This document shows, one piece after another, positions 1 through 64,000 of a DNA stretch of 64,000 nt. Position numbers and translations under genes: made by a program. A model generated the notes under the pieces. That model saw only the letters and a list, made by a program, of their open reading frames with translations. It had not been told where the DNA came from and did no database searches. How positions within the stretch are numbered: the first letter of the stretch is position 1; each line of letters starts with the position of its first letter. Source of the DNA: a virus; IMG/VR virus record IMGVR_UViG_3300000117_007448, positions 1-64,000 of that record. One strand, given 5' to 3'.

Positions 1-270
1 ACTAGCATTGGAGACAAAGTAGCTGGTGAAAAAAGATACAATGTAAATTGTAAGAATTGTCATGGACCTGCCGGTAAAGGTGCAGCCAGTTATCCTAAAA
101 TATCAGGTAAAGAAATGTCTTATATAAAAGATAGATTAGAAACATATAGAAGTGGTAAAGAAATAGGACCTAATTCAGCTTTAATGATAATGATGGCAAA
201 ATCATTGACTGATGAAGAAATAAATAATTTAGCTGCGTATCTTAAAGATGCAAAATATATGGTGAAATAA
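1..270 (+). CDS. c-type cytochrome (class I, c4/c553-like), 3' part
   Basis: The 5' end is outside the window; the last 89 residues are visible. A CKNCH haem c attachment motif sits near the start of the visible part, followed by the PKISG...YIKDRLETYRSG pattern of cytochrome c4/c553-like proteins and a Met-rich stretch (LMIMM) that can supply the axial Met ligand, then the usual C-terminal helix (LTDEEINNLAAYL). Such proteins carry electrons in the periplasm. The gene overlaps the next one by one base (TAATG), so the two are probably co-translated. In a phage this is an auxiliary gene; a role as electron acceptor for a host dehydrogenase or donor to an oxidase is inference. Confidence 0.85.
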   Translation, partial: TSIGDKVAGEKRYNVNCKNCHGPAGKGAASYPKISGKEMSYIKDRLETYRSGKEIGPNSALMIMMAKSLTDEEINNLAAYLKDAKYMVK

Positions 271-614
271 TGAAACAATTATTAGTAATGTTTACAATGT
301 GGTTTGTATTATGTAGTGGTTTAATTTTTATTGCTAATGAAGCAACAGCGGCTTCATGTGGAAGTCCTTTTAGTGGTAATCCACAAGCACCAAGATGGGA
401 TTTAATTAAAGCAGAAATTGACAAAGCAAATAAACATGAATATTATAGACCAGTACAAGTAAGAGAAAATATATTAGTTCATGTTTTATATGATGAAGAA
501 AGAGAATATATTGTAATAAGTAAAACTGCTTCAATGTTAGTTCCTGAAGCTAGAGAACAATTCAAAATAGCTGTAAGAGAATGGATAAAAAAAGGAATCG
601 AATATGGAAGTTAA
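270..614 (+). CDS. exported protein of unknown function
   Basis: 114 residues. The N-terminus is a classical signal peptide (short basic start, hydrophobic residues 5-23, ATAAS cleavage region), so the product is probably periplasmic. It starts in a TAATG overlap with the cytochrome gene and overlaps the next gene by 11 bases. I do not recognise the mature domain, which has a single Cys (CGSPF). The tight coupling to a periplasmic cytochrome suggests a related envelope or redox role, but this is only context. Confidence 0.75.
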
Positions 615-1008
615 TCAAGAAACATTACAATTGATGGATCCTTTAGCAAAAATGCCAGAACAAGAAATGCCGGTTCCATTTGTACTTGCTGAGAGTGCAG
701 CTAAAAAAGTAAAAGAATTAATTAGGGAAAGTGGTGAAGAAGCTTCTCGAATGATGTTAAGAGTATTTGTACAAGGAGGAGGATGTTCTGGATTTCAATA
801 TGGCTTTTCTTTTGCTGAAGAGATAGAAGAAGATGATACTAAAGTAGAAAAGTTTGGTGTCACTATGTTAGTAGATAGTATGAGTTATGGTTACTTGGTT
901 GGTTCAGAAATCTATTATAAAGATGATCTTAATGGGTCACAATTTGTAATAAGAAATCCAAACGCCAAAGCAACTTGTGGGTGTGGTTCTAGTTTCGCTG
1001 CCGGTTAA
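604..1008 (+). CDS. erpA: A-type Fe-S cluster carrier (ErpA/IscA/HesB family)
   Basis: 134 residues. The three conserved cluster-binding cysteines are present: C61 in [11 protein letters not shown] and C125/C127 in TCGCGSSF. The C-terminal HesB core is of normal length (about 107 residues) with a short extra N-terminal segment. The family passes Fe-S clusters from an IscU-type scaffold to target enzymes; this phage also encodes an IscU homologue (23722-24132). The N-terminal part and the QYGF context look closest to ErpA, but IscA/HesB cannot be excluded. Its 3' end overlaps the end of the converging minus-strand gene by 20 bases, which marks the strand switch. Confidence 0.9.
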
Positions 1009-1228
1009 CAACTTTTAGAACATCTCTGTATTGGGTGAAGTGTAATTCATTCTCAACAAAATCTAAGAACTCACCAACAGTCCAATGGCTTATTGACTCA
1101 CATTGTTTTTTATAATGCACAAATACAGTTAAGTTTTCTATATCTGAGATTGTTCTACTTATAGTAATCTTATCGTCACCGTTTAAATTATTTTTAAGTA
1201 TTGTAATATTTCTATCTCTAATGTTCAT
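989..1228 (-). CDS. small hypothetical protein
   Basis: 79 residues, not recognised. The start codon overlaps the stop of the upstream permease gene by one base (TAATG), typical of real genes here. The protein is polar with no signal or membrane segment. Its last 20 bases overlap tail-to-tail with the Fe-S carrier gene on the other strand. Confidence 0.6.
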
Positions 1229-2187
1229 TAAAATCCATTCGGTACTATTATGTAATGTATTGAAAGAACTATGCCTACTGAAGCACCTAATCCAATCATC
1301 ATCTTAAAAAAATCTTTAGTGATAATAGGAAAGACTACTTTAAATTTACCATTACCTGTAACTGTAGCCATTGCAAGTTCACGACCACAAAGTAACCCAA
1401 CAAATACCCATGTTGTTGACATTGGTATATCGTTTAGCTCTTTGAAAAACCATAATATAATAAAGTAAACACCATCAATGATTGTTGCACTTCTTACATA
1501 TCTAGTATTATGTTTTGATAATACTATTTGTTGAATTTTACCCCCACCTTCACGAAACATAAAACCTAAACCCATTACAAATAATAATGATATAGCAACC
1601 ATTAAGTCCCATGGAATCACTCTAGGAAGGAATACAGCTATGTTTGCCATATCATGACCAAGCCATGTAAACCATAAACAACCTGTGGTAAACCATTGGC
1701 CTATTCGCCAGTACCTTTTATGTTCTTCCTTGACATGATCAAACTCATTAAGTATTTTTGAAACTATAATCCAAATAAGATAGGCTGCTACAGCTGCAAC
1801 TGCATATCCCATCATAGACTTCATCAACATTTTTTCTAATACAAATGACGAGGCAAAAGCTGACAATACGAGAAAACTTGTACTAACTGGAATACCTACT
1901 CTGGTTAGTATTAATAGGATACCTGGTGCCATTGCATGATACCATTGAATCTCTTGAAAAGGTATTTTGTTTAATCGGCCATAACTTATATCACCACCAT
2001 TAGTATACCAACCAAACCATAATGTATAAAGTAATACTGCACTTGCAAATCCCCAAAGAATTTTCCAATTAAATCTTTCTTTATTAGAAGCAATCCATGT
2101 TCCAAGTGTTTGAACAGAATCATTTGCAATTACAGCGTAACCAGCAAAAATAAAACCTACTGCCATCCAGAGAGTCATAACGTCCAT
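1228..2187 (-). CDS. PiT-like inorganic phosphate permease
   Basis: 319 residues with about nine hydrophobic membrane segments. Two half-repeats each carry a diverged PiT/PHO4 signature: ANDSVQTLGT near residue 21 and GHDMANIAVFLPR near residue 176 (compare GANDxANxxGT), each followed by a P-x-STT-like motif (GIPVSTSF and DIPMSTTWVFVGLLCGRE). PiT proteins import phosphate with a cation across the inner membrane. At 319 residues it is shorter than cellular PiT proteins, which usually exceed 400. Phosphate uptake is a common phage auxiliary function in P-poor seawater. It lies just downstream of the terminator that follows pqqA, so it is either read through or has its own promoter. A related permease family is the alternative. 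Confidence 0.75.
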   Translation of the reverse strand: MDVMTLWMAVGFIFAGYAVIANDSVQTLGTWIASNKERFNWKILWGFASAVLLYTLWFGWYTNGGDISYGRLNKIPFQEIQWYHAMAPGILLILTRVGIPVSTSFLVLSAFASSFVLEKMLMKSMMGYAVAAVAAYLIWIIVSKILNEFDHVKEEHKRYWRIGQWFTTGCLWFTWLGHDMANIAVFLPRVIPWDLMVAISLLFVMGLGFMFREGGGKIQQIVLSKHNTRYVRSATIIDGVYFIILWFFKELNDIPMSTTWVFVGLLCGRELAMATVTGNGKFKVVFPIITKDFFKMMIGLGASVGIVLSIHYIIVPNGF

Positions 2188-2201
2188 ATTGTTTCTATCC
2201 C

Positions 2202-2226
2202 AAAAAAAACCCCGCCTAAGCGGGGT
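2202..2226 (-). terminator. intrinsic terminator after pqqA
   Basis: On the minus strand a 7-bp G+C-rich stem (ACCCCGC/GCGGGGT, 4-nt loop) is followed at once by eight T residues. It begins 18 nt after the pqqA stop codon and is one of the strongest intrinsic terminators in the window. Confidence 0.9.
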
Positions 2227-2243
2227 ATCGTTAGCTAATAATA

Positions 2244-2321
2244 CTACTTAGATGCAACGTACATTGTGATTTCAAATCCAAATCTTAAATCAGTCGCTGC
2301 TGGCTTAGTCCATTTATTCAT
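2244..2321 (-). CDS. pqqA: PqqA, precursor peptide of pyrroloquinoline quinone
   Basis: 25 residues. The peptide carries the family pattern WTKP-x3-DLR-x-GFEITMY followed by a short tail. E17 and Y21 have the invariant E-x3-Y spacing; these are the two residues that PqqE cross-links and from which all PQQ carbon and nitrogen derive. The form matches beta/gammaproteobacterial PqqA (MWTKPxxxDLRxGFEVTMY) rather than the longer alphaproteobacterial types. An AGGAGG Shine-Dalgarno sequence stands 4 nt before ATG, and a strong terminator follows 18 nt after the stop, so it looks like a highly expressed unit of its own. No pqqBCDE genes are in the window, so processing would depend on the host. PQQ is the cofactor of periplasmic methanol and other alcohol dehydrogenases. 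Confidence 0.88.
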
Positions 2322-2421
2322 AATGCCTCCTATATTAAATGGGTTATATAATAATTTAGTAAATGTTAGTGATATATGATATAAAGAAAATCATGAGTTT
2401 CATATGATCTTAGTATAAACA

Positions 2422-2736
2422 CTAATCCTCTTTATTTTCTAATTTAGTGTCGTATGAATCTTCCCTACTATAATTTGTCTTTTTATTTAACTCATACATA
2501 GTATCTATACCTGTTTTTTCATCAACTTTTGTATAAACATCATTCCAAAATTGTTTTTTTGACAAATAACGAATTTGATTCTCATCCATTTCTGAGCAGT
2601 TCACTAAAACCGTTGGTAATTGTTCATGCCAGTTGTCCATACCAACTTTTGATGCTTCAATTGCTTGCTTTTCACTATCAGCTTCAATTACATAGTAGTT
2701 TCTTGTGATCTCAAGCGTTTCGATCACATATTTCAT
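2422..2736 (-). CDS. small hypothetical protein
   Basis: 104 residues, acidic C-terminus (ENKED), not recognised. The N-terminal MKYVIETLEITRNYYVIEADSE-like beta strand pattern followed by a helix resembles small phage proteins with one alpha/beta layer. The start overlaps the stop of the upstream gene by 4 bases. The 100 bases between it and pqqA hold no gene that I can see. Confidence 0.7.
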   Translation of the reverse strand: MKYVIETLEITRNYYVIEADSEKQAIEASKVGMDNWHEQLPTVLVNCSEMDENQIRYLSKKQFWNDVYTKVDEKTGIDTMYELNKKTNYSREDSYDTKLENKED

Positions 2737-3017
2737 GCTGTTTCCTTTTCTGTAAGTGTAGCTGTAGTGTAATTTCTAACAGAATCCCAACGAAATGAGC
2801 GCCATTCTTGCTTTTCTAGATCAAGAACGGGTTGAGCTTTCGTATTTGCATCAAATTTTGGCTCAGTTTTCATTTTTGTGCCAAATTTTGCTACAAGAGC
2901 ACCCGGATTTAGCGTACATATCATTTTTCTACGCTCTTTATTTAATTTTTCAAAAATAATTTCGACTTTGCCTTCTTCAAGGTCGTTAAATAGTTTCTTT
3001 TTGTTATTTGGACTCAT
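2733..3017 (-). CDS. phage SH3-fold-like protein (DUF2693-type)
   Basis: 94 residues. The pattern RKMICTLNP ... LDLEKQEWRSFRWDSVRN fits a small family common in T4-like phages, annotated as DUF2693 or SH3 beta-barrel fold proteins: a short beta protein ending in a W-R-S-F-R-x-D-S segment. The role is not established. It overlaps its neighbours on both sides by a few bases, so it belongs to the same operon. Confidence 0.65.
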   Translation of the reverse strand: MSPNNKKKLFNDLEEGKVEIIFEKLNKERRKMICTLNPGALVAKFGTKMKTEPKFDANTKAQPVLDLEKQEWRSFRWDSVRNYTTATLTEKETA

Positions 3018-3420
3018 TTATTTTATCTCCAAGAATTGATTTCAACATATTTGTTACTTTTTTATTATACATTCTTAGTTTAATGTTTGTCAAGTAGGTT
3101 TCAAACCATTTGCCTGAAGTTTTTGTCTTACGAATGATTGCTCCGTAGACTCCGTGACCTGTAAGATTCATTATATAGCCCACAGGGTCGCCTAAAATTG
3201 CTTCAAATGAGCAATCAAACTCTGGATTATTCATTTTACTCGTTTTTAGCAAACAAATGTGATACTTATCGCCTAGTTTTGTGTTTTCGATTGGTTCGTG
3301 CGAGGCGTTTTTTTCAGTTACACTAAAATATTTGAAATCAAAGCCTTCTTCTTCATCATCTATTATTGGTAAAAAATAGAATCCATCATATTTCTCTGGA
3401 GCATCACTTTTATTCATCAT
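3004..3420 (-). CDS. hypothetical protein
   Basis: 138 residues from the ATG at 3420. An in-frame TTG at 3465 would extend it, but that start overlaps the upstream hydrolase and lacks a ribosome site, so the first ATG after the upstream stop is preferred. Mixed alpha/beta protein with an acidic N-terminal third and a basic C-terminus; not recognised. Confidence 0.7.
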   Translation of the reverse strand: MMNKSDAPEKYDGFYFLPIIDDEEEGFDFKYFSVTEKNASHEPIENTKLGDKYHICLLKTSKMNNPEFDCSFEAILGDPVGYIMNLTGHGVYGAIIRKTKTSGKWFETYLTNIKLRMYNKKVTNMLKSILGDKINESK

Positions 3421-3430
3421 ATAATTTTTC

Positions 3431-4057
3431 TTATAAAGCTTTTTTGTAAAAAATGTGTGTGTCAATTTTATCTATTCTATATTTTGGCGCCGCCCAATTT
3501 GGACTTACATAATCAGCGTGATAATATAGTGCGTGTTGAAAGTTTTTCAACTCAAGACCACGGCTTAAAATTTTATATGCCATTTGTTTCGATTTTTTCC
3601 AAAGAGGACCTTTAGGATGTTTCCAACGAATTGAACGATTATTTGCCCATGAGAATTGATGGTGAGCCATAACAACTTTACAGATTGAATCGCCCCAACG
3701 TCCACTTCTAAGTCTATTAAGAGTAACTTGTGCTACAGCTATTTTACCAAAGTCACTTTCTACGCCTGCTTCATGGTAAATATTTTTTGCTAAACAGAAT
3801 AAATCAATTGATTTGTATGTTACTGGATCTGGAACTGTGATCAACTCGTACTTGTCTTTTAAATCATCTATTTTATCTTGTTGTTCAATATTCAGCTCTT
3901 TGATTTTAACAATACTCTCTCTAATCTGATTTATTTCAACAAAGACTTGTTTGTCTCTTTGATATTTTATATCAAAATAAAGATAAAAAATTAAAATAGT
4001 AAGTAGGCTTAGAGATATAACTGCACCTAAGATTGTATGATACTGTTTCTTTTCCAT
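3431..4057 (-). CDS. cell wall hydrolase, SleB/CwlJ type, membrane anchored
   Basis: 208 residues. One N-terminal membrane segment (about 9-28) is followed by a coiled coil (about 38-72) and a SleB-type domain (about 85-208): CLAKNIYHEAG with the conserved Glu, GKIAVAQVTLNRL, QFSWAN, and ALYYHADYV...PKYRIDKIDTHIFYK. The family cuts peptidoglycan. The uncleaved anchor with a periplasmic catalytic domain resembles signal-anchor endolysins or a virion-independent lysis enzyme. The gene upstream is a small membrane protein, so a lysis function for the pair is plausible. A peptidase M15 at 55722-56186 is a second candidate endolysin. Confidence 0.85.
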   Translation of the reverse strand: MEKKQYHTILGAVISLSLLTILIFYLYFDIKYQRDKQVFVEINQIRESIVKIKELNIEQQDKIDDLKDKYELITVPDPVTYKSIDLFCLAKNIYHEAGVESDFGKIAVAQVTLNRLRSGRWGDSICKVVMAHHQFSWANNRSIRWKHPKGPLWKKSKQMAYKILSRGLELKNFQHALYYHADYVSPNWAAPKYRIDKIDTHIFYKKAL

Positions 4058-4058
4058 A

Positions 4059-4274
4059 TTAGACCCTTATGAAAACTCCTACACCATAAACTAAAAACAA
4101 AAACATATTCATAATAAACAATGCCCAATCTTTTACGATATAAGCATATATCAAATATAAGAATGTTCCTAAACTAAGAAAAATAACACTAAAAGGTTGT
4201 ATGTTGAAGGTAACAAATGTTGCACCTAACATAATGCAAAAGACACCACCCCAACGTAGTATTATATTTATCAC
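4059..4274 (-). CDS. small membrane protein (possible holin)
   Basis: 71 residues with two to three hydrophobic helices and almost no soluble part. It overlaps the ParB-like gene by 4 bases and lies 1 base from the wall hydrolase gene. Holin function is only inferred from size, topology and this neighbour; no holin family motif is recognised. Confidence 0.7.
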   Translation of the reverse strand: MINIILRWGGVFCIMLGATFVTFNIQPFSVIFLSLGTFLYLIYAYIVKDWALFIMNMFLFLVYGVGVFIRV

Positions 4275-5497
4275 GCAATCTTTTTCTGTATTTCAATCAC
4301 ATTATCTAAAGGATGAACTTTATTGAAAGAGTGGCCTTTCTGGTACTTTTTATATTGTCTGTCAACCTCAGAAGCAGAGATAAACTTAGATACATCATCA
4401 AACTCTGTATCTTGCACAAAAAAATTGATACTGATAATCATATCCCAAAGACCATTAGTTGTATTCCATTTACATCTATTTTTATTACCTAATTTATTCC
4501 TGTTTAATGACATCCTGTCTAGTGCTTTATGAATTGATTCCAAAAGATTGTATCTTTTTTTCACTAAATCATCATTATTTTTAGGCCTCTCACCTAAATG
4601 AACATACAATCTACTTCTACAACCAAATTGAAATTCATTTCTGGCAACAGCTGCAATTACATCTCTATCAATCATATTACCTCTCATGACAATATTGACT
4701 ATTCTTTCACCATTTGGATAATCTCTCGTTTTAACAACATCTGTCGAATTCTCGGGTTTACCATTAACCCACTCAGGTGCATTTGTATATCTTTTACCTG
4801 CTTTGTTAGGACCCTCACCATATAAGTGTTGTTTGATTAATTTTGCATCTAAGAGTTCAAACTTTACTTTTTTATTTAACGCACCAAAAACTCTTTTTAA
4901 AATTTTGGTTCTACCAGCTTCTTTAGAAGAGGGACTCATATCTTTGATAATTTTAAGTACGTCATTTTCATCATTGGGTAATTTACCTTGAATATGTAAA
5001 TCAATCAAACAAGATTCGATATCCTTTTCTTCTTGTTTAACATGAGGTTTTTCATCATTAGTTCGACCTCCAACAACAGCTTTTGCTACTGCATTATCGA
5101 ACTCAAAAACCTCAAACCAAAACTCAAAATCTGGATTGTCCTCTATGTACATTGTGTATAGAGCATCTATTCTGTGGTGCCCTGCTACTAAACACCACCT
5201 CTTACTTGATTCACACCAATGTATGATTGGTAATTTCTCAGCTGTGTCCCAACCATGCTGTTCAAGATAGTCTTTCAACTTTTGTCTATCTGAAGGTGAA
5301 ATGACTTTTTCTCTATTGTGATTACCATCTTTATCAGATGATGGATTGTAAACATCACTAAGTTTTAATTTTTTACGCCCTACAAAATGAATTGCAGCTG
5401 CGTGTTCTGTATTTACGAAATCTAAATTAGAAGATGGTGTTAATTCATTTATCTTCTTCAACTTATATTGCGAATATTCTATTGGTGGTAAAAACAT
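4271..5497 (-). CDS. ParB-like nuclease-domain protein
   Basis: 408 residues. The N-terminal third holds a ParB/Srx-type core: a beta strand with LPIIHWCES, then the signature VAGHHRIDALYTMY. The remainder is charged and may bind DNA; it is not recognised. Phage ParB-like proteins are often nucleases or DNA modifiers rather than partition proteins. It is the first gene of an early operon: a TTGACA-17-TAAAAT promoter lies just upstream. Confidence 0.75.
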   Translation of the reverse strand: MFLPPIEYSQYKLKKINELTPSSNLDFVNTEHAAAIHFVGRKKLKLSDVYNPSSDKDGNHNREKVISPSDRQKLKDYLEQHGWDTAEKLPIIHWCESSKRWCLVAGHHRIDALYTMYIEDNPDFEFWFEVFEFDNAVAKAVVGGRTNDEKPHVKQEEKDIESCLIDLHIQGKLPNDENDVLKIIKDMSPSSKEAGRTKILKRVFGALNKKVKFELLDAKLIKQHLYGEGPNKAGKRYTNAPEWVNGKPENSTDVVKTRDYPNGERIVNIVMRGNMIDRDVIAAVARNEFQFGCRSRLYVHLGERPKNNDDLVKKRYNLLESIHKALDRMSLNRNKLGNKNRCKWNTTNGLWDMIISINFFVQDTEFDDVSKFISASEVDRQYKKYQKGHSFNKVHPLDNVIEIQKKIA

Positions 5498-5528
5498 AAA
5501 AACCTCATAATTTAATTAATATAATATC

Positions 5529-5557
5529 ATTTTAACAAGTAAACACTCAAATGTCAA
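5529..5557 (-). promoter_or_regulatory. sigma70-type early promoter for the ParB-like operon
   Basis: On the minus strand TTGACA (5557-5552) is followed by a 17-bp spacer and TAAAAT (5534-5529). It lies 32 nt upstream of the start codon. It is a looser member of the promoter family, without the GG...CATAG downstream part. Confidence 0.7.
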
Positions 5558-5578
5558 GCCTGTTGTTTTTATACAACA

Positions 5579-6064
5579 TTAATAATAATTGAAATTCATC
5601 ACGATTCGAGGCAAATCTGTGCTTTCAATAGCTGCGTGTTTTAAATGTGATGGGAAAGTTACCAATCTATTTTCAACTGACTCGATCTTTTGCCCACTCT
5701 CTTCAAATATTGTATAACCATTATTTGTATTCATATAAAGTATAGATGTTGTATGACCTGGATATAAAGCCATATCATTATGAAATCCAGATTGAGCACC
5801 ACGATTAATATCTGGTTGTAGATTGACTTTTATACGAACATATATTGGATTTTTATTTGCTAGAACTTTAGCTACATTAGGAAACCAATTAGACGTTGGC
5901 ACATTTATTTCATATAAAACATGAACAAACTGGTAAAGACCATCATCTGGTTGAGTAGTTTTATTTTCATGATAGTACCATGGGAAATAGTTGTCTGCAA
6001 ATATTTTTTTTAAATCTTTTAAAACTTCTTCACTACAATAATTATCTTCAATTTTTATATTCAT
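5579..6064 (-). CDS. 2OG-Fe(II) oxygenase family protein
   Basis: 161 residues. The facial triad pattern is visible: H-x-D in GFHNDMALYPGH, a distal H in FPSHLKHAA, and an Arg near the C-terminus (PRIVMNFNYY). This matches the small double-stranded beta helix oxygenases frequent in marine T4-like phages. The substrate is unknown. The gene starts in a TAATG overlap with a 48-codon gene. Two other members of this superfamily are at 51357 and 58632. Confidence 0.8.
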   Translation of the reverse strand: MNIKIEDNYCSEEVLKDLKKIFADNYFPWYYHENKTTQPDDGLYQFVHVLYEINVPTSNWFPNVAKVLANKNPIYVRIKVNLQPDINRGAQSGFHNDMALYPGHTTSILYMNTNNGYTIFEESGQKIESVENRLVTFPSHLKHAAIESTDLPRIVMNFNYY

Positions 6065-6210
6065 TATGCGTATTGATCAAATCTGCCTTTTGGTTGACGT
6101 TTTGTTTTCTTTTCAATTGGTGTTACTTTTTTCATCTTCTGTGAATACTTTGTTGAGTATTTTGGATCAGTTGTAGAAACTGGTGATGGAAAGAATTTGA
6201 AAGGTATCAT
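6064..6210 (-). CDS. small basic protein
   Basis: 48 residues, rich in Lys, Pro and Ser, ending in RFDQYA. The stop overlaps the downstream oxygenase start (TAATG) and the ATG lies 1 base after the preceding small gene. The ribosome site is weak. Not recognised. Confidence 0.5.
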   Translation of the reverse strand: MIPFKFFPSPVSTTDPKYSTKYSQKMKKVTPIEKKTKRQPKGRFDQYA

Positions 6211-6211
6211 T

Positions 6212-6349
6212 TTAAGACCACACATTTATAAGAATGATACCGATTAAACCAATAGTAATTGAATTAAAAATAATTGTGCCCCATACTAATCTATCAATTT
6301 GTTTAATACATTCTTTGTATGAATCAATTGGTGGTATTACTGTTTTCAT
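6212..6349 (-). CDS. small membrane protein
   Basis: 45 residues: a polar N-terminus with one Cys, then a single hydrophobic helix (about 22-44). The start forms an ATGA overlap with the upstream gene and has AGGAAC at a good distance. Not recognised. Confidence 0.6.
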   Translation of the reverse strand: MKTVIPPIDSYKECIKQIDRLVWGTIIFNSITIGLIGIILINVWS

Positions 6350-6684
6350 ATTGAGTTCCTTTTCTTCTCTGGATTTTTTTCATAATAATCATTTAATCTT
6401 TTTAAGTAAATTGGATCTTCAAATGGGTCACGATTTTCATCAAATGCTTTTATTATTTCTTCATCAGTAGGGTATGGCAATTCCATTTGATCATCCATCC
6501 ATTTCGCTATCATTCTACGTTCACCAGCTTTATCAAACTTTTTCAAATGTATTGAAGCTTCTGGAAACTCTTCCTTTTCTTCCAGTTTCCATTTGTCTTC
6601 CATAGATTCTAGGTGTAAAAGTAAAAGTATACTATCAGCGACTTCTTGATCACTTTTTGGCAAGTTTGATATGAACATTGCCAT
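6346..6684 (-). CDS. hypothetical acidic protein
   Basis: About 112 residues from the ATG at 6684. Longer in-frame starts (to 6777) would overlap the upstream gene by more than 70 bases, so an internal start is preferred; a GTG at 6699 or the ATG at 6678 are alternatives. Highly charged and helical, with many Glu and Lys. Not recognised. Confidence 0.65.
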   Translation of the reverse strand: MAMFISNLPKSDQEVADSILLLLHLESMEDKWKLEEKEEFPEASIHLKKFDKAGERRMIAKWMDDQMELPYPTDEEIIKAFDENRDPFEDPIYLKRLNDYYEKNPEKKRNSI

Positions 6685-6703
6685 CTCTTCAGCATTCACG
6701 CAA

Positions 6704-6910
6704 CTAATTAGAATGTTTAATATCGAAGCCTGTTTTATCGAGAGCCCTTGCATCAATTTCCTTTTTTGCTTCTTCATAACTTTTAAATTCCCTTACTAAA
6801 CTGTGATTAGGTATTTCGTTCAAATCAGTTGTAATTGCTAAACCGTTATACCGACTTGTGTAAACCATAAAAATTCCAGAATCTTTTGAAATTTTCCTTT
6901 TGTTTTCCAT
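6704..6910 (-). CDS. small hypothetical protein
   Basis: 68 residues. The pattern LVREFKSYEEAKKEIDARALDK resembles the short 'F-x-S/T-xx-EA' folds common in phage small proteins. It is the gene nearest to the tRNA gene. Not recognised. Confidence 0.65.
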   Translation of the reverse strand: MENKRKISKDSGIFMVYTSRYNGLAITTDLNEIPNHSLVREFKSYEEAKKEIDARALDKTGFDIKHSN

Positions 6911-6936
6911 ATAGAGTATCTATAAGAATAGTGTAT

Positions 6937-7013
6937 TGGTCGGAGTGAAATGATTTGAACATTTGATCTCCTGCTCCCAAAGCAGGCGCCTTACCAGACT
7001 AGGCCACACTCCG
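6937..7013 (-). tRNA. tRNA-Pro (anticodon UGG)
   Basis: A complete cloverleaf on the minus strand. The acceptor stem CGGAGTG/CACTCCG is perfect, the anticodon stem CCTGC/GCAGG encloses a TTTGGGA loop (anticodon UGG), the T arm has TTCAAAT, and the discriminator A plus CCA are encoded. The C1 start fits tRNA-Pro. UGG reads CCA/CCG and, by wobble, CCU, useful for an AT-rich phage. Confidence 0.93.
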
Positions 7014-7020
7014 TATTATA

Positions 7021-7170
7021 CTAAGTAAAAAGATTAAATAAAACTATACAAAAGCAAAACCAATAAAAAGCAATCCATATAAAAACTTTTTCAGTTCTCC
7101 ATGGGTGTACCAACAATAATAAAAAGTTTGTTCTTTTGTAAAAATTAAATAAACGAATTTTGTTTCTCAA
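7021..7170 (-). CDS. small membrane protein, TTG start
   Basis: 49 residues from a TTG preceded by AGGAGA at a 5-nt distance, directly after the stop of the upstream gene. A basic N-terminal half is followed by a hydrophobic helix rich in Phe, Trp and Cys. No ATG start exists in this frame. Not recognised. Confidence 0.45.
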   Translation of the reverse strand: MRNKIRLFNFYKRTNFLLLLVHPWRTEKVFIWIAFYWFCFCIVLFNLFT

Positions 7171-7183
7171 ATCAATCTCCTAA

Positions 7184-7654
7184 TTAACATCTTTCAGCAT
7201 TTGCATAGTATTGAATAATAGACTTTTTCATCCAATGGCTTATATTTTTAGAGTCATCTGATGGTATCAAAGAACCTCGTATTGTTATTCCTTTAAAATG
7301 CCTCATTGCAATTAAATAGTCCCAACCAAAACGTGTTGCAGCTACCAGTTTTTCATCTTCAACCCATTGCCTAATAAATTCTTCAAATATTATATATTCT
7401 TTTGAATCGAAAGACTTGGGTAATTTAAAATATGGTTGTAACACCAAGAAATCATAATCTTTAAAAGTCGGTAGTTCTTCATACTCACTCATAGGTAAAC
7501 GAATTACATCATCAGTTTCCTCTTGAAGCCTATAATAAGGGTAGTGAACAAGTTCATCATAGTCAGTTCGATCCGCTCTTTTTCTTTTCAACTTCTTTGA
7601 AAAATCACTAGGCGTAAGTATTAAAGCTTTCATCTGGCCATTATCTATTTTCAT
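7184..7654 (-). CDS. hypothetical protein
   Basis: 156 residues, mixed alpha/beta with many aromatic residues; no family motif recognised. The start overlaps the upstream stop by 4 bases (ATGA). Confidence 0.75.
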   Translation of the reverse strand: MKIDNGQMKALILTPSDFSKKLKRKRADRTDYDELVHYPYYRLQEETDDVIRLPMSEYEELPTFKDYDFLVLQPYFKLPKSFDSKEYIIFEEFIRQWVEDEKLVAATRFGWDYLIAMRHFKGITIRGSLIPSDDSKNISHWMKKSIIQYYANAERC

Positions 7655-7899
7655 CTATCTATCTCCGTAAAATCTTTTTCGCCCAGCAAGTAAACGATAG
7701 AGTTTGTTTCGAGCCATACATGAGCTCCACATGATAAAGGTTTTTTCGGATTATACACCAATTCACTTGGCCCATCTATAATGACCTTTTTCGCATAACG
7801 ATTACTCTTACCTTGCTTGACTGTAAAAACTGGTTCTTCCAAACCTTTCTTTTTATTTGATCGAATGATATGTTGATTAACGTGTATTTTAGTTTTCAT
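7651..7899 (-). CDS. hypothetical basic protein
   Basis: 82 residues from the ATG at 7899 (MKTKIHV). An in-frame upstream start at 7926 would overlap the preceding gene more. Basic N-terminal half; not recognised. Confidence 0.6.
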   Translation of the reverse strand: MKTKIHVNQHIIRSNKKKGLEEPVFTVKQGKSNRYAKKVIIDGPSELVYNPKKPLSCGAHVWLETNSIVYLLGEKDFTEIDR

Positions 7900-8209
7900 A
7901 TTCCGCATCCCAATCATAATCTTCAACTATACTACACCCACACCATGGATCGCCCCATTTACAATCGGGAGTCTCTTCATGATCCGGATACCAATTTTCC
8001 CAACCTTCTTCAGCTGGAGGTATTTCTGATCTTTTAGGATTCATAAACCATTCTTCATACCAATCATGATGTCTATCGAGCCTGCTATCATATAAAAGAT
8101 ATTCTATTTCAGAAGCCTTGGCTTTACCTTCATTCACCATTTCACAGAATAGAATATCATCATCAGTTAAGTTAGCTATATCTCTACTTCTCATTTTCCA
8201 TTCTTTCAT
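7889..8209 (-). CDS. hypothetical acidic protein
   Basis: About 106 residues if the ATG at 8209 is used; a GTG at 8224 and an ATG at 8194 are also in frame. The C-terminal half is strikingly rich in Trp, Asp, Glu and Pro (EEGWENWYPDHEE, KWGDPWCGC, YDWDAEYEN). Not recognised. Confidence 0.6.
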   Translation of the reverse strand: MKEWKMRSRDIANLTDDDILFCEMVNEGKAKASEIEYLLYDSRLDRHHDWYEEWFMNPKRSEIPPAEEGWENWYPDHEETPDCKWGDPWCGCSIVEDYDWDAEYEN

Positions 8210-8369
8210 TAATCCATTTTTCACAATTCTTTATCTCATCACTTTCGTATAAAGAACCAGCTTCTGTATTTTCATATTCCCATACATGAAAAGTATTATC
8301 ATATTTTGCAATGAAGTATTTAACTCCATTAAAATCACCTACGGTTGCTGGGATCTCTTCTCGACTCAT
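8184..8369 (-). CDS. small hypothetical protein
   Basis: 61 residues. GAGGTGAG lies 7 nt before the ATG. The pattern GVKYFIAKYDNTFHVWEYEN followed by a charged helix suggests a small beta-alpha fold. Overlaps both neighbours. Not recognised. Confidence 0.6.
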   Translation of the reverse strand: MSREEIPATVGDFNGVKYFIAKYDNTFHVWEYENTEAGSLYESDEIKNCEKWINERMENEK

Positions 8370-8589
8370 GTACTATCTCACCTCTTATAAATTTAATTGT
8401 AAACTCTATACCAATCGCCGCAAAAATGGCTATGACAGTTGCCAGAATAAATGTAAACCAATACATAAAAGTATCTAACCAATCACTTGGTGATGATCCA
8501 ACACCCACTATATCTATCTTTAAAGATTGATTCGCTATATCATAAGAATGATCCACTATGATCGGTAAAAAATTCAGTATCAATTCCAT
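8335..8589 (-). CDS. small membrane protein
   Basis: 84 residues with one strong hydrophobic helix (about 41-62) and a weaker N-terminal one, ending in a basic tail rich in Arg. Starts 3 nt after the stop of the upstream membrane peptide. Not recognised. Confidence 0.65.
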   Translation of the reverse strand: MELILNFLPIIVDHSYDIANQSLKIDIVGVGSSPSDWLDTFMYWFTFILATVIAIFAAIGIEFTIKFIRGEIVHESRRDPSNRR

Positions 8590-8592
8590 AAT

Positions 8593-8703
8593 TTAAAAAA
8601 TCCCATAAGTTTTCAACATAATTAAAGTAGTGCTTGTTGCAATTGTACTAATCGCAATTGTATGAACTATTTGACAGATTTTATCTCTCGTATCCTTCTT
8701 CAT
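8593..8703 (-). CDS. small membrane peptide, paralogue 2 of a tandem pair
   Basis: 36 residues. A short charged N-terminus and then one hydrophobic segment ending in TTLIMLKTYGIF. This end is nearly the same as in the adjacent peptide (TSLIMLRTYGVL), and both share KIC near the N-terminus, so the two arose by duplication. The ATG overlaps the upstream peptide stop (ATGA), implying coupled translation. Function unknown. Confidence 0.6.
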   Translation of the reverse strand: MKKDTRDKICQIVHTIAISTIATSTTLIMLKTYGIF

Positions 8704-8798
8704 AAAACTCCATAAGTCCTTAACATAATGAGTGATGTATTGATAGCCACACAGGTGACTGAAAATGCACTAATTGTTAAACATATTTTTTGATACAT
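8700..8798 (-). CDS. small membrane peptide, paralogue 1 of a tandem pair
   Basis: 32 residues, one hydrophobic helix, ending in TSLIMLRTYGVL. GGAGAAATT precedes the ATG at an ideal distance. It is the first gene after the gene-free RNA region and is about 30 nt downstream of that region's putative terminator. See the paralogue at 8593-8703. Confidence 0.6.
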   Translation of the reverse strand: MYQKICLTISAFSVTCVAINTSLIMLRTYGVL

Positions 8799-8829
8799 AA
8801 TTTCTCCAAAATAAGTGAGAGTTTTATTT

Positions 8830-8856
8830 AAAAAGTCCACTACTCTCAAAGGACTC
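8830..8856 (-). terminator. probable terminator of the ncRNA unit
   Basis: On the minus strand a 6-bp stem (GAGTCC/GGACTT with one G-U pair, 12-nt loop) runs into a TTTTT tract. It is weaker than the other terminators here, but it lies where the gene-free transcription unit should end. Confidence 0.5.
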
Positions 8857-9341
8857 GCACATTTGGTTTTTTAAAGAAACCGACCACGCACCGTGGGAAA
8901 ACTTCTTGTTATTAGAGTTTATTCTTTCTGAAGAAAAACCCTGCCATGATAGGCTAAAAACGACAATAGGCTTGAGTTGTTACTACTGTTCTGCATTTGC
9001 GTTTTACAGAAGCTCTTTGTATCAAGGTATCTCGGATATCGCACATTACCTCTGACCCTTAAAATTAGATTCGTCTATAAGGGGATTTGAACCCCCATCT
9101 TCAAAGCGATCAACTTTGACGTTTTAATAGCTAAAGAACCACTATTCTAGGAAGTATTACTACTTCATCATTAAACTATATACAACGTTTTTTTACACCG
9201 AGTTTTCCCTATCATGTTTCGGATAGATGCTTGATGCTGAATCTAATACAATCATAACAACTCAAATTCTTAAAATCTTTATAAATTAAGACTGATGCAC
9301 CAGTTCTATTCTCTTACGAGGTAGACGTTTTCTTAATCTAT
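8830..9341 (-). ncRNA. candidate structured non-coding RNA, about 510 nt
   Basis: This stretch has no credible protein gene in a phage genome that otherwise leaves few gaps. On the minus strand it starts at a good member of the promoter family (-35 at 9371-9376, -10 at 9348-9353) and ends at a hairpin plus T tract near 8830. Inside are hairpins such as GGTTT/AAACC with a 7-nt loop (8865-8881), CTATC/GATAG (about 9207-9225) and, at 9073-9118, a segment with the exact geometry of the 3' part of a tRNA: 5-bp anticodon-like stem CAAAG/CTTTG, 7-nt loop with U33, 5-nt variable loop, T arm GGGGG-TTCAAAT-CCCCT and 7 acceptor-like bases. Large ornate phage RNAs (GOLLD, ROOL) are of similar size and tend to lie near tRNAs, but membership cannot be judged by eye. 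Confidence 0.6.
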
Positions 9342-9347
9342 GAGTCC

Positions 9348-9376
9348 ATTCTATATGAGTATGTATAAAATGTCAA
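9348..9376 (-). promoter_or_regulatory. early promoter driving the ncRNA
   Basis: TTGACA (9376-9371), 17-bp spacer, TAGAAT (9353-9348), then GGACTCATAGATTAA, which matches the GG...CATAG downstream part shared by the promoter family. Transcription would start near 9341 and run leftward into the gene-free region. Confidence 0.8.
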
Positions 9377-9713
9377 CAGCTAATTTCAATTACTTCTAGT
9401 ACCTGTTGTTGTTGTAAAAGTACTACAAGTACCACGAAAACCATGAAGTACCATCATAACATAGAGTGGCCTAAGTGTGAGGTAAAGTCCCAAAGATACT
9501 ACGAAAAAAGGTACCGAGTGATTTTTCCACCGGAAAAAAATTAAGTGGTGCTTTAGTGGAGGGAATCAATTTTCGACCAGAGTAAAACAAAATCTAAGGA
9601 TCACTAGGGGGTCTGTCGTGCTGGGGTGGGTAACTCTGCCAACTGTATATGGGGGGCTGCAGCGACCATGTAGCTTGCCTACCGACCGAAAAAAGACTCT
9701 TCGGCCGAAGTAT
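9377..9713. other. gene-free stretch with hairpins and a G+C-rich patch
   Basis: No convincing gene. From 9391 to 9465 there are several GTAC-containing short repeats (TACTTC near 9391 can pair with GAAGTA near 9445). At about 9522-9540 a TTTTTCC/GGAAAAA hairpin stands. From about 9600 to 9713 the base composition rises well above the rest of the window. Open frames here on both strands look like chance or shadow frames. A low-confidence terminator lies at 9689-9711. Confidence 0.5.
9689..9711 (-). terminator. possible intrinsic terminator
   Basis: The self-complementary sequence CTTCGGCCGAAG (9710-9699) is followed after four bases by six T on the minus strand, just after the stop of the gene at 9714. 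The stem must open in its centre, so its strength is uncertain. Confidence 0.4.
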
Positions 9714-9986
9714 TCAGGATCTATTTTGAACACCGTAGTCCATGAATCCGTTTGTACCACACCACCAGTCCCAAGCTTGGGTCTGTGTCTTGAATGGGCC
9801 ATGTGGACCTGGATCGGCATCTTGACCGGCATCTATGATCCAATAATCGCCGACCGCATGGTCTTGGACAATGATTGGATTCCATGGACCGGAATCTTTA
9901 GATGGTTGGTAGACCACATCATGGTCACCTAGTTGATCTTGAATGAACCTACCAGTAGGTAATGTTGGATGGTTAATCTGTATCAT
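9714..9986 (-). CDS. hypothetical protein from a G+C-richer patch
   Basis: 90 residues. The start forms a TAATG overlap with a 21-codon gene upstream, supporting this frame over the competing frames on both strands. The C-terminal part (DYWIIDA ... GPFKTQTQAWDWW) resembles the 'GPF-x-T-xx-A' ending of many small phage proteins. Its composition is clearly richer in G+C than its neighbours, which suggests recent acquisition. Confidence 0.55.
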   Translation of the reverse strand: MIQINHPTLPTGRFIQDQLGDHDVVYQPSKDSGPWNPIIVQDHAVGDYWIIDAGQDADPGPHGPFKTQTQAWDWWCGTNGFMDYGVQNRS

Positions 9987-10051
9987 TATATCTGTCCTAG
10001 TAAAATTAAGAGAGCCTGTAAGGCATCGGTGTTTTGTATAATTAAATCCAT
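9986..10051 (-). CDS. 21-residue leader-like peptide
   Basis: GAGGAG stands 6 nt before the ATG and the stop overlaps the next ATG (TAATG). The peptide is hydrophobic at its C-terminus (ALQALLILLG). It may be a real micro-gene or a coupling leader that controls translation of the downstream gene. Confidence 0.5.
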   Translation of the reverse strand: MDLIIQNTDALQALLILLGQI

Positions 10052-10061
10052 GTTTATCTCC

Positions 10062-10394
10062 TCAAGCGCTAACTATGGCTTCCCTATAAGTACATCTTTC
10101 AAGTATTTCACAAAATCTATCATAGCGGATTAGATTTTCATCATCCGTATCAGCACGGAAATCTTCCGCATTTAAAGCTCTAGGGTCAATTAAATCAAAT
10201 AAAAAGTCCTCAAGGCCTCTGAGGGTCAAGCAAGTGATTTCATCTTCGGTATAAATTGCCTCTCCGGATCCTTCTGCAAATACATTTACAACATCAAGTG
10301 ATTCAGCAATAATATCACCCAACATTGTGGCATCATTTAATGGAAGATTTCTAATTAAGTAATCTACGGAGGTGAGGTTTGTAACTGTAAGCAT
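10062..10394 (-). CDS. hypothetical acidic protein
   Basis: 110 residues, acidic (many Asp and Glu), helical; not recognised. It has its own promoter (10428-10456), so it forms a short early unit with the two genes downstream. Confidence 0.7.
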   Translation of the reverse strand: MLTVTNLTSVDYLIRNLPLNDATMLGDIIAESLDVVNVFAEGSGEAIYTEDEITCLTLRGLEDFLFDLIDPRALNAEDFRADTDDENLIRYDRFCEILERCTYREAIVSA

Positions 10395-10427
10395 TTAGTG
10401 TTTCCTTTTATGTTTGACTATGATTCC

Positions 10428-10456
10428 ATCCTAATGGACATTGCCCCAATTGTCAA
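10428..10456 (-). promoter_or_regulatory. early promoter, repeated-module family
   Basis: TTGACA, 17-bp spacer containing GGGGCAA, TAGGATGG, then AATCATAGTCAAAC. It lies 34 nt before the start codon of the gene at 10394. The module is almost identical to that at 10599-10627. Confidence 0.85.
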
Positions 10457-10461
10457 GCGTT

Positions 10462-10566
10462 TTATACTATAATAAGAGCATATAAAAAGCTTAATACTGT
10501 AACATATACAGGCCAATAAAAATAAAGGGAAGCACAGAATGTAGCAAATACAATTAACTTAAACAT
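10462..10566 (-). CDS. 34-residue membrane peptide
   Basis: One long hydrophobic segment with many aromatic residues (ASLYFYWPVYV...), preceded by GGAG at the right distance from ATG. It sits alone between two copies of the early promoter, so it is a one-gene unit. Not recognised. Confidence 0.55.
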   Translation of the reverse strand: MFKLIVFATFCASLYFYWPVYVTVLSFLYALIIV

Positions 10567-10598
10567 TTAAAACTCCATATTTGTTTGACTATGATTCC

Positions 10599-10627
10599 AT
10601 CCTAATGGAGCTTGCCTGAAATGTCAA
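10599..10627 (-). promoter_or_regulatory. early promoter, repeated-module family
   Basis: TTGACA, 17-bp spacer with AGGCAA, TAGGATGG, then AATCATAGTCAAAC. It drives the 34-residue peptide gene at 10566. Confidence 0.85.
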
Positions 10628-10630
10628 GCA

Positions 10631-11089
10631 TTAACCTCCTTTTTGGTCGAACTTATAATCAACAATATCATGGAATGCTTCTCGCATCACATCAAGTTGT
10701 TGGCCAAAAAATTCACGCTGTTTGGTTAAACGGGTGAGCCTCTTTTGGTCTTTTACAGAATAACGAGAGCGGCCGCTATAACAATCATCAATTCGTTTAG
10801 TGAGGCGGTTATAGTTAGCCTCTAAATGGTCGACCACATCATCCCATGTAGCTTTATAAAAACTAGCTTTAGGCTCTGGAAAACCATTGTCTACTCCATG
10901 AACCACTTGGCTGGCGATTTGTGCTACAGCTGTTGATCTTTCACGGATTTGAGTCAAATGACCATTATATGGCAAAGCAACTATAGCATTAGCTGTGTCA
11001 GTATGCTCACGAATGAAGTTGCTAATTGTTAATGTACCAACCTCTACCGAGAGATTGTCCAAGATTTGATCGTTAACAGAATGACTCAT
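10631..11089 (-). CDS. hypothetical helical protein
   Basis: 152 residues, mostly helical and charged (DHLEANYNRLTKRIDD ... DQKRLTRLTKQREFF), soluble. Not recognised. AAGGAGCAATAA precedes the ATG. It follows an unusually long, apparently structured leader (see 11115-11231). Confidence 0.75.
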   Translation of the reverse strand: MSHSVNDQILDNLSVEVGTLTISNFIREHTDTANAIVALPYNGHLTQIRERSTAVAQIASQVVHGVDNGFPEPKASFYKATWDDVVDHLEANYNRLTKRIDDCYSGRSRYSVKDQKRLTRLTKQREFFGQQLDVMREAFHDIVDYKFDQKGG

Positions 11090-11114
11090 TTATTGCTCCT
11101 TAAAATAAAAAAAT

Positions 11115-11231
11115 GAGAGAAAGTGCCAGTTTAAATTCCAGTTGATGTTTCCAGATATCCTAAGATAAGCAGTTAATCTAAACATCATTCAGTTAAATTC
11201 TAATCTAATTCAGTTAATCTAACTTTCTCTC
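11115..11231 (-). promoter_or_regulatory. structured 5' leader, candidate cis-regulatory RNA
   Basis: The transcript from the promoter at 11244-11272 should start near 11237. Six bases later GAGAGAAAGT (11231-11222) can pair perfectly over 10 bp with ACTTTCTCTC (11124-11115), closing a domain of about 97 nt that holds three near-repeats of TTAGATTAACTGAA. The closing strand is followed by ATTTTTTTATTTT and then by the ribosome site. This layout, a closing stem plus a U tract, resembles riboswitch or attenuator leaders. Confidence 0.55.
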
Positions 11232-11243
11232 TACTGTGGAACC

Positions 11244-11272
11244 ATTGTATCTGAGTATTGCCCAATTGTCAA
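11244..11272 (-). promoter_or_regulatory. early promoter, repeated-module family
   Basis: TTGACA, 17-bp spacer beginning ATTGGGCAA, TACAATGG. It transcribes the long leader of the gene at 11089. Confidence 0.85.
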
Positions 11273-11385
11273 CCACTATTTTAATCTTTTTTGCCTCTGT
11301 TGTAAAATAACAACGCAGTCAGTAAACACTAACACCAACACTCAATGACACCCGCCACATTAGTGCGATTCCCCACGAATAAACA
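11273..11385. other. intergenic stretch without recognised signals
   Basis: About 110 bases between the promoter at 11244 and the stop of the next gene. A weak GTTGT/ACAAC hairpin is near 11297-11313. I see no gene and no convincing terminator. Confidence 0.5.
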
Positions 11386-11565
11386 CTATACCCCACAAGC
11401 ATCTAATCTATCACGATTTAAGAACTTAATTTGTTTTTTTAGCTTCTTCTTAATTTGATTATGACTATTTCTCACAATAGAATATCTAATGACCCTTACT
11501 TCTTCTTCATAGTATATTTTTTTAAATTTTTTAATAAAATTTTGATCTCTGATTCTACTAAACAT
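11386..11565 (-). CDS. small very basic protein
   Basis: 59 residues from the ATG at 11565, which has AGGG at 6 nt; a TTG at 11580 is also in frame. Rich in Lys and Arg with Phe and Tyr (KKFKKIYYEEEVRVIRYS, IKKKLKKQIKF). It could bind nucleic acid, but it is not recognised. Confidence 0.6.
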   Translation of the reverse strand: MFSRIRDQNFIKKFKKIYYEEEVRVIRYSIVRNSHNQIKKKLKKQIKFLNRDRLDACGV

Positions 11566-11585
11566 GAATTGCCCTTTCAAGGTAA

Positions 11586-11957
11586 TTAATATGGGTAAAT
11601 AGTGAAATTCGTAGCATTATGAATTGTGCAATGTTGAGGTGCTCTCGAAACGGATTTTGTTTTTCCACGATAACGAATACGAGCACGGCCTCTTGTAAAA
11701 CTTATCACTCTTTTAGAGAATCGAGCAAAGATGGAAATATGTTCTAATTCAAATTGACTTTTTAATACAGGTTTTGTCTCAAAATGCTCTTGATACTCTT
11801 TTGAAAATCCAAATATTTCTACATTTGCTCTAACAGCTTGAGCAATATTTTTGAATAACTCAAACTCTGACTTATTTAAATAATCTAGATCAACATCAAA
11901 GCGATCATCACATTTAATGCCTGCTTTGTGTACACTTGAATATAAAATTTTGTTCAT
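11586..11957 (-). CDS. hypothetical basic protein
   Basis: 123 residues. An acidic-helical N-terminal half is followed by a basic C-terminal half (RGRARIRYRGKTKSV). AGGACAGAA precedes ATG, and a perfect-consensus promoter lies 30 nt upstream. Not recognised. Confidence 0.7.
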   Translation of the reverse strand: MNKILYSSVHKAGIKCDDRFDVDLDYLNKSEFELFKNIAQAVRANVEIFGFSKEYQEHFETKPVLKSQFELEHISIFARFSKRVISFTRGRARIRYRGKTKSVSRAPQHCTIHNATNFTIYPY

Positions 11958-11987
11958 TTCTGTCCTTGTTTATTTGACTATGAAACC

Positions 11988-12016
11988 ATTATATGGGCAC
12001 ATTGCCCAAATGTCAA
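11988..12016 (-). promoter_or_regulatory. early promoter, consensus member of the family
   Basis: TTGACA, 17-bp spacer with TTTGGGCAA, perfect TATAAT, GG, TTTCATAGTC. It drives the genes at 11957 and 11565. Confidence 0.9.
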
Positions 12017-12019
12017 GCT

Positions 12020-12250
12020 CTATCGAGCCTTCTTATAAAAGAGTTTACGAACGGTGCCAATTTTAACATGGCCCACTTTTTTTACAGCCTTTACCTGTGC
12101 CTTAGATGTAACAGATCCACCAAAAGCAATAGCTTTAATAATGTCATTACTACCAGCATTTTCCAACTTACGAACCATCTGAATTAAGAGTTTCTCTCTT
12201 AATGTTACCTCAAATTTCAAGGTGTTGTTTAAATTTCCTGTTCTTTTCAT
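12020..12250 (-). CDS. small basic protein
   Basis: 76 residues, basic, with a helix (EVTLREKLLIQMVRKLENAG) and a Gly/Val-rich stretch. Not recognised. It is the only gene between its promoter (12282-12310) and the next promoter (11988-12016). Confidence 0.65.
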   Translation of the reverse strand: MKRTGNLNNTLKFEVTLREKLLIQMVRKLENAGSNDIIKAIAFGGSVTSKAQVKAVKKVGHVKIGTVRKLFYKKAR

Positions 12251-12281
12251 AATTTCTTTCTATTTGATTAACTATGAAACC

Positions 12282-12310
12282 ATTGTATAAGTTGGTTGCC
12301 TAAAAGTCAA
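12282..12310 (-). promoter_or_regulatory. early promoter, repeated-module family
   Basis: TTGACT, 17-bp spacer with TTAGGCAA, TACAATGG, TTTCATAGTTAA. It drives the gene at 12250. Confidence 0.8.
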
Positions 12311-12332
12311 GCGTGTTGTGAAAATGTTACAC

Positions 12333-12368
12333 AAAAAAAATGCTTGACAATTCAGTAACTGTCAAGCA
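12333..12368 (-). terminator. intrinsic terminator of the 13.7-12.4 kb operon
   Basis: On the minus strand a 9-bp stem (TGCTTGACA/TGTCAAGCA, loop about 10 nt) is followed by eight T. Both arms match the -35 region of the local promoter family (GCTTGACA), as if the hairpin was made from an inverted promoter fragment. Confidence 0.85.
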
Positions 12369-12390
12369 AGATGGTAGTGTATTAGCAGTA

Positions 12391-12600
12391 TTATACTTTT
12401 GTATTATATCTTTGAGTAGTTTGAGTATTTGGTATTTCTCTTTCAGTTGTCATAAAAGGAATATCTAAAGGTGCATCCCTATCACGTTTTCTACGCCATA
12501 AAAAATATGTAATGATTGCTGATAGAATACTAAGGCATACTAATACAATTACGATTGTATAATCCAGAGTAAAATCATAATCAGTAAGTAATGAATTCAT
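12391..12600 (-). CDS. small single-pass membrane protein
   Basis: 69 residues: an acidic N-terminus, one membrane helix (about 14-34), then a basic WRRKRDRD stop-transfer and a Thr-rich cytoplasmic tail. Last gene of its operon, just before a strong terminator. Not recognised. Confidence 0.7.
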   Translation of the reverse strand: MNSLLTDYDFTLDYTIVIVLVCLSILSAIITYFLWRRKRDRDAPLDIPFMTTEREIPNTQTTQRYNTKV

Positions 12601-12836
12601 GACATTTCCATTTCTTGTTGATCGGCATCATTTGCCATTTGTTGTAGGGTTAATTCAAATTCTTCATTTCGGATAAATTCTATTTCAGCAATCATTGTGG
12701 CGAAATCAGCCTCAATTTGATCCGTACGATTTTCTTCCGCAATTACATTCAGTTCCTGATTAATCTTGGATATGTCAAGGGATTTCTTTTGAGGAGTTTC
12801 AACATTTTCGCTGGTTCTCGCTTTTTGTATTTTCAT
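12597..12836 (-). CDS. small acidic protein with a QKART-SEN segment
   Basis: 79 residues from the ATG at 12836 (a GTG at 12845 is also in frame). The N-terminus holds QKARTSENVE, which recurs in the upstream gene; the rest is acidic and helical. Not recognised. Confidence 0.6.
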   Translation of the reverse strand: MKIQKARTSENVETPQKKSLDISKINQELNVIAEENRTDQIEADFATMIAEIEFIRNEEFELTLQQMANDADQQEMEMS

Positions 12837-13010
12837 GGTTCTCACTTTTTACTGGTTCTCACTTTCTTCCACCACTCTGCATTTTCCTGACCTATTTCGC
12901 TGAGCTTATAATTTCTAGTTATCATTTTACCATTAAAATCCACATAAGAAATGGTTTCATATTCTTGCTCTGGCTCGGTTCTCGCTTTTTGTGAGTTCTC
13001 ACTTTTTGTA
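12797..13010 (-). repeat. five copies of AAAGYGAGAACY
   Basis: On the minus strand the 12-mer AAAGYGAGAACY (usually with extra A residues in front) occurs twice near 12968-13005 and three times near 12798-12862, at the start of one gene and across the junction between two genes. Copies are in coding sequence, giving the SEN and ART peptide repeats, but one also covers the ribosome site of the second gene. Confidence 0.6.
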
Positions 13011-13030
13011 TTACCTGTATTCTCGCTCAT
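12842..13030 (-). CDS. small protein with repeated SEN / QKART segments
   Basis: 62 residues. The N-terminus repeats SENTGNTKSENSQKART, then a domain with YVDFNGKMITRNYKLSEIG and a Trp-rich end. The repeat is shared with the downstream neighbour at both protein and DNA level. Not recognised. Confidence 0.6.
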   Translation of the reverse strand: MSENTGNTKSENSQKARTEPEQEYETISYVDFNGKMITRNYKLSEIGQENAEWWKKVRTSKK

Positions 13031-13227
13031 TGTACAAATTTCTTATCAATGGCTGAAATATCTACCCAAGCGTGGAACAATTCAATTGCTTCTCTTAATG
13101 GCATATTAAAAGCATTTGATACTGTAGCTGGTGTCTTAGCTAAATGAATCTCACCGAGATCATCTACCTTGTTTAAAAACTGAAATACATCATTTACGGT
13201 GTAATGATTGTTAGATTTACTGATCAT
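13027..13227 (-). CDS. small hypothetical protein
   Basis: 66 residues from the ATG at 13227, which has AGGAGAAAAA in front and forms an ATGA overlap with the upstream peptide gene; the longer frame to 13260 lacks this. A helical protein (DVFQFLNKVDDLGE, LREAIELFHAWVD). Not recognised. Confidence 0.65.
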   Translation of the reverse strand: MISKSNNHYTVNDVFQFLNKVDDLGEIHLAKTPATVSNAFNMPLREAIELFHAWVDISAIDKKFVQ

Positions 13228-13325
13228 TTTTTCTCCTGAGTAATGAAAAATGTTAAACATAATGATATGAAAACAATTGCAAATCCTACGATCAATCCTG
13301 ATAATGCGGAAAATAAAAATTCCAT
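13224..13325 (-). CDS. 33-residue membrane peptide
   Basis: A single hydrophobic helix followed by TQEKK. AAGGAG precedes the ATG and the stop overlaps the next start (ATGA). Not recognised. Confidence 0.6.
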   Translation of the reverse strand: MEFLFSALSGLIVGFAIVFISLCLTFFITQEKK

Positions 13326-13334
13326 TTTAACTCC

Positions 13335-13718
13335 TTATCTTAAATAAGCTGGGCCAGTCCAGCGAACACCATTTAAATTACCATCAAGAATATTTCCTCG
13401 TGGTGCGTTTCTAGCTGGTTTTGACCAACCTGCGGCTTTGAGAATGTCACCTTTTTTGAATAGTTTATCATCACCTGTAGCAACAATAAAACCCCAGCAA
13501 GAATGGCCTGCGATAATTTTCCAATACTTCTTGCCTTTTGCAACTGATAGTCTGCTTTTAAATTCTGCTCTTTTATCTTCGATTTGATCATCATGAATGT
13601 CATATCTATTTGTCCAACCAACATAATCATCAGCAATTACGTCTTTAAGATTTTCAACAGCACCATCTAAAAGACCTTTTGCTACTTCATTTAATTCAGC
13701 TTCATTTATTATCTTCAA
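13335..13718 (-). CDS. conserved phage protein of unknown function
   Basis: 127 residues. The C-terminal part (FKKGDILKAAGWSKPARN-type segment, GNILDG, WTGPAYL) is one I recall as conserved among marine T4-like phages. An acidic helical N-terminus comes first. First gene of an operon driven by the promoter at 13752-13780. Confidence 0.75.
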   Translation of the reverse strand: MKIINEAELNEVAKGLLDGAVENLKDVIADDYVGWTNRYDIHDDQIEDKRAEFKSRLSVAKGKKYWKIIAGHSCWGFIVATGDDKLFKKGDILKAAGWSKPARNAPRGNILDGNLNGVRWTGPAYLR

Positions 13719-13751
13719 TTTAAAACTCCCGTTTGTTTAGTCTATGAAACC

Positions 13752-13780
13752 ATTGTATAAGCTGGTTGCCCAAATGTCAA
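13752..13780 (-). promoter_or_regulatory. early promoter, repeated-module family
   Basis: TTGACA, 17-bp spacer with TTTGGGCAA, TACAATGG, TTTCATAG. It drives the operon 13718-12391. The preceding unit ends in a terminator only a few bases upstream. Confidence 0.88.
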
Positions 13781-13784
13781 GCAC

Positions 13785-13818
13785 AAAAAAAAGACTGTAT
13801 CATTTATGCAACACAGCC
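13785..13818 (-). terminator. intrinsic terminator overlapping a small gene's end
   Basis: GGCTGT/ACAGTC (6 bp, one G-U, 14-nt loop) followed by eight T on the minus strand. It insulates the one-gene unit at 13800-13925 from the next promoter. Confidence 0.75.
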
Positions 13819-13925
13819 TTTCTTAATCTCTTATTTGATTGCCTTTTCAGACATTTTTTCCATTTTCTCGATAATGTATCGGTAACCACTTTTGTCCATC
13901 TGCGACTCGAAAAATTCTTTTTCAT
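13800..13925 (-). CDS. small very basic protein
   Basis: 41 residues, about one third Lys/Arg (KKNFSSRRW, SRKWKKCLKRQ, NKRLRK). GGAG stands 5 nt before ATG; it has its own promoter (13952-13980) and terminator. It may bind nucleic acid; not recognised. Confidence 0.6.
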   Translation of the reverse strand: MKKNFSSRRWTKVVTDTLSRKWKKCLKRQSNKRLRKAVLHK

Positions 13926-13951
13926 AAAAACTCCCGATTGACTATGATACC

Positions 13952-13980
13952 ATCTTATAGATTGATTACCGAATTGTCAA
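13952..13980 (-). promoter_or_regulatory. early promoter, repeated-module family
   Basis: TTGACA, 17-bp spacer, TAAGATGG, TATCATAGTCAA. It drives the 41-residue gene at 13925. Confidence 0.85.
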
Positions 13981-13985
13981 GCATT

Positions 13986-14309
13986 TTATGGTAGTTTATT
14001 TGCTTGAATAAAAAAACCATAAATTTGTTCTGCCTTCTCTACTACTTTTGGATCTTTTAATGGTAAAGCACAACCAGTATCTCCGGTCCAATCTGCGAAC
14101 TCCTTATCATAAAAACCTATTTCACAATGTCCTACATTTTCTTTTTGTAAAACAGCTAATTCATCAGCCCAGCGTTGCCATTTAAAATCATCAATGATAG
14201 GTTCATCTTTTTCGTAATACAAGTATGAATGAACCAACATTTGACTTCGCCTTTGTCTAATCTTCTCCTTAATTGTTTGAATTGGATTTATAAATTTCTC
14301 TAAACTCAT
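13986..14309 (-). CDS. small protein resembling the N-terminal Ia region of NAD-dependent DNA ligase
   Basis: 107 residues. The segment SYLYYEKDEPIIDDFKWQRW resembles the LigA domain Ia pattern (YYxxDxPxIxDxxYD) that binds the NMN part of NAD, but no adenylation domain follows. It may be a free-standing small protein of a phage family. The function is not established. Confidence 0.65.
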   Translation of the reverse strand: MSLEKFINPIQTIKEKIRQRRSQMLVHSYLYYEKDEPIIDDFKWQRWADELAVLQKENVGHCEIGFYDKEFADWTGDTGCALPLKDPKVVEKAEQIYGFFIQANKLP

Positions 14310-14581
14310 TTAGCTTTCACTTTCTTTTTAGGTAGTTGAGGGTATGTTCCCCATGGTTCTTTTAAAAAACAGGGAACTTCATCAGGTAGCCCGTTCTCAA
14401 TCCATTTTGCAACCATCATATGCTCACATACTCCCATATAATAGTGGATTCTCATTCCACCAAGATTTCCACCAGTAAATTCAACATCATCAAATACACC
14501 ATGTGTTAAATCACCATTCTCATTATATCTCGGTTTTCCTCGCCATCTTTTTATTCTAGGAAACCAGTTCTCAATATTCAT
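14306..14581 (-). CDS. hypothetical protein
   Basis: 91 residues, with a Gly-rich centre (FTGGNLGGMRIHYY) and a basic C-terminal tail (PKKKVKAK). Overlaps both neighbours by 4 bases. Not recognised. Confidence 0.7.
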   Translation of the reverse strand: MNIENWFPRIKRWRGKPRYNENGDLTHGVFDDVEFTGGNLGGMRIHYYMGVCEHMMVAKWIENGLPDEVPCFLKEPWGTYPQLPKKKVKAK

Positions 14582-14778
14582 AGAATGATGCCAATTAGAA
14601 AACCAATGTTAAACGGTATGAAAAATAATATTAAAAGTATCCAAACAGGTAATAAATCAACCCATATTTTTGTTTCCATAAAATGTTTAATTAAAAAACA
14701 TTTCATTTTAATGTAAAGAGAATATTTATTATTCATAATAAATACACCGCCATTTGCTACATTTTTTTTATTTGACAT
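14578..14778 (-). CDS. small membrane protein
   Basis: About 66 residues from the ATG at 14778; further in-frame starts at 14820 and 14736. A basic N-terminal half, then one long hydrophobic C-terminal segment (VDLLPVWILLILFFIPFNIGFLIGIIL-type, two short helices). Not recognised. Confidence 0.6.
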   Translation of the reverse strand: MSNKKNVANGGVFIMNNKYSLYIKMKCFLIKHFMETKIWVDLLPVWILLILFFIPFNIGFLIGIIL

Positions 14779-15157
14779 AACCATTATCCCATTTATCTGG
14801 ACCTGTGTATTGGTCCTCATTACTCATTTTAAAAAACTTACCAAAGAGGCGGTCGCTTATTCTTTTACGTTCAATATTTAACCTTCTATAAAAGGCATGA
14901 TATCCATCCCAGTTCTCCCAATCATCTGTATCACCTTTTAATGATTTTAAATTAAAAAGGCGTAAAAGTAAATCATCTATGGTTTTAAGCCACTCACGGT
15001 GAGCTAATTCATTAAACTTACCATCAATATATAACAATCGTTTTAACTTAATCCATTCATATTCCAATTTAAAAGCTTGCCATGTATCAACTCCATAACC
15101 ATTTTGCATATAAGCCTCTTTTCTTATTTCCCACTCACTTGTAAATTCTTTAATCAC
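14768..15157 (-). CDS. hypothetical helical protein
   Basis: 129 residues, helical and charged, rich in Trp and Lys; no recognised motif. Overlaps the upstream gene by 8 bases. Confidence 0.7.
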   Translation of the reverse strand: MIKEFTSEWEIRKEAYMQNGYGVDTWQAFKLEYEWIKLKRLLYIDGKFNELAHREWLKTIDDLLLRLFNLKSLKGDTDDWENWDGYHAFYRRLNIERKRISDRLFGKFFKMSNEDQYTGPDKWDNGYVK

Positions 15158-15371
15158 CGCTATGAATTTCCTCTAATAGACTCCATACTCTCCACCACTT
15201 CTTAAAATCTGGATTTTCATCAAACATTTTTTTTATGTCATTTTCACTCATATTAGGTATTTCTTTGCTTATGTTCACATATGCTTTAGGTTTAATGTGA
15301 CCTCCACACCAAGTTGTTACAGTTTTATTTCTAAGCTGTTCAGAAAAGTCTAAAGCATCTTTATCATCCAT
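15150..15371 (-). CDS. small hypothetical protein
   Basis: 73 residues, charged, soluble; not recognised. Overlaps both neighbours by 8 bases. Confidence 0.65.
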   Translation of the reverse strand: MDDKDALDFSEQLRNKTVTTWCGGHIKPKAYVNISKEIPNMSENDIKKMFDENPDFKKWWRVWSLLEEIHSGD

Positions 15372-15606
15372 TTTTTCTAGTCAAACTTCCGTTCTTATCT
15401 GTTTTGTAATATTCTTGATATCCATCATCAGCTAAAAGATCCAGAGCTTCGACTTGTTTAAGTAAATGCACATAGTTTACAATTAGTTTTTGAGCTGACT
15501 TGGCTATCATTTGACCGGTCAATCCTAATGTTTGGTGCCTTATATCGGAATCAACGTGTACTAAAAACTTTTCAGCTTTTTCAAGTTCAGTTTCTTTTTC
15601 TACCAT
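15364..15606 (-). CDS. small helical protein
   Basis: 80 residues, N-terminal helical with Glu/Lys heptads (VEKETELEKAEKFLVHV) and a polar C-terminus; not recognised. Confidence 0.65.
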   Translation of the reverse strand: MVEKETELEKAEKFLVHVDSDIRHQTLGLTGQMIAKSAQKLIVNYVHLLKQVEALDLLADDGYQEYYKTDKNGSLTRKNG

Positions 15607-15914
15607 TTTTCAATCCTTTCAAAATTGTCAAACATTTCATAATCTTCAATATCACCCATTACTGTTGGTATCTCTACTGCGTAATCTTCTTGACCAACTT
15701 CATTGTATTCTAAACCTTTATTGTATGCTGTTCTACTGCGTGATGCTTTCTCTCTCGTAGCGGCCGATTCGGGTGTCTTATGATAATCTAAAAGCTTCTC
15801 TCTGCGAATATCTTTGTCTGCTTGTGTATGAGTTCTCACATTTGCACAGGATCGGGAACAATAAGTACCTTTCTTTCGGTGATCTTTTTGACACCTAGGG
15901 CACTTTTTAATCAT
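15600..15914 (-). CDS. zinc-finger protein (CxxC...CSRSCAN type)
   Basis: 104 residues. The N-terminus has CPRCQKDH...YCSRSCANVRTH, a four-Cys zinc-binding motif that I know from phage HNH and GIY-YIG homing-type endonucleases and their relatives, followed by a basic linker. The nuclease domain itself is missing and the rest is acidic. It could be a DNA-binding remnant or an independent small regulator. Confidence 0.65.
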   Translation of the reverse strand: MIKKCPRCQKDHRKKGTYCSRSCANVRTHTQADKDIRREKLLDYHKTPESAATREKASRSRTAYNKGLEYNEVGQEDYAVEIPTVMGDIEDYEMFDNFERIEKW

Positions 15915-16153
15915 TGTAGGGTGGACTTTTTCTCAAAATCACCTGAGATAACATCATTTAAAAATTCTTTGAATTCTTTTTCTTGATTGTTAGCTTTGGA
16001 GTGCATCATTAATCTTCCCATCATTATGGCATTTACCATTGTCATGGGTATTGATTCATATAGATCCATTAGAAAATTGTCTGTCTGACTCACTAATTGT
16101 TCTATCTCTTCTAATTGTTTAGACGATATTTCTTCATCATTCTTTTTTTTCAT
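15911..16153 (-). CDS. small acidic protein
   Basis: 80 residues, helical, Met-rich centre (MTMVNAIMMGRLMMH); not recognised. ATGA overlap with the downstream gene. Confidence 0.65.
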   Translation of the reverse strand: MKKKNDEEISSKQLEEIEQLVSQTDNFLMDLYESIPMTMVNAIMMGRLMMHSKANNQEKEFKEFLNDVISGDFEKKSTLQ

Positions 16154-16535
16154 TTTTCACCCTAATATTATTTAATTCTGAATAAACATTTATAGCAAAA
16201 TCTTCTGCCTCTATTTCCCAAGGTTCATCTTTTACATAAATGCCACGCCAAGTATTTAGAGAGGCGGTTATTTCATGATTTACATATTGTTTTATATGGC
16301 ACATTTCATGAGCTATAGTTTCTAATAGTGATTGATTGTCTTGACCTGTTTTTAATTGAACACAATAAATTGGCACTCTGGAAAATATACTTTCATCACT
16401 TTCCCAACAATGACCTAGCATAGGTATCTTTCTCGAATATGAGAATTCAAGTATAATATCTTTTGGTAATTTTAACTTATCACCGAAATAATCTATAGCT
16501 TTAAAATACTTTTGGCTAATACCATGAATTATCAT
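16137..16535 (-). CDS. putative zinc metallopeptidase (HExxH)
   Basis: About 132 residues from the ATG at 16535; an ATG at 16562 is in frame but overlaps purC more. TIAHEMCHIKQY gives an HExxH zinc site on a helix, and a downstream Glu in DEPWEIEAEDFA is a candidate third ligand, as in SprT-like and related minimal metallopeptidases. The substrate is unknown. Confidence 0.7.
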   Translation of the reverse strand: MIIHGISQKYFKAIDYFGDKLKLPKDIILEFSYSRKIPMLGHCWESDESIFSRVPIYCVQLKTGQDNQSLLETIAHEMCHIKQYVNHEITASLNTWRGIYVKDEPWEIEAEDFAINVYSELNNIRVKNEKKE

Positions 16536-17277
16536 TTTCAAGATCCACCATAATTTTTTCATATTTGTTGGTGATAACCCGTAGACTCATAATAGTAGAA
16601 TTATATCCTTCTTCTCGGTATAAATCTTTATCCATACTCTCTTCAGTATCTTTTACCCAGAGTCTACAGCCATCAGGAGTTATTTCATCAGCGATTAATA
16701 TTCGGCCTTCTGAATCGAATCCAAATTCTAATTTAAAATCAATTAAGTTAAGGCCGATATTACTAAAAACTTTTTCTATAACTTTATTTACATTTAATGC
16801 TTGAACTTTTAAAAAACTGGTTGCATACCTCTCCTCAAAACCCATCAATGATAATCTTTCTTGAGTTAAAAGAGGATCATTTTTACTATCATCTTTCAAA
16901 TAAAATTCTACTATTGGTCTAGAAAACTTATAACCTTTCTCTATGTTAGTTTCTCTAACAATTGAGCCAGCGGCTACATTTCTTACAACAACTTCGAGAG
17001 GTATAATATCTACTTTTTTACACCTCATAATATTCCAAGGATTACTTTCATCTAATTCTATAAAATGTGTGCTTAAGCCAGCTTCCTCTAAATGCTTAAA
17101 CATAATAGAGGAAATCTTGGCATTAATATTACCTTTACCCAACATACAGTCTTTATAAAGACCGTTGCCTGCTGTTACCTTGTCTTGGTGATTAATCAAA
17201 ACTTCATTTGTTTTCTCACTTTGATAAACTTTTTTTACTTTGCCTTCAATAATAAGATTTTTAGCTGGTAAATTCAT
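16516..17277 (-). CDS. purC: PurC, SAICAR synthase
   Basis: 253 residues, full length for the family. Motifs: EGKVKKVY near residue 10 (nucleotide binding), LEVVVRNVAAGS (about 94-105), and the C-terminal FKLEFG...ILIADEITPDGCRLW. The enzyme joins CAIR and aspartate in purine synthesis (EC 6.3.2.6). It is common in marine T4-like phages and raises purine supply for phage DNA. It has its own promoter inside the end of the upstream glycosyltransferase gene. Confidence 0.95.
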   Translation of the reverse strand: MNLPAKNLIIEGKVKKVYQSEKTNEVLINHQDKVTAGNGLYKDCMLGKGNINAKISSIMFKHLEEAGLSTHFIELDESNPWNIMRCKKVDIIPLEVVVRNVAAGSIVRETNIEKGYKFSRPIVEFYLKDDSKNDPLLTQERLSLMGFEERYATSFLKVQALNVNKVIEKVFSNIGLNLIDFKLEFGFDSEGRILIADEITPDGCRLWVKDTEESMDKDLYREEGYNSTIMSLRVITNKYEKIMVDLENDNSWY

Positions 17278-17304
17278 TTAATTTTTTTCCCATTTAATAT
17301 TACT

Positions 17305-17333
17305 ATTCTACTTTATAATGTCTAAAAAGTCAA
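17305..17333 (-). promoter_or_regulatory. sigma70-type promoter for purC
   Basis: TTGACT, 17-bp spacer, TAGAAT on the minus strand, 28 nt upstream of purC. The -35 lies inside the last codons of the glycosyltransferase gene. Confidence 0.65.
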
Positions 17334-18354
17334 GCATTGAGCTCTCCCATGTCCACTTTATTGCCGATTTACGGGTAGCTTCTCTTGAAACTTCTAGTAC
17401 CTTTTTAATTTTAGTATCTAATGTATTATCAAAACCATAGGTTTTATCATTATGTACAATACATCCATTGATATTTTCTATTATCACCTCTTTTGGTCCA
17501 GGTTGATCATATGCCAATACAGGTGTACCACATGAAATACTTTCAAGTAATGTGATACCAAAAGTATCACTTTTTGATGGAAATATAAAAGCATCAGCAC
17601 TTGCAAAATATCTGGCTAATTCGAGACCTTCTAAACTACCAGTAAATTTTATAAATGGATATTTTTGCTTCAGTTCTTCCAAATATGGCCCATCACCAAC
17701 AAAAACTTTATTTGGAAATTGTAAATTACAAAATTCATCTACGTTTTTTTCTTTTGAAGCTCTAGATACACAAAGAATAAAACCTTGACCCCATGGCTTT
17801 CTATATTTGGGACTGAATAATGCTTGATTTACACCTTTTTTCCAAACTTTTACATTTTTAAAACCTTTATCAACCAAAAGGTTTTTAGTGCCTTCAGTTG
17901 ATACCATCACACTCTTTGATTTACGGTGAAACCACTTAAAATACTTATACAATAATTTTGATGAAAATCCTGTATATGATTCAAATAATTCTGGAAACTT
18001 AGTGTGATATGATGTTGTATAAGAGAATTTGCGTTTGTCTAAAATATATTTCGCATATAATCCTAGAGGGCCTTCTGTTGTAATATGTATTTTATAATTC
18101 AGAAAAGCAAAAGAGTCGATTAAGTCTTTATAGAGCCATGGATTTACAATTACTTTTATATCTCTGTAAAATGGTAGTTTAATCATACACCATTTTGGTA
18201 ATGGCGACCTATCATTATAATGTAGATAGGTCGGGTGTAATATTGTTACATCATAGTCTTTTTTTTCTAGTTCCTTTTTAAGATTTTGGTATGTTCTTAC
18301 TATGCCGTTGGCCTGTGGCTCCCAGGAATCTGTTATGATTACTATTTTTTGCAT
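17308..18354 (-). CDS. glycosyltransferase, GT4 family (GT-B fold)
   Basis: 348 residues. N-terminal Rossmann domain with a Gly-containing loop (EPQANGIVRTY); C-terminal domain with LCVSRASKEKN, FVGDGPYLEEL and the E-x7-E donor site FGITLLESISCGTPVLAYD. Closest in pattern to mannosyltransferase-like GT4 enzymes of lipid glycosylation. It may alter host surface glycans; acceptor and sugar are not known. It stands alone, away from the glycan cluster at 38-43 kb. Confidence 0.88.
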   Translation of the reverse strand: MQKIVIITDSWEPQANGIVRTYQNLKKELEKKDYDVTILHPTYLHYNDRSPLPKWCMIKLPFYRDIKVIVNPWLYKDLIDSFAFLNYKIHITTEGPLGLYAKYILDKRKFSYTTSYHTKFPELFESYTGFSSKLLYKYFKWFHRKSKSVMVSTEGTKNLLVDKGFKNVKVWKKGVNQALFSPKYRKPWGQGFILCVSRASKEKNVDEFCNLQFPNKVFVGDGPYLEELKQKYPFIKFTGSLEGLELARYFASADAFIFPSKSDTFGITLLESISCGTPVLAYDQPGPKEVIIENINGCIVHNDKTYGFDNTLDTKIKKVLEVSREATRKSAIKWTWESSMLDFLDIIK

Positions 18355-18363
18355 TTGTCTTTT

Positions 18364-18741
18364 TCATGGGGTGCAATCACATTTAAATATTTTAGATTCG
18401 ACCTTATCGGTGTGTACACGATATTTTTTTTCGGGAATCTTTTCTAGGTGAGTACCCCATATCTCCGTTTGGTAGATTGTTCGATTATACTTACAACCCT
18501 TTACCTCTTCTATCTCGGCTATGTACTCGATTGAATTACTGCATTTATAAACGCAATAATTTTTTAATGGTTTTTTGCGATCTGATTTTATGAAATCTAA
18601 CCAATTTTCTTGAATTCCTATCAAGTGACATTCAAGGGTTGGATCTTTTAATACTTTTTGATTAGCGTGTAGAGGAGACCACCATAGTAACCCTGCTATG
18701 AGGGTCACTAGAGTAATTTTAATTATAAAAATATATCTCAT
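18364..18741 (-). CDS. exported Cys-rich protein of unknown function
   Basis: 125 residues from the ATG at 18741, which forms an ATGA overlap with the upstream micro-gene. The N-terminal signal peptide (hydrophobic 5-23, LHANQ) is followed by a mature part with about six Cys (CHL, NYCVYKC, KGCKY, FKCDC), suggesting disulfides in the periplasm. Not recognised. Confidence 0.7.
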   Translation of the reverse strand: MRYIFIIKITLVTLIAGLLWWSPLHANQKVLKDPTLECHLIGIQENWLDFIKSDRKKPLKNYCVYKCSNSIEYIAEIEEVKGCKYNRTIYQTEIWGTHLEKIPEKKYRVHTDKVESKIFKCDCTP

Positions 18742-18815
18742 TTCATCCATTTAGATGCAACGCAAAAGGCTATTACTGGTGGTAAACTTAATAATAAGTA
18801 TAAAGCTAAACCCAT
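18738..18815 (-). CDS. 25-residue membrane peptide
   Basis: AGGAG precedes the ATG, which is followed by a hydrophobic helix and a KWMK end; the stop overlaps the next start (ATGA). The ribosome site lies in one arm of an inverted repeat (18822-18859). Not recognised. Confidence 0.55.
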   Translation of the reverse strand: MGLALYLLLSLPPVIAFCVASKWMK

Positions 18816-18821
18816 TTTTTT

Positions 18822-18859
18822 CTCCTAAAAGTATTATACTTTGATAATCTATTTAGGAG
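18822..18859 (-). promoter_or_regulatory. inverted repeat that can hide a ribosome site
   Basis: CTCCTAAA (18859-18852) can pair with TTTAGGAG (18829-18822). The second arm contains the Shine-Dalgarno sequence of the 25-residue gene. A smaller inverted repeat AAAGTAT/ATACTTT lies inside. This could regulate translation of the downstream exported-protein pair. Confidence 0.45.
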
Positions 18860-18867
18860 TTCTGTGT

Positions 18868-19122
18868 TTAGACCTTCTCTTGAAAAGTATTTGAATCTAA
18901 TTCTATTATAAGATTTAAAAAAGAGCAAGCTAAATCTTCATTCTTAAAAAATCTTATGAGAGTCTGGCCTGTGTCTTTTGATATAACGATCAATAAAATT
19001 TCTCTTCTATTGTAAATGGAGAATTTTATTGTCCAGTTATTTTTTTCTACGGCACTCCAAGTTCTTACTTTACTTGCTGTTGTTAAATAGTTTGATGTTA
19101 GTTTCAAGAATCTCTTTTGCAT
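18868..19122 (-). CDS. hypothetical protein
   Basis: 84 residues; beta-rich centre (NNWTIKFSIYNRREILLIVI). Only one ATG is in frame and it overlaps the upstream gene by 53 bases; a TTG at 19104 is a possible alternative. Not recognised. Confidence 0.5.
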   Translation of the reverse strand: MQKRFLKLTSNYLTTASKVRTWSAVEKNNWTIKFSIYNRREILLIVISKDTGQTLIRFFKNEDLACSFLNLIIELDSNTFQEKV

Positions 19123-19276
19123 ATTTGGACATTTCTGTTACAGTTTCAACGGTCTTATCCATGTATGTATGTAATTCTTTAACTGAATTCTTTTTAGCAA
19201 TATCATTTAATTGATTTAAAAACTTGACTTGGCTATCAATTGTTGTTGATACTAAGTTGATTGGATTAATAAACAT
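19070..19276 (-). CDS. small helical phasin-like protein
   Basis: 68 residues, almost wholly amphipathic helix, with the phasin-like rhythm (ETVTEMSKYAKEILETN). GGAG at 7 nt before ATG and an exact T4-type late promoter 20 nt upstream suggest late, high expression. Role unknown; a virion or scaffold role is possible. Confidence 0.65.
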   Translation of the reverse strand: MFINPINLVSTTIDSQVKFLNQLNDIAKKNSVKELHTYMDKTVETVTEMSKYAKEILETNIKLFNNSK

Positions 19277-19296
19277 ATAAATCTCCTTAAAATAAT

Positions 19297-19304
19297 TATT
19301 TATA
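19297..19304 (-). promoter_or_regulatory. T4-type late promoter
   Basis: Exact TATAAATA on the minus strand, 20 nt upstream of the gene at 19276; the match to the gp55-dependent late consensus is perfect. The 19305-19409 stretch behind it holds no gene. Confidence 0.8.
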
Positions 19305-19409
19305 AATTTTATATTGTGCGTTGCAATAATTGGGGCAAATCTATTAAATTACTACCCATATTAAAGTAAACTCATTATACATATTGGTGTGCTTTTTCAG
19401 GTGTTACTA

Positions 19410-19838
19410 TTATAGATCACCTTCTTTTCTATTTTCACTATAATGAGCATCAAACTTACCTCCAGGATATCTACTCTCGAGCTTTTCAATATTTTCTTGT
19501 ATTACTTCATCTGGTTTTAGTCCCATTGCGGTACATGAATTTACCCAATACCAAATAATATCACCTAACTCTCTCTTGATATGAAATTGTGTTTTTTCAC
19601 TCATAGGTTTATCTTGAAATAAACACTTCTTTACAATTTCAGCTAATTCACCACCTTCTGATGCAATACCAATGGCACCTGTTAATAATCTGGCTGTATT
19701 CACACCACTTTTAGAATCAATTGCAGCCATTCTTTCATGTAACTTATTTGTTGAGCCAGAGGTTTCAGAGGTCACCTTAGTAACAAACTCTTGATATTTT
19801 TTTAAATCTATCAATTTATCACCCTTTCTTATTTTCAT
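19410..19838 (-). CDS. mazG: MazG-like nucleotide pyrophosphohydrolase
   Basis: 142 residues. The all-alpha NTP pyrophosphatase metal sites are visible: ASEGGELAEIVKK (E-x-x-E) and RELGDIIWYW (E-x-x-D). Phage MazG hydrolyses nucleoside triphosphates, and has been proposed to act on dGTP/dCTP or (p)ppGpp in marine phages. It overlaps the GIY-YIG gene by 20 bases. Confidence 0.88.
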   Translation of the reverse strand: MKIRKGDKLIDLKKYQEFVTKVTSETSGSTNKLHERMAAIDSKSGVNTARLLTGAIGIASEGGELAEIVKKCLFQDKPMSEKTQFHIKRELGDIIWYWVNSCTAMGLKPDEVIQENIEKLESRYPGGKFDAHYSENRKEGDL

Positions 19839-20238
19839 TTAAAATTCTTATGTTTTTACCTGATACTTTTACCATAATCCAGTCATTGTAATAGTCCTCC
19901 CGTTCAAGGACACGCCTCTCCATCTGTTCCTTCAACTCTAAGTAAGCACAATCAGACCTATTAGAGCAAAGATATAATATCTCTCTAATAAATTTATCTT
20001 CTCCGTGTTTTTTGACATCATCAATAAGAGTATTGTTTGAGCCCCAATACTTTTTCCAATCTGATGGTTTTCTAATCTTCTTTTTTTTACCTTTTACTTG
20101 TTTGTAACCGGCTTTAGTGAAGAATTTCTTTCCAATGTATCGTTTTTTATCTACAAGATTATGTATGCAATAAACGAAACCAAAAGAATTGCCAATATCT
20201 GATTCATTAAATTCATGTCCATTGTAAGTCCAATTCAT
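19819..20238 (-). CDS. GIY-YIG endonuclease-like protein
   Basis: 139 residues. FGFVYCIHN...KRYIGKKFF is a GIY-YIG core (Y-x...Y-I-G), followed by a basic region and a helix with a conserved-looking Glu (LELKEQMERRVLE). It resembles small Seg-like or T4-like phage nucleases. It lies between MazG and a zinc-ribbon micro-gene, not in an intron. Confidence 0.75.
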   Translation of the reverse strand: MNWTYNGHEFNESDIGNSFGFVYCIHNLVDKKRYIGKKFFTKAGYKQVKGKKKKIRKPSDWKKYWGSNNTLIDDVKKHGEDKFIREILYLCSNRSDCAYLELKEQMERRVLEREDYYNDWIMVKVSGKNIRILNENKKG

Positions 20239-20381
20239 TCATCTCCAATCTTCGCTTCTTCTAAATCAATGTAACTGGAACAGAAAGGACAATACATAGG
20301 GTCCGTTTCTGTTCCTTCTACGTCATATTCTATTGTATATGATGATTCACAAGTATCACAAGTATATTGTATAGTTTTCAA
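20235..20381 (-). CDS. small zinc-ribbon protein, TTG start
   Basis: 48 residues. Two Cys pairs, CDTC near residue 8 and CPFC near residue 31, form a zinc ribbon, with an acidic remainder. The TTG directly follows the nrdB stop (TAATTG) and the stop overlaps the next start (ATGA). Similar small zinc ribbons sit near nrd genes in other T4-like phages, as I recall. Confidence 0.65.
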   Translation of the reverse strand: MKTIQYTCDTCESSYTIEYDVEGTETDPMYCPFCSSYIDLEEAKIGDE

Positions 20382-21353
20382 TTAGGCAGCTTTTCCCCAC
20401 ACATCTCCCCATTTTCCTTTCATAGCACCTTTAGCATAATCAGTTGCTCTGTTTTCAAAAAAGTTCGTGTGTGTGGGTGCATTAATCATACCTTCGACCC
20501 ATAATAATGGATTTCTTTTCACCTTAAATATACCTTTTAGTCCTAAGCTGATTAATCTTCTATCAGCTATGTACCGTATATATTGTTTTACATCTTCTGG
20601 TTTAAGATCATCCATTGGCCCCATTTTAAAAGCTAAGTCAATAAATTTATCTTCTAGTTCGACCATCTTTGTTGCAATCGTATAAATTTTACCTTTCAGA
20701 TCATCATTCCAGATTTCTCTGTTTTCTTCTATGTATGTTCTGAATAATTTAATCATTGATTCGGCGTGTTGTGTTTCATCAACAATTGACCAAGTAACGA
20801 TTTGACCCATACCAACCATTTTACCATGTCTTGGAAAATTTAATAACATAATGAATGACGAAAATAATTGCATACCTTCAGTAAAAGCTGAGAACACAGC
20901 AATATGTGTTGCTGTTGATTCTTTTGTACCATTCTTTGATGATAACTCCATTACATAATCATGTTTAGCTCTCATCTCTTCATAGTCGGCAAATTCTGAA
21001 TATGTTGATTCAGGCATACCAAGTGTTTCAATCAAATGAGAATAAGCTGCGATATGTAATGCTTCACGAGCCGCAAACCCAGCTAACATCATTCTTACTT
21101 CTGGTTGTGGGAAATGTGGTAAATAATTCTTTACATAACCACCTGCAACATCAATATCACCTTGAGTGAAAAATCTAAAAATATTTGTAAGAAAAGCTTT
21201 TTCTTCTTCAGAAAGCTTATTCTTCCAATCTTTTACATCTTCATTCATTGGCACTTCTGTGTGCATCCAATGTGATTGTTCATGTTTCAGCCACGCATCA
21301 TAAGCCCATGGATAATTAAATGGTTTATAATATGTTCTTTCGTCTTTTAGCAT
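20382..21353 (-). CDS. nrdB: ribonucleotide reductase class I, beta subunit
   Basis: 323 residues. The diiron ligands are visible: D in TQGDIDVAGGY, E and H in REALHIAAYSH, E in FTEGMQLF, and E/H in VDETQHAESM. A Tyr four residues after the first His ligand fits the radical tyrosine. With NrdA (24274-26295) it makes dNDPs from NDPs (EC 1.17.4.1). The formate dehydrogenase, lipase and IscU genes separate the two subunits. Confidence 0.95.
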   Translation of the reverse strand: MLKDERTYYKPFNYPWAYDAWLKHEQSHWMHTEVPMNEDVKDWKNKLSEEEKAFLTNIFRFFTQGDIDVAGGYVKNYLPHFPQPEVRMMLAGFAAREALHIAAYSHLIETLGMPESTYSEFADYEEMRAKHDYVMELSSKNGTKESTATHIAVFSAFTEGMQLFSSFIMLLNFPRHGKMVGMGQIVTWSIVDETQHAESMIKLFRTYIEENREIWNDDLKGKIYTIATKMVELEDKFIDLAFKMGPMDDLKPEDVKQYIRYIADRRLISLGLKGIFKVKRNPLLWVEGMINAPTHTNFFENRATDYAKGAMKGKWGDVWGKAA

Positions 21354-21476
21354 TTATACTTCCTTCTTTTGAAATAGTCCTGAAATCTTTGATTGTATCA
21401 CTTTCGCCCACCAAGGTTGAGGAAAGTTCCAACCAATTAAAGCACCTAAAAATAACCATAAAAGTGTATCAAACAT
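21354..21476 (-). CDS. 40-residue membrane-associated peptide
   Basis: MFDTLLWLFLGALIGWNFPQ gives one hydrophobic helix, then PWW and a basic amphipathic end. AAGGA precedes ATG and the stop TAA abuts the nrdB start. Not recognised. Confidence 0.65.
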   Translation of the reverse strand: MFDTLLWLFLGALIGWNFPQPWWAKVIQSKISGLFQKKEV

Positions 21477-21490
21477 TTATTTTTCCTTTT

Positions 21491-22687
21491 TTAAGCCTTA
21501 TACTCGGCAGCTTCCTCTGAACCGCTTGTTGCTGAACCTTCAGTATAAGAATGTTTACCTGTTCCTGCTAATGCACCATCTTTAACAATAGTGTATTCAG
21601 TTCTTTGCTCTTCACCATCAAATAATTTTTCAAGTATTTCTCTCGTACCAGCTGCGTATCTAGCTTGAGCTGTGAGTGAGGTACCTGATGTATGAGGTGT
21701 CATACCATGATGAGGCATACTTCTCCAAGAATGGTCATTTGGTGCAGGTTGTGGGAACCAAACATCACCGGCATAACCAGCTAATTGACCTGATTCAAGT
21801 GCATCAACAATTGCTTGTCTATCACAAATCTTACCACGAGCCGTGTTTACTATGTATGCACCTTTTTTCATTTTTGAAATTAATTCTGCATTAAATAGAT
21901 TTTCGGTTTCAGGGTGTAGTGGGCAATTAATTGTTACAACATCTACCGTGGAAACTAAAGATTCGACATTATCATGATAAACTAAATTTAACTCTTCTTC
22001 TACTTCATCTGATAATTTATGCTTATCAAAATAATGCAATTCAACATCAAAAGCTTTTAGTTTTCTAAGTGCATCTAATCCAATACGACCAGCTGCAACT
22101 GTACCAACTTTCATACCCTCTAAATCATAAGACCTTGAAACTGCATCAGCAATGTTCCAACCACCTTCATTTACAATCTTATGTTGAGTATGATAATCTC
22201 TAACCAATGCAAGAACCATCATTACAATATGTTCTGCAACTGACCTTGAATTACAGTATGTTACTTCCATCACGTCCACGCCATTGTCCATGGCGGCCTG
22301 CAAGTCAACGTGATCTGAACCTATACCTGCTGTAATCGCCATTTTTAAGTTTGGTGCTGATTCCATTTTTTCTCTTGTGAGATAATATGGCCAGAATGGT
22401 TGAGATATAACAACATCTGCATCAACTAATTCTTTGTCTGCTGTACAACCTTCTCCATCTTTATCTGAGGTAACGACCAACTCATGGCCATTTGATTCTA
22501 AAAATTCTCTAAGACCCAATTCACCTGATACACAACCAAGTAATTCACCGGGATTAAAATCAATAGCTTTTGGTGATGGTAATGTTTGACCATCAGGATA
22601 TTTTTCAATTACTGGTAGATTTTCTATTGCATAATCTTTTGGCATACCACCAGTTGGATCGTCATATAAAATACATAAAACTTTCAT
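21491..22687 (-). CDS. fdh: NAD-dependent formate dehydrogenase
   Basis: 398 residues, matching the length (about 400) and the whole layout of the methylotroph enzyme. Visible are SQPFWPYYLT, the substrate-site Asn in TYCNSRSVAEH, the NAD motif VGTVAAGRIG, Asp in HYFDKH (which favours NAD over NADP), catalytic Arg in NTARGK, catalytic His in MTPHTSGTSL, and the family C-terminus GALAGTGKHSY. It oxidises formate to CO2 with NADH (EC 1.17.1.9), in the cytoplasm, without metal. It sits between nrdB and a lipoprotein gene. Base composition is phage-like, so it is not a very recent host copy. D-2-hydroxyacid dehydrogenases are relatives, but the extended FDH-specific segments make this call firm. 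Confidence 0.95.
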   Translation of the reverse strand: MKVLCILYDDPTGGMPKDYAIENLPVIEKYPDGQTLPSPKAIDFNPGELLGCVSGELGLREFLESNGHELVVTSDKDGEGCTADKELVDADVVISQPFWPYYLTREKMESAPNLKMAITAGIGSDHVDLQAAMDNGVDVMEVTYCNSRSVAEHIVMMVLALVRDYHTQHKIVNEGGWNIADAVSRSYDLEGMKVGTVAAGRIGLDALRKLKAFDVELHYFDKHKLSDEVEEELNLVYHDNVESLVSTVDVVTINCPLHPETENLFNAELISKMKKGAYIVNTARGKICDRQAIVDALESGQLAGYAGDVWFPQPAPNDHSWRSMPHHGMTPHTSGTSLTAQARYAAGTREILEKLFDGEEQRTEYTIVKDGALAGTGKHSYTEGSATSGSEEAAEYKA

Positions 22688-22708
22688 TAGTTTTCCTTTC
22701 TTATTGGT

Positions 22709-22915
22709 TTATTTTACAATACATAAATCTTTTGAGGCATCTAGAATATCTCTACCATCATAGAACCAAACATAACTTGTAATTAAAACACCATTGTCTG
22801 TTACATCACATTTTTTACCTAATGATATAGCCAAATGGCCTTTAAACATTTCTGGTACTGATGCACAACCAATTAAAAAAATTGGCATTAATAATAATAA
22901 TAATCTTTTAAACAT
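22709..22915 (-). CDS. small lipoprotein
   Basis: 68 residues from the ATG at 22915 (GAGG 7 nt before it). A lipoprotein signal with the lipobox LIGC is clear; the mature part has two more Cys (KKCDV, DLCIV). Not recognised. It may act in exclusion or envelope change. Confidence 0.75.
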   Translation of the reverse strand: MFKRLLLLLMPIFLIGCASVPEMFKGHLAISLGKKCDVTDNGVLITSYVWFYDGRDILDASKDLCIVK

Positions 22916-22919
22916 TTCA

Positions 22920-23714
22920 TTAGCCTCTTGTTGTATTTGCAAGGTCTTCCATCATCTCTTTTTGTTTTAGATCAAGACTTGCAAGTTTCTTTTCATATTC
23001 ACCGATAGGGTGATCATATACACCTCTAAAAAATTGAAGTTTTTTAAAAGCGGTAAATCTACCTCTTAAACCATCTTTAATTCTTTGCCATGGGCTTAAA
23101 CCATCACGAATATTTCCATAATAGTTTAAATATTCCAATGTACCATGGTGCTTGAAAAACAAGAAAGATGGGGGTACTTTTGTAACAGCATCATTGTTGT
23201 TTACCCAACGGTGATGATCGAAGCTAAGACTATTTACAAATCTTTTATTACCAACTCTAGGTGAACCAAAAGTGTATAGTGTTAATGATTTAAAAATGCC
23301 TTGTAATCTGGCGGCACAAATAGTGGCCATTGCGGCTCCTAAACTATGACCAGTTATAGTACAAACTTTACCTTTATGCTCATCAACATAAGTTTCAATT
23401 TGATCCCATAATTTTTCAAGTTCACCATAAAATCCATCATGAACTCTACCAGCAACCTGACTCTTTTGTTTCCATGCCTTTAAGTCAGCAACAACATCAC
23501 TTGCTACATCAGGTTCAGTACCTCTGAATACAAATGTTATCTCATTATCACTTGTGCAAACATAAGCTTGAGCACCATCGTGGTCAAGAAAGTCAACTGT
23601 TTTATAGTTCATTTCTTTCATAATTTGACTTTGTATATTAGTAGTCAAATCTTCATAAACGAGGCTAGATAATTCACAATATTTTAAATCGTTATATCTC
23701 AAATCGGTTTTCAT
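22920..23714 (-). CDS. class 3 lipase-like alpha/beta hydrolase
   Basis: 264 residues. Nucleophile elbow TGHSLGAAMA (about 121-130), Asp in NNNDAVTKVP and His in YDHPIGEY complete a lipase class 3 catalytic triad, with an oxyanion motif FVFRGTE before it. The family hydrolyses acylglycerols or phospholipids; such genes recur in marine T4-like phages. A part in host lipid use or lysis is possible. No signal peptide. Confidence 0.85.
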   Translation of the reverse strand: MKTDLRYNDLKYCELSSLVYEDLTTNIQSQIMKEMNYKTVDFLDHDGAQAYVCTSDNEITFVFRGTEPDVASDVVADLKAWKQKSQVAGRVHDGFYGELEKLWDQIETYVDEHKGKVCTITGHSLGAAMATICAARLQGIFKSLTLYTFGSPRVGNKRFVNSLSFDHHRWVNNNDAVTKVPPSFLFFKHHGTLEYLNYYGNIRDGLSPWQRIKDGLRGRFTAFKKLQFFRGVYDHPIGEYEKKLASLDLKQKEMMEDLANTTRG

Positions 23715-23721
23715 AATACTC

Positions 23722-24132
23722 CTAATTTAGTTTTTCAATTCTAACTTTTACATCATTAGTTTTATCTTTATAGTTCTGAACAGCAGCTTTGATGGCATCT
23801 TCAGCTAAAATTGAGCAATGTATTTTTACTGGTGGTAAACATAGTTCTTTTGCAATCTCAACATTCTTAATTGATTCTGCATCATCAATCGTTCTACCTT
23901 TTACCCATTCAGTCATTAAACTACTGCTTGCTATGGCTGAACCACAGCCATATGTTTTAAATTTTGCATCTGTAATGATACCATCATCATTTACTTTTAT
24001 TTGTAATTTCATTACATCACCACAGGCCGGTGCACCGACCATACCCGTACCAACATCTGAGTCATTCTTATTCATTGATCCTACATTTCTAGGATTTTCA
24101 TAATGATCTATAACTTTTTCGCTATATGCCAT
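23722..24132 (-). CDS. iscU: IscU-like Fe-S cluster scaffold
   Basis: 136 residues, typical length. The three cluster Cys and the Asp are present: GAPACGDVM (C37, D39), YGCGSAIASSS, and LPPVKIHCSILAEDAI. The LPPVK motif is the HscA binding site. It assembles Fe-S clusters with host IscS. Together with the A-type carrier at 604-1008 the phage encodes two steps of the ISC pathway. Confidence 0.95.
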   Translation of the reverse strand: MAYSEKVIDHYENPRNVGSMNKNDSDVGTGMVGAPACGDVMKLQIKVNDDGIITDAKFKTYGCGSAIASSSLMTEWVKGRTIDDAESIKNVEIAKELCLPPVKIHCSILAEDAIKAAVQNYKDKTNDVKVRIEKLN

Positions 24133-24274
24133 CTTCTTTCTCCCATTTTTCTTTTAAATAATGTCTATATTTTTGAGCATCTATATCGGTATTAAAAGGT
24201 CCACCAAAAACTTTGATGTAACCAATAACCCAGTAACCTGTTTTACCTTCTATAATTTCTAACCAGTCATACAT
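24122..24274 (-). CDS. small hypothetical protein
   Basis: 50 residues. TAATG overlap with the nrdA stop and 11-base overlap with iscU. The segment GYWVIGYIKVFGGPFNTDIDA resembles 'GPF-x-T' small phage proteins. Not recognised. Confidence 0.6.
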   Translation of the reverse strand: MYDWLEIIEGKTGYWVIGYIKVFGGPFNTDIDAQKYRHYLKEKWEKEDGI

Positions 24275-26295
24275 TAACCTTCACAAGCGGTACATTCATC
24301 TGATTCTGGCTGTTGGTTGAGGTGTATCATCAACTCACTATATCCTCCAATATATTCATTCTCCAGATAAATCTGTGGTACTGTTGTAACAGGTCGACCT
24401 GTTACTTCAGCTGCTGTTTTACCTAGTTCTTTAATATTAACAAAATCAAAAGTAATACCTCTTTCAGAAAACTCATCTTTAGTTTTTTGACACCAACCGC
24501 AAGTTAAAGTTCCATAAATGATTGCTTGTGTCCTTGTTTCACCTTCTGCGATTGCTTTTAAATCTAAACCTTTAATTACATCTCTTTCAACTTTTCTTGA
24601 TATTTTATCGGCTTTACCAATCTTTTCTGAACGACAATAGTAAAGAGTTTTAAGCCCTTGCTTCCATGCCATAAAATGTGTTGCGTGTAAATATTTTACA
24701 TTTACGTCCGGCCGAAAGAATAGGTTAACGGATTGAGCCTGGTCAATGTAATTTTGTCGGTCAGCTGCGTGCTCCACAACCCATCTTTGGTCAATTTCCA
24801 TACTCGTTTTGAAGATGTCCTTTTCCCGGTCATTGAGTAAATTAAGGTGTTGTACGGATCCATCGGTAGCGATAATGTTGCTCCAGATTTTCTGATAGTC
24901 AAGATCATTTTTTGCTCTTTCTGTAATTATTTTATCAAGAAATTTGTTTTTATGTAGATATGCACCAGATAAAGTATCTTGCCTATAAGCATTTGCACGA
25001 TATGGTTCTATACTAGGGCTTGTATTACCCATAATAATACTACTAGAAGCATTGGGAGCAATAGCCATAAGGTGAGAAAACCTACGGCCAGTACCAGCAG
25101 CATCAGGAGCTTCTCCTCTAATTTTACCGAGATCCAAATTTGCTTCATCTAATCCCCTCCTAATATGTCTAAAGATTTCCACGTTTCTTGACTTTGCAAG
25201 TGCGGATTCATAAGGTATTCCATGATCTTGTAAATGAGCATGGAAACCAAGAGCACCAATACCAATGCTACGTTCATTTATAGCACTATATTTTGCACGG
25301 TGTACAGCATCAGGACTATTATCAATAAAATACTGAAGCACATTATCTAGCATCTCCGCTACGTCTTTAAGAAAAAGAGTATTATCTTTCCATTTATCAA
25401 AATATTCTAGATTGAGTGAAGATAAACAACATACAGCTGTTCTTTCTTCGTTAGTAGGTAATATAATTTCTGAACAAAGATTTGATTGTCTAATACTTAA
25501 TCCTTTTTTCTTTTGAAACTCTGGCATTTCTCTATTACTCGTATCAATAAAATGTAAGTATGGTTCGCCAGTCATCATTCGTATTTCAAGTATTTTTTGC
25601 CATAACTTTTTAGCCGATATTTTTTCTTTTATTTCTCCCGAATGTGGATCTATTAGTTCCCATGTATCATCAAATTCTTCATCAACCATGGCATTTTCAA
25701 TAAGATTCATAAATTTATCGGTAATGTTAATACCATGATGCAAATTCATTGTTCTCATATTAGGATCGCCAGTTGGCTTTCTTATATCTAAAAACTGTAT
25801 AATATCAGGATGAGATACATCAAGATAAGCTGCATAAGAACCTCTGCGAGTTCTACCTTGTCTATATGCTAAACTTGAAGCATCATATGTTTTTAAGTGT
25901 GGCATTACACCAGTTGATTTATCATCGCTGGAACGTATTCCTAGACCAATCCCGACACCACCACCTAACATTGATAACCAGTTCACCTCGGAGAGAGTGT
26001 CAACCAAACCTTCTCTACTATCATGAAGATAAGGGAGGAAACAAGAAATAGGAAGGCCACGCTTACTACGACCAAAAGATAAGATAGGAGTAGAATAAGA
26101 CAACCAATGACTACTAGAATATTCATATAGACGTTGTGCATGAGCATCATCAGTTCCGAAAGCTTTTGATACATAAGCAAATCTCTCCTGTGGTGAAACT
26201 TCTTCCTCTTTCATGTAAGATTCTTTTAATCTTCTTAAACCTAGAGTATCGAATAGTTTATCTTTTTCTACATCTATTGAAATTTTGTGATTCAT
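24274..26295 (-). CDS. nrdA: ribonucleotide reductase class I alpha subunit with fused glutaredoxin
   Basis: About 673 residues from the ATG at 26295 (the in-frame ATG at 26334 overlaps thyX). Active-site motifs: PISCFLP, QSNLCSEI with the N-x-C-x-E site, AVCCLSSLNLEYF, and the radical Tyr pair in KTLYYCRS. There is no N-terminal ATP cone. After the core comes a complete glutaredoxin domain (about 95 residues: TCGWCQK, TVPQIYL, GGYSEL), and after that the redox-active tail CTACEG. So the reductant domain is spliced between the catalytic core and the shuttle cysteines. Confidence 0.93.
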   Translation of the reverse strand: MNHKISIDVEKDKLFDTLGLRRLKESYMKEEEVSPQERFAYVSKAFGTDDAHAQRLYEYSSSHWLSYSTPILSFGRSKRGLPISCFLPYLHDSREGLVDTLSEVNWLSMLGGGVGIGLGIRSSDDKSTGVMPHLKTYDASSLAYRQGRTRRGSYAAYLDVSHPDIIQFLDIRKPTGDPNMRTMNLHHGINITDKFMNLIENAMVDEEFDDTWELIDPHSGEIKEKISAKKLWQKILEIRMMTGEPYLHFIDTSNREMPEFQKKKGLSIRQSNLCSEIILPTNEERTAVCCLSSLNLEYFDKWKDNTLFLKDVAEMLDNVLQYFIDNSPDAVHRAKYSAINERSIGIGALGFHAHLQDHGIPYESALAKSRNVEIFRHIRRGLDEANLDLGKIRGEAPDAAGTGRRFSHLMAIAPNASSSIIMGNTSPSIEPYRANAYRQDTLSGAYLHKNKFLDKIITERAKNDLDYQKIWSNIIATDGSVQHLNLLNDREKDIFKTSMEIDQRWVVEHAADRQNYIDQAQSVNLFFRPDVNVKYLHATHFMAWKQGLKTLYYCRSEKIGKADKISRKVERDVIKGLDLKAIAEGETRTQAIIYGTLTCGWCQKTKDEFSERGITFDFVNIKELGKTAAEVTGRPVTTVPQIYLENEYIGGYSELMIHLNQQPESDECTACEG

Positions 26296-26311
26296 CAGTT
26301 TTGTTATCCTA

Positions 26312-26986
26312 TTAATATATTGCTTTAGTAACATTTGGAAAGTTATCTCCTATTATAGACCAGCATTGCTTTGCAATTTCCATATGCTCTTTTTGCGTGC
26401 CATTTGACATTCGCAATCCACAATAATGTATCCATGATCTTAAAGTTCCCGACATATAAAGTTTACTCATCATAAGACCTTCAGGTAAAATACATCTAGC
26501 TTGTTCTTTTGCCATACCCTTATCTACTAAATGTTTATAACTATCAATTGCGAACTCTTTAATTTTTTTCTGCCTTTGTTCAAAGACATATTGTAAATAA
26601 CTATGAGCTGGATTTTCTTCGTCCATCATAATACTATTTTGTCTATTTTTAGTATCTTGTAATCTTGATTCTCTTTGTGCAAATTCCAACTCTTTTGTTG
26701 GATCTGCGTATCTCTGACTAAACTCTTGAAAAGAAAATGATCTATGTCTCAATATTTGTCTTCCAATATCTCTTGTAGTGTTTATTTCTAACACAATATG
26801 CACCATCTCAAAAGGAGACCAATGTTTGTTATCAATTAAATATTTTATTAATTTGTCAGAACTTTCAAAATTATTTTGATTACTTGGATTAGATACTCTA
26901 GCCATATAGATTATTGCATCTTCTGGAGTTTTACCTTTCAAATCGCCAAAGAATGACGAAATGCCAACTAAATGTACATTTTTCAT
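26312..26986 (-). CDS. thyX: flavin-dependent thymidylate synthase
   Basis: 224 residues with the ThyX signature RHRSFSFQEFSQRY (RHRx7S) near residue 79 and the C-terminal helix SGTLRSWIHYCGLR. It makes dTMP from dUMP with CH2-THF and FAD (EC 2.1.1.148). It lies between primase and nrdA, as part of the nucleotide block. Confidence 0.95.
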   Translation of the reverse strand: MKNVHLVGISSFFGDLKGKTPEDAIIYMARVSNPSNQNNFESSDKLIKYLIDNKHWSPFEMVHIVLEINTTRDIGRQILRHRSFSFQEFSQRYADPTKELEFAQRESRLQDTKNRQNSIMMDEENPAHSYLQYVFEQRQKKIKEFAIDSYKHLVDKGMAKEQARCILPEGLMMSKLYMSGTLRSWIHYCGLRMSNGTQKEHMEIAKQCWSIIGDNFPNVTKAIY

Positions 26987-26987
26987 A

Positions 26988-28028
26988 TTATACTTTCTTC
27001 CAGAATGTTAATTTACTAAGAGCTCTTAAGCAACAAAACGTATTTGTACTTATAATCTTCTTGAGTTCGTTTTGCGTATATCCAGATAAAATCATCTCAT
27101 TTATATCTTTTTCTTTTATTGATTGCGGCCAAATAACAATGTGATGTCCACGCTTCACAGCATCATACATTAGTTTACATACCTCTACATTTCTTGGTTC
27201 ATTGTCAAAGATTAGTATTTTATCTTGTTTATCTACATTTGTCAAGTCCTCCGCAATAATTGATAAATTAGCATCGCCTGATGCAATACAATTGTCTAAG
27301 AACAACGAATCAAGAGGACCTTCAACAATATAAACTATATCATCTAAATCCACACGGTCAAGCCCATAAACTAATTTATTTTCAGATTTATTTGTTCTTA
27401 GTGTTACATATCTTAATCTACTATCACCTGATTCAAGAGCTCTTCCTGAGATCGCAAAAATCTCATCATTCTCATCATAGAATGGTATTACAAGCCTTGC
27501 ATCTGGTGTGAGTTTCATATCATTATCTGGCATCATACTCTGAACAAACATTTTATAATCAGGTGTAAACAATAATTTACTAAAATACTTGTTCGGTATT
27601 TTTCTTTGCTTTGCATATGACTTACAAAAGTGATTATCTGGTAAATCTGATAACCACTCACCATGTTCAAAGTTTTGTTTTTTTACTTTTCCAAATTTTG
27701 GTGGCTTGATATTTTCAAATTTCGGCTTCTGGTAATTTGAAAATCCCGACTCACCTGACTTATATCGCTCGAGTATGAACTCTTTGTATATCTCTGCATC
27801 AAACTGTTTAATGAAATTGCCAAGACTGAGGCTAGAGCCACAGTTATGACAACGGTAGAATAAATTATTTCCTTTAGAATAGACATAGCCCCTTGCTTTT
27901 AATAAATTTTTCTTACTATCACCACAAATTGGGCAAGAAAAATTCCACAAGTAGTCTTTCTTCTGTTTGAAGTTTCTTAATCTATGTGATAGTAAACGGA
28001 TGTATTTTGATTCAACTGATAATGACAT
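26988..28028 (-). CDS. 61: DNA primase (T4 gp61-like)
   Basis: 346 residues. Zinc finger CPICGD...CHNCGS near residues 32-62, then a Toprim domain with VEGPLDSLF and LIFDNEPR. It makes RNA primers with the gp41 helicase (48111-49520), which is encoded some 20 kb away. Confidence 0.9.
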   Translation of the reverse strand: MSLSVESKYIRLLSHRLRNFKQKKDYLWNFSCPICGDSKKNLLKARGYVYSKGNNLFYRCHNCGSSLSLGNFIKQFDAEIYKEFILERYKSGESGFSNYQKPKFENIKPPKFGKVKKQNFEHGEWLSDLPDNHFCKSYAKQRKIPNKYFSKLLFTPDYKMFVQSMMPDNDMKLTPDARLVIPFYDENDEIFAISGRALESGDSRLRYVTLRTNKSENKLVYGLDRVDLDDIVYIVEGPLDSLFLDNCIASGDANLSIIAEDLTNVDKQDKILIFDNEPRNVEVCKLMYDAVKRGHHIVIWPQSIKEKDINEMILSGYTQNELKKIISTNTFCCLRALSKLTFWKKV

Positions 28029-28053
28029 AGTTACTACTATATCATGTATAAAA

Positions 28054-28563
28054 CTATATTACAAGTGATAATATGGTGGATAAGTCTAGTTTACCCAAGA
28101 AAAATGAAGCCGTAACTGCTACACCTAAAACAAGCCATTTATATTTTTCTATTTCACCTACAGCTTTAGACCACCTACTTTTATCTATTTTTTTATGGTC
28201 TAATAAATCTTTTCTGAGAGAATCGAGTCTTAAATTAATAGATGATTCTATTTGATCTATTCTCTCATGTACAGATGTGATTTGAATAGGCACTTGGTCT
28301 ATTCTATCATGAACTTCTCTTGAAACTGAGGTAACTCTAGAATGTAATTCTTTTATGTCATTCTTTACATTACCTTTTTGCTTCTCATTTTGATCTAGCT
28401 TTTCTTCATGTAGTGATAACATTTGTAAAACATTGACGTTTAACTCCTGTATCTTATCAATGGATATGGATAGTTTTTCTAATAGTTTATTGGTTTGATT
28501 TATATCTCTTTTCAATAAACCAACATCAAGCTTTAGTTCTTGTATTTCTCTAGTGTCTGGCAT
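28054..28563 (-). CDS. coiled-coil protein with C-terminal membrane anchor
   Basis: 169 residues: long heptad-rich helix (about 5-135) and a hydrophobic segment near the C-terminus (WLVLGVAVTASFFLG). Topology as in tail-anchored or spanin-like rods; not recognised. Confidence 0.7.
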   Translation of the reverse strand: MPDTREIQELKLDVGLLKRDINQTNKLLEKLSISIDKIQELNVNVLQMLSLHEEKLDQNEKQKGNVKNDIKELHSRVTSVSREVHDRIDQVPIQITSVHERIDQIESSINLRLDSLRKDLLDHKKIDKSRWSKAVGEIEKYKWLVLGVAVTASFFLGKLDLSTILSLVI

Positions 28564-28790
28564 TACAAAATCGCTGAAATTGTTGCAATGGATTTCTCTA
28601 TTGTCCTTTGTAGTTCTTGTTTACGAAATAACTCATCAGATGTTTTAGTTATGGCATTAGAAGCTTCCAAGCCCTCTAAAAGGTCTTTATATTCAGATGG
28701 ACTAATATTACCATCTACATATTCTTTTTCTATTTCTTTAAATGCAATTTCAGCTTCTGTAAGAGTAATTGTATCTTCTTTCATCTTCAT
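28563..28790 (-). CDS. small acidic helical protein
   Basis: 75 residues from the ATG at 28790, which has AAGGA at the right distance. Helical, Glu-rich. Its stop abuts the coiled-coil gene (TAATG overlap). Not recognised. Confidence 0.65.
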   Translation of the reverse strand: MKMKEDTITLTEAEIAFKEIEKEYVDGNISPSEYKDLLEGLEASNAITKTSDELFRKQELQRTIEKSIATISAIL

Positions 28791-28797
28791 ATTTTCC

Positions 28798-28962
28798 TTA
28801 ACTGAGTTTAATTGGTGCAAATGCCCAAGCACCCGCAACTATTAAGAGTATGGTCAAAATAGCTATACCATATATCCAAAATTTAATTATTGGTCCCCAT
28901 TCTGCACTTCCTGATTGCTTTTTGGGATCTTTTTCCCAACTCAACCATTTTAGCCATTTCAT
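28798..28962 (-). CDS. 54-residue membrane protein
   Basis: A Trp/Lys-rich amphipathic N-terminus (MKWLKWLSWEKDPKK) followed by one membrane helix (about 26-50). ATGA overlap with the upstream lipoprotein gene. Not recognised; it is close to the spanin genes. Confidence 0.65.
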   Translation of the reverse strand: MKWLKWLSWEKDPKKQSGSAEWGPIIKFWIYGIAILTILLIVAGAWAFAPIKLS

Positions 28963-29366
28963 CTGGTTTTGCTCCCGATAACTCGTTGCATTTGTTCAGC
29001 AGCTGCTGAAATTTGTTTCAATTTTAATCTACAATAGGTATTTGAAACATTACCTCCGGTATCATATCGAGATTTAAAATCCAAAATTAAATTATGTAAA
29101 TCTACTAAAAGATTATGTGTATCTTCATTTCTTGGTATGTGCTGTGTATAATTAACAGCAAACATTGAACTATTATATAGTTGATCAACAAGTGCATAAT
29201 TAAAAACTCTAGCATCACAAAATGGTATTGAAATCTGTGATATAGTTTTAATTTGAGTAACACTCATATATTCATTATTATCATATTTTGATGTTCTATA
29301 AGCATCAATCACACTACAACCAGATAAGATTAATATTACACTAATTAACGCTATCGTCTTTTTCAT
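28959..29366 (-). CDS. lipoprotein of unknown function
   Basis: 135 residues with a clear lipoprotein signal (lipobox LSGC at about residue 17). The mature part is helical with two further Cys. It overlaps the o-spanin gene by 26 bases. Not recognised. Confidence 0.75.
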   Translation of the reverse strand: MKKTIALISVILILSGCSVIDAYRTSKYDNNEYMSVTQIKTISQISIPFCDARVFNYALVDQLYNSSMFAVNYTQHIPRNEDTHNLLVDLHNLILDFKSRYDTGGNVSNTYCRLKLKQISAAAEQMQRVIGSKTR

Positions 29367-29724
29367 AGTAACCCTTATACTTTAATATAATTATTCTTTG
29401 TGTATTAATAAAGTTTCTTATTTCAGCCATATTGATTGATAATTTTTCATAACCTTCATCTGTAAGGCCGAATAAAACTAAATCTTCATTTTTCTTTTTT
29501 AGTTTCTTCCAAACTTTATCAACATTATCTGGTGTAATTACAACCCATTCTATTTTTTCAGGTTGTAATGGTTTTGGTGACTCTATATTTAGTTTAATTC
29601 TTTCAACGGCCACCTCTTTTACTTCAATGGGTTGTACATCATCTTCCCAAAATTTAGGTAGTATTGAACACCCGTTAATGAAAAATAGGGATGTAAGAAG
29701 GATTAGCGATAGTTGGACATTCAC
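29341..29724 (-). CDS. outer-membrane spanin lipoprotein (Rz1-like)
   Basis: 127 residues, lipobox INGC, then a Pro-rich linker (ESPKPLQPEKIEW) and the LVLFGLTDEGYEKLSINMAEI segment that I recall from marine T4-like o-spanins. Its start overlaps the end of the i-spanin gene by 50 bases, a layout typical of spanin pairs. It would bridge to the i-spanin and fuse the membranes at lysis. Confidence 0.75.
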   Translation of the reverse strand: MNVQLSLILLTSLFFINGCSILPKFWEDDVQPIEVKEVAVERIKLNIESPKPLQPEKIEWVVITPDNVDKVWKKLKKKNEDLVLFGLTDEGYEKLSINMAEIRNFINTQRIIILKYKGYYEKDDSVN

Positions 29725-30172
29725 GATTTATTGTACTTTCTGTTTTTGCATTTCGTTCTTTTTCTGTGATAGTTGCACCTGAAGCTATTTCTAGGCATCT
29801 AAGTGCGTTTCTTGTGCCACGATTAATAAGTCTTTCCATTGCTCTAGGTTTTCTCATGGCTATTTTTCCAATATCTCTAGATTCACCTTTTGCATTTACA
29901 TTAAACTTATCAAAAAGATTTTTTACTTCATTTCTTTGTCTTTCTAATTCATCACTCACCTCTTGATTGATTTCTTTTATCATGTCAATATCATACATCA
30001 TCTGGTCAATTACATCATTTTGATTAGACAAGGATTCTTCTAGTATTTTATTATTTGATTCAGATGTGGCTAACTGTGCCTTGAGATTTGTAACATACCA
30101 AAGTCCACCTGCAATTATAATAACAATACCAAGATAACATAAAACTTTTATCACACTTAAAACATTAAACAT
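29675..30172 (-). CDS. inner-membrane spanin (Rz-like)
   Basis: 165 residues: an N-terminal membrane anchor (about 9-28), a long coiled coil (about 30-95), then a periplasmic part with RNALRCLEIASGA. Partner of the lipoprotein at 29341. The call rests on topology and gene overlap. Confidence 0.75.
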   Translation of the reverse strand: MFNVLSVIKVLCYLGIVIIIAGGLWYVTNLKAQLATSESNNKILEESLSNQNDVIDQMMYDIDMIKEINQEVSDELERQRNEVKNLFDKFNVNAKGESRDIGKIAMRKPRAMERLINRGTRNALRCLEIASGATITEKERNAKTESTINRECPTIANPSYIPIFH

Positions 30173-30626
30173 TTTTCCTCTTCATATACATTATGAATGG
30201 CATCAATTTTTTCTTTTTTCTTTTTACTGGAACTCCTGGTTCACCTTGAGGGCCAACACCAAGACCTGCGACTTTTCCACCACCTACACTATTTACTGGT
30301 GCATCTTCGTTTCTTGGTACACAATTAGGCACCCTTTTACCCTTTTTCATTTTAAAACCAACTTGTTTATGTGAATCCCAACAAGCTTCCTTTTTAAGTG
30401 TTTCTTCGTCCATGAAATGTCCACTTTTTGGTATTTTTACGTTTACTGTGTCTGCTGTTTTACCTTGACCAGCCTTTAAAAGTTCTTTCATATATTTTGC
30501 ACTATATGGCCTACCAGCTTCTTTCAATGATCTTTTTTTACGACCAGCACAATGAGCCTTTTGACTAAAGCCTTTGGGGTTGCTACAATCAATACTTCTT
30601 TTGTACTTGTCCGACCAACTACTCAT
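30165..30626 (-). CDS. conserved T4-like phage protein (CSNPKGFSQKAHCAG motif)
   Basis: 153 residues, strongly basic. The N-terminal CSNPKGFSQKAHCAGRKKR motif recurs in marine T4-like phage virion-associated proteins. A Gly/Pro-rich linker separates a basic C-terminal end. The function is not known to me; packaging into the head is possible. Confidence 0.65.
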   Translation of the reverse strand: MSSWSDKYKRSIDCSNPKGFSQKAHCAGRKKRSLKEAGRPYSAKYMKELLKAGQGKTADTVNVKIPKSGHFMDEETLKKEACWDSHKQVGFKMKKGKRVPNCVPRNEDAPVNSVGGGKVAGLGVGPQGEPGVPVKRKKKKLMPFIMYMKRKNV

Positions 30627-31014
30627 CTATTTTCCTTAGTTTTTCTGCTGTACTCATATCAATTGATATTGATGATGAATATAAATTATTATTTTTTATA
30701 CCTAATATCTTATCTGGCATAATATTTAAAAATGTTAGATAAGTTTTTAATATAGAATAATCTTCTTTATCTACTTTAAAAAATAATAATCTACTTGTTA
30801 CTGATGGTCCAAATACATTAACTAAAACTGTTAAGTGATTTAAAACCAACCTTTCTTTTATATCACTTGGTTTTCTGTGCCTACGAAAGAGTCTTTTTAA
30901 ATAATTTATTCTTTTTAAATCATCTTTAAATTCACTCATTACATAGTTTGGTTTCTCATAAGCTTTTATAGCATATAAAATCCAGTTTTCATTATTTAAA
31001 TTTTCAAAAGACAA
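30619..31014 (-). CDS. conserved marine phage protein, unknown function
   Basis: 131 residues, basic helical (LKRINYLKRLFRRHRK) followed by a hydrophobic helical part (LNHLTVLVNVFGP). This arrangement recurs in marine T4-like phages, where it is annotated as unknown. Overlaps the downstream gene by 8 bases. Confidence 0.7.
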   Translation of the reverse strand: MSFENLNNENWILYAIKAYEKPNYVMSEFKDDLKRINYLKRLFRRHRKPSDIKERLVLNHLTVLVNVFGPSVTSRLLFFKVDKEDYSILKTYLTFLNIMPDKILGIKNNNLYSSSISIDMSTAEKLRKIDE

Positions 31015-31023
31015 ATTATTTTC

Positions 31024-31458
31024 CTATACTCTTTTTCCCTCATCTAATAAAAGTTCAGCTATTCGTTTTTCATCACCAACTTCAGCGTAAAACTCAAAGC
31101 GACCACTTTCATGAGAGAGATCGAAAATTATGTAAATTTTATATCCTGAATCTTGTCCGTATTGTAGTAAATCAATACCAAGTTCTTCACCTTCTTGATC
31201 TGGCCTATATGTAACTGGTAAATAAGAACCGAATCTTTCAAGTGCTTTATTGATTGATGATATACCTTCCTCTGGCACTCGAAACCCTACTCGTAAGTAA
31301 TTAAGTAAATAATAATTGACTTGCGATCTAATTTTAGGGTTGCGGAAAAGTGAGGAGTTCTCACCCCAATCCTTTGCAGGAAGGTCGTGGAACTCCTCGG
31401 CTTGGTCAACTTCCACAGTTGTGGTAGTTTCTTTGAGGAAATCTCTATACTTTTTCAT
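31024..31458 (-). CDS. hypothetical acidic protein
   Basis: 144 residues, mixed alpha/beta, acidic; no motif recognised. One-base overlap with the virion protein gene upstream suggests co-expression late. Confidence 0.7.
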   Translation of the reverse strand: MKKYRDFLKETTTTVEVDQAEEFHDLPAKDWGENSSLFRNPKIRSQVNYYLLNYLRVGFRVPEEGISSINKALERFGSYLPVTYRPDQEGEELGIDLLQYGQDSGYKIYIIFDLSHESGRFEFYAEVGDEKRIAELLLDEGKRV

Positions 31459-32111
31459 TAACTCTTATCGAAAACCGCATTACTAGCAGCTGAATCACCA
31501 GACATAGAACCCATTGCAACTAAGGTTTCAGTCTGTATTCTACCTGCACGACCACCAACTGTAATTGAAAACACAGCATTTGTGACTGCCTTACCTGTTA
31601 GCACAGCGGTATTTTGTTTAAAGTGTGTATCAGTATATACATTAGCGATAGCTGGTGTGTTAGCATATAAACCAAAACTATTACCAATTATAATTCCATC
31701 AATAAATCCAGTTGTATTGACTGTAATTTCAACATTAGCGGCTATTTGTCCTGAACCACCTTTGCCTCCACCACCAGTAAAGATTTTAACAAAAGAGTTA
31801 ACACCTTTTGCACCGGCATTTGCTGTGATAGATGTGATTGGACCTACACCAACTTTACGAGTTATCCAACCAGCGTGTGTTGGTATTCCAGTACCATCTC
31901 CAGTAGCTACATTTGCAACTGCTGATGATGTTTCAACTGTACTTAGACCGAAAATACCTAAAGCGGCTTTATCAATAAAATCTCCGATTGCTGTGTTAGC
32001 GTAATAGACCTGACCATTACTAGTTACCTGAGGTGTATCACCACCATAACCAGTTGTGTCTGTCTGTTTTGGCGCATTGTTCCCTGCGTTTAAATTTCCC
32101 CAAAGCGACAT
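31458..32111 (-). CDS. virion structural protein candidate
   Basis: 217 residues, low in Cys, rich in Gly, Ala, Thr, Asn, mostly beta. The end (HAGWITRKVGVGP ... AGRIQTETLVAMGSMSGD) matches a decoration-like virion protein I know from marine T4-like phages. An exact late promoter (TATAAATA) and AAAGGAG precede it. Confidence 0.75.
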   Translation of the reverse strand: MSLWGNLNAGNNAPKQTDTTGYGGDTPQVTSNGQVYYANTAIGDFIDKAALGIFGLSTVETSSAVANVATGDGTGIPTHAGWITRKVGVGPITSITANAGAKGVNSFVKIFTGGGGKGGSGQIAANVEITVNTTGFIDGIIIGNSFGLYANTPAIANVYTDTHFKQNTAVLTGKAVTNAVFSITVGGRAGRIQTETLVAMGSMSGDSAASNAVFDKS

Positions 32112-32139
32112 TTTTTTCTCCTTTTAAAATGTTATATAC

Positions 32140-32147
32140 TATTTATA
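32140..32147 (-). promoter_or_regulatory. T4-type late promoter
   Basis: Exact TATAAATA on the minus strand, 28 nt upstream of the virion protein start; it overlaps the stop region of the preceding gene. Confidence 0.85.
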
Positions 32148-33693
32148 TCTTATTATCGTTGTCATTGGAAGGATTATCAGGTCTCATGATCTGACTTGTT
32201 AAGGTCGGATCTGATTCAAATTTATCTTTAACAACTAAATTATTTTCTTTCTTTTTTCTAACTTTTTTAACTTTTTCAAAAATGCTTGTATTTTCATCTT
32301 GCATCGCTAACTTTGTTGCTGTTGCATACATTACATTTTTAGCATCATCACCATATCTGTCTTTAAAACCTTTCATTTTAGGTTTCATAGACATTACAAT
32401 TTTTTCACGTTTTTTCATTTGACCATCAGTCATATGACCTTCACTTACACCCATCTTTTGACGTTGCAATATTTTTTTAGTTTGTATCTTATCATCAGCT
32501 TTTTGAATACCTTGCATCCTTTTTTTTGCTTCTGGACTTGTTAATTTTCTACCTTTTCTAGGATCAATTTTATCCTCATAATCATCCATTGCTTTATCTC
32601 TATAACTTCTTAATGTTCTTACATTAAGTTCATCAATCTGTTCAACTTCTTCATTTGTAGGGTATAAAAGGTAATCTCTCATACTATCCATATATGCAGC
32701 TGCAACGGCAAGTTTATTTGTCCACCAACTTGGTAATGACTCAACTGAACCCATCATAGCTAATCTAGTTTGTATATCACCTGCATCTTCCATAATTGTT
32801 TTACATTTTCTCATAGCTGATGCTACATCTGTATGTCCATCTTCAAGTATTTCTGTTTCTTCATATTGGCCACTACCTTGAAAACCACCTTTTTGTATAG
32901 CTGTTGACATATCACCAAGTGTTGCTTGATCTTTTGTCATTTTTAAATTTCTTAAAAATTTCTTTTTACCTTTTTTTTCTGTTCCGCAATGACCTTCACT
33001 TACTGATTCAGATGGTGTCATTGTTACGGTTCTACCATAACTATCTTTACCAACTACTTTGGTATTTGGATTCTTTTTGCCTTGGTGATCATCATATCCT
33101 TTATTATAATCAGAAGCGTAAGGCCCGTAGTTGTCAGATGTTTCCCCTCTTTTATCTCCAGCTAATGCTTTTTTCTTGCCTAAGTTGTAGTGATATTTTG
33201 CTTCAGATTCATCAATATATTCTACTGACTCTGGAACTCCACCTTTCATTTTACGGCCTTTATCAACTAACTTACGAGCAGCTTTTGCTAAACCAGTTTG
33301 ACGATTGCTGACCTTTCTAAAATCTTTTTTATCATCATATTCATTTTTACTCATGCTTTTGGCACCCATCTTATACGATCTTCTAGCCAAATCACCACCA
33401 GCTTTTGTTGCGTAGTTACCCAAAGTCTTTGGTGATAGTTCATCAATCTGCTCTATATCTTCATTGGTTTTTTGTGTAAGTTTATTTGCAGCTCTACCAA
33501 TACCAACTACTCTTTTCCGCATCTTCTGGCTTCTTTTCTCCCTGTCTGGGTCATTTTTTTTCGCATCACCACCTTTAACCACAGACTGTACTATTTTTGC
33601 ACCATGGTCCACACCTTTATCTCTAAGGTTATCTGCAGCTCCCATTTGATAACGAGCGAGAGTGTATTTACTGAGTTCTTTTAAAGTTTTCAT
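32143..33693 (-). CDS. repeat-containing virion polyprotein candidate 1
   Basis: 516 residues, highly charged, low complexity. It contains repeats of the type EQIDEL-xx-(K/R)TLxxYxxKA (IDE at 83-85 and again near 354-356), a related start (LKELSKYTLARYQMGA) and VEYIDES near 160. The I-x-E sites match the cleavage preference of T4 gp21 prohead protease ([L/I]-x-E), so this is probably a head-internal precursor cut into peptides. It overlaps the next such protein gene by 4 bases. Confidence 0.7.
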   Translation of the reverse strand: MKTLKELSKYTLARYQMGAADNLRDKGVDHGAKIVQSVVKGGDAKKNDPDREKRSQKMRKRVVGIGRAANKLTQKTNEDIEQIDELSPKTLGNYATKAGGDLARRSYKMGAKSMSKNEYDDKKDFRKVSNRQTGLAKAARKLVDKGRKMKGGVPESVEYIDESEAKYHYNLGKKKALAGDKRGETSDNYGPYASDYNKGYDDHQGKKNPNTKVVGKDSYGRTVTMTPSESVSEGHCGTEKKGKKKFLRNLKMTKDQATLGDMSTAIQKGGFQGSGQYEETEILEDGHTDVASAMRKCKTIMEDAGDIQTRLAMMGSVESLPSWWTNKLAVAAAYMDSMRDYLLYPTNEEVEQIDELNVRTLRSYRDKAMDDYEDKIDPRKGRKLTSPEAKKRMQGIQKADDKIQTKKILQRQKMGVSEGHMTDGQMKKREKIVMSMKPKMKGFKDRYGDDAKNVMYATATKLAMQDENTSIFEKVKKVRKKKENNLVVKDKFESDPTLTSQIMRPDNPSNDNDNKI

Positions 33694-35624
33694 CCTTTTC
33701 TCCAGCTTCCGCCTTTTGATTTATACCACTTAGAAGCCCAACCATTTGCATAAGCTGATGGATAAACATCAAACTTTGATTTTGCTAATGATTTTGCTCT
33801 TGACCATAATTTAGGATTAGTTGGTACATTTTTTTCTTCTATGTACTCAACTTCTTCTTTATAAGAGGATTGACCTGGACGACCACCATATAACTGAGCC
33901 TTCATTTGAAGTCTACCTTTAGCTTTGTCTATACCCATTGCTCTTTTTTTGGCCTTAGGTGTATTACCTTTCATATCCATGGCTCGGTCAACTTGGTCAT
34001 CTTCAGCTTTACTTTTATAACTTCTTAAAGTTTTAGTATCGAGTTCATCAATCTGCTCTATATCTTCATTTTGTTTTCTTAACTCTTTTGATACAGCAGG
34101 GTGTTGGGCGAGACCTTTATTGACCTTATCCATAGTCTTTACAGCACCGGTCATATTACCTTTTGCGAATCTCTTATCACGAGCTATCCCAATAGCCTGC
34201 TTAACTTGCTTTTTTGAGGGGGTGCCCTCCTCTAACTGCTCAACTTCCTCATTAGTGGCTTTCTTAACTTCCATATACTCTATTGCTTCAGCAGTTTGCG
34301 GTCTTTTGAATGCTTGATACCCTGCTTTTATTTTTTTACCCAACTTTTTAATACCTTGTTGAGCTTTGTGACCAACTAATCCTCCAACAGCTGCACCAAC
34401 TGGTCCAGCCATCATTGCACCGCCAACTGCCCCAGCAGTAGCACCTAAAGCACCTTCATCTATCTCTTCATTTGCTTTTTGTTTGCTTAAAGGTAATGAC
34501 ATCTGTTTTGGTTTTGGTTTTTTTATCTTATTCATATCAGCCTGTGCTTTCTTCACAGCTGTATCAAAATCATGGCCAGCGTCCATGTGACCTGTAACCA
34601 TATCTTTCATTCTACCTTCTTGAAGAGAAACACTTATTGCCTCTAATGGCGCCTCTTCAAGCATTGTTAGTTTATCAAAGAAAGAAGCTGACTCATTTAC
34701 GTCTTTACCACTTACTTTGGTACCACGAACTATGTTTTGTCTAGCGCCATAACTACCTCTTTTCTTTGGCTCAGATTTTCTTGTCATTGCTTTTTTCATT
34801 GTTTGCTCTTCTTCACCACCTCTACCATAATCACTCGCACCATATTTGGCACCTTGAGCTAGTTTAGCCTTGTGTCTGGTAACTCCTTTTGGTAATACTT
34901 CAACTTCATTGACATATTCAACAGCTTCTTTAGAAACTTTCATACTGACTAAACGATCAGGTTTATCCATGGTCACGGTGCGTTTTGCAGGTTTTTTCTT
35001 TGCACGAAGCATCTTTAAATCTTCGGCATCTACTTTATTATTTTTATTCATGTCTAGTTTCTTTTGACCTCCGTGTAATTCACCATGAGCCTCATCTACT
35101 GATTTGACATCTGGTAACATTTTTTCTATTCTTTCAGATTGGCTTTTGTGCATCTTTGAAGCACCAGCCAGTTCTTTAGAAATCTTTTTAAGTTTTTCTT
35201 TATCTTCACCTATTTGATTTCTATTATTTAAAGTTTGTAAAGGTACCATTCCATATTTTTCACGAATCACATTAATTTTTTCAACTATATCCGATTGTTC
35301 ATTGGATAAAGGGGTGGATTGCATAGCATCTTGTGTTAGAGATTTGAGAGATTCGACATCTTCTTCACTCATAGTGTCTAAGGGTAGATCAAACACGTTT
35401 ACATTTTCAACTTTAACTGCTTGTTGAAGTCCTTTAGCAACACCAGCTTCCTCTTCAGGTGTTTTCTTTTTTGAGGCTTTAGTTTGTGTTTTTTTCAACT
35501 CTTGGTCAAATTCTGTATTAGTAGGTTCTTCACTAAGCACTTGTGATACTGGTTGAACACCATACATAATCTTATTGACCTCGTCTGTGACACTTTTAAG
35601 TGCCTCCGAATCTTTCGATTTCAT
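33690..35624 (-). CDS. repeat-containing virion polyprotein candidate 2
   Basis: 644 residues. Same repeat (IEQIDELDTKTLRSYKSKA) once, with further VEYVNE, VEQLEE and VEYIEE sites that match the prohead protease pattern. Other parts: an EF-hand-like loop (DMNKNNKVDAEDLKML, near 205), a glycine-zipper hydrophobic segment (about 395-425: AVGGAMMAGPVGAAVGG) that could insert in membranes, and a basic Trp/Lys C-terminus (WASKWYKSKGGSWRKG). Probably packaged in the head or acting at infection; inference. Confidence 0.7.
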   Translation of the reverse strand: MKSKDSEALKSVTDEVNKIMYGVQPVSQVLSEEPTNTEFDQELKKTQTKASKKKTPEEEAGVAKGLQQAVKVENVNVFDLPLDTMSEEDVESLKSLTQDAMQSTPLSNEQSDIVEKINVIREKYGMVPLQTLNNRNQIGEDKEKLKKISKELAGASKMHKSQSERIEKMLPDVKSVDEAHGELHGGQKKLDMNKNNKVDAEDLKMLRAKKKPAKRTVTMDKPDRLVSMKVSKEAVEYVNEVEVLPKGVTRHKAKLAQGAKYGASDYGRGGEEEQTMKKAMTRKSEPKKRGSYGARQNIVRGTKVSGKDVNESASFFDKLTMLEEAPLEAISVSLQEGRMKDMVTGHMDAGHDFDTAVKKAQADMNKIKKPKPKQMSLPLSKQKANEEIDEGALGATAGAVGGAMMAGPVGAAVGGLVGHKAQQGIKKLGKKIKAGYQAFKRPQTAEAIEYMEVKKATNEEVEQLEEGTPSKKQVKQAIGIARDKRFAKGNMTGAVKTMDKVNKGLAQHPAVSKELRKQNEDIEQIDELDTKTLRSYKSKAEDDQVDRAMDMKGNTPKAKKRAMGIDKAKGRLQMKAQLYGGRPGQSSYKEEVEYIEEKNVPTNPKLWSRAKSLAKSKFDVYPSAYANGWASKWYKSKGGSWRKG

Positions 35625-35640
35625 TTCTTTTTCTCCTTGT

Positions 35641-35949
35641 TTAGCAGTTCCATTTTCTTAAAGCTTTATTAATTCGGCTATCTGGATCTCTAGCTGTTTT
35701 AGCTGAGGTTAGCTTCTTTTTCATGCCTTTCATTCTCCGGCAGAATGATAATCTTCTCTTAGCAGACTTTGAACCTTTTTTTAATTTACTTGGTTTTGTT
35801 GTAACTGCTGTTTGTAACTTTGATCCTGGATTTTCACGGCGATATGAGTCAACACCTTTTTGGTTTAAACCACCATCTGGATCTTTGCCAGCGGACCTTG
35901 TCCATGCAGGTGATTTATCTTCCTCTATAAACTGTATAAATTTTTTCAT
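35641..35949 (-). CDS. small basic virion-associated protein
   Basis: 102 residues, very basic. SPAWTRSAGKDPDGGLNQKG...RRLSFCRRMKGMKKK...DPDSRINKALRKWNC is a conserved small family in marine phages (seen as DUF-type head or internal proteins). It lies between two large virion precursor genes. Confidence 0.7.
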   Translation of the reverse strand: MKKFIQFIEEDKSPAWTRSAGKDPDGGLNQKGVDSYRRENPGSKLQTAVTTKPSKLKKGSKSAKRRLSFCRRMKGMKKKLTSAKTARDPDSRINKALRKWNC

Positions 35950-37832
35950 TACCCTGTTCCTGGAAATCGTTTTGCTCTAAAAGTTTTTAAATTAATACCA
36001 ACTTTTTTAAGTTCATCTTCCTTTTGTGCTGAAATAGAAGCCGTAGTAGTATCACCTGTAAGTTCTTTAAACGGTATTACTACACCTTTTTTTAATCGAC
36101 CTTTATTGGTCAAACTATTATATTCTTTAGAATATGAATTAAGAGCCATTCCAGGTTCTATACCTTTGTCTATGGATTCATATTGCGTGGTTTTCTCGGA
36201 CGCCTTCTTTTCCGAGAGTTCGTTTGGTTTGTAGTATTCGCTATCTTGTGACCCGAAGTACCATGCGTTAAATGTGTTGTTGACATTCTTGGTTCCGAGT
36301 TTGCTCTTTTTTGTTTTATGTGATACTGCCTCGGAAAATTCTCTCTCAAGAACTCGTCCAAAGCTTTGTCTATTTCCTCTTTGATCACTTTCCTTATCAT
36401 ATTTCCAATCATATTCATTACTTAAATCCTCCTTCGTTATTTTACCTTTACCAAAATTAGAGACCATTACAGGTTTACCACCTTTTCCTGGTCTATTTGC
36501 AACTGGGTCATGTTTACGCTTCACACGAACAGCAGCTGCACGTTCTTTTTTAGAAAGCTTAGCTCTCTTTTCTTTTGACATACATTTTGGTTTTGGCTCA
36601 CCTGGCTTTCTTGCACATGGTCCAGCTACATTACCTTTTGAGTCGATTCTTTTCCAATCACCTTGTGGATGATCTTTAGAAAACCATTGCCTCAAATCTT
36701 CATCAAATGTATCTTCAAATAATTCATCAATACCTTTTATGTTATTGGACATTTTATCCTCTAACCATTCTTTTAAATCAAATATTCTTTGTTGAAAGTG
36801 GTACTCTGTTAAATCTTCTGAGTTATCAAATTCAATGTAATCTTCTTTAAAAACATCTTCAAAATATGGCTTCACCATATTTACTAATTCCCATTTTTGA
36901 TGTCTTAGTTCCTCGTTCATGACTCTTTTTCTAGACTCATTTCTTAATTTTGAAACGTCATTTGTTGTAGAAACAAGAACCATTGTTGTTTTATAATTTT
37001 GTTCTTCTAATTTTTCTTTTATTTTACTTAAAGTTTTAATCTCATGAGCATTACCATTAATTACAAGGTTTGATCTTTCATGAGTATCATATCTTTTTTC
37101 CATGATATATTCAAAAGCTTTATCCGTATTCACTTCTCTAAGATTAAAATCTTCTAATACACTTTTGAATATGTAATCTTTACCAGAACCAGGACCACCA
37201 ATTAAAAATACTGCAACATCTTCTGCAATCTTCATGCCTTTGCGAGTATCATTGTACATATGTTTTACATGAGAATCACTCATTTTTGATGGAGCCCCTG
37301 ATTTAAATGACTTGTAATCACCTTTAACTGCGTGTCCTCTCATCTTAGTGCCTGACATACCAGATGTAGTTTGACTATCTGGATCTCTATCACCAGATGA
37401 ATGTATTGTTATCTTTTTAAAGTTGTATAATGCTTTTGAATGTGTACCATTATATCTATCGAGAGTGTTTTTAAACTCTGAGACACGGTCTGAACCTGCA
37501 ACAACGTGTAGGTGTGATACACCTTTTTTATGTAACTTAGCTGCTTGTTTTAAATAATTTGGATTTTCTTTATCTGAAGTGGATAAATTGGCACGTGGAA
37601 ATGCCTTCTTAGCGTGTTTTAACTTATCAGTTGGTGAAAGTGGATTTTTATTTTTGTCTTGACTATGAGATAATACAACATGGTGTGAACCACCAACTTG
37701 TCTTGCGACTTGTTGCACTTTATTTACAAGTTTTTCATGGCCTTTTGTAATCGGGTTCATTCTACCGAATGACATTACGGCATGATTATCTTTTTTTGAT
37801 AGATTTTCATCTATGTAGTCTAGAAATTTCAT
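35949..37832 (-). CDS. multidomain protein: NMN adenylyltransferase-like, P-loop kinase-like, virion-type C-terminus
   Basis: 627 residues. Domain 1 (about 15-190) has the nucleotidyltransferase pattern GRMNPITKGHEKL and SGTKMRGH, as in NadR/NMNAT/PPAT. Domain 2 (about 205-360) has a Walker A GGPGSGKDY. Domain 3 (about 375-470) is a small basic module (WFSKDHPQGDWKRIDSKGN, CARKPGEPKPKC, RAAAVRVKRKHDPVANRPGKGGKP) known from marine phage virion proteins. The first two recall bifunctional NadR. A late promoter precedes it, so it is made with structural proteins. The reaction is not proven; NAD salvage is one option. Confidence 0.75.
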   Translation of the reverse strand: MKFLDYIDENLSKKDNHAVMSFGRMNPITKGHEKLVNKVQQVARQVGGSHHVVLSHSQDKNKNPLSPTDKLKHAKKAFPRANLSTSDKENPNYLKQAAKLHKKGVSHLHVVAGSDRVSEFKNTLDRYNGTHSKALYNFKKITIHSSGDRDPDSQTTSGMSGTKMRGHAVKGDYKSFKSGAPSKMSDSHVKHMYNDTRKGMKIAEDVAVFLIGGPGSGKDYIFKSVLEDFNLREVNTDKAFEYIMEKRYDTHERSNLVINGNAHEIKTLSKIKEKLEEQNYKTTMVLVSTTNDVSKLRNESRKRVMNEELRHQKWELVNMVKPYFEDVFKEDYIEFDNSEDLTEYHFQQRIFDLKEWLEDKMSNNIKGIDELFEDTFDEDLRQWFSKDHPQGDWKRIDSKGNVAGPCARKPGEPKPKCMSKEKRAKLSKKERAAAVRVKRKHDPVANRPGKGGKPVMVSNFGKGKITKEDLSNEYDWKYDKESDQRGNRQSFGRVLEREFSEAVSHKTKKSKLGTKNVNNTFNAWYFGSQDSEYYKPNELSEKKASEKTTQYESIDKGIEPGMALNSYSKEYNSLTNKGRLKKGVVIPFKELTGDTTTASISAQKEDELKKVGINLKTFRAKRFPGTG

Positions 37833-37866
37833 AAGCCTCTGCAGCTAATAAGTTAATTATTTCTGT

Positions 37867-37874
37867 TATTTATA
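37867..37874 (-). promoter_or_regulatory. T4-type late promoter
   Basis: Exact TATAAATA on the minus strand, 34 nt upstream of the NadR-like multidomain gene at 37832. Confidence 0.82.
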
Positions 37875-37877
37875 CAT

Positions 37878-38636
37878 TTAAGTTTTTATGGTTAGCACAT
37901 CTCCATCAACAAATTGTTCTACTCCTGCTTTTTCATCAACTGGTCTAGATGCAGGTACAAATGGTGTATTATCAGAACTTCCACCACCTTGATTTCTGCC
38001 AAACTCTAAAGGTTGTTTCCAATGTATTTCACCTCTTTCAAATACAATTACACTATCATAAAATGTAATTGATTGTGTGGATCTAGTGAAATCATCTGGT
38101 TCTACCTGACCTTTTGTATGATCTGCATTGAGTTTATCAACCAAGTTTTTAGATACATTTACAATTGATTCTGGTTCATTTAGACCACCACCATGAGTAT
38201 CTTTCCAATAAGCTGCGTGTGTATCTTCAACAAGATAAACTCCGTTCTTAGACATCTTTGAGTACAAATACTGGAATGTTTTGTTTACATGAGCGACTTG
38301 ATGACTACCATCATCTATGATAATATCAAATTCACCAAATTCATCTACTAACTCTTGTAAAAATTTTTCATCTGATTGATCACCGATACGAATAATAGTA
38401 CCTGGTATTTCATAGTTTGAACAAGATGGTGTTATATCAATTGCAACTATCTTTGAAAGTGGGCCAAAATATTTCTGCCACATAGGTAGAGAACCACCAT
38501 TTAAAACACCAATCTCTAATATCTTTACTGGTTTATTTCTAAACCTTTCAAAATGTTTTTCATATATTGGAAAGTAATGTGTCCATCTTGTAATTTTATT
38601 ACCATCATTCTCTAAAAAGTATTTCCATAAATTCAT
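37878..38636 (-). CDS. SAM-dependent methyltransferase
   Basis: 252 residues from the ATG at 38636 (GAGGAA upstream; the frame extends to 38684 into the next gene). Class I motif I VKILEIGVLNGGSL, motif II IVAIDIT, and IIIDDGSH fit the cephalosporin-hydroxylase/MycE-like sugar or macrolide O-methyltransferase group. In this glycan cluster, methylation of a surface sugar is likely but not shown. Confidence 0.8.
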   Translation of the reverse strand: MNLWKYFLENDGNKITRWTHYFPIYEKHFERFRNKPVKILEIGVLNGGSLPMWQKYFGPLSKIVAIDITPSCSNYEIPGTIIRIGDQSDEKFLQELVDEFGEFDIIIDDGSHQVAHVNKTFQYLYSKMSKNGVYLVEDTHAAYWKDTHGGGLNEPESIVNVSKNLVDKLNADHTKGQVEPDDFTRSTQSITFYDSVIVFERGEIHWKQPLEFGRNQGGGSSDNTPFVPASRPVDEKAGVEQFVDGDVLTIKT

Positions 38637-38637
38637 A

Positions 38638-39342
38638 TCAATATTCCTCTGTTTTTCCTGTTCCAGCCATAATACCTTCAACATACAATCTTTTAAGTTC
38701 TACCACATATTTTTTATTCAATTCTCTAAAATGTGCGTGTTCTGTATCTATATTATAAGCCATGCAAGAGTTTAGTGCTTTGTTTAAAGTTCTAATATAA
38801 TCATCAATCAAAGAAGGACAAAGTGAAAAAAATCTAGTAATAAACAAGTGATCTGTTACACTTTTATCTGGCATCCAAGTTTCAATTCTTTCTTTAAAAA
38901 CGTATTTACCAAATAAATTAGAGTTGTCATATATTCCAATATTAAACTTATCTTGTAATAACGATCTAGCTGAATATTTGAAAATTCTTTTTACAGAGTA
39001 TAACAGTTTAGCTAATTCTGGGTGTTGTTTCAATAAAAAAAGTGTCTTAAGCAACAAAGTAATTTCAGCTTCACTCTTTCTACCAGTCTTAGATAATTCT
39101 CTCACTTGTTCATCATGAGCCCAATATACTTGTCCATTAACTAACTTGTCTATTTGATTACTTTTTTCATCTTCTATCCCTCCAGGTGATCCATCAGAGA
39201 GTAGAATATAAGCATTAGGTAGTTTTTCTCTCAGGTTTTTAAGACCATCTAAAGTTTGTTTAAGTCTATCATCTTTACTAATTACACCGATTGTAGGCTC
39301 TAAAGCTGATGTTACAATAAATAAATTTTTATCGGGTATCAT
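38638..39342 (-). CDS. putative glycan-cluster protein, glycosyltransferase-like N-terminus
   Basis: 234 residues. The start (NLFIVTSALEPTIGVISKDDRL...YILLSDGSP) is a Rossmann-like strand-loop pattern seen in phage glycan-related proteins. I cannot assign a family. It overlaps the nucleotidyltransferase gene by 4 bases. Confidence 0.6.
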   Translation of the reverse strand: MIPDKNLFIVTSALEPTIGVISKDDRLKQTLDGLKNLREKLPNAYILLSDGSPGGIEDEKSNQIDKLVNGQVYWAHDEQVRELSKTGRKSEAEITLLLKTLFLLKQHPELAKLLYSVKRIFKYSARSLLQDKFNIGIYDNSNLFGKYVFKERIETWMPDKSVTDHLFITRFFSLCPSLIDDYIRTLNKALNSCMAYNIDTEHAHFRELNKKYVVELKRLYVEGIMAGTGKTEEY

Positions 39343-40394
39343 TTACCACTCTTCAACAATGTTAAGTATTGGTCTAAGTCATCTTTATCTCTTTTAAGAT
39401 TGATTGCTGTTGCTCTAGGGTATGGGTTTTGATTGTGAAAATCATTTATTAATATCCTATCTGCATTTGGTAACCCAATCAATAATTCATAATCTTTAAA
39501 TCCTAAATTATCAAGTGTAGCTCGTGTATATTCTTCAACTTCTTTTTCTCTTGCTGTAGTAAAAACAAACTTAGATCCATTTTTCTGTAAGTCTAAAAGT
39601 ACCTTTACATTTTTTTCAAGAGGCTTACCTAGTACAGACATTGCATTATTACCGACTCTGCTCTGCGATTTCACAACGGTGCCATCTATATCACAAAATA
39701 TAACTGGTTTATTATTCCATTCAAACCAATCATTAGCAGTTCCAACATCTACATAATCTTCCACATATTTTGTGTAGAATACTTCTTCGTTATATAAAGC
39801 TCTTGCAATTACATCTGATACAAATATTTCACCATCAGTAAGAATTTCTCTATAATTATCTAAGAATACTTTGGCTGATTCAAACTTATAACCACCAACA
39901 CAAAATATATCAGATACAACTTTCTTTTCTATAATTTGGTTTATGATACCTTGTTCATTTGAAATGATAAAACTTTTAGAGGATAACTTTTTCAATACTT
40001 CATGAAATGATATATTAGAAACACAAACATAGTTACCCTCAGTACATTTATGTTTGAAAAAACTATCACAATCCTTGATAAAAATTTCATCATTTTCATC
40101 TATGGGCATTTTTTCTAATATTTGATAAACAGTTTCAGCAGGTCCTCTTGTAGGATTATCTAAGATTACAATGTTTATTCTAAATCCATATTGTTCACGA
40201 ATAAACTCTGAAGCTTGATATGCCTTATCATGTTCTTTTAAAATACCAATTGTAATATTATATTTCTCATCATCTAAGAATTGTTCTATCGCATTATGAA
40301 ACATCATCTTATTGTGTCGGCCAAATAAAAGAAATTTTGGTTTCATATTAGGAAATCTGGAAGAAGCCCCAGCGGCTGGTATAATTATTTCCAT
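39339..40394 (-). CDS. sugar nucleotidyltransferase fused to HAD phosphatase
   Basis: 351 residues. Residues 1-230: NTP transferase with IIIPAAGASSRF and the Mg-binding IFIKDCDSFF. Residues 230-345: HAD-like domain with IFCDIDGTVV (D-x-D), TTAREKEV, and ILINDF. The pair would make an NDP-sugar and dephosphorylate a sugar phosphate, as in heptose or similar pathways. Works with the neighbouring kinase. Confidence 0.85.
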   Translation of the reverse strand: MEIIIPAAGASSRFPNMKPKFLLFGRHNKMMFHNAIEQFLDDEKYNITIGILKEHDKAYQASEFIREQYGFRINIVILDNPTRGPAETVYQILEKMPIDENDEIFIKDCDSFFKHKCTEGNYVCVSNISFHEVLKKLSSKSFIISNEQGIINQIIEKKVVSDIFCVGGYKFESAKVFLDNYREILTDGEIFVSDVIARALYNEEVFYTKYVEDYVDVGTANDWFEWNNKPVIFCDIDGTVVKSQSRVGNNAMSVLGKPLEKNVKVLLDLQKNGSKFVFTTAREKEVEEYTRATLDNLGFKDYELLIGLPNADRILINDFHNQNPYPRATAINLKRDKDDLDQYLTLLKSGK

Positions 40395-41131
40395 AAACGA
40401 TTTATCTCCTTCAATATAAACTTTCTATTACTATCTCCATTTTCAGTATGTAAATAAACTCTTAACAACATAAGAATTAAAAGATAATCATTTTTTGCAA
40501 AACCAAATTTACTAAAAACTTGGTCTTCCAGATTTTGTAACTTAACATCTAACTTAATATTTTTGTTTCTTAAAAACCACCTACAAGTTAAATCTTGCCT
40601 TAATTTGGCTAGGTCGAATACATACGAATCATATTCAATTGTAACTGGATCTATCATTGTAAAGGATTCTTCATTAAAAATCAAGTTTTCTAGGGTAAAG
40701 TCGCCATGATATGTTGACCTTGGCAAGTGACTTGGCAATCTATCAATGAGTTCCTTTTTTATAAAAGGTAAATCATCTACTGAATCAATCCAATCAAGCT
40801 TTGTGTCATAGACATTACTATAATCCACTTTTATAGCGTCTTTAGCAAATGAATCTATTGTTTGAATTATAAAATTACCTAATCTCTTTGTACTTCTAGT
40901 TTTTAGGTACTCCAAAATATCAAGACCATGAATATACTCCATCTCAATATAGTTTTCAGATGAGTCATATATTGCTGGAACATTGTAACCTTTTTCATTT
41001 AGACCTATTAACCTTTCAATATTTCTTTCCACATTGCCATTCTTTCTTACAAAAAATTCTTTATCGTCTTTTATAAGTAATATTTCAGAACCCGAATGTC
41101 CAATAAATTCTTTTACTATCTTTTTTTCCAT
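40385..41131 (-). CDS. aminoglycoside phosphotransferase-like kinase
   Basis: 248 residues with a protein-kinase-like fold: IEMEYIHGLDI hinge, catalytic YHGDFTLENLIF (HGD-x4-N) and metal-binding MIDPVT. Probably a small-molecule (sugar) kinase for the neighbouring nucleotidyltransferase-HAD protein. Confidence 0.82.
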   Translation of the reverse strand: MEKKIVKEFIGHSGSEILLIKDDKEFFVRKNGNVERNIERLIGLNEKGYNVPAIYDSSENYIEMEYIHGLDILEYLKTRSTKRLGNFIIQTIDSFAKDAIKVDYSNVYDTKLDWIDSVDDLPFIKKELIDRLPSHLPRSTYHGDFTLENLIFNEESFTMIDPVTIEYDSYVFDLAKLRQDLTCRWFLRNKNIKLDVKLQNLEDQVFSKFGFAKNDYLLILMLLRVYLHTENGDSNRKFILKEINRLWK

Positions 41132-41814
41132 TTAGCACAATCATCACGAATTAAACTATGCCAGGTTCCATTAAAATCACCTGGAGGGAATGGATTATTC
41201 ATATCCACATATGTCAAAAATTTACCATGTAACCCATACTCATGTAAATGGGCTTTCATCATATCTTCACCGATCATTGAAACCTTTTGATCGTAATAGT
41301 GGTTCATATTATTGTAAATAGTCATTCTCTTATTCATAATATTAGATGAGCTAAATGCAAATTGATCGTTACCAAAATCTTTTTCTGGAACCATTCTACA
41401 ATTTGGTATATAAAGTACCCATGGATTCATTTTATAGAATGGTATAACAATATTTAAAGCATAATCAGGCCTCGATTTAATCACCCAATCATAATTCTTT
41501 TTTAATTCCATTTCTTTTTTAATTTTTAATTCACAGGACCTCTGCATACTATAAAGCATTGACACCGTAAAACGAGGTGGGTGGTTTATAGCATCTGGAG
41601 TATTTTTATATCTTTCATCATAATCACCTTTAAGTTCATTTTCTAGAAGAGATGAAACTGGTTTATATAATTTTATATACTCTTCAGCTTCATCAGAATT
41701 CCATGAATGTATAAATGTATCAACATCATAGTGATCTAGTAAATTCTTCTTGTGATATTCATAACCTTTTTCAAAACTTCTAGGTTGACCGGATAAACAT
41801 AGGGCTATTTTCAT
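41116..41814 (-). CDS. glycosyltransferase-like protein (SGQPRSF type)
   Basis: 232 residues. KIALCLSGQPRSFEKGY at the N-terminus, FIHSWNSD and DWVIKSRPDY (a DxD-like site) are typical of a family of small surface-glycan proteins found in phages and giant viruses, usually called glycosyltransferase-like. The reaction is not known. Confidence 0.7.
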   Translation of the reverse strand: MKIALCLSGQPRSFEKGYEYHKKNLLDHYDVDTFIHSWNSDEAEEYIKLYKPVSSLLENELKGDYDERYKNTPDAINHPPRFTVSMLYSMQRSCELKIKKEMELKKNYDWVIKSRPDYALNIVIPFYKMNPWVLYIPNCRMVPEKDFGNDQFAFSSSNIMNKRMTIYNNMNHYYDQKVSMIGEDMMKAHLHEYGLHGKFLTYVDMNNPFPPGDFNGTWHSLIRDDCAKWKKR

Positions 41815-42386
41815 TTTGAATACTTTAAATTAATTTTAGAGTGGTGTTGTTCATCAGCTCTAACTTTTTTAATTAAATCAGAAAGTTTAGCATCTTCTTG
41901 CATTTGATAATACTCAATTGCTCTTTTAGGTGCAGGCACGTTTTCAATTTGTCCATTCTCAACCATATAGAGGTATTCTGTGTAAGACTTAACTGCTTCA
42001 CGTTCAAAATAAAAAATCATTTTGTGTGCGGTTTTAGGAAAAAATACATAAAGAAAAAAATAAAAGACCCAAAAAGTTGCCTGTGAAAAAATAACTAACC
42101 ATCTTTCAAAGAAATTAGGTCTAGCTATTTCTATAAAAAACATTAAATGTTGTCTTTCATTTTCGGCTTCTGCAATTAATTCTCTAATCATAGGTCCATG
42201 GCCAGTTTCCATTTTTCTTAAACTTCTCAAATGAATCCACATTCCTGCAACAATACCAGGAACTCCAGCTACAGTTTCTAGAACTACAGCTCTATGACCA
42301 TATCTCTTAGCAAAAAAAGTGTCTGCCAAAAATCTAAAAAACTTTGTCATTGATTTAGCAAACCAATCTGATATTTTTCTTTTCAT
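41811..42386 (-). CDS. aox: alternative oxidase (ubiquinol oxidase, diiron)
   Basis: 191 residues from the ATG at 42386 (ATGA overlap with the upstream gene). All family motifs are visible: LETVAGVPGIVAGM, EAENERQHLMFF (E-x-x-H), FEREAVKSYTEYL, and RADEQHHSKINL (E-x-x-H), so all four Glu and both His ligands of the diiron centre are kept. The enzyme passes electrons from ubiquinol straight to oxygen without pumping protons. It is membrane-bound through a hydrophobic middle segment. Cyanophages carry the related plastoquinol oxidase. Its place inside a glycan cluster suggests it entered as a single cassette. Confidence 0.93.
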   Translation of the reverse strand: MKRKISDWFAKSMTKFFRFLADTFFAKRYGHRAVVLETVAGVPGIVAGMWIHLRSLRKMETGHGPMIRELIAEAENERQHLMFFIEIARPNFFERWLVIFSQATFWVFYFFLYVFFPKTAHKMIFYFEREAVKSYTEYLYMVENGQIENVPAPKRAIEYYQMQEDAKLSDLIKKVRADEQHHSKINLKYSK

Positions 42387-43255
42387 GTAGAATACTTCAT
42401 TTGTATGATGTGTCGCCAAGCAGGAACTCTATCGTATTGGTGTACAATACAAAAGTCTTTACTACCATCAGATGTTTTAACAGATCCACTTTCCATAATA
42501 GGGCTTGATTCTAACAAGTGTGACTTAAATTCTTGTATCTTAGCTGGATCTGCCGTTGTACCTAATTGACAAGCCCAGCCATCTTCTGACTTAAAATATT
42601 TTGATTTTTGTTTGTAGGGGGATTGTGAAACCATAAAGTTAAATGTAGATTGGTCACATATTGGTATAGGTTTACCCATGCAAGATGAAAATATATTAAT
42701 CATTAGAGATTTCATAGCATAACCTGTGCCAGCTAAAACACCTACATTATAGATTTCATTTTCTTTGAAAATTTCATGTACATATGGTCCATAAGTTTCA
42801 AGAAGATTTTGATTACCCCATGGTTCATTTTTATATAAAATACTTTCAGAGGAGAAAAAATAGTCATAATGATCATTATTATTAAAGTAAAAACAATGTT
42901 TCTCTTTATACTCTTCTATCCATTTAACTGGATCTTTTTGGAATATAACGTCTTTAACATCTGTTGTAATAACCCAATCATACTCTGGTGATTTTTTTAA
43001 ATAATCATATATGTGTATAAATCTTTCAACATGAGGTGGCATTTTTGAATCATGAACTAAATTACCCTCATCATCTTTATTGAAACCTATGATTTTAAAA
43101 CCAGCTTGTTCAACTTTGATAACTGTTTCTTTATCACAATTTAATAATATTAAAACTTTATCACCTTCAAATCCACTTTGATTAATTGAATTACACCAAT
43201 ATTGTAGTGTATTCCAATCATAATTACTAGCACATCCTATAATCAAGTTACGCAT
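42383..43255 (-). CDS. glycosyltransferase-like protein
   Basis: 290 residues. N-terminal Rossmann strand (NLIIGCASNYDW), the DxD-type site WVITTDVKDVIF near residue 98, and a C-terminal cysteine/histidine part. It fits GT-A glycosyltransferases of phages. Donor and acceptor unknown. Confidence 0.72.
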   Translation of the reverse strand: MRNLIIGCASNYDWNTLQYWCNSINQSGFEGDKVLILLNCDKETVIKVEQAGFKIIGFNKDDEGNLVHDSKMPPHVERFIHIYDYLKKSPEYDWVITTDVKDVIFQKDPVKWIEEYKEKHCFYFNNNDHYDYFFSSESILYKNEPWGNQNLLETYGPYVHEIFKENEIYNVGVLAGTGYAMKSLMINIFSSCMGKPIPICDQSTFNFMVSQSPYKQKSKYFKSEDGWACQLGTTADPAKIQEFKSHLLESSPIMESGSVKTSDGSKDFCIVHQYDRVPAWRHIIQMKYST

Positions 43256-43276
43256 TATTTACTCCAATTTAAGTTA

Positions 43277-44365
43277 CTATCCTTTTATATATTGTTTAAA
43301 TTTAACCAGTTGTCCTGGTGTCATTCTCTTATAATTTTTTACTACTTTATCCGTGCCCTCTTCTCCAGCTCCGTATTCTTCTTCAACACTACCTTTTTTA
43401 TAATATGGATTTTTTGGGTTAGCATCTTCACTTTCATCTGGCCACCAATCATTAGTGTAAGTTTTACCAGATTCATTCATCTTAATCATGTCTTTTATTC
43501 TTTTTTCATATTCATCTTTACTAGGTTTCACCCTCTTTGCAACAACATCAAGAACATAATTAAGTGTTACTGCATTTGCTGTAAGTGAACCACATCTAGC
43601 ACCAACTTGATTTTTTAGAAAGTCAATTAAAATACTTTCACTACTATTTGCCAAAGGGTCAGCTAAATCATGTGGCACTTTTAAGTCAACATAACTATAC
43701 ACGAAATCATAGTGTGGTGCAGGTGATCCATGTAAGATGTATTCATCTTTTACAACTATTCTTTGAAAGCCATCTTTTGCATACCAAACAGCTCTATGAT
43801 CTGTAAGTTCATCTGGTTGACCAAAAGTTTTTGTTAAATGTTTTGTGTACTTTACTGGTTCTTCATTTTTCCAGTTTTCTAATGGTGAATTTTTCATTTC
43901 GTTTACGCTCTTGTGTAGTTTAACTCCTGTAACATTATGAATCAAATCACGAAATTCTTTATGATTTTTATTTTTAATATGTGAATTCAATTTTCTTTTT
44001 TGGTTAGGTGTAGCTTTTGAATGAAACTTCACTAACTCCATAACTCCAAGATTACCAGAATATGCAGCTTCATTCATTTTCTTTGTTTTCTTTTTCATAA
44101 CATTAATAAAACTACGATACACAGCGGCTGCACCTGTTTTACCCATTACTCTAGCTCTTTGTTCCATAGCTATCGCTGCTTGAATCTTATGGGCGTGTGA
44201 TCGTCCGCTTGACTTAATTTTTCGTACTGAAGCTTCTGCATCAGACTTACTTGCGAATTTGAGCCCGTGAATGGTTCCTTTCGGATCCTCGTCTGTGTAG
44301 AGGTCTGAGTGCTTTTTAGATTTTGCTGGTTGACCCGATTTTCTTGAGATTCTTGGATTACTCAT
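43277..44365 (-). CDS. conserved phage virion-type protein
   Basis: 362 residues. The N-terminal module (HSDLYTDEDPKGTIHGLKF, SGRSHAHKIQAAIAMEQRA, AAVYRSFI) recurs in marine T4-like phages, mostly as a part of head-associated proteins. A middle region with VWYAKDGFQRIVV is followed by an acidic linker (GSVEEEYGAGEEGTD) and a YKRMTPGQLVKFKQYI end. Function unknown. Confidence 0.65.
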   Translation of the reverse strand: MSNPRISRKSGQPAKSKKHSDLYTDEDPKGTIHGLKFASKSDAEASVRKIKSSGRSHAHKIQAAIAMEQRARVMGKTGAAAVYRSFINVMKKKTKKMNEAAYSGNLGVMELVKFHSKATPNQKRKLNSHIKNKNHKEFRDLIHNVTGVKLHKSVNEMKNSPLENWKNEEPVKYTKHLTKTFGQPDELTDHRAVWYAKDGFQRIVVKDEYILHGSPAPHYDFVYSYVDLKVPHDLADPLANSSESILIDFLKNQVGARCGSLTANAVTLNYVLDVVAKRVKPSKDEYEKRIKDMIKMNESGKTYTNDWWPDESEDANPKNPYYKKGSVEEEYGAGEEGTDKVVKNYKRMTPGQLVKFKQYIKG

Positions 44366-44658
44366 TGACCTCTCGTTAATTTTAAAACTCTTTGCATTTG
44401 TTTTTCTAATAAATTACCACGATTGGGCCAATGGATATAGGCCTGCTCTCTGGATTTATATAGGTTAGTTAAGAAAGGCATAATTAATTGTTCTAGCTCT
44501 TTCAGCCTATCTTTGTATGATTCTACTGTTAAATCTTTTTGATAATTAGTTTTTTCTAATTCGTCTTTGACTTTTTCATATTCTGTTTCATCAACAGCAG
44601 TAAATCCAAAATCAATGTCTCCATACTCTTGTAATATTTTATCTATATCGTATGCCAT
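44362..44658 (-). CDS. conserved small phage protein
   Basis: 98 residues. DIDFGFTAVDE at the start, a Glu/Lys helix, and a basic LEKQMQRVLKLTR C-terminus, a pattern I recall in T4-like cyanophages next to the ligase-like gene. Unknown function. Confidence 0.7.
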   Translation of the reverse strand: MAYDIDKILQEYGDIDFGFTAVDETEYEKVKDELEKTNYQKDLTVESYKDRLKELEQLIMPFLTNLYKSREQAYIHWPNRGNLLEKQMQRVLKLTRGQ

Positions 44659-44659
44659 T

Positions 44660-45889
44660 TTACTTGTCCCAAGTTTTTTTAGCCGTGAAATTCTGATGTG
44701 AAAATTCTAGTCGATCAACAAGTTTCAATGCACCACCAGATAGCTTATCTACGGCAACAAAACCCTCTGGATTGGTGATTCTAAATCCATCATCTGTTCT
44801 GACAAATGTATTTGTAACTTGTCGCATCTCTTGTAACTTACGAATGATGATTGTTTTTGATTCAACAATTGAGTTCATCAAGTTAAATATTTCAATTAGT
44901 TGTCTAGCTGAACCTCTTAAAAATCTCATCACTTCATTTTTTTCTTTTTGCCTTTTCTTTTTTGTATCTTCTCTTTTAGCTTTAATTATTTCTTTGTTCA
45001 ATTTATTTTCTACATATCTAATTAAGTTTACAGTATGTGTAGAGGTGTTTCTAATCTTTTGGCCTTGTCTGACCATTTGATTATTAAATATCTTTATTTC
45101 ACCAAGTATTTTATCATTAACTGATAGACGATTCAATACTAATGAGTTTATCTTCTGTAATGTTTTACCTGCTTGTGAAAGTATATTGGTTATTTGTTTT
45201 GTTTCTGCTTCTGTAAATGTTGCTGTGCCAGAGGCATTGACAAAAGAAGCATCACGAAACCAAATATCTTTTGTTGGTTTTAATCTACCAATATCAATAT
45301 TAAAAGATGGCTTCATTGTGTCTAAACTTCTACCTGAATATGAAGTATGAAAAACAATACCAAGTTGAGCTGCTTGCATAGTTTTAGCAAGTGGTGTTGA
45401 TTCTGGTACAGCGTAGACAATAGTGTTTGGTTGAAATGTGATGTATTTCTCTCCATCTATTTGTTCTTTTTTTATATCACCTTTTGTAAACATCATATCG
45501 CCTTGCAATACACCTTTGATACCAAGTTTTGGTAAAAATGCCAAGGCTACTTTTAGTTTTTCATTTAAGCCACCACTTGGGTGATTTCTATCTATGTCTC
45601 TATCTGTATAGTTTAATTTTGGTGCTCTGTTAAAAACAGATTTAGTACCAACAAAAAACTTACCATTCTTTGGATTGATACCTGCGAAAACAGCTGGGGC
45701 ACCATCCCATTTTGTTGTGACATTTATTTTTGATGTTGAACTACCTGCAAGCATATCTCTCAATGATTGTAGAAAGTTAATTGATTCTCTGGCGCCAGTA
45801 ACACCACGATTTAAAACATTATCTTCTAAATGTTCTAAATGAAGATTTTTATCTTGTCTGGCTTCTTCTAAAAATTCTGTGAAATTCAT
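44660..45889 (-). CDS. ligase-like covalent nucleotidyltransferase
   Basis: 409 residues. Motif I TTKWDGAPAVFAG has the Lys that is adenylated in DNA and RNA ligases (K-x-D-G). Downstream, GVLQGDMMFT fits motif III, PEGFVAVD motif IV and GALKLVDR motif V. The family is diverged and is annotated as unknown in other marine phages. A role in nucleic acid end joining is an inference. Confidence 0.72.
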   Translation of the reverse strand: MNFTEFLEEARQDKNLHLEHLEDNVLNRGVTGARESINFLQSLRDMLAGSSTSKINVTTKWDGAPAVFAGINPKNGKFFVGTKSVFNRAPKLNYTDRDIDRNHPSGGLNEKLKVALAFLPKLGIKGVLQGDMMFTKGDIKKEQIDGEKYITFQPNTIVYAVPESTPLAKTMQAAQLGIVFHTSYSGRSLDTMKPSFNIDIGRLKPTKDIWFRDASFVNASGTATFTEAETKQITNILSQAGKTLQKINSLVLNRLSVNDKILGEIKIFNNQMVRQGQKIRNTSTHTVNLIRYVENKLNKEIIKAKREDTKKKRQKEKNEVMRFLRGSARQLIEIFNLMNSIVESKTIIIRKLQEMRQVTNTFVRTDDGFRITNPEGFVAVDKLSGGALKLVDRLEFSHQNFTAKKTWDK

Positions 45890-46977
45890 TTTTTTACACC
45901 TGCGTATTGTAACTTTAACATAACTAGTTTACCTAGTTTACCTTTTGGACTACTTCTTCTAAAACCTGCATCACTCCTGGTTGTCATTTTAAGAGTGAGT
46001 TTTTTATTTGCTTTATCCATTAAATCAATAAACCACTCTTGAACAGAATTTTTATTCAAATAAGCTTTAACTTTAGTAACTTTATCTATAAAATTAACTA
46101 ATGGGTCGCCTTTTTCTTCAGCTTTTGCACCAACAGCTTTAACTAAAATTAAAGGTATCTCACCTTTTTGTGGAGCTTTTTGTAATCTAAATTCAGTCAT
46201 AATCCATTCTTTGGTAGTTTTTACATCTTTATTTACTATTTTTACTAATTGTTCTCTGCTTATTTTATTTTGTTCAATATATAATTCGTCAAATTTTCTA
46301 AGATTATTTTCATATAATTTGATTAAAGATTCTTTAAGAGTATCATTCATTTTTATACTCTTACCTCTATATTCATAATAATTTTTTTCAGTAACACTTT
46401 TTGGAGCACCAACTTTTGAGTAAACATTTTCCCAAAGTCTTTTTTTTAATTTATCTTCTGCTTTAGAATCTATTTTTTCATAGTAAGGCTGTTTTAAAGT
46501 TGTTCTAACATATGTATTTAATAAAGGTTCAGCTGATTTTTCTGTTCCAGCTTTTAAACTAATACCACTAATTGAGCTATCTTTAAACATAAAAAAAATA
46601 TCACCGGGATGATTAGATGGCACACCTTTTGGTTTAATTCTATAACCCCAAAAAACATTTTTTATTGGATTTGAGTCGTTTGTTTCATAGATATAATTTG
46701 TAATAGCAAAAGCATTATCTAATTTTTCCTTTAACAATCTAGGTTGTATTCTACTAAACGCATCTAATATAAATTTTTCAGCATTTGGTACATCACCCGG
46801 TGTGGTAAAACTTTTTTTAGATTTAGTGCTAGATAGATTTACAGTCTTAATAAATTCACCTAAATCCTCACCATTTTTCGGTTTAAACCCATTATTAAAA
46901 GCTAAAGCTGGGAATAATTCCGTAATCGTAGAATTTATTGTAGTCTGTTGACCGCCTGTTAAATATTTTGCCATCAT
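45886..46977 (-). CDS. hypothetical protein, possibly nuclease-like
   Basis: 363 residues, basic. HPGDIFFMFKDS...GISLKAGT has the strand-D-...-x-K arrangement of a PD-(D/E)xK core, which is not sufficient for a firm call. It overlaps the ligase-like gene by 4 bases, and a nuclease-ligase pair would make sense. Otherwise unrecognised. Confidence 0.6.
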   Translation of the reverse strand: MMAKYLTGGQQTTINSTITELFPALAFNNGFKPKNGEDLGEFIKTVNLSSTKSKKSFTTPGDVPNAEKFILDAFSRIQPRLLKEKLDNAFAITNYIYETNDSNPIKNVFWGYRIKPKGVPSNHPGDIFFMFKDSSISGISLKAGTEKSAEPLLNTYVRTTLKQPYYEKIDSKAEDKLKKRLWENVYSKVGAPKSVTEKNYYEYRGKSIKMNDTLKESLIKLYENNLRKFDELYIEQNKISREQLVKIVNKDVKTTKEWIMTEFRLQKAPQKGEIPLILVKAVGAKAEEKGDPLVNFIDKVTKVKAYLNKNSVQEWFIDLMDKANKKLTLKMTTRSDAGFRRSSPKGKLGKLVMLKLQYAGVKK

Positions 46978-46995
46978 GTATTTATGATAACACGA

Positions 46996-48114
46996 TTATC
47001 GAATTATGTCAATCTCTTTATCACCTGTCCATACTTCTAAGTCTTTTCTGAGTCTTTTGTCGTTTTTAAGAGACATATATCTGCTTGAGGCCTTCTTGAC
47101 CCACCATTTAAATATATTCTCCAGATAGTGTTTATCGTGGTTATCCTTGTCTGGAATCAACTTATCTGTCTTACCAGTCACTACATCAACAAAGTTTGAG
47201 AAACCATAATTACAAGCGTAATATCGTTTCTTTTCAGTTAAATTAAGAGCTTTATTGATTGTTTTATTATATCTTTCCAAATCCTCACCATCTAAATTAG
47301 CCTTGATAAGAGCCTGTATTTTTGTAGATATTTTAAGTTTTCTTGATGAGGCATCTTCTGGTACTATCGGTTCACCAACAGCTTTTTCCATATAATCTCT
47401 TAAATCTTCATATGGTTTGCCGTGCATCAACGGTAAAAAATTAGAATCTGTAAGACCTTTAAATCGTAAAAATGGCTTCATGCCATCATACTGTGAACTA
47501 GACTTTGATGAACCATACAAACTGGTCGTTTCAAATAAACAAGTATTCATACCTGGATATTTTGTATTCATTCTTTCACGAACAAAGTGTGAACAACAAA
47601 TACCAGCCAATAATTTACCACCAAGGTAATTAAAACCAAATGGTTGTGATGGCACAATTGCAAAACCCATAATTGATGTTTTATTAAATGATACTGCTGT
47701 TTTAGCATCTTGTGTAAAAACACAATCTAATAGTTGATTTCTTGGTTTCATATTAATTACAGGAGAACCAATACGAATAAAACCAAGCCACTTTTTACTA
47801 TTCGTTTCTAATACACCTAATCGTAATGATTTTCCTGGAATACTTGTCATATTGGAATGAGATGAAATAATTTTAACATAAATGTCCCACATATTTTGGT
47901 TCATTTCATGTATTTCTATATTCATATCTTCTGGGTGCATATCAAAGTTATCAAATAAATCTATTTCAGGTCCCATTCCTGGTAATCCAAAGGACATTTT
48001 TTCAACTGTACTTACTTTTTGATCACGAATATAATCTGCAATACCATCAAATTTATCAAAGTAATCTGAGAATACTTTGGCACCGTGTATAGCTTGTTCT
48101 TTAGTTATTTTCAT
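46996..48114 (-). CDS. conserved phage protein, possibly DruA/DUF4338-like
   Basis: 372 residues. KWLGFIRIGSPVIN..., GFNYLGGKLLAGICCSHFVRERM and TTSLYGSSKSSSQYDG recall the DUF4338 (DruA) type domain, but this is from memory and uncertain. Next to the helicase gene (4-base overlap), so it is likely co-expressed with replication proteins. Confidence 0.55.
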   Translation of the reverse strand: MKITKEQAIHGAKVFSDYFDKFDGIADYIRDQKVSTVEKMSFGLPGMGPEIDLFDNFDMHPEDMNIEIHEMNQNMWDIYVKIISSHSNMTSIPGKSLRLGVLETNSKKWLGFIRIGSPVINMKPRNQLLDCVFTQDAKTAVSFNKTSIMGFAIVPSQPFGFNYLGGKLLAGICCSHFVRERMNTKYPGMNTCLFETTSLYGSSKSSSQYDGMKPFLRFKGLTDSNFLPLMHGKPYEDLRDYMEKAVGEPIVPEDASSRKLKISTKIQALIKANLDGEDLERYNKTINKALNLTEKKRYYACNYGFSNFVDVVTGKTDKLIPDKDNHDKHYLENIFKWWVKKASSRYMSLKNDKRLRKDLEVWTGDKEIDIIR

Positions 48115-49520
48115 ATTTTAAAGTCACCGAATTTGTCATCAAATCTTTTCTCATTCTTACCAAATGAATTTAGAGGTTTATCAGGACCTTTGTCATCTTG
48201 ACCAGATTCTATAATGCCATCTTGACCCGATTGTTCTACATCATATAACTTCATTTTAGCTCTATCAACACCAACGATAAACTTTTTGAAATAACTTGGA
48301 TCTGCATAACGATTCTTTTGTTGTTTCACAAGTATTTGATTGAGTTGTTCTAGTTCTTCATTTGATACAATAGAAAACATAAAGTCTGCTGTTGCAGGTA
48401 AACCAAATGATTCTGAAACATCTTCAAGACCTGGATCTGAGTTTGTATAACCAGACCTAGTTGTTTGTGTTGCTGATACAACTGGTAACTCATACTCAAC
48501 TGCAAGGCCTCTTAATTCTTCTGCAATGGCCTTTATGAATGTATATGAATTAATATTATTACCAGGTTTCATTCTTGCTGAAGTACAAATATTTAAGTAA
48601 TCAACAAATATTATATCAGGTTTGAATTGTTTTTTCAATGTTAACTCACTTAATAATGCACGAAAATGTAAAGTAGATGCAGCTGCTGTTGGATATTCTT
48701 TAATGATTAATTGGCCTTGTGTCTTTGCTTTTAATACATTAAACTTAGCTTCGTAATCTTCTTTTGAAACTGATCTCAAATCATTCAAACTAATATTTAA
48801 TAAGTTAGCATCAATTCTTTCTGCAATCTTTTCTTCAGCCATTTCCATGGTAATGTATAAAACATTATTACCTTGAGATATACAAGCTGATGCCATATGA
48901 CACATAAACAAACTTTTACCAACACCTGTACCTGCCATAATTACATTCAAGGTTTTAATTGGTAAACCACCTTTTGTAATCTTATTAAATATATCAAGAT
49001 CAAAGCTCACTCTATTTTCAACTTTATGATAAAAATCAAATCTTTCACTAAAATCATTTATGTAATCATGACCAATGTGTGTATCAAAAGAAACACCAAG
49101 TGCATCACTTAAAAGTTTTGGTATTTCACCTTTAGATTTTTTTGTATTTTTATCATCAAGAATAGAAACAGAGTTCATGATGGCATTGTAAATGGCCTTA
49201 TCTTGACAAAACTTTTCAGTTTGGTCTATAAGCCAATTCAATTCTACTTCTTCATCTTTACTCTTTTTTATTTCTTGTAGAAGCTCTATTGATTTAGAAA
49301 CTTCATCTTCTGTAAGATTTTTCTTTTCTGTAAAATTAATTACAAGAACTTCATGTGTAGGAAGATTTTCATATTCATTTACAAAATCAAAAATTTCACG
49401 AAATACTTTCCTTTCTACTGACTCTGAAAAGTAATCAGGTTGTATAAAAGGTAAAACTTTTCGGGTAAACTCTTCATTGTAAACTAAGTTTTTCAGTATT
49501 GTCTGTTCTAGTCTCATCAT
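48111..49520 (-). CDS. 41: replicative DNA helicase (T4 gp41/DnaB-like)
   Basis: 469 residues. An N-terminal DnaB-like helical domain is followed by the RecA-like core with Walker A GTGVGKS (about 205), Walker B IIFVDYLN and the QTTRSG arginine-containing segment. It unwinds DNA 5' to 3' at the fork with the gp61 primase. Overlaps uvsX by 47 bases. Confidence 0.93.
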   Translation of the reverse strand: MMRLEQTILKNLVYNEEFTRKVLPFIQPDYFSESVERKVFREIFDFVNEYENLPTHEVLVINFTEKKNLTEDEVSKSIELLQEIKKSKDEEVELNWLIDQTEKFCQDKAIYNAIMNSVSILDDKNTKKSKGEIPKLLSDALGVSFDTHIGHDYINDFSERFDFYHKVENRVSFDLDIFNKITKGGLPIKTLNVIMAGTGVGKSLFMCHMASACISQGNNVLYITMEMAEEKIAERIDANLLNISLNDLRSVSKEDYEAKFNVLKAKTQGQLIIKEYPTAAASTLHFRALLSELTLKKQFKPDIIFVDYLNICTSARMKPGNNINSYTFIKAIAEELRGLAVEYELPVVSATQTTRSGYTNSDPGLEDVSESFGLPATADFMFSIVSNEELEQLNQILVKQQKNRYADPSYFKKFIVGVDRAKMKLYDVEQSGQDGIIESGQDDKGPDKPLNSFGKNEKRFDDKFGDFKI

Positions 49521-50541
49521 TGTCTAATATATTCCCATAACCTATTTGATATTTTTCTTGTACGAATGTTTTAAACTGCTTGTCATTTAATATATCATAC
49601 CAGAATTCTTTTGTTTGTGTGGCATCAAAGCGTACTTTATCACCAATTTCGCCTGTTGTTCTATCTACTTTTGCATACCAACCTGGAGAAGGTTTAGCTA
49701 CATACTGACCTTCAATTGCAATATCAAGTAATCCAGAATACTTTTGAATACCACCATTAAATGATACTGAAACTGGTATCTTAGACTTTTCTTTTACAAA
49801 TCTAGATTTTTCCACATTAATAATAAAATTATAGCCTGTAATATCTTTACCTGTTTTTTCTTGTTGTCTACCAAGAATCCAAATTGTATCGGCTGAGTAA
49901 TAAGATCCTGTGCCACCACCAACAATATCTTTAGGGAACATACCAATTTCTTTGTAAGTATGATTAACAACAACTAAAGGTATATCTTTGATTGTAAGAT
50001 GTGGTGTTATCATTCTAAACAGAGATTTAATACTTTTAGCTCTTGTCATATCTGCAACTGATCTACCTTCAAGTGAATCTTCAATTTCTTTTTTAGATGC
50101 AAGATTACCAACAGAATCTAAAATAAAAATAACTTTATCTTCACTTGTAATATCACCCAATTGATTCATAATATCATGTTTCAATTCTTCAACATTTGTA
50201 ACAGGTGTATGTAATACTCTTTCCATATCAACATCAAATGTTTCAAAATACTTTTGTGGAGTACCAAACTCTGAATCATAAAATATGACCACGGCATCTT
50301 TATATTTCTTTAGATATGATGATGCCATCAATAAAGCAAAGGCACTCTTAAAATGTTTTGAAGGCCCAGCTAACATAGTTAAGCCTGGAACAATGCCACC
50401 ATCAAGTGAACCTGAAAGTGCAACATTAACTATCGGTACACTTGTTTGTACCATATCTTTTTTATTAAAAAATTTTGACTTTGATAATATAGCCGAATCT
50501 TTAATTGTAGTATTCTTTTTCAATCTATCTAATAAACTCAT
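49474..50541 (-). CDS. uvsX: UvsX, RecA-like recombinase
   Basis: 355 residues. Walker A GPSKHFKS (about 57-64), Walker B VIFILDSVG, and FYDSEFGTP near it; length and order fit T4 UvsX. It drives strand invasion for recombination-dependent replication. Confidence 0.93.
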   Translation of the reverse strand: MSLLDRLKKNTTIKDSAILSKSKFFNKKDMVQTSVPIVNVALSGSLDGGIVPGLTMLAGPSKHFKSAFALLMASSYLKKYKDAVVIFYDSEFGTPQKYFETFDVDMERVLHTPVTNVEELKHDIMNQLGDITSEDKVIFILDSVGNLASKKEIEDSLEGRSVADMTRAKSIKSLFRMITPHLTIKDIPLVVVNHTYKEIGMFPKDIVGGGTGSYYSADTIWILGRQQEKTGKDITGYNFIINVEKSRFVKEKSKIPVSVSFNGGIQKYSGLLDIAIEGQYVAKPSPGWYAKVDRTTGEIGDKVRFDATQTKEFWYDILNDKQFKTFVQEKYQIGYGNILDNDETRTDNTEKLSLQ

Positions 50542-51360
50542 TTAACTATCCTTCATTTTTGTGATTTGATTTCTTGGCACTAGCATTTTATCCTTGTCTA
50601 TAAAGAAGGAGTCTAAACTAGGACTAGGTGGTAAGTCAAGCTTTTTTTTCTTGTTTACCTTTTTTATTATAGTTTTAGGTTTTTCATTTTTATATTTTCT
50701 GTAAGATTGATTTGCGGCTATGAGTAATAATACCGCAAGAGGATCAAAAACAAATATGATTATAAAAATTACAGTTCTTACAGCTTTATCTATAAATTGA
50801 GGGTCACCTTCACCATATAAAAACTCGGCGATAAACATAATTGGTCCAACTTCTGCTTTTAATATATTCTCTTGCCTCAGCAGAGGTAATTTTTCTTTTG
50901 TAAGTTCTACCAATTGTGCTTGTGCATTTCGTATTTGTCTATCTGTTGTTCTTGCAACTTTCTCAGGATCATCACCTGCCTGTTTATACAGATATGTTAA
51001 TCTTTCTCTAATTAAGTTTTCTCTTAATTCTATTTGTTTAATTTGCACAGAATTTGCACCAACTACTATGTTGGATTCAATATGAGCTCTTGAGAGAAAG
51101 CCAAATATACCCATAGAAGTAATTAACATCACAAGTATGATAGCTGTAATGAAATATACTTTCATGACTAAAATAGTTTCTTTCCAGTTATTATATAACC
51201 AAGATACTGTTACAAGTTTTGCCACTTCTAAAACAGCACCCATTACAATGATTGGCCAAAATGATCCTGGAAAAATCTGTGCTAAACCTATTACAGAATA
51301 ATAAGCTGCAATTACTGATAATCCTATTGCTGTAATAAAAGGTAAAATTGCTTGTATCAT
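50542..51360 (-). CDS. membrane protein with central coiled coil
   Basis: 272 residues: three N-terminal membrane helices (about 5-95), a coiled coil (about 105-175), a fourth helix (about 198-222) and a basic tail (KKVNKKKKLDLPPSPS). The one-codon contact with uvsX places it in the replication operon; related proteins occur in marine T4-like phages as unknowns. It may tether replication or alter host membrane. Confidence 0.72.
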   Translation of the reverse strand: MIQAILPFITAIGLSVIAAYYSVIGLAQIFPGSFWPIIVMGAVLEVAKLVTVSWLYNNWKETILVMKVYFITAIILVMLITSMGIFGFLSRAHIESNIVVGANSVQIKQIELRENLIRERLTYLYKQAGDDPEKVARTTDRQIRNAQAQLVELTKEKLPLLRQENILKAEVGPIMFIAEFLYGEGDPQFIDKAVRTVIFIIIFVFDPLAVLLLIAANQSYRKYKNEKPKTIIKKVNKKKKLDLPPSPSLDSFFIDKDKMLVPRNQITKMKDS

Positions 51361-51995
51361 TTTATATCTAATTCAAATTCTTTTGTGCCAAGTCTACCTT
51401 TAATATGAACATTAAAAGCAAGTGAGTGTCTATCATTGTCTGTTTCATTTTTACCTACACTATGAATTGTTGATGATGGAAACATATACACATCTCCGTT
51501 TTTTGGAATCATACTCCAAATTTTTGAGTTAAATAAATTATAATCTATGACATCTACATCACATGAATGTGGAAAAATACCAGACACACTCAAATCTCTT
51601 AGAAGTGTAAATTCACCACAATCTTTCTCGCCAGTTACATCAAAATAATAAACACCAGAAAGAATACAATTTGTATGAATATGTTGTTGAGCCCAATCTC
51701 CAGATTTATGCCTAACTACCCATGAATTAGTAATATAAAATTCTATACTATCATGAGCTCTAAGTTCTCTATAAGCATATTTTATTATTTCATCATTTAT
51801 TTTATCTTTTAATGATGCACATTCTGGGTTGTTAAGTATGTATTTATCTACACCATAATCACCATTGTCTGATACCATTCTTTCAAATTTTTGATTTTTA
51901 AAAAAATCTTTAGTTGTTTCATCAATTAACAAACCCTGTTTTACATAGAGTGGTGTGCTAAACAGAGGTACTATTTTATAATCTATTTCATCCAA
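51357..51995 (-). CDS. 2OG-Fe(II) oxygenase family protein
   Basis: 212 residues. QQHIHTNCILSGVYYF (H-x-x...), FPSSTIHSVGKNETDNDRHSLAFNVH give the Fe and 2OG sites of the family common in cyanophages (2OG-FeII_Oxy_5 type). Substrate unknown. Overlaps the polymerase gene by 8 bases. Confidence 0.82.
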   Translation of the reverse strand: MDEIDYKIVPLFSTPLYVKQGLLIDETTKDFFKNQKFERMVSDNGDYGVDKYILNNPECASLKDKINDEIIKYAYRELRAHDSIEFYITNSWVVRHKSGDWAQQHIHTNCILSGVYYFDVTGEKDCGEFTLLRDLSVSGIFPHSCDVDVIDYNLFNSKIWSMIPKNGDVYMFPSSTIHSVGKNETDNDRHSLAFNVHIKGRLGTKEFELDIK

Positions 51996-54510
51996 AAAAA
52001 CTCTCCAATGAATTTGTTTTTTCTATTTCCCAGCCAATACATTCTACAATAAATCTTGTAGGTTCTATGAACCCTTTTTGAAACTGGGTGTCAAAGTCAA
52101 TGTATTTGTGTAGACCAAACTCTTTTGGTATTCTTGTTGGAAAAGATAAAACATTATCTTTTATTGGATTTGGTTGTTTAAGATATGTGAACTTAAGCTT
52201 TTCACCAGATTGAATCTTAGGATATTTTTTCTCAAGGCCCAATTTCTCTAATTGTAAATTATATAATAGAGCACCTCTGACATGAATTGGAGTGCCTTTC
52301 TTATAGATCAAAGTATTATCTTGATATGTTTTCAAACCATTACAACCTCGAGGAAAAGATATTTCTTCTGGTGGTAAATTTTTAAACTCTTCTTTAAATT
52401 TTGCAATAAACTCTTGAACCTCATCTTCACCTTTTGTAACAATAATTCTAGTAAGCTCTTTCATCTTTTCACGAATTGCATAAGGTGTTGATGACTTAAT
52501 CATTTCAAGACCCATAATCTTGAGTTTAGGTGTTGTGTATCTAACACCCTCATTGTCATAAACATTTAGAATATATCTCTTCTTAGCAGTCCAAACACCT
52601 TTATCTGCAAGTGCTTCACGTTTCATTACCATTTTTTGGTCATAAGCATGAACGTAATCAGCAAGCTCTTTATAACTTTTATCAATAAACGATTGTATCT
52701 TACCATCACAAACTTTGTCCATGAATTTGATAACTTCGTTAGTTTCTGGCTTTTCTTTAAATACTTTATTAACAAGCGTACCAAGTTTGAGATAAATCGA
52801 ATCTGTATCTGATGCAACCACATAATCTTCTTTCGTATCAAGTAAATTATTCATGTATCCATTTAATTTATTTTCAATCCAACGAATAGCTAATTGACCT
52901 GCCAATGTAACAGCTAGTGCCTGTCTTAGATCATAGAATCTAAAGTATTGTGAACCAAGAGCACCATAAGCGGAGTTTAGTGATACTTTCTTTGCAAGTT
53001 GTAGATTATTATATCTTGATATTAAATGTGATAGTTCTTTACTCGGCTTCTTTTCATAATCTTTTTGAGCTTGTATCATCAACTTTTTAAATTTCTTACG
53101 ATCTTCATACATCTCTTCCATCATCTTAGGTAAGAAACCTTGTTGAGTAGTTCTAAAGAATTGACCATTTGGTGTAAGTGATACATTGTTTAATTCTTTT
53201 GTATCCACTTTTTGTGATAAGAGTGATTCGACATTTACACCTTGTGTTAACACATCATTCATATCTTTTGTATATTCATCAGCATTAATAATAGTTTCTG
53301 GGCTAATATTATACATGATAAGTAAATGCGGATACAAACTGTTCAAGTCAAATGATGCAACCCAATCGTGCATACCAATTTGAGGTTCTTTTACATAAGC
53401 GCCTTCAAAAGCAGATATTTTCTTTTTAAATTTTTTCTGTGGTACAATAATATTTTTTCGTAGTAAATGATTGTATATTAAAGAATCCCACATTCTTGTT
53501 TGTGCAAATACATCTTCAAGATTTGTCTTGGTATCATATGCAAGAGTTAAAGCCAATTCAATTAATTTCAACTTACCTTCAAGTTGTAAAATTAGATCAA
53601 CGTCTTTAATATTATAGTCGATAAACTTCTGATAGTTTTCTTGATATAAATTATGCAAGCTATCATACTCATCATACGATAACTTTCTTTCACCAAGTTC
53701 TACATTTGCAATCGCATCAAGCTTATATGATTCTTGTGATTTACCACCTGGTGCATACCATTTGTATAGTTCGATATAATCAAGTGCATTGATACCAGAT
53801 AGATGATATGATATAAGCTCTCGCCCATTGAGAACAACTTTTCTTTCCCATATATTATTCCAAGGTGAGAGTTTCTTAGCAAAGTCATCACCAAACAACA
53901 TACGAAAACGATTTACCAAATATGGTATATCAAAAAAGTCTGTATTCCAACCAGAGATAACATCAGGATAATCTTCTTGCCAATGTTTTATAAATTGTTT
54001 ACATAGATCATTTTCATTTTCACATTTGATGTATGTTACGTTTTCAGGACAATCATAGTCACGACAACCAAATACAACCGAATTACCATTTAGTTGGCGA
54101 ATACAAATAGCTGTGATTGGTGCTCTCGCTTCATATGGGTCAGGAAAACCGTAAGCTGAACTTACCTCAATATCAATTACTGATACATTTATATCATTAA
54201 TATTCCATTCTATTTGACCTTTGAAATTATCTGCTATGAAACCATATTCAAAACGATCCATGCCGTAAATGTCAAAATTATCAACATCTTTATATTTACG
54301 TTGAAAGTCTTTTGCAGCTCTGATAGATTCAAATCGCATAGCATCTAAAGGTTCACCGTGAATACCTTTGTATTGAGTTTCAGTTTTTTTAGATTTTACG
54401 AATAGGCTTGGCGTGTATGTTACTTTAGTCTTTACTTTTTTACCGTTATTTACACCACGATAAAGTATGTAATTGCCTTGACAAAGTACGTTAGTATAAT
54501 GTTTAGCCAT
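51988..54510 (-). CDS. 43: DNA polymerase, family B (T4 gp43-like)
   Basis: 840 residues from the ATG at 54510, which makes a TAATG overlap with the upstream gene. Exonuclease site VIDIEVS (about 115), polymerase motif A FDLNSLYPH, motif B KKVSLNSAYGALG, motif C ASDTDSIYL. The end carries a short SLESFFG tail, fit for binding the gp45 clamp. Full-length with 3'-5' proofreading. Confidence 0.96.
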   Translation of the reverse strand: MAKHYTNVLCQGNYILYRGVNNGKKVKTKVTYTPSLFVKSKKTETQYKGIHGEPLDAMRFESIRAAKDFQRKYKDVDNFDIYGMDRFEYGFIADNFKGQIEWNINDINVSVIDIEVSSAYGFPDPYEARAPITAICIRQLNGNSVVFGCRDYDCPENVTYIKCENENDLCKQFIKHWQEDYPDVISGWNTDFFDIPYLVNRFRMLFGDDFAKKLSPWNNIWERKVVLNGRELISYHLSGINALDYIELYKWYAPGGKSQESYKLDAIANVELGERKLSYDEYDSLHNLYQENYQKFIDYNIKDVDLILQLEGKLKLIELALTLAYDTKTNLEDVFAQTRMWDSLIYNHLLRKNIIVPQKKFKKKISAFEGAYVKEPQIGMHDWVASFDLNSLYPHLLIMYNISPETIINADEYTKDMNDVLTQGVNVESLLSQKVDTKELNNVSLTPNGQFFRTTQQGFLPKMMEEMYEDRKKFKKLMIQAQKDYEKKPSKELSHLISRYNNLQLAKKVSLNSAYGALGSQYFRFYDLRQALAVTLAGQLAIRWIENKLNGYMNNLLDTKEDYVVASDTDSIYLKLGTLVNKVFKEKPETNEVIKFMDKVCDGKIQSFIDKSYKELADYVHAYDQKMVMKREALADKGVWTAKKRYILNVYDNEGVRYTTPKLKIMGLEMIKSSTPYAIREKMKELTRIIVTKGEDEVQEFIAKFKEEFKNLPPEEISFPRGCNGLKTYQDNTLIYKKGTPIHVRGALLYNLQLEKLGLEKKYPKIQSGEKLKFTYLKQPNPIKDNVLSFPTRIPKEFGLHKYIDFDTQFQKGFIEPTRFIVECIGWEIEKTNSLESFFG

Positions 54511-54758
54511 TAAACGGGTATCTTTGATGTTTGTTGAAAAACACCTAAGGTGACCCATCTTTTTGGAAATAACATTTCACGACCTCTAAAATCATTCATA
54601 TTTTTTGTAGGGTCTTGAACGAAACCAATAAGCTCTACTGATTTGTCAAATTCTCTATTTACAAGATCGTATCTTTCTGCTCTTGGTAAACTATATTCTA
54701 TAGCCATTTTCTTAGCAATTTCTTGCCTTGCATTTGGCTTCCATCTTTTCTTACTCAT
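54510..54758 (-). CDS. small hypothetical protein
   Basis: 82 residues, basic. AGAGG precedes the ATG, with an early promoter about 40 nt upstream. It stands where cyanophages also have small genes before gp43; not recognised. Confidence 0.7.
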   Translation of the reverse strand: MSKKRWKPNARQEIAKKMAIEYSLPRAERYDLVNREFDKSVELIGFVQDPTKNMNDFRGREMLFPKRWVTLGVFQQTSKIPV

Positions 54759-54796
54759 AACAGCCTCTTTTCACATAAATTTTAATCATTGATACC

Positions 54797-54825
54797 ATTC
54801 TATCAGTATCAACCCCATTTGTCAA
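54797..54825 (-). promoter_or_regulatory. early promoter upstream of the polymerase gene
   Basis: TTGACA, 17-bp spacer (AATGGGGTTGATACTGA), TAGAATGG, TATCAATG. It shares its spacer with the promoter at 63882-63910. It drives the 82-residue gene and gp43. Confidence 0.85.
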
Positions 54826-54847
54826 ACATAATATACTCAATTGCCTA

Positions 54848-55108
54848 TTACAAGAGTTCACCCATATCCAGTTTAAATAAATCATCTTTCAGTTGTTCAA
54901 CTCGATCTTCTAATATCTTAATAGTTTGCCTTAAATGGCCTGAAGGATTTTTATGGCCATTTTCTTTATATTCATCTTGAAATATTATAATTTCATCTTC
55001 TAATACTCTGATACGAATTAATAATTCACCAACTGCTGTTTTGTTTATAATTTGATGTGTTATATTATCCATAATTTCATTTGTCCCTAAAGCTTTATAT
55101 ATTTTCAT
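54848..55108 (-). CDS. small coiled-coil protein
   Basis: 86 residues, mostly helical with heptads (IRIRVLEDEIIIFQDEYKENG, IKILEDRVEQLKDDLFKLD). Not recognised. Confidence 0.7.
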   Translation of the reverse strand: MKIYKALGTNEIMDNITHQIINKTAVGELLIRIRVLEDEIIIFQDEYKENGHKNPSGHLRQTIKILEDRVEQLKDDLFKLDMGELL

Positions 55109-55722
55109 TCAACTATCCAATGGCCTAATCTATCACCACAAGGACTATCATACCATATTGAGTCTTTGGGTTGGGGTAGTTGTTCATCTTTCCAAACTGG
55201 GTAGATAACTTTGCCATTATGATTTTCAAAGTCATCATTGTATCTAAAATGTACTTCAATTACTTTACCACCAATATATTCTATATTAGTCCAATCTAGA
55301 TTGTGCATACGGTGATAATTACAAACATCAGTACCCAATCTTTCAGGAAAAGGCATCTTTTTGTCTATTAGTTCCCATTTATCAAAGCGATCTAATCTGT
55401 CTTGCCTTGGATAACCTTTTGCTGTGGTTTTTTGTTGACCATAATGATAGTCAACTGTAATGTGTTCACCTTTAAATACTTCACACCAAAAATATCCTGG
55501 TTCTATTTCATCTTCAGGTGAAAGGTTCTGTATTCTAGCACCTTTACCCATCATATGTATGTTTGTAATTGGTCTTACAACATAATCATTTTTTTCTGGA
55601 ACTGGAACACCAGCTGGGCCACAAAGATGTCCTAATTTTTTTGATAGTATGAGTTTATCATAAACCCATAATAAAGACCAAGGTAATTTAGTCCATACAT
55701 CTTTATCATCTATGATGTTCAC
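55105..55722 (-). CDS. conserved phage protein of unknown function, GTG start
   Basis: 205 residues. It starts with GTG overlapping the upstream stop (TAGTG). The GPAGVPVPEKNDYVVRPITN segment resembles an ATP-grasp-like nucleotide loop in phage proteins, but this is weak. Several Trp/Tyr-rich strands follow. Not recognised with certainty. Confidence 0.65.
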   Translation of the reverse strand: MNIIDDKDVWTKLPWSLLWVYDKLILSKKLGHLCGPAGVPVPEKNDYVVRPITNIHMMGKGARIQNLSPEDEIEPGYFWCEVFKGEHITVDYHYGQQKTTAKGYPRQDRLDRFDKWELIDKKMPFPERLGTDVCNYHRMHNLDWTNIEYIGGKVIEVHFRYNDDFENHNGKVIYPVWKDEQLPQPKDSIWYDSPCGDRLGHWIVE

Positions 55723-56186
55723 TAAGCAATTAAGCCAAGCTTATAAACAGTCTTTCCATTTTCTTTCATGGCAGTCATTACTTTTTTATCGTTACCATTT
55801 TCATTGTACGATACATGAACCCATCCAGAATCTGGAATACCTGGTGTATAAAACTCAAGTATTAATTGTTTAAAATCACAATTAGATTCTATCCACTCCG
55901 CTAACTCAGCATTTGCAACTCCGTTAATTTCTATATCGGCTGCAAATCCTTTACAATGGTCTGATGTTCTAGAACCACCTATTGCTGAATTAAGCTCAGG
56001 GCTTCTATATCCTGAATTTACTCTTACTGCTTTACCATAATTCTCTCTTACTGGTTGTAAAACATTTTCACAAAGCAATTTTAAATTTTCAATTTCTTCT
56101 TCACCTGGTTCATTATCAATATCTTTTCTTGTAGCTGTTTGACTTTTAATCATCTCTTTCAAAGAAAAATTATCTGATAGTTTCAT
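55722..56186 (-). CDS. peptidase M15-type endolysin candidate
   Basis: 154 residues. Zinc motifs of the M15/VanY-like peptidases: SDHCKGFAADIE (H-x6-D) and WVHVSYNE (H), with NSGYRSPELN before. It would cut peptide cross-links of peptidoglycan. No signal peptide, so it needs a holin or acts from the virion. Confidence 0.85.
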   Translation of the reverse strand: MKLSDNFSLKEMIKSQTATRKDIDNEPGEEEIENLKLLCENVLQPVRENYGKAVRVNSGYRSPELNSAIGGSRTSDHCKGFAADIEINGVANAELAEWIESNCDFKQLILEFYTPGIPDSGWVHVSYNENGNDKKVMTAMKENGKTVYKLGLIA

Positions 56187-56194
56187 TGAAACTC

Positions 56195-57064
56195 CTATTC
56201 TAAAAAAATTAGAGGCACTTCCATTTTACTTAATGAGTTTGCGTGTATAAAAAAACCCAAAAATCTTTCGCCTATAAAACCTGGATACCTCCAAGGAAAA
56301 GGTTCTGAAAATGTATCACCCGATTGTTTTGTGGGATAAACTTTAGAACAATTCTTGTATATATATTCAAGTATTTGAAACAACTCTGAAGAGTATTTTA
56401 AGAAATATTCTTTTTTAAAAATATAAGTTGTTGTAAATGGTACCCGATTTTGTTCAAACCACAATAAACTTTCTTGATCATAATTTAATTCTAAGATAGC
56501 CTTATGGAATAAATTCCAATATTCTACGGGTTGTGATTGTAAATATTGTTCACTCACGGAACAATTAAGATAAGTTGATTTATTAGTGATTACATCAACA
56601 CATGACATGAAGTGTAATATTGTTCTTCTTTCATCTTCTGTACCAAGGTCTAAAGCTCGATCTGCTGGTAAATTAAAATCATTAAAATATGGAAATATTT
56701 TATATAAATTGCCATTGTAGACTGGTACATCTTGTTTGAAAGAAAGCATACGTCTATATGTGTTACAACCAATATTATCAACTTCGGGTTGTTCTTTTAA
56801 TAACCAATATTCTGTTGCTTGTTGACCAAACGCTTTTAAAAAATCATCTTTTGAAACACCTTCAGCTTCGTAATATTTGTAAAAATCATCATAGATCCAG
56901 TCTATGAATATTGAATTTTTACCAATGTCTACCTTATCGACATGACATGGTTTAATCCAATCGGATTTTTCATTATAAGGAAAAGGTTTGTGGAAGTGTG
57001 GGTATATACAAATGCTCATATGTGGTTGTTCCAATTTTTTCACCGTGTCCCAAGGAGGCCACAT
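56195..57064 (-). CDS. DUF4422-type glycosyltransferase-like protein
   Basis: 289 residues. NIGCNTYRRMLSF and PWRYPGFIGERFLGFFIHAN are typical of DUF4422 proteins, which are viewed as glycosyltransferases of surface polysaccharides. It lies apart from the 38-43 kb cluster. Confidence 0.72.
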   Translation of the reverse strand: MWPPWDTVKKLEQPHMSICIYPHFHKPFPYNEKSDWIKPCHVDKVDIGKNSIFIDWIYDDFYKYYEAEGVSKDDFLKAFGQQATEYWLLKEQPEVDNIGCNTYRRMLSFKQDVPVYNGNLYKIFPYFNDFNLPADRALDLGTEDERRTILHFMSCVDVITNKSTYLNCSVSEQYLQSQPVEYWNLFHKAILELNYDQESLLWFEQNRVPFTTTYIFKKEYFLKYSSELFQILEYIYKNCSKVYPTKQSGDTFSEPFPWRYPGFIGERFLGFFIHANSLSKMEVPLIFLE

Positions 57065-57067
57065 TAA

Positions 57068-57226
57068 TTATTTACTTTTCTTTTTTTTAGTGTATTCTAT
57101 TTTGGTATTATCTGCATCAATAATATTTTTTTTATAGTTGGATCTTTCCTCACCTTGCATCATAGATAAAAATATTTTATCTTGTTTACTCATTTTATAA
57201 TTGCGGTTAGGTTTCACGGACTGCAT
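57068..57226 (-). CDS. small basic protein
   Basis: 52 residues from the ATG at 57226, which has GGAG 7 nt upstream; the longer frame runs through a terminator hairpin and is rejected. Lys-rich end (EYTKKKKSK). Not recognised. Confidence 0.6.
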   Translation of the reverse strand: MQSVKPNRNYKMSKQDKIFLSMMQGEERSNYKKNIIDADNTKIEYTKKKKSK

Positions 57227-57236
57227 TATATATCTC

Positions 57237-57269
57237 CAAATAAAAGGTGGGGGTACGAAACCCCCCACC
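57237..57269 (-). terminator. intrinsic terminator after hsp20
   Basis: GGTGGGGG/CCCCCACC 8-bp stem with an 8-nt loop followed by TTTTATTT on the minus strand, 5 nt after the Hsp20 stop codon. Confidence 0.88.
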
Positions 57270-57273
57270 GGCA

Positions 57274-57768
57274 CTAAGCTGCTTTAGATTCTTGTAAAAG
57301 TTCAGGTTTAAGTAAATTGAGACTATTACTAATTTCAACTTTTCTTGGTTTTTTATGATCTGGTATAACATTCTCTAAACCAACTCTTAAAATACCATCC
57401 TTAAACTCAGCACCTTTTACTTCTAGAGTATCAGCTACAGATAGGGTTTTTGTGAATGAGCGTGTACCTATACCTTTGTGTAAATATGAAACACTCTCAA
57501 CTTCTTTTTCAATCTTTTCACCTCTAATAACTAAAGAGTTATCCTCTACTGTTATTTCAACTTCTTCTTTACTAAAGCCAGCAATAGCTAATTCAACAAT
57601 ATAATTGTTTTCATTAACCATTAATATATTATGTGGCGGAAAAGTTGAAGATGTTTTATTATTTAAGATTCTTTCGACATCCTTAAATACTCTTTCAAAA
57701 CCTAAAGTAGAGTGAGCTAATAGAGCTCTTTCTAGACCTTTAAAATGACCGGTTGTAATATCTACCAT
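57274..57768 (-). CDS. hsp20: small heat shock protein Hsp20
   Basis: 164 residues. Alpha-crystallin domain at about 45-140: NNYIVELAIAGFSKEEVEI, LVIRGEK, the GIGTRSFTKTLSVAD and AEFKDGILRVGLE segments (G-x-L). It holds unfolding proteins, and is a hallmark gene of marine T4-like phages. It is followed by a strong terminator. Confidence 0.95.
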   Translation of the reverse strand: MVDITTGHFKGLERALLAHSTLGFERVFKDVERILNNKTSSTFPPHNILMVNENNYIVELAIAGFSKEEVEITVEDNSLVIRGEKIEKEVESVSYLHKGIGTRSFTKTLSVADTLEVKGAEFKDGILRVGLENVIPDHKKPRKVEISNSLNLLKPELLQESKAA

Positions 57769-57831
57769 TTTTAATTCTCCTTAAAATAAGCAAGTTAAAC
57801 AATTGTGACCCTTTTTAGGCATCACTAATAT

Positions 57832-58242
57832 TTAGTTACTAAGTTCTTCTGGTTTTTTACCAATGTTGTACTTAGCGACTAAATTCCATTCATCCTTCTC
57901 CTTGAAGGATATAATCTTTATCTGGTGTAATGGAGCAACATTATTACCAATATTTTCCTGATTTAATATTGTTAGTAAACCCCATTCTTCTAATAATTTT
58001 GCAATAGCATTTCTTCTCTGTATATCATTTTCAGATATATTAGATGGCTTACCATCTAATGCAAATAGTTCTTTGAAATGTACAATATAATACTTACCTT
58101 GTTTATGTAATATATGACAAGATTGGTAGAGGACTTTTTCTTTTCTTGATGAAACACCTATTCTTGTTAAGGTTTCACGGACTTTTAAAAAGTCATCCTG
58201 TTCTTCTAATGTAACTTCTATGAAGTTGTTTAAGTCTACCAT
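57832..58242 (-). CDS. regA: RegA translational repressor
   Basis: 136 residues from the ATG at 58242. LKVRETLTRIGVSS, EKVLYQSCHILHKQGKYYIVHFKELFALDGK and RRNAIAKLLEEWGL are clearly the RegA core. RegA binds early phage mRNAs at start regions to shut down translation. Its place next to gp62 and gp44 is as in T4. Here the protein is somewhat longer than in T4 (122 residues), with an added C-terminal part. Confidence 0.95.
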   Translation of the reverse strand: MVDLNNFIEVTLEEQDDFLKVRETLTRIGVSSRKEKVLYQSCHILHKQGKYYIVHFKELFALDGKPSNISENDIQRRNAIAKLLEEWGLLTILNQENIGNNVAPLHQIKIISFKEKDEWNLVAKYNIGKKPEELSN

Positions 58243-58243
58243 T

Positions 58244-58639
58244 TTATTTCTTTCTACCACCTATATCGGTAATCTCTTGCAGTTTTTGAATTTGATCTTT
58301 GGAAAGTATTCGAGAGGCTTCTAAAGCTTTTGTGTCTGAGAAGTTATAATATCTCTTTATACATTCTAAATTTTCACTCTTTGATCCAGGTTTTAACCAT
58401 TTTGAAAAAGGTCTCCTCATGGATCTAACTGTATTTAGTAAAAAGTCATTCTGCATTTTATTGTCTAAAAAATGTCTTTGGTTCATTTCATTTGCGAAAA
58501 TAATACAATCTTTGTGATAACTTAGAGAACGATTGGTTAAAAATGGCTTATATTCTTTCTCTGTTATATCATCAACAATCAATTGCTTTTTACCTTGCAA
58601 TATTTGTTTTACAAATTCAAATGGGCTTGTTTTAATCAT
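58244..58639 (-). CDS. 62: clamp-loader small subunit (gp62)
   Basis: 131 residues. SPFEFVKQI, the LTNRSLSYHKDCIIFANEMN segment and FLLNTVRSMRRPFSKWLK fit gp62. It works with gp44 to load the gp45 clamp. In T4 gp62 and gp44 are adjacent; here an oxygenase gene is inserted between them. Confidence 0.88.
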   Translation of the reverse strand: MIKTSPFEFVKQILQGKKQLIVDDITEKEYKPFLTNRSLSYHKDCIIFANEMNQRHFLDNKMQNDFLLNTVRSMRRPFSKWLKPGSKSENLECIKRYYNFSDTKALEASRILSKDQIQKLQEITDIGGRKK

Positions 58640-59234
58640 GTGTCGTATACCAACCTGTTATTATATATTTTTCATGTTCTTTTGTTATTTGACCTGAGTG
58701 TACATGAGTAAAATAAGCAGGCCATATTACAGTCAAACCTTTAATGGCAGGTGTTGTAAATTTTTGATACTTGAAATTTGTACCACCATCAGGAACATCA
58801 TTTAAGTATGTCATAAAGACCAATACTCTATTTCCATCTGGCTTCCTATGGTCATTCTCAAAATGATCTAAGAAATATCCTTCACCAGGTTTATAATATT
58901 GTAATACATAATCACAAAATATATTAAACTCTTTTACATTATTTACCATTGGATATTTTTTAATATATTCCATCAAACATTTTTGTAACCATATTCTATA
59001 ATCACTTATACATGAATCAATGTTTTTAGGGTGTATTACAATATCTGTTCTTTTTGTTCTTAATGCTTTTTTGGTTAAAGGAGTAAAACCATCTGAATCA
59101 TATTCATTGTACCTTAAAGTAGATTCATGTTTTTGTGAATTATTTTTAAAATACTGTACAAGATTATCACAAATATTTTCTGGTATATAACAGCCGCCAA
59201 TCAAAGATTCTAATGGAAAGTAATGTTTCTTCAT
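58632..59234 (-). CDS. 2OG-Fe(II) oxygenase inserted between clamp-loader genes
   Basis: 200 residues. LQYYKPGEGYFLDHFENDH, LVFMTYLNDVPDGGTNF and THVHSGQITKEHEKYIITGWY are typical of the prolyl-4-hydroxylase-like group. Substrate unknown. ATGA overlap with gp44 and 8-base overlap with gp62, so all three are made together. Confidence 0.85.
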   Translation of the reverse strand: MKKHYFPLESLIGGCYIPENICDNLVQYFKNNSQKHESTLRYNEYDSDGFTPLTKKALRTKRTDIVIHPKNIDSCISDYRIWLQKCLMEYIKKYPMVNNVKEFNIFCDYVLQYYKPGEGYFLDHFENDHRKPDGNRVLVFMTYLNDVPDGGTNFKYQKFTTPAIKGLTVIWPAYFTHVHSGQITKEHEKYIITGWYTTHD

Positions 59235-60163
59235 TTGAAATCACACTCTACCATTAGCTCAGTTAAACAAGCAACTGTATTAATCTCTTGATCAGATACA
59301 AATGCAGCTTTATATTGATAATCTGCAAGTATTAAAACTGCCTTTGGTATCGAATGAGGTTTAAGTTTTTCATATAGCACATCATAGAGTTTACGAAACA
59401 ATGCATTTGAGTCAATATCGTTTGTAGCGACCCACTTTCTAATCTCTTTAAAGTTTTTTTCTTCTATGAATCCTACGATCTTTTCTATCGGTACATCACC
59501 AATTTGCGATAAAATACCAATATCAATCTTACCAAAGTTTGAATATCTTTGTAGCTCATTAATCACTCTACGAAAATCTGGAAAGTGTTTCTTAATAAGT
59601 TCTGCAACAACCTTTTGATCGTACTCAACACCTTCATTATCAAGAACACCAACAATTCTTTTCATGAACTGTGAAGCCATTTGGACTTTCTCACCATTGC
59701 GTAAGGTAAAGTCAACAACGGCACACCTAGAGTGTAGTGGTTCTATGATACGATTCTTATAGTTACAAGTAAATATGAATGAACAATTACTTGCAAACTC
59801 TTCTATTGCGTTTCTAAGAGCGGGTTGAGTTGAGTTTGGATTAAGATAGTCTGCTTCATCTATAATGATGACCTTGCGACCACCAGCTAAACTAACTGAA
59901 GAAGCATAGTTCTTTATCTTAACTCGAAAGGTGTCGATACCTGATTCATCAGAACCATTGATTATGATTGAATCACAACCAATCTCTTGACACATAGCTT
60001 TTGCTACTGTGGTTTTACCAACACCTGCACCACCACTTAATAATAAGTTTGGTATGTTGGATGTATTTACATACTCCTGAAAAGGTTTTTTAACTCTATC
60101 TGGTAATATGCAATCCTTTATGGCCTGCGGCCGATACTTCTCTGTCCATAATAAATGTTCCAT
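59231..60163 (-). CDS. 44: clamp-loader large subunit (gp44), AAA+ ATPase
   Basis: 310 residues. Walker A SGGAGVGKTTVAKA (about 43-56), Walker B VIIIDEADYL, SRC motif in LHSRCAVV. It hydrolyses ATP to open and load the gp45 clamp. Confidence 0.95.
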   Translation of the reverse strand: MEHLLWTEKYRPQAIKDCILPDRVKKPFQEYVNTSNIPNLLLSGGAGVGKTTVAKAMCQEIGCDSIIINGSDESGIDTFRVKIKNYASSVSLAGGRKVIIIDEADYLNPNSTQPALRNAIEEFASNCSFIFTCNYKNRIIEPLHSRCAVVDFTLRNGEKVQMASQFMKRIVGVLDNEGVEYDQKVVAELIKKHFPDFRRVINELQRYSNFGKIDIGILSQIGDVPIEKIVGFIEEKNFKEIRKWVATNDIDSNALFRKLYDVLYEKLKPHSIPKAVLILADYQYKAAFVSDQEINTVACLTELMVECDFK

Positions 60164-60190
60164 TGGAACTCCTCACATAATAAATCATAA

Positions 60191-60487
60191 TCAAAGTTTT
60201 TTCAAATCGTCTATTTTTTTAGAATCTTTAATAGCTCGATTGAAATGTGTATTCATACCATCTTGGATAGTTTCGTTATCATTCAACCTTTTAATAACTT
60301 CACTTAGAGTATTTTCAACATCCCAAGATCCTTCATTTCCACAATATAATGTGGTTACTGTTTTCAATTCATTATCATCAGATGTTTTCAACTGTTCAAA
60401 AATAGTATACACCTTATCAGCATTGACGTAAATAACATCAGTAACATTACCTTTAAAAGCGTTTTTAAGTTTGATCAATTTAGCCAT
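60191..60487 (-). CDS. conserved small phage protein between gp45 and gp44
   Basis: 98 residues from the ATG at 60487; the longer frame is a shadow of gp45. MAKLIKLKNAFKGN and the DVIYVNADKVYTIFEQL segment recur in marine T4-like phages at the same place. The start overlaps the gp45 stop. Function unknown. Confidence 0.72.
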   Translation of the reverse strand: MAKLIKLKNAFKGNVTDVIYVNADKVYTIFEQLKTSDDNELKTVTTLYCGNEGSWDVENTLSEVIKRLNDNETIQDGMNTHFNRAIKDSKKIDDLKKL

Positions 60488-61172
60488 CATCATTAGCCTC
60501 AAAATTACTACCAGTTTCAGTCGAGATCCAATATTGTAGTGTTGTATCTTTGTTTTTAAAATGAGAAACACCTTTAGATGATATACTCACTTCATAGTTA
60601 CCAGGTAAAATTTTACTTATGTTTTCTGTTTTGAAAACCATTTTATACTTGTTACCATTACCCTTATCAATCTGTAAGGCATCTGTATGAGCACTATCAT
60701 CTTGACCATTGAATGATACAACATCAACTGTAACACCATCGGATTGAATTGCAATATGCGGAGAACTTAAAGCTGAACTTGACTTTAAAATCCAATCAAA
60801 ATCTTCACTTGAAAGTAAACATTTTATTTCCGCAGCTGGCATTACAAAGTTTTTCTCAGGAGGTAATACGATCATTGTTGGGTCACAAAAACGATACTTA
60901 ATTCTAGATCGACCTTTCTTACCTACAACAACAACGTGTTTGGCATCAAACTCGAATGATGGATTATCTTTATCTAAAGAAACTACCGAAAGAAAGTTAT
61001 TCAAATCGTAGACACCAAAATCTGCTGGAATATCCTCTTCAATTGTAGCCTCAGCTAAAATATTTTTGTGAGAGGATACTGTCTTTAAAGTTTTACCTTT
61101 CTTAAAGAAAATACCTTGATTAATATTTGCATAATTTTTTAATACGTTTAACGTCTTAGAGCTCATCTTCAT
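60480..61172 (-). CDS. 45: DNA sliding clamp (gp45)
   Basis: 230 residues, typical length. Two-domain clamp fold: ILAEATIEEDIPADFGVYDLNNFLSVVSL and the SSEDFDWILKSSSALSSPHIAIQ segment agree with gp45. It gives processivity to gp43 and, in T4, activates late transcription. Confidence 0.93.
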   Translation of the reverse strand: MKMSSKTLNVLKNYANINQGIFFKKGKTLKTVSSHKNILAEATIEEDIPADFGVYDLNNFLSVVSLDKDNPSFEFDAKHVVVVGKKGRSRIKYRFCDPTMIVLPPEKNFVMPAAEIKCLLSSEDFDWILKSSSALSSPHIAIQSDGVTVDVVSFNGQDDSAHTDALQIDKGNGNKYKMVFKTENISKILPGNYEVSISSKGVSHFKNKDTTLQYWISTETGSNFEANDDG

Positions 61173-61450
61173 TTATTATCACCTCGTTTTATATCATGAT
61201 TATGTAATGCTATTATTCCATAGTGTAACACTTTTAAAAGGTCTTTTCGGCAATAGCCATCTTTTTTGCCGTACCTTTGTGCATATTTCATAATGTTACC
61301 AATACAGAATCCTTCACCATGGCCACTATCAATAATAAATTCAGTCGCCTGAAACTTATCTTTTGAATAGTGTTGCCCATATGTTTGATCTATGTATAAA
61401 TGTAATTCATTGATCAGTTCATCTTCATTATATTTGTAATCTATTGTCAT
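61169..61450 (-). CDS. DUF3310-type small protein
   Basis: 93 residues. FCIGNIMKYAQRYGKKDGYCRKDLLKVLHYGIIAL is the DUF3310 signature (SaV-like), which in many phages sits with nucleotide genes. Its role is not settled. TAATG-type overlaps on both ends. Confidence 0.82.
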   Translation of the reverse strand: MTIDYKYNEDELINELHLYIDQTYGQHYSKDKFQATEFIIDSGHGEGFCIGNIMKYAQRYGKKDGYCRKDLLKVLHYGIIALHNHDIKRGDNK

Positions 61451-62262
61451 AGTTTACCAGTAAATTGTGCAACAGCTGGCATATTACCAGAGAAAGCATA
61501 TGTACCAATGTGTTGTGTTTTCATCCATGGGCATAAGTAAATTTGTCCACCCATTTTACGCCACATTTGGCAAAACATATAATCTTCACTTAAATACCTA
61601 TCTGAACCACCATCAGTAATGCTACCTTTACTATCAATAACGGTGTCGAAATAAGCGTGAATATATCTAGAACCATCAAAATGTTGTTGGCCAACATGAT
61701 CTGGTTTGTAATGTATTTGTGGGTAGTGATCCTTCATTTTGTCAAATACTTGACGTTGAACTAACATAAAACCAGTACCAATTTCCATAACTTCTAATGG
61801 TTCGGTAACTTGGAATTGATCTGTTCCTTTTACTACATTGAACACATATTCCCCAACTAAAGATTCTAGTTCACCCGGATCTAAGTCTGGATGATTTCTG
61901 GCTGCGTGAGCCACATTTCCCCAATTGATTGATTTTTTCGGATATGGACCACCCGAAACTTCTTTATTCATTGCCAATAAGGCTAATATATCTTGTGGAT
62001 TGTAATGTATGTCCGAATCAATGAATAATAGATGAGTAAAACCCGATCTTAAAAATTCATCAACCAAATAATTTCTTGCTCTTGTAATTAATGATTCATT
62101 AAAAAGAAATGAAAACTTTGTTTCTACTCCATACTTGCTCATTTGTGCTTGAAGGTCTAAACATGATTTAATATAAAGGCCATGTGCCATACCACCATAC
62201 ATAGGTGTTGCAATAAACAATTTATGTTGTTTTAAATCATCAACTTTAACTTGAATTTCCAT
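61447..62262 (-). CDS. glycosyltransferase-like protein, GT-A fold
   Basis: 271 residues. KLFIATPMYGGMAHG at the N-terminus, LLFIDSDIHYNP (D-x-D) near residue 100, and YLSEDYMFCQMWRKMGGQIYL near residue 230. Such proteins are frequent in marine T4-like phages near gp45; they may glycosylate DNA or surface targets. Confidence 0.8.
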   Translation of the reverse strand: MEIQVKVDDLKQHKLFIATPMYGGMAHGLYIKSCLDLQAQMSKYGVETKFSFLFNESLITRARNYLVDEFLRSGFTHLLFIDSDIHYNPQDILALLAMNKEVSGGPYPKKSINWGNVAHAARNHPDLDPGELESLVGEYVFNVVKGTDQFQVTEPLEVMEIGTGFMLVQRQVFDKMKDHYPQIHYKPDHVGQQHFDGSRYIHAYFDTVIDSKGSITDGGSDRYLSEDYMFCQMWRKMGGQIYLCPWMKTQHIGTYAFSGNMPAVAQFTGKL

Positions 62263-62273
62263 AATGTTCCCAT

Positions 62274-62322
62274 AAAAAAATGACTAAGACTAATACGCTC
62301 TACCTATATGTATTAGTCTTAG
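62274..62322 (-). terminator. intrinsic terminator, 13-bp stem
   Basis: On the minus strand CTAAGACTAATAC pairs perfectly with GTATTAGTCTTAG (13-nt loop), followed by TCATTTTTTT. It lies between the HTH gene and the glycosyltransferase gene. Confidence 0.88.
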
Positions 62323-62342
62323 CCGACAATCATAAGCTTTTT

Positions 62343-62615
62343 TTAGGCAAAAGCATTAATGCCTTGTGATCGTAGTGCCATAATACCAGCAGATACAATC
62401 TCTTTAGTTGGTTTACCCAACCGATAGAAACTCACCTTTGAACCATTAGAAACTTTCTTTGAGTTCCTGTAAATTGCGTGTCCTTTTTTTCTCAAGGTAT
62501 CAATCATGGCAGATGGATTCTTAACACCAAATTTAGAACGCATTTGATTAGCGGTGAGCGTATTGTACCCATCAACTTTAGAAAGATACGTTATGATTTT
62601 GCTCTCACTTGACAT
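62343..62615 (-). CDS. winged-helix/HTH DNA-binding protein
   Basis: 90 residues from the ATG at 62615 (GGAG upstream). SKIITYLSKVDGYNTLTANQMRSKFGV, IDTLRKKGHAIYRN and SFYRLGKP form a winged helix as in a conserved marine phage family. It stands between terminators and may be a phage regulator. Confidence 0.78.
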   Translation of the reverse strand: MSSESKIITYLSKVDGYNTLTANQMRSKFGVKNPSAMIDTLRKKGHAIYRNSKKVSNGSKVSFYRLGKPTKEIVSAGIMALRSQGINAFA

Positions 62616-62623
62616 AAACAACT

Positions 62624-62663
62624 CCAAAATAAAATTGAACGGTACATTTCAGGAGGACCGTTC
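62624..62663 (-). terminator. intrinsic terminator after the CobS-like gene
   Basis: GAACGGT/ACCGTTC 7-bp stem (13-nt loop) followed by AATTTTATTTT on the minus strand, about 20 nt after the stop at 62685. Confidence 0.75.
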
Positions 62664-62684
62664 TCACTCCTTTAGGGGCGGTGG

Positions 62685-63842
62685 TTATGATACACTCTCA
62701 TCAGGTAGGGGAGTTTTGGGAGTTTCTTCACCTGTAAGTAGTGAGTCAGCATCAGCACCAGAATCTACTTTGGTATACAAGTCTAAGAATGTAGCCTTAG
62801 TGTCCTCGTCAAAACGAGCAATACACTTAGCAATACTCTTTAACTTATCGGAGAATATACCAAAAGTTCTGGATATGTGAACTAATCGTCTAGTCGATAT
62901 GACTTCATCACAACCACCTTGTTCAAATGTTTTACGGATAACTTCAGCCCAAAGCACAAGCTTCTCAGCAAAGTCATCATCTTGACCATCTAATTCTTTT
63001 TTGAGAATGTTAATCTCAATCTTTCTTGAAGGCCAATCTTGCTCTTCAGTTGTAGGGAATCTCTCAAGAAATGCCTCATTAAGCACGTTAGTGTACATAT
63101 AACGACCATCATCTGAGCCCTTGCCTTTTGTATTAGCAGTAGCAAAGATTGTAAAGCCTTCAGCAGGTTCTACAATTTCACCTTTCTTTTTAAGAAGAAA
63201 TGGCTTGCCTTCTAAAACACGTTGCAACGAAGCAAGATTATTCGCACCATAATCTATTTCATCTATACATAATACAGCACCCTGCTTCGCCGCCACCGTG
63301 ACTGGACCATCTCGCCATTCCATTTGACCATTGATCAATACATAATTACCAAGTAAATCGCCTTCATCAGTTTCAGGTGTCATTGATACGCAAACATACT
63401 TGCGTTTGTTTCTCGCACAAGCTTGTTCAACTGACATTGTTTTACCATTACCAGATTGACCTGTGATAAAACATGGAAAAAACTTTTTGGATTTAATAAT
63501 ACTTTCAACATCTTTATAGATGCCAAAAGGAACATAGTTTGAATATTTTTCAGGTATCAAACTATTAACTTCTAAAGAAGTGACAACAGAGCTAATTACA
63601 TTTGCCTCTGCTGTTGGTGTTTTTCTGATTGTTGTTTTTGCTGTAGGTAACTTTACTACCTTAGCAACATATTCTGAAACGTCATAGACGCCACGGCCTA
63701 TTCTTAGGTCTTTTTGGTTTGTAAACCAGTATGGATGAGCAATACCTGTATCAGATACAATATTTTTAATATCATCTGTGGTAACACTCTCTTTACCTAA
63801 CTTTACAACCGCATCAATAAACTTTTGTCTAACTTTACTCAT
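62685..63842 (-). CDS. cobS: AAA+ ATPase, CobS/MoxR-like
   Basis: 385 residues. Walker A TGQSGNGKTMSVEQA (about 130), Walker B AVLCIDEIDYGA, sensor segment FTIFATANTKG, and a C-terminal helical lid with STRRLVHISRTF. Cyanophages and pelagiphages carry this gene as cobS, yet a cobalt-chelatase role is not proven; a separate N-terminal winged-helix-like part (residues 1-60) hints at a phage-specific function. Driven by an early promoter at 63882. Confidence 0.88.
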   Translation of the reverse strand: MSKVRQKFIDAVVKLGKESVTTDDIKNIVSDTGIAHPYWFTNQKDLRIGRGVYDVSEYVAKVVKLPTAKTTIRKTPTAEANVISSVVTSLEVNSLIPEKYSNYVPFGIYKDVESIIKSKKFFPCFITGQSGNGKTMSVEQACARNKRKYVCVSMTPETDEGDLLGNYVLINGQMEWRDGPVTVAAKQGAVLCIDEIDYGANNLASLQRVLEGKPFLLKKKGEIVEPAEGFTIFATANTKGKGSDDGRYMYTNVLNEAFLERFPTTEEQDWPSRKIEINILKKELDGQDDDFAEKLVLWAEVIRKTFEQGGCDEVISTRRLVHISRTFGIFSDKLKSIAKCIARFDEDTKATFLDLYTKVDSGADADSLLTGEETPKTPLPDESVS

Positions 63843-63881
63843 AATATAAAAACTCCCACGTTTTTGTTAATCTATGGTACC

Positions 63882-63910
63882 ATCCTATCAGCACCAACCC
63901 CATTTGTCAA
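63882..63910 (-). promoter_or_regulatory. early promoter, repeated-module family
   Basis: TTGACA, 17-bp spacer (AATGGGGTTGGTGCTGA), TAGGATGG, TACCATAGATTAA. It drives the CobS-like gene. Confidence 0.87.
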
Positions 63911-63927
63911 GCGATAATGTTGCATTT

Positions 63928-64000
63928 TTACAACTTTACCGCAATTTTTTCTATAAATTTTGTTGCTAGTATGCGATTTACTGATCTAGTTCTATTCATT
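63928..64000 (-). CDS. 3' end of an unidentified gene
   Basis: An open frame enters from the right edge and ends with TAA at 63928; only about 23 residues are visible (ending KIAVKL). It may also start at the ATG at 63999. Too short to identify. Confidence 0.3.
   Translation of the reverse strand, partial: MNRTRSVNRILATKFIEKIAVKL

Follow-up and report, generated by a model that had tools for sequence, protein, structure and literature searches.

Phage-borne pqqA as such is not unprecedented. The closest described carrier is the Baikal Methylophilaceae virus VP_266, in which pqqA was put forward as a PQQ-related auxiliary metabolic gene (Coutinho et al. 2020, PMC7678222), and virus-encoded pqqA is listed in a 2026 reservoir study. 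The Glu and Tyr of the PqqA peptide become PQQ, being cross-linked by PqqE with PqqD (PMC9851590). Methylophilaceae chromosomes contain 3-12 pqqA copies and one set of the other genes (PMC4109929), a surplus over the single pqqBCDE set that resembles the situation with the phage copies, except that the extra genes are chromosomal there and phage-carried here. The window studied here (the whole analysed stretch, i.e., the first 64 kb of a 103,198-bp IMG/VR virus record) derives from a phage which, like VP_266, is T4-like and bears pqqA. In contrast to VP_266, which also encodes methanol dehydrogenase, no such enzyme was found in the 103-kb record, and its type of PqqA points to a marine betaproteobacterial clade other than the Methylophilaceae. 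In the open-access literature searched, the following appear to be new: this member, the wide spread of pqqA over methylotroph phages, whether cultured or not, the fact that it had been overlooked, its solo pattern, and the unselected conservation test of Glu and Tyr.

The pqqA locus and its phage carrier

The first-pass annotation had assigned positions 2202-2321, with no strand given, to a 25-codon phage pqqA equipped with a ribosome-binding site and a terminator; this span corresponds to the gene plus the terminator. The following features were identified in this region of the window:

2244..2321, minus strand: pqqA, 25 codons plus TAG, 25 aa (PF08042 and TIGR02107 matches)
2326..2331, minus strand: Shine-Dalgarno sequence AGGAGG, 4 nt 5' of the ATG (read from the sequence)
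2201..2226, minus strand: intrinsic terminator with a 7-bp stem (stem 2226-2209; 6 GC), a 4-nt loop and eight T
2322..2421, minus strand: non-coding region upstream of pqqA, mostly common to the closest relative, L421 (alignment)
604..1008, plus strand: erpA, Fe-S cluster insertion protein (NCBIfam NF010147, 167 bits, cut-off 117)
1228..2187, minus strand: 319-aa multi-helix membrane protein, the downstream neighbour past the terminator (PHO4 resemblance below cut-off)

The profile searches proposed for the small gene were run, and both matched. Its product scored 41.9 bits (E 9.2e-11) against Pfam PF08042 (curated cut-off of 21.1 bits) and 39.6 bits against the NCBIfam equivalog TIGR02107 (cut-off of 20 bits), approximately twice the curated thresholds, and it was the single PqqA match in the whole 103,198-bp record. 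The peptide has the WTKP..DLR.GFE frame that had been described for it, together with E17 and Y21, the E-x3-Y pair of cross-link residues that gives the PQQ backbone. The claimed AGGAGG site and terminator were also located. An SD-like motif was present upstream of pqqA in 197 of 198 viral relatives, and a terminator-like hairpin lay within 100 nt 3' of the gene in 89 of 198, versus 19 of 594 windows drawn at random from this DNA; the occurrence of pqqA with both signals is therefore not due to chance. A hairpin with a T run, as judged by eye, was seen at the equivalent place in L421, L359, L013 and L038, with differing stem sequences. The window gene at 2244-2321 is a genuine phage-borne pqqA.

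Sigma-70-like matches upstream of pqqA were weak and no commoner than in shuffled sequences. A shared upstream motif, AACTCATGATTTT, was rejected, as its frequency in the window was at chance level. The pqqA region folded marginally better than shuffles (z -1.97), which would be compatible with an RNA element or a moonlighting small peptide whose role in infection is unrelated to PQQ. We regard this reading as scarcely credible, since the conservation resides in the protein and not in the DNA, no Rfam family was found in the region and the carriers with known hosts infect methylotrophs.

The record encodes a T4-type portal, major head protein, tail sheath and terminase, as well as a primase, DnaB helicase, DNA polymerase, ribonucleotide reductase and gp44-type clamp loader. 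The portal shares 54% identity with its counterpart in methylophage Melnitz and 51-54% with cyanophage portals; the phage therefore belongs to a separate T4-like lineage. The pqqA gene is part of a phage genome and not mis-binned host DNA, as the T4-type genes are on the same 103-kb contig and pqqA also occurs in phage isolates. Phage erpA was found close to pqqA in L038, L065/L359, L013 and L421 as well. The 319-aa membrane protein reached 9.2 bits against PHO4, under the cut-off, and its predicted structure was unusable (pLDDT 40). Its relatives were encoded by 428 IMG/VR stretches, of which 80 were kept (82-100% identical), and none matched in 50,697 phage records. A cytochrome c fragment (CxxCH) is located at the contig start (window 1-270, plus strand), and cytochrome c with a hydrophobic N-terminus is encoded near erpA and pqqA in L421 (5522-5854, minus strand) and L038 (10147-10461, plus strand), suggesting that electron transfer in the periplasm may be a further target of these phages. 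The window phage also encodes SAICAR synthetase (16516-17277, minus strand), a class 3 lipase (22920-23714, minus strand) and HSP20 (57274-57768, minus strand).

Distribution and conservation of viral pqqA

Relatives in IMG/VR were sought with degenerate DNA patterns of D-type and E-type (EMRFGF). The D-type pattern retrieved 85 contigs, each of which contained a plausible PqqA frame, and the E-type pattern retrieved at least 120; solo pqqA was present on at least 200 IMG/VR contigs. The 203 viral copies fell into 26 nucleotide clusters, and their neighbours included several terminase and portal families, T4-type and podovirus-type genes, and T4-type sheath and head proteins. Therefore, pqqA entered many phage lineages or was exchanged among them. 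These first patterns impose E and Y, and two further scans left both positions free. The E-x3-Y arrangement was kept in 120/120 E-type and 76/76 D-type frames of the latter scans, i.e., the loss of E17 or Y21 in phage orthologues, which had been named as evidence against a true PqqA, was looked for and not seen in 196 frames. In the D-type scan, 88 of 164 frames were discarded as false; these form one family that matches out of frame within a repeated prophage gene in genomes of isolates, and most of them have a stop shortly past W. L046 and L047, which encode an enterobacterial-type PqqA, were left out of the counts.

The pN/pS ratio among cluster representatives, a set fetched by protein pattern, was 0.16 for E-type and 0.27 for D-type. 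Within the window's neighbourhood family, synonymous codon differences (4-9) exceeded non-synonymous ones (1-4) in every pair; the close relative L421 retained the entire neighbourhood, with 4 synonymous and 2 non-synonymous codon differences in pqqA. A substrate carried alone could serve peptide mimicry, in which the phage peptide would occupy PqqD/PqqE or a protease and lower host PQQ, e.g., diverting resources. In a decoy of this kind, loss of the cross-link residues would be anticipated, whereas Glu, Tyr and the surrounding T, G and F positions were invariant in the cluster representatives; we judge such inhibition very improbable.

The remainder of the PQQ pathway was searched for in 51 pqqA-bearing records. 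PqqA was recovered from all 51, once in two copies, while PqqC was found in none (positive control 9/9) and PqqE exceeded the cut-off in none, with weak matches in four; many of these records are fragments, and an absence is not proof for any single virus. The flanks of the viral loci from the first two scans contained no pqqB-E. A PQQ methanol dehydrogenase was encoded by one of the 51 records, as in the reported Baikal virus; thus, pqqA phages show few indications of carrying further methanol-oxidation genes.

A tblastn search of the 25-residue peptide against the 50,697 phage records gave 12 matches: Venkman, P19250A, MEP301, MEP401, MEP402, four Melnitz isolates, one spring podovirus and two 'Acinetobacter phage' contigs. 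The matched methylophages, like the window phage, have one pqqA each and no pqqC or true pqqE. They carry the E-type peptide (..EMRFGFEVTMY..), unlike the window phage. These are the cultured methylophages that could be examined; MEP431-434, known from taxonomy, gave no match and are outside this set. The first-pass expectation that genes of this size escape annotation proved correct for them, as pqqA was not labelled in any of the matched methylophage records. No mention of pqq is made in the published descriptions of Venkman, MEP301 and MEP401/402, and PQQ appears solely as a medium ingredient in the Melnitz paper. P19250A was stated to lack the auxiliary metabolic genes of the Baikal virus (Coutinho et al. 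2020, PMC7678222), contrary to the pqqA found here. In Melnitz (L003, 5964-6059, minus strand) and in the Manatee Spring podovirus (L006, 2067-2195, minus strand), the annotation instead places a hypothetical gene over pqqA in the opposite orientation, probably a wrong-strand call. The two contigs titled 'Acinetobacter phage MD-2021a' were set aside, as the one that was read resembles a bacterial chromosome. That contig (L002, CAKLQF020000010.1) has ppk, fur and a full pqqABCDE operon and is apparently chromosomal.

Within the T4-like lineage of the window phage, pqqA is sporadic. It was found within the fetched DNA of 8 of the 80 kept viral loci that encode the adjacent membrane protein (80 of 428; a set not chosen for pqqA), at differing distances, on differing strands and with both peptide types. 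None of the 47 portal-related records, mostly short fragments, contained it; two pqqA matches in the portal-based search came from neighbour-gene records added to the set, outside the 47. This scattered occurrence, together with the stand-alone host copies available for capture, would suit a passenger, i.e., a short host fragment gained by recombination, of no benefit and cheap to keep because it is small. Such an origin would not account for the unselected E-x3-Y conservation (196/196), the nearly universal SD motif (197/198) and terminators well over background, or the recurrence of the gene across 26 nucleotide clusters and all cultured methylophages that could be examined, and we therefore consider it unlikely.

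Proposed role of the phage peptide

Each PQQ made uses up one PqqA molecule, whereas PqqB-E act as catalysts; a phage therefore need bring pqqA alone. We consider it quite likely that the window gene is a functional, phage-expressed pqqA that feeds the host PqqB-E and thereby sustains methanol oxidation in the infected cell. The phage would translate PqqA in the infected cell, and host PqqD and PqqE would bind the peptide and cross-link Glu17 to Tyr21. The host protease, PqqB and PqqC would then complete PQQ. The extra cofactor would keep the very abundant XoxF-type methanol dehydrogenase of the host active and supply energy and carbon for phage production. The earlier suggestion that delivery of the peptide could raise PQQ output would thereby hold, with the gain inferred. 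In an OM43 isolate, xoxF was the most abundant transcript (PMC5120137), and the demand for PQQ is therefore expected to be high. In engineered Acetobacter, pqqAB alone increased PQQ by 29%, versus eightfold for pqqABCDE (PMC7936290), and thus the substrate need not be the main limit on PQQ.

The chances appear about even that methylotroph phages in general follow a strategy of supplying just the consumed precursor peptide, which unrelated lineages would have acquired on many occasions, with PqqA limiting PQQ after the shutdown of host expression. The distribution of the gene suggests that many methylotroph phages replenish a consumable ingredient of the methanol-oxidising enzyme of their host. 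If true, a gene of 23-25 residues, mostly skipped or called on the wrong strand in annotation, would count among the common metabolic genes of methylotroph phages and could be used as a marker of their hosts, with consequences for methanol turnover in marine and freshwater environments. Phage pqqA also constitutes a clean test case for steering a pathway via its substrate rather than an enzyme, for which cultured phage-host pairs exist.

Likely hosts of the window phage

A scan of 84,980 genomes with a peptide pattern ending in [IV]TMY identified 13 loci, titled as beta proteobacteria or Burkholderiaceae and, in one case, as Proteobacteria alone. The genomes were MAGs or isolate assemblies (e.g., AG-913-B20) and, judging from the names of the projects, appear to be marine. 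At 8 of these 13 loci, pqqA is the first gene of a pqq operon that is either complete or truncated by the edge of the fetched DNA. A host with no pqqBCDE would have argued against the proposed supply of substrate; the inferred hosts, i.e., the best-matching cellular genomes, carry pqqABCDE. All eight cellular genomes with the closest PqqA contained pqqC, with pqqABCDE where the flanking DNA sufficed, and five of the eight encoded a PQQ methanol dehydrogenase over the cut-off.

The phage ErpA was 66-70% identical to ErpA of the candidate hosts and 59-66% identical to that of other genomes of the order, which mildly agrees with the candidate group. Based on the 25-residue peptide and ErpA, the host of the window phage is likely a methylotroph of this betaproteobacterial group. 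A tRNA-Pro was rejected as a host marker, as it gave no discrimination and does not point to the clade of PqqA. Five host-type genomes had two or three pqqA genes, the extra copies being stand-alone where examined. In several larger-genome relatives in the host order (L328-L354), two E-type pqqA genes lie approximately 5 kb apart on opposite strands.
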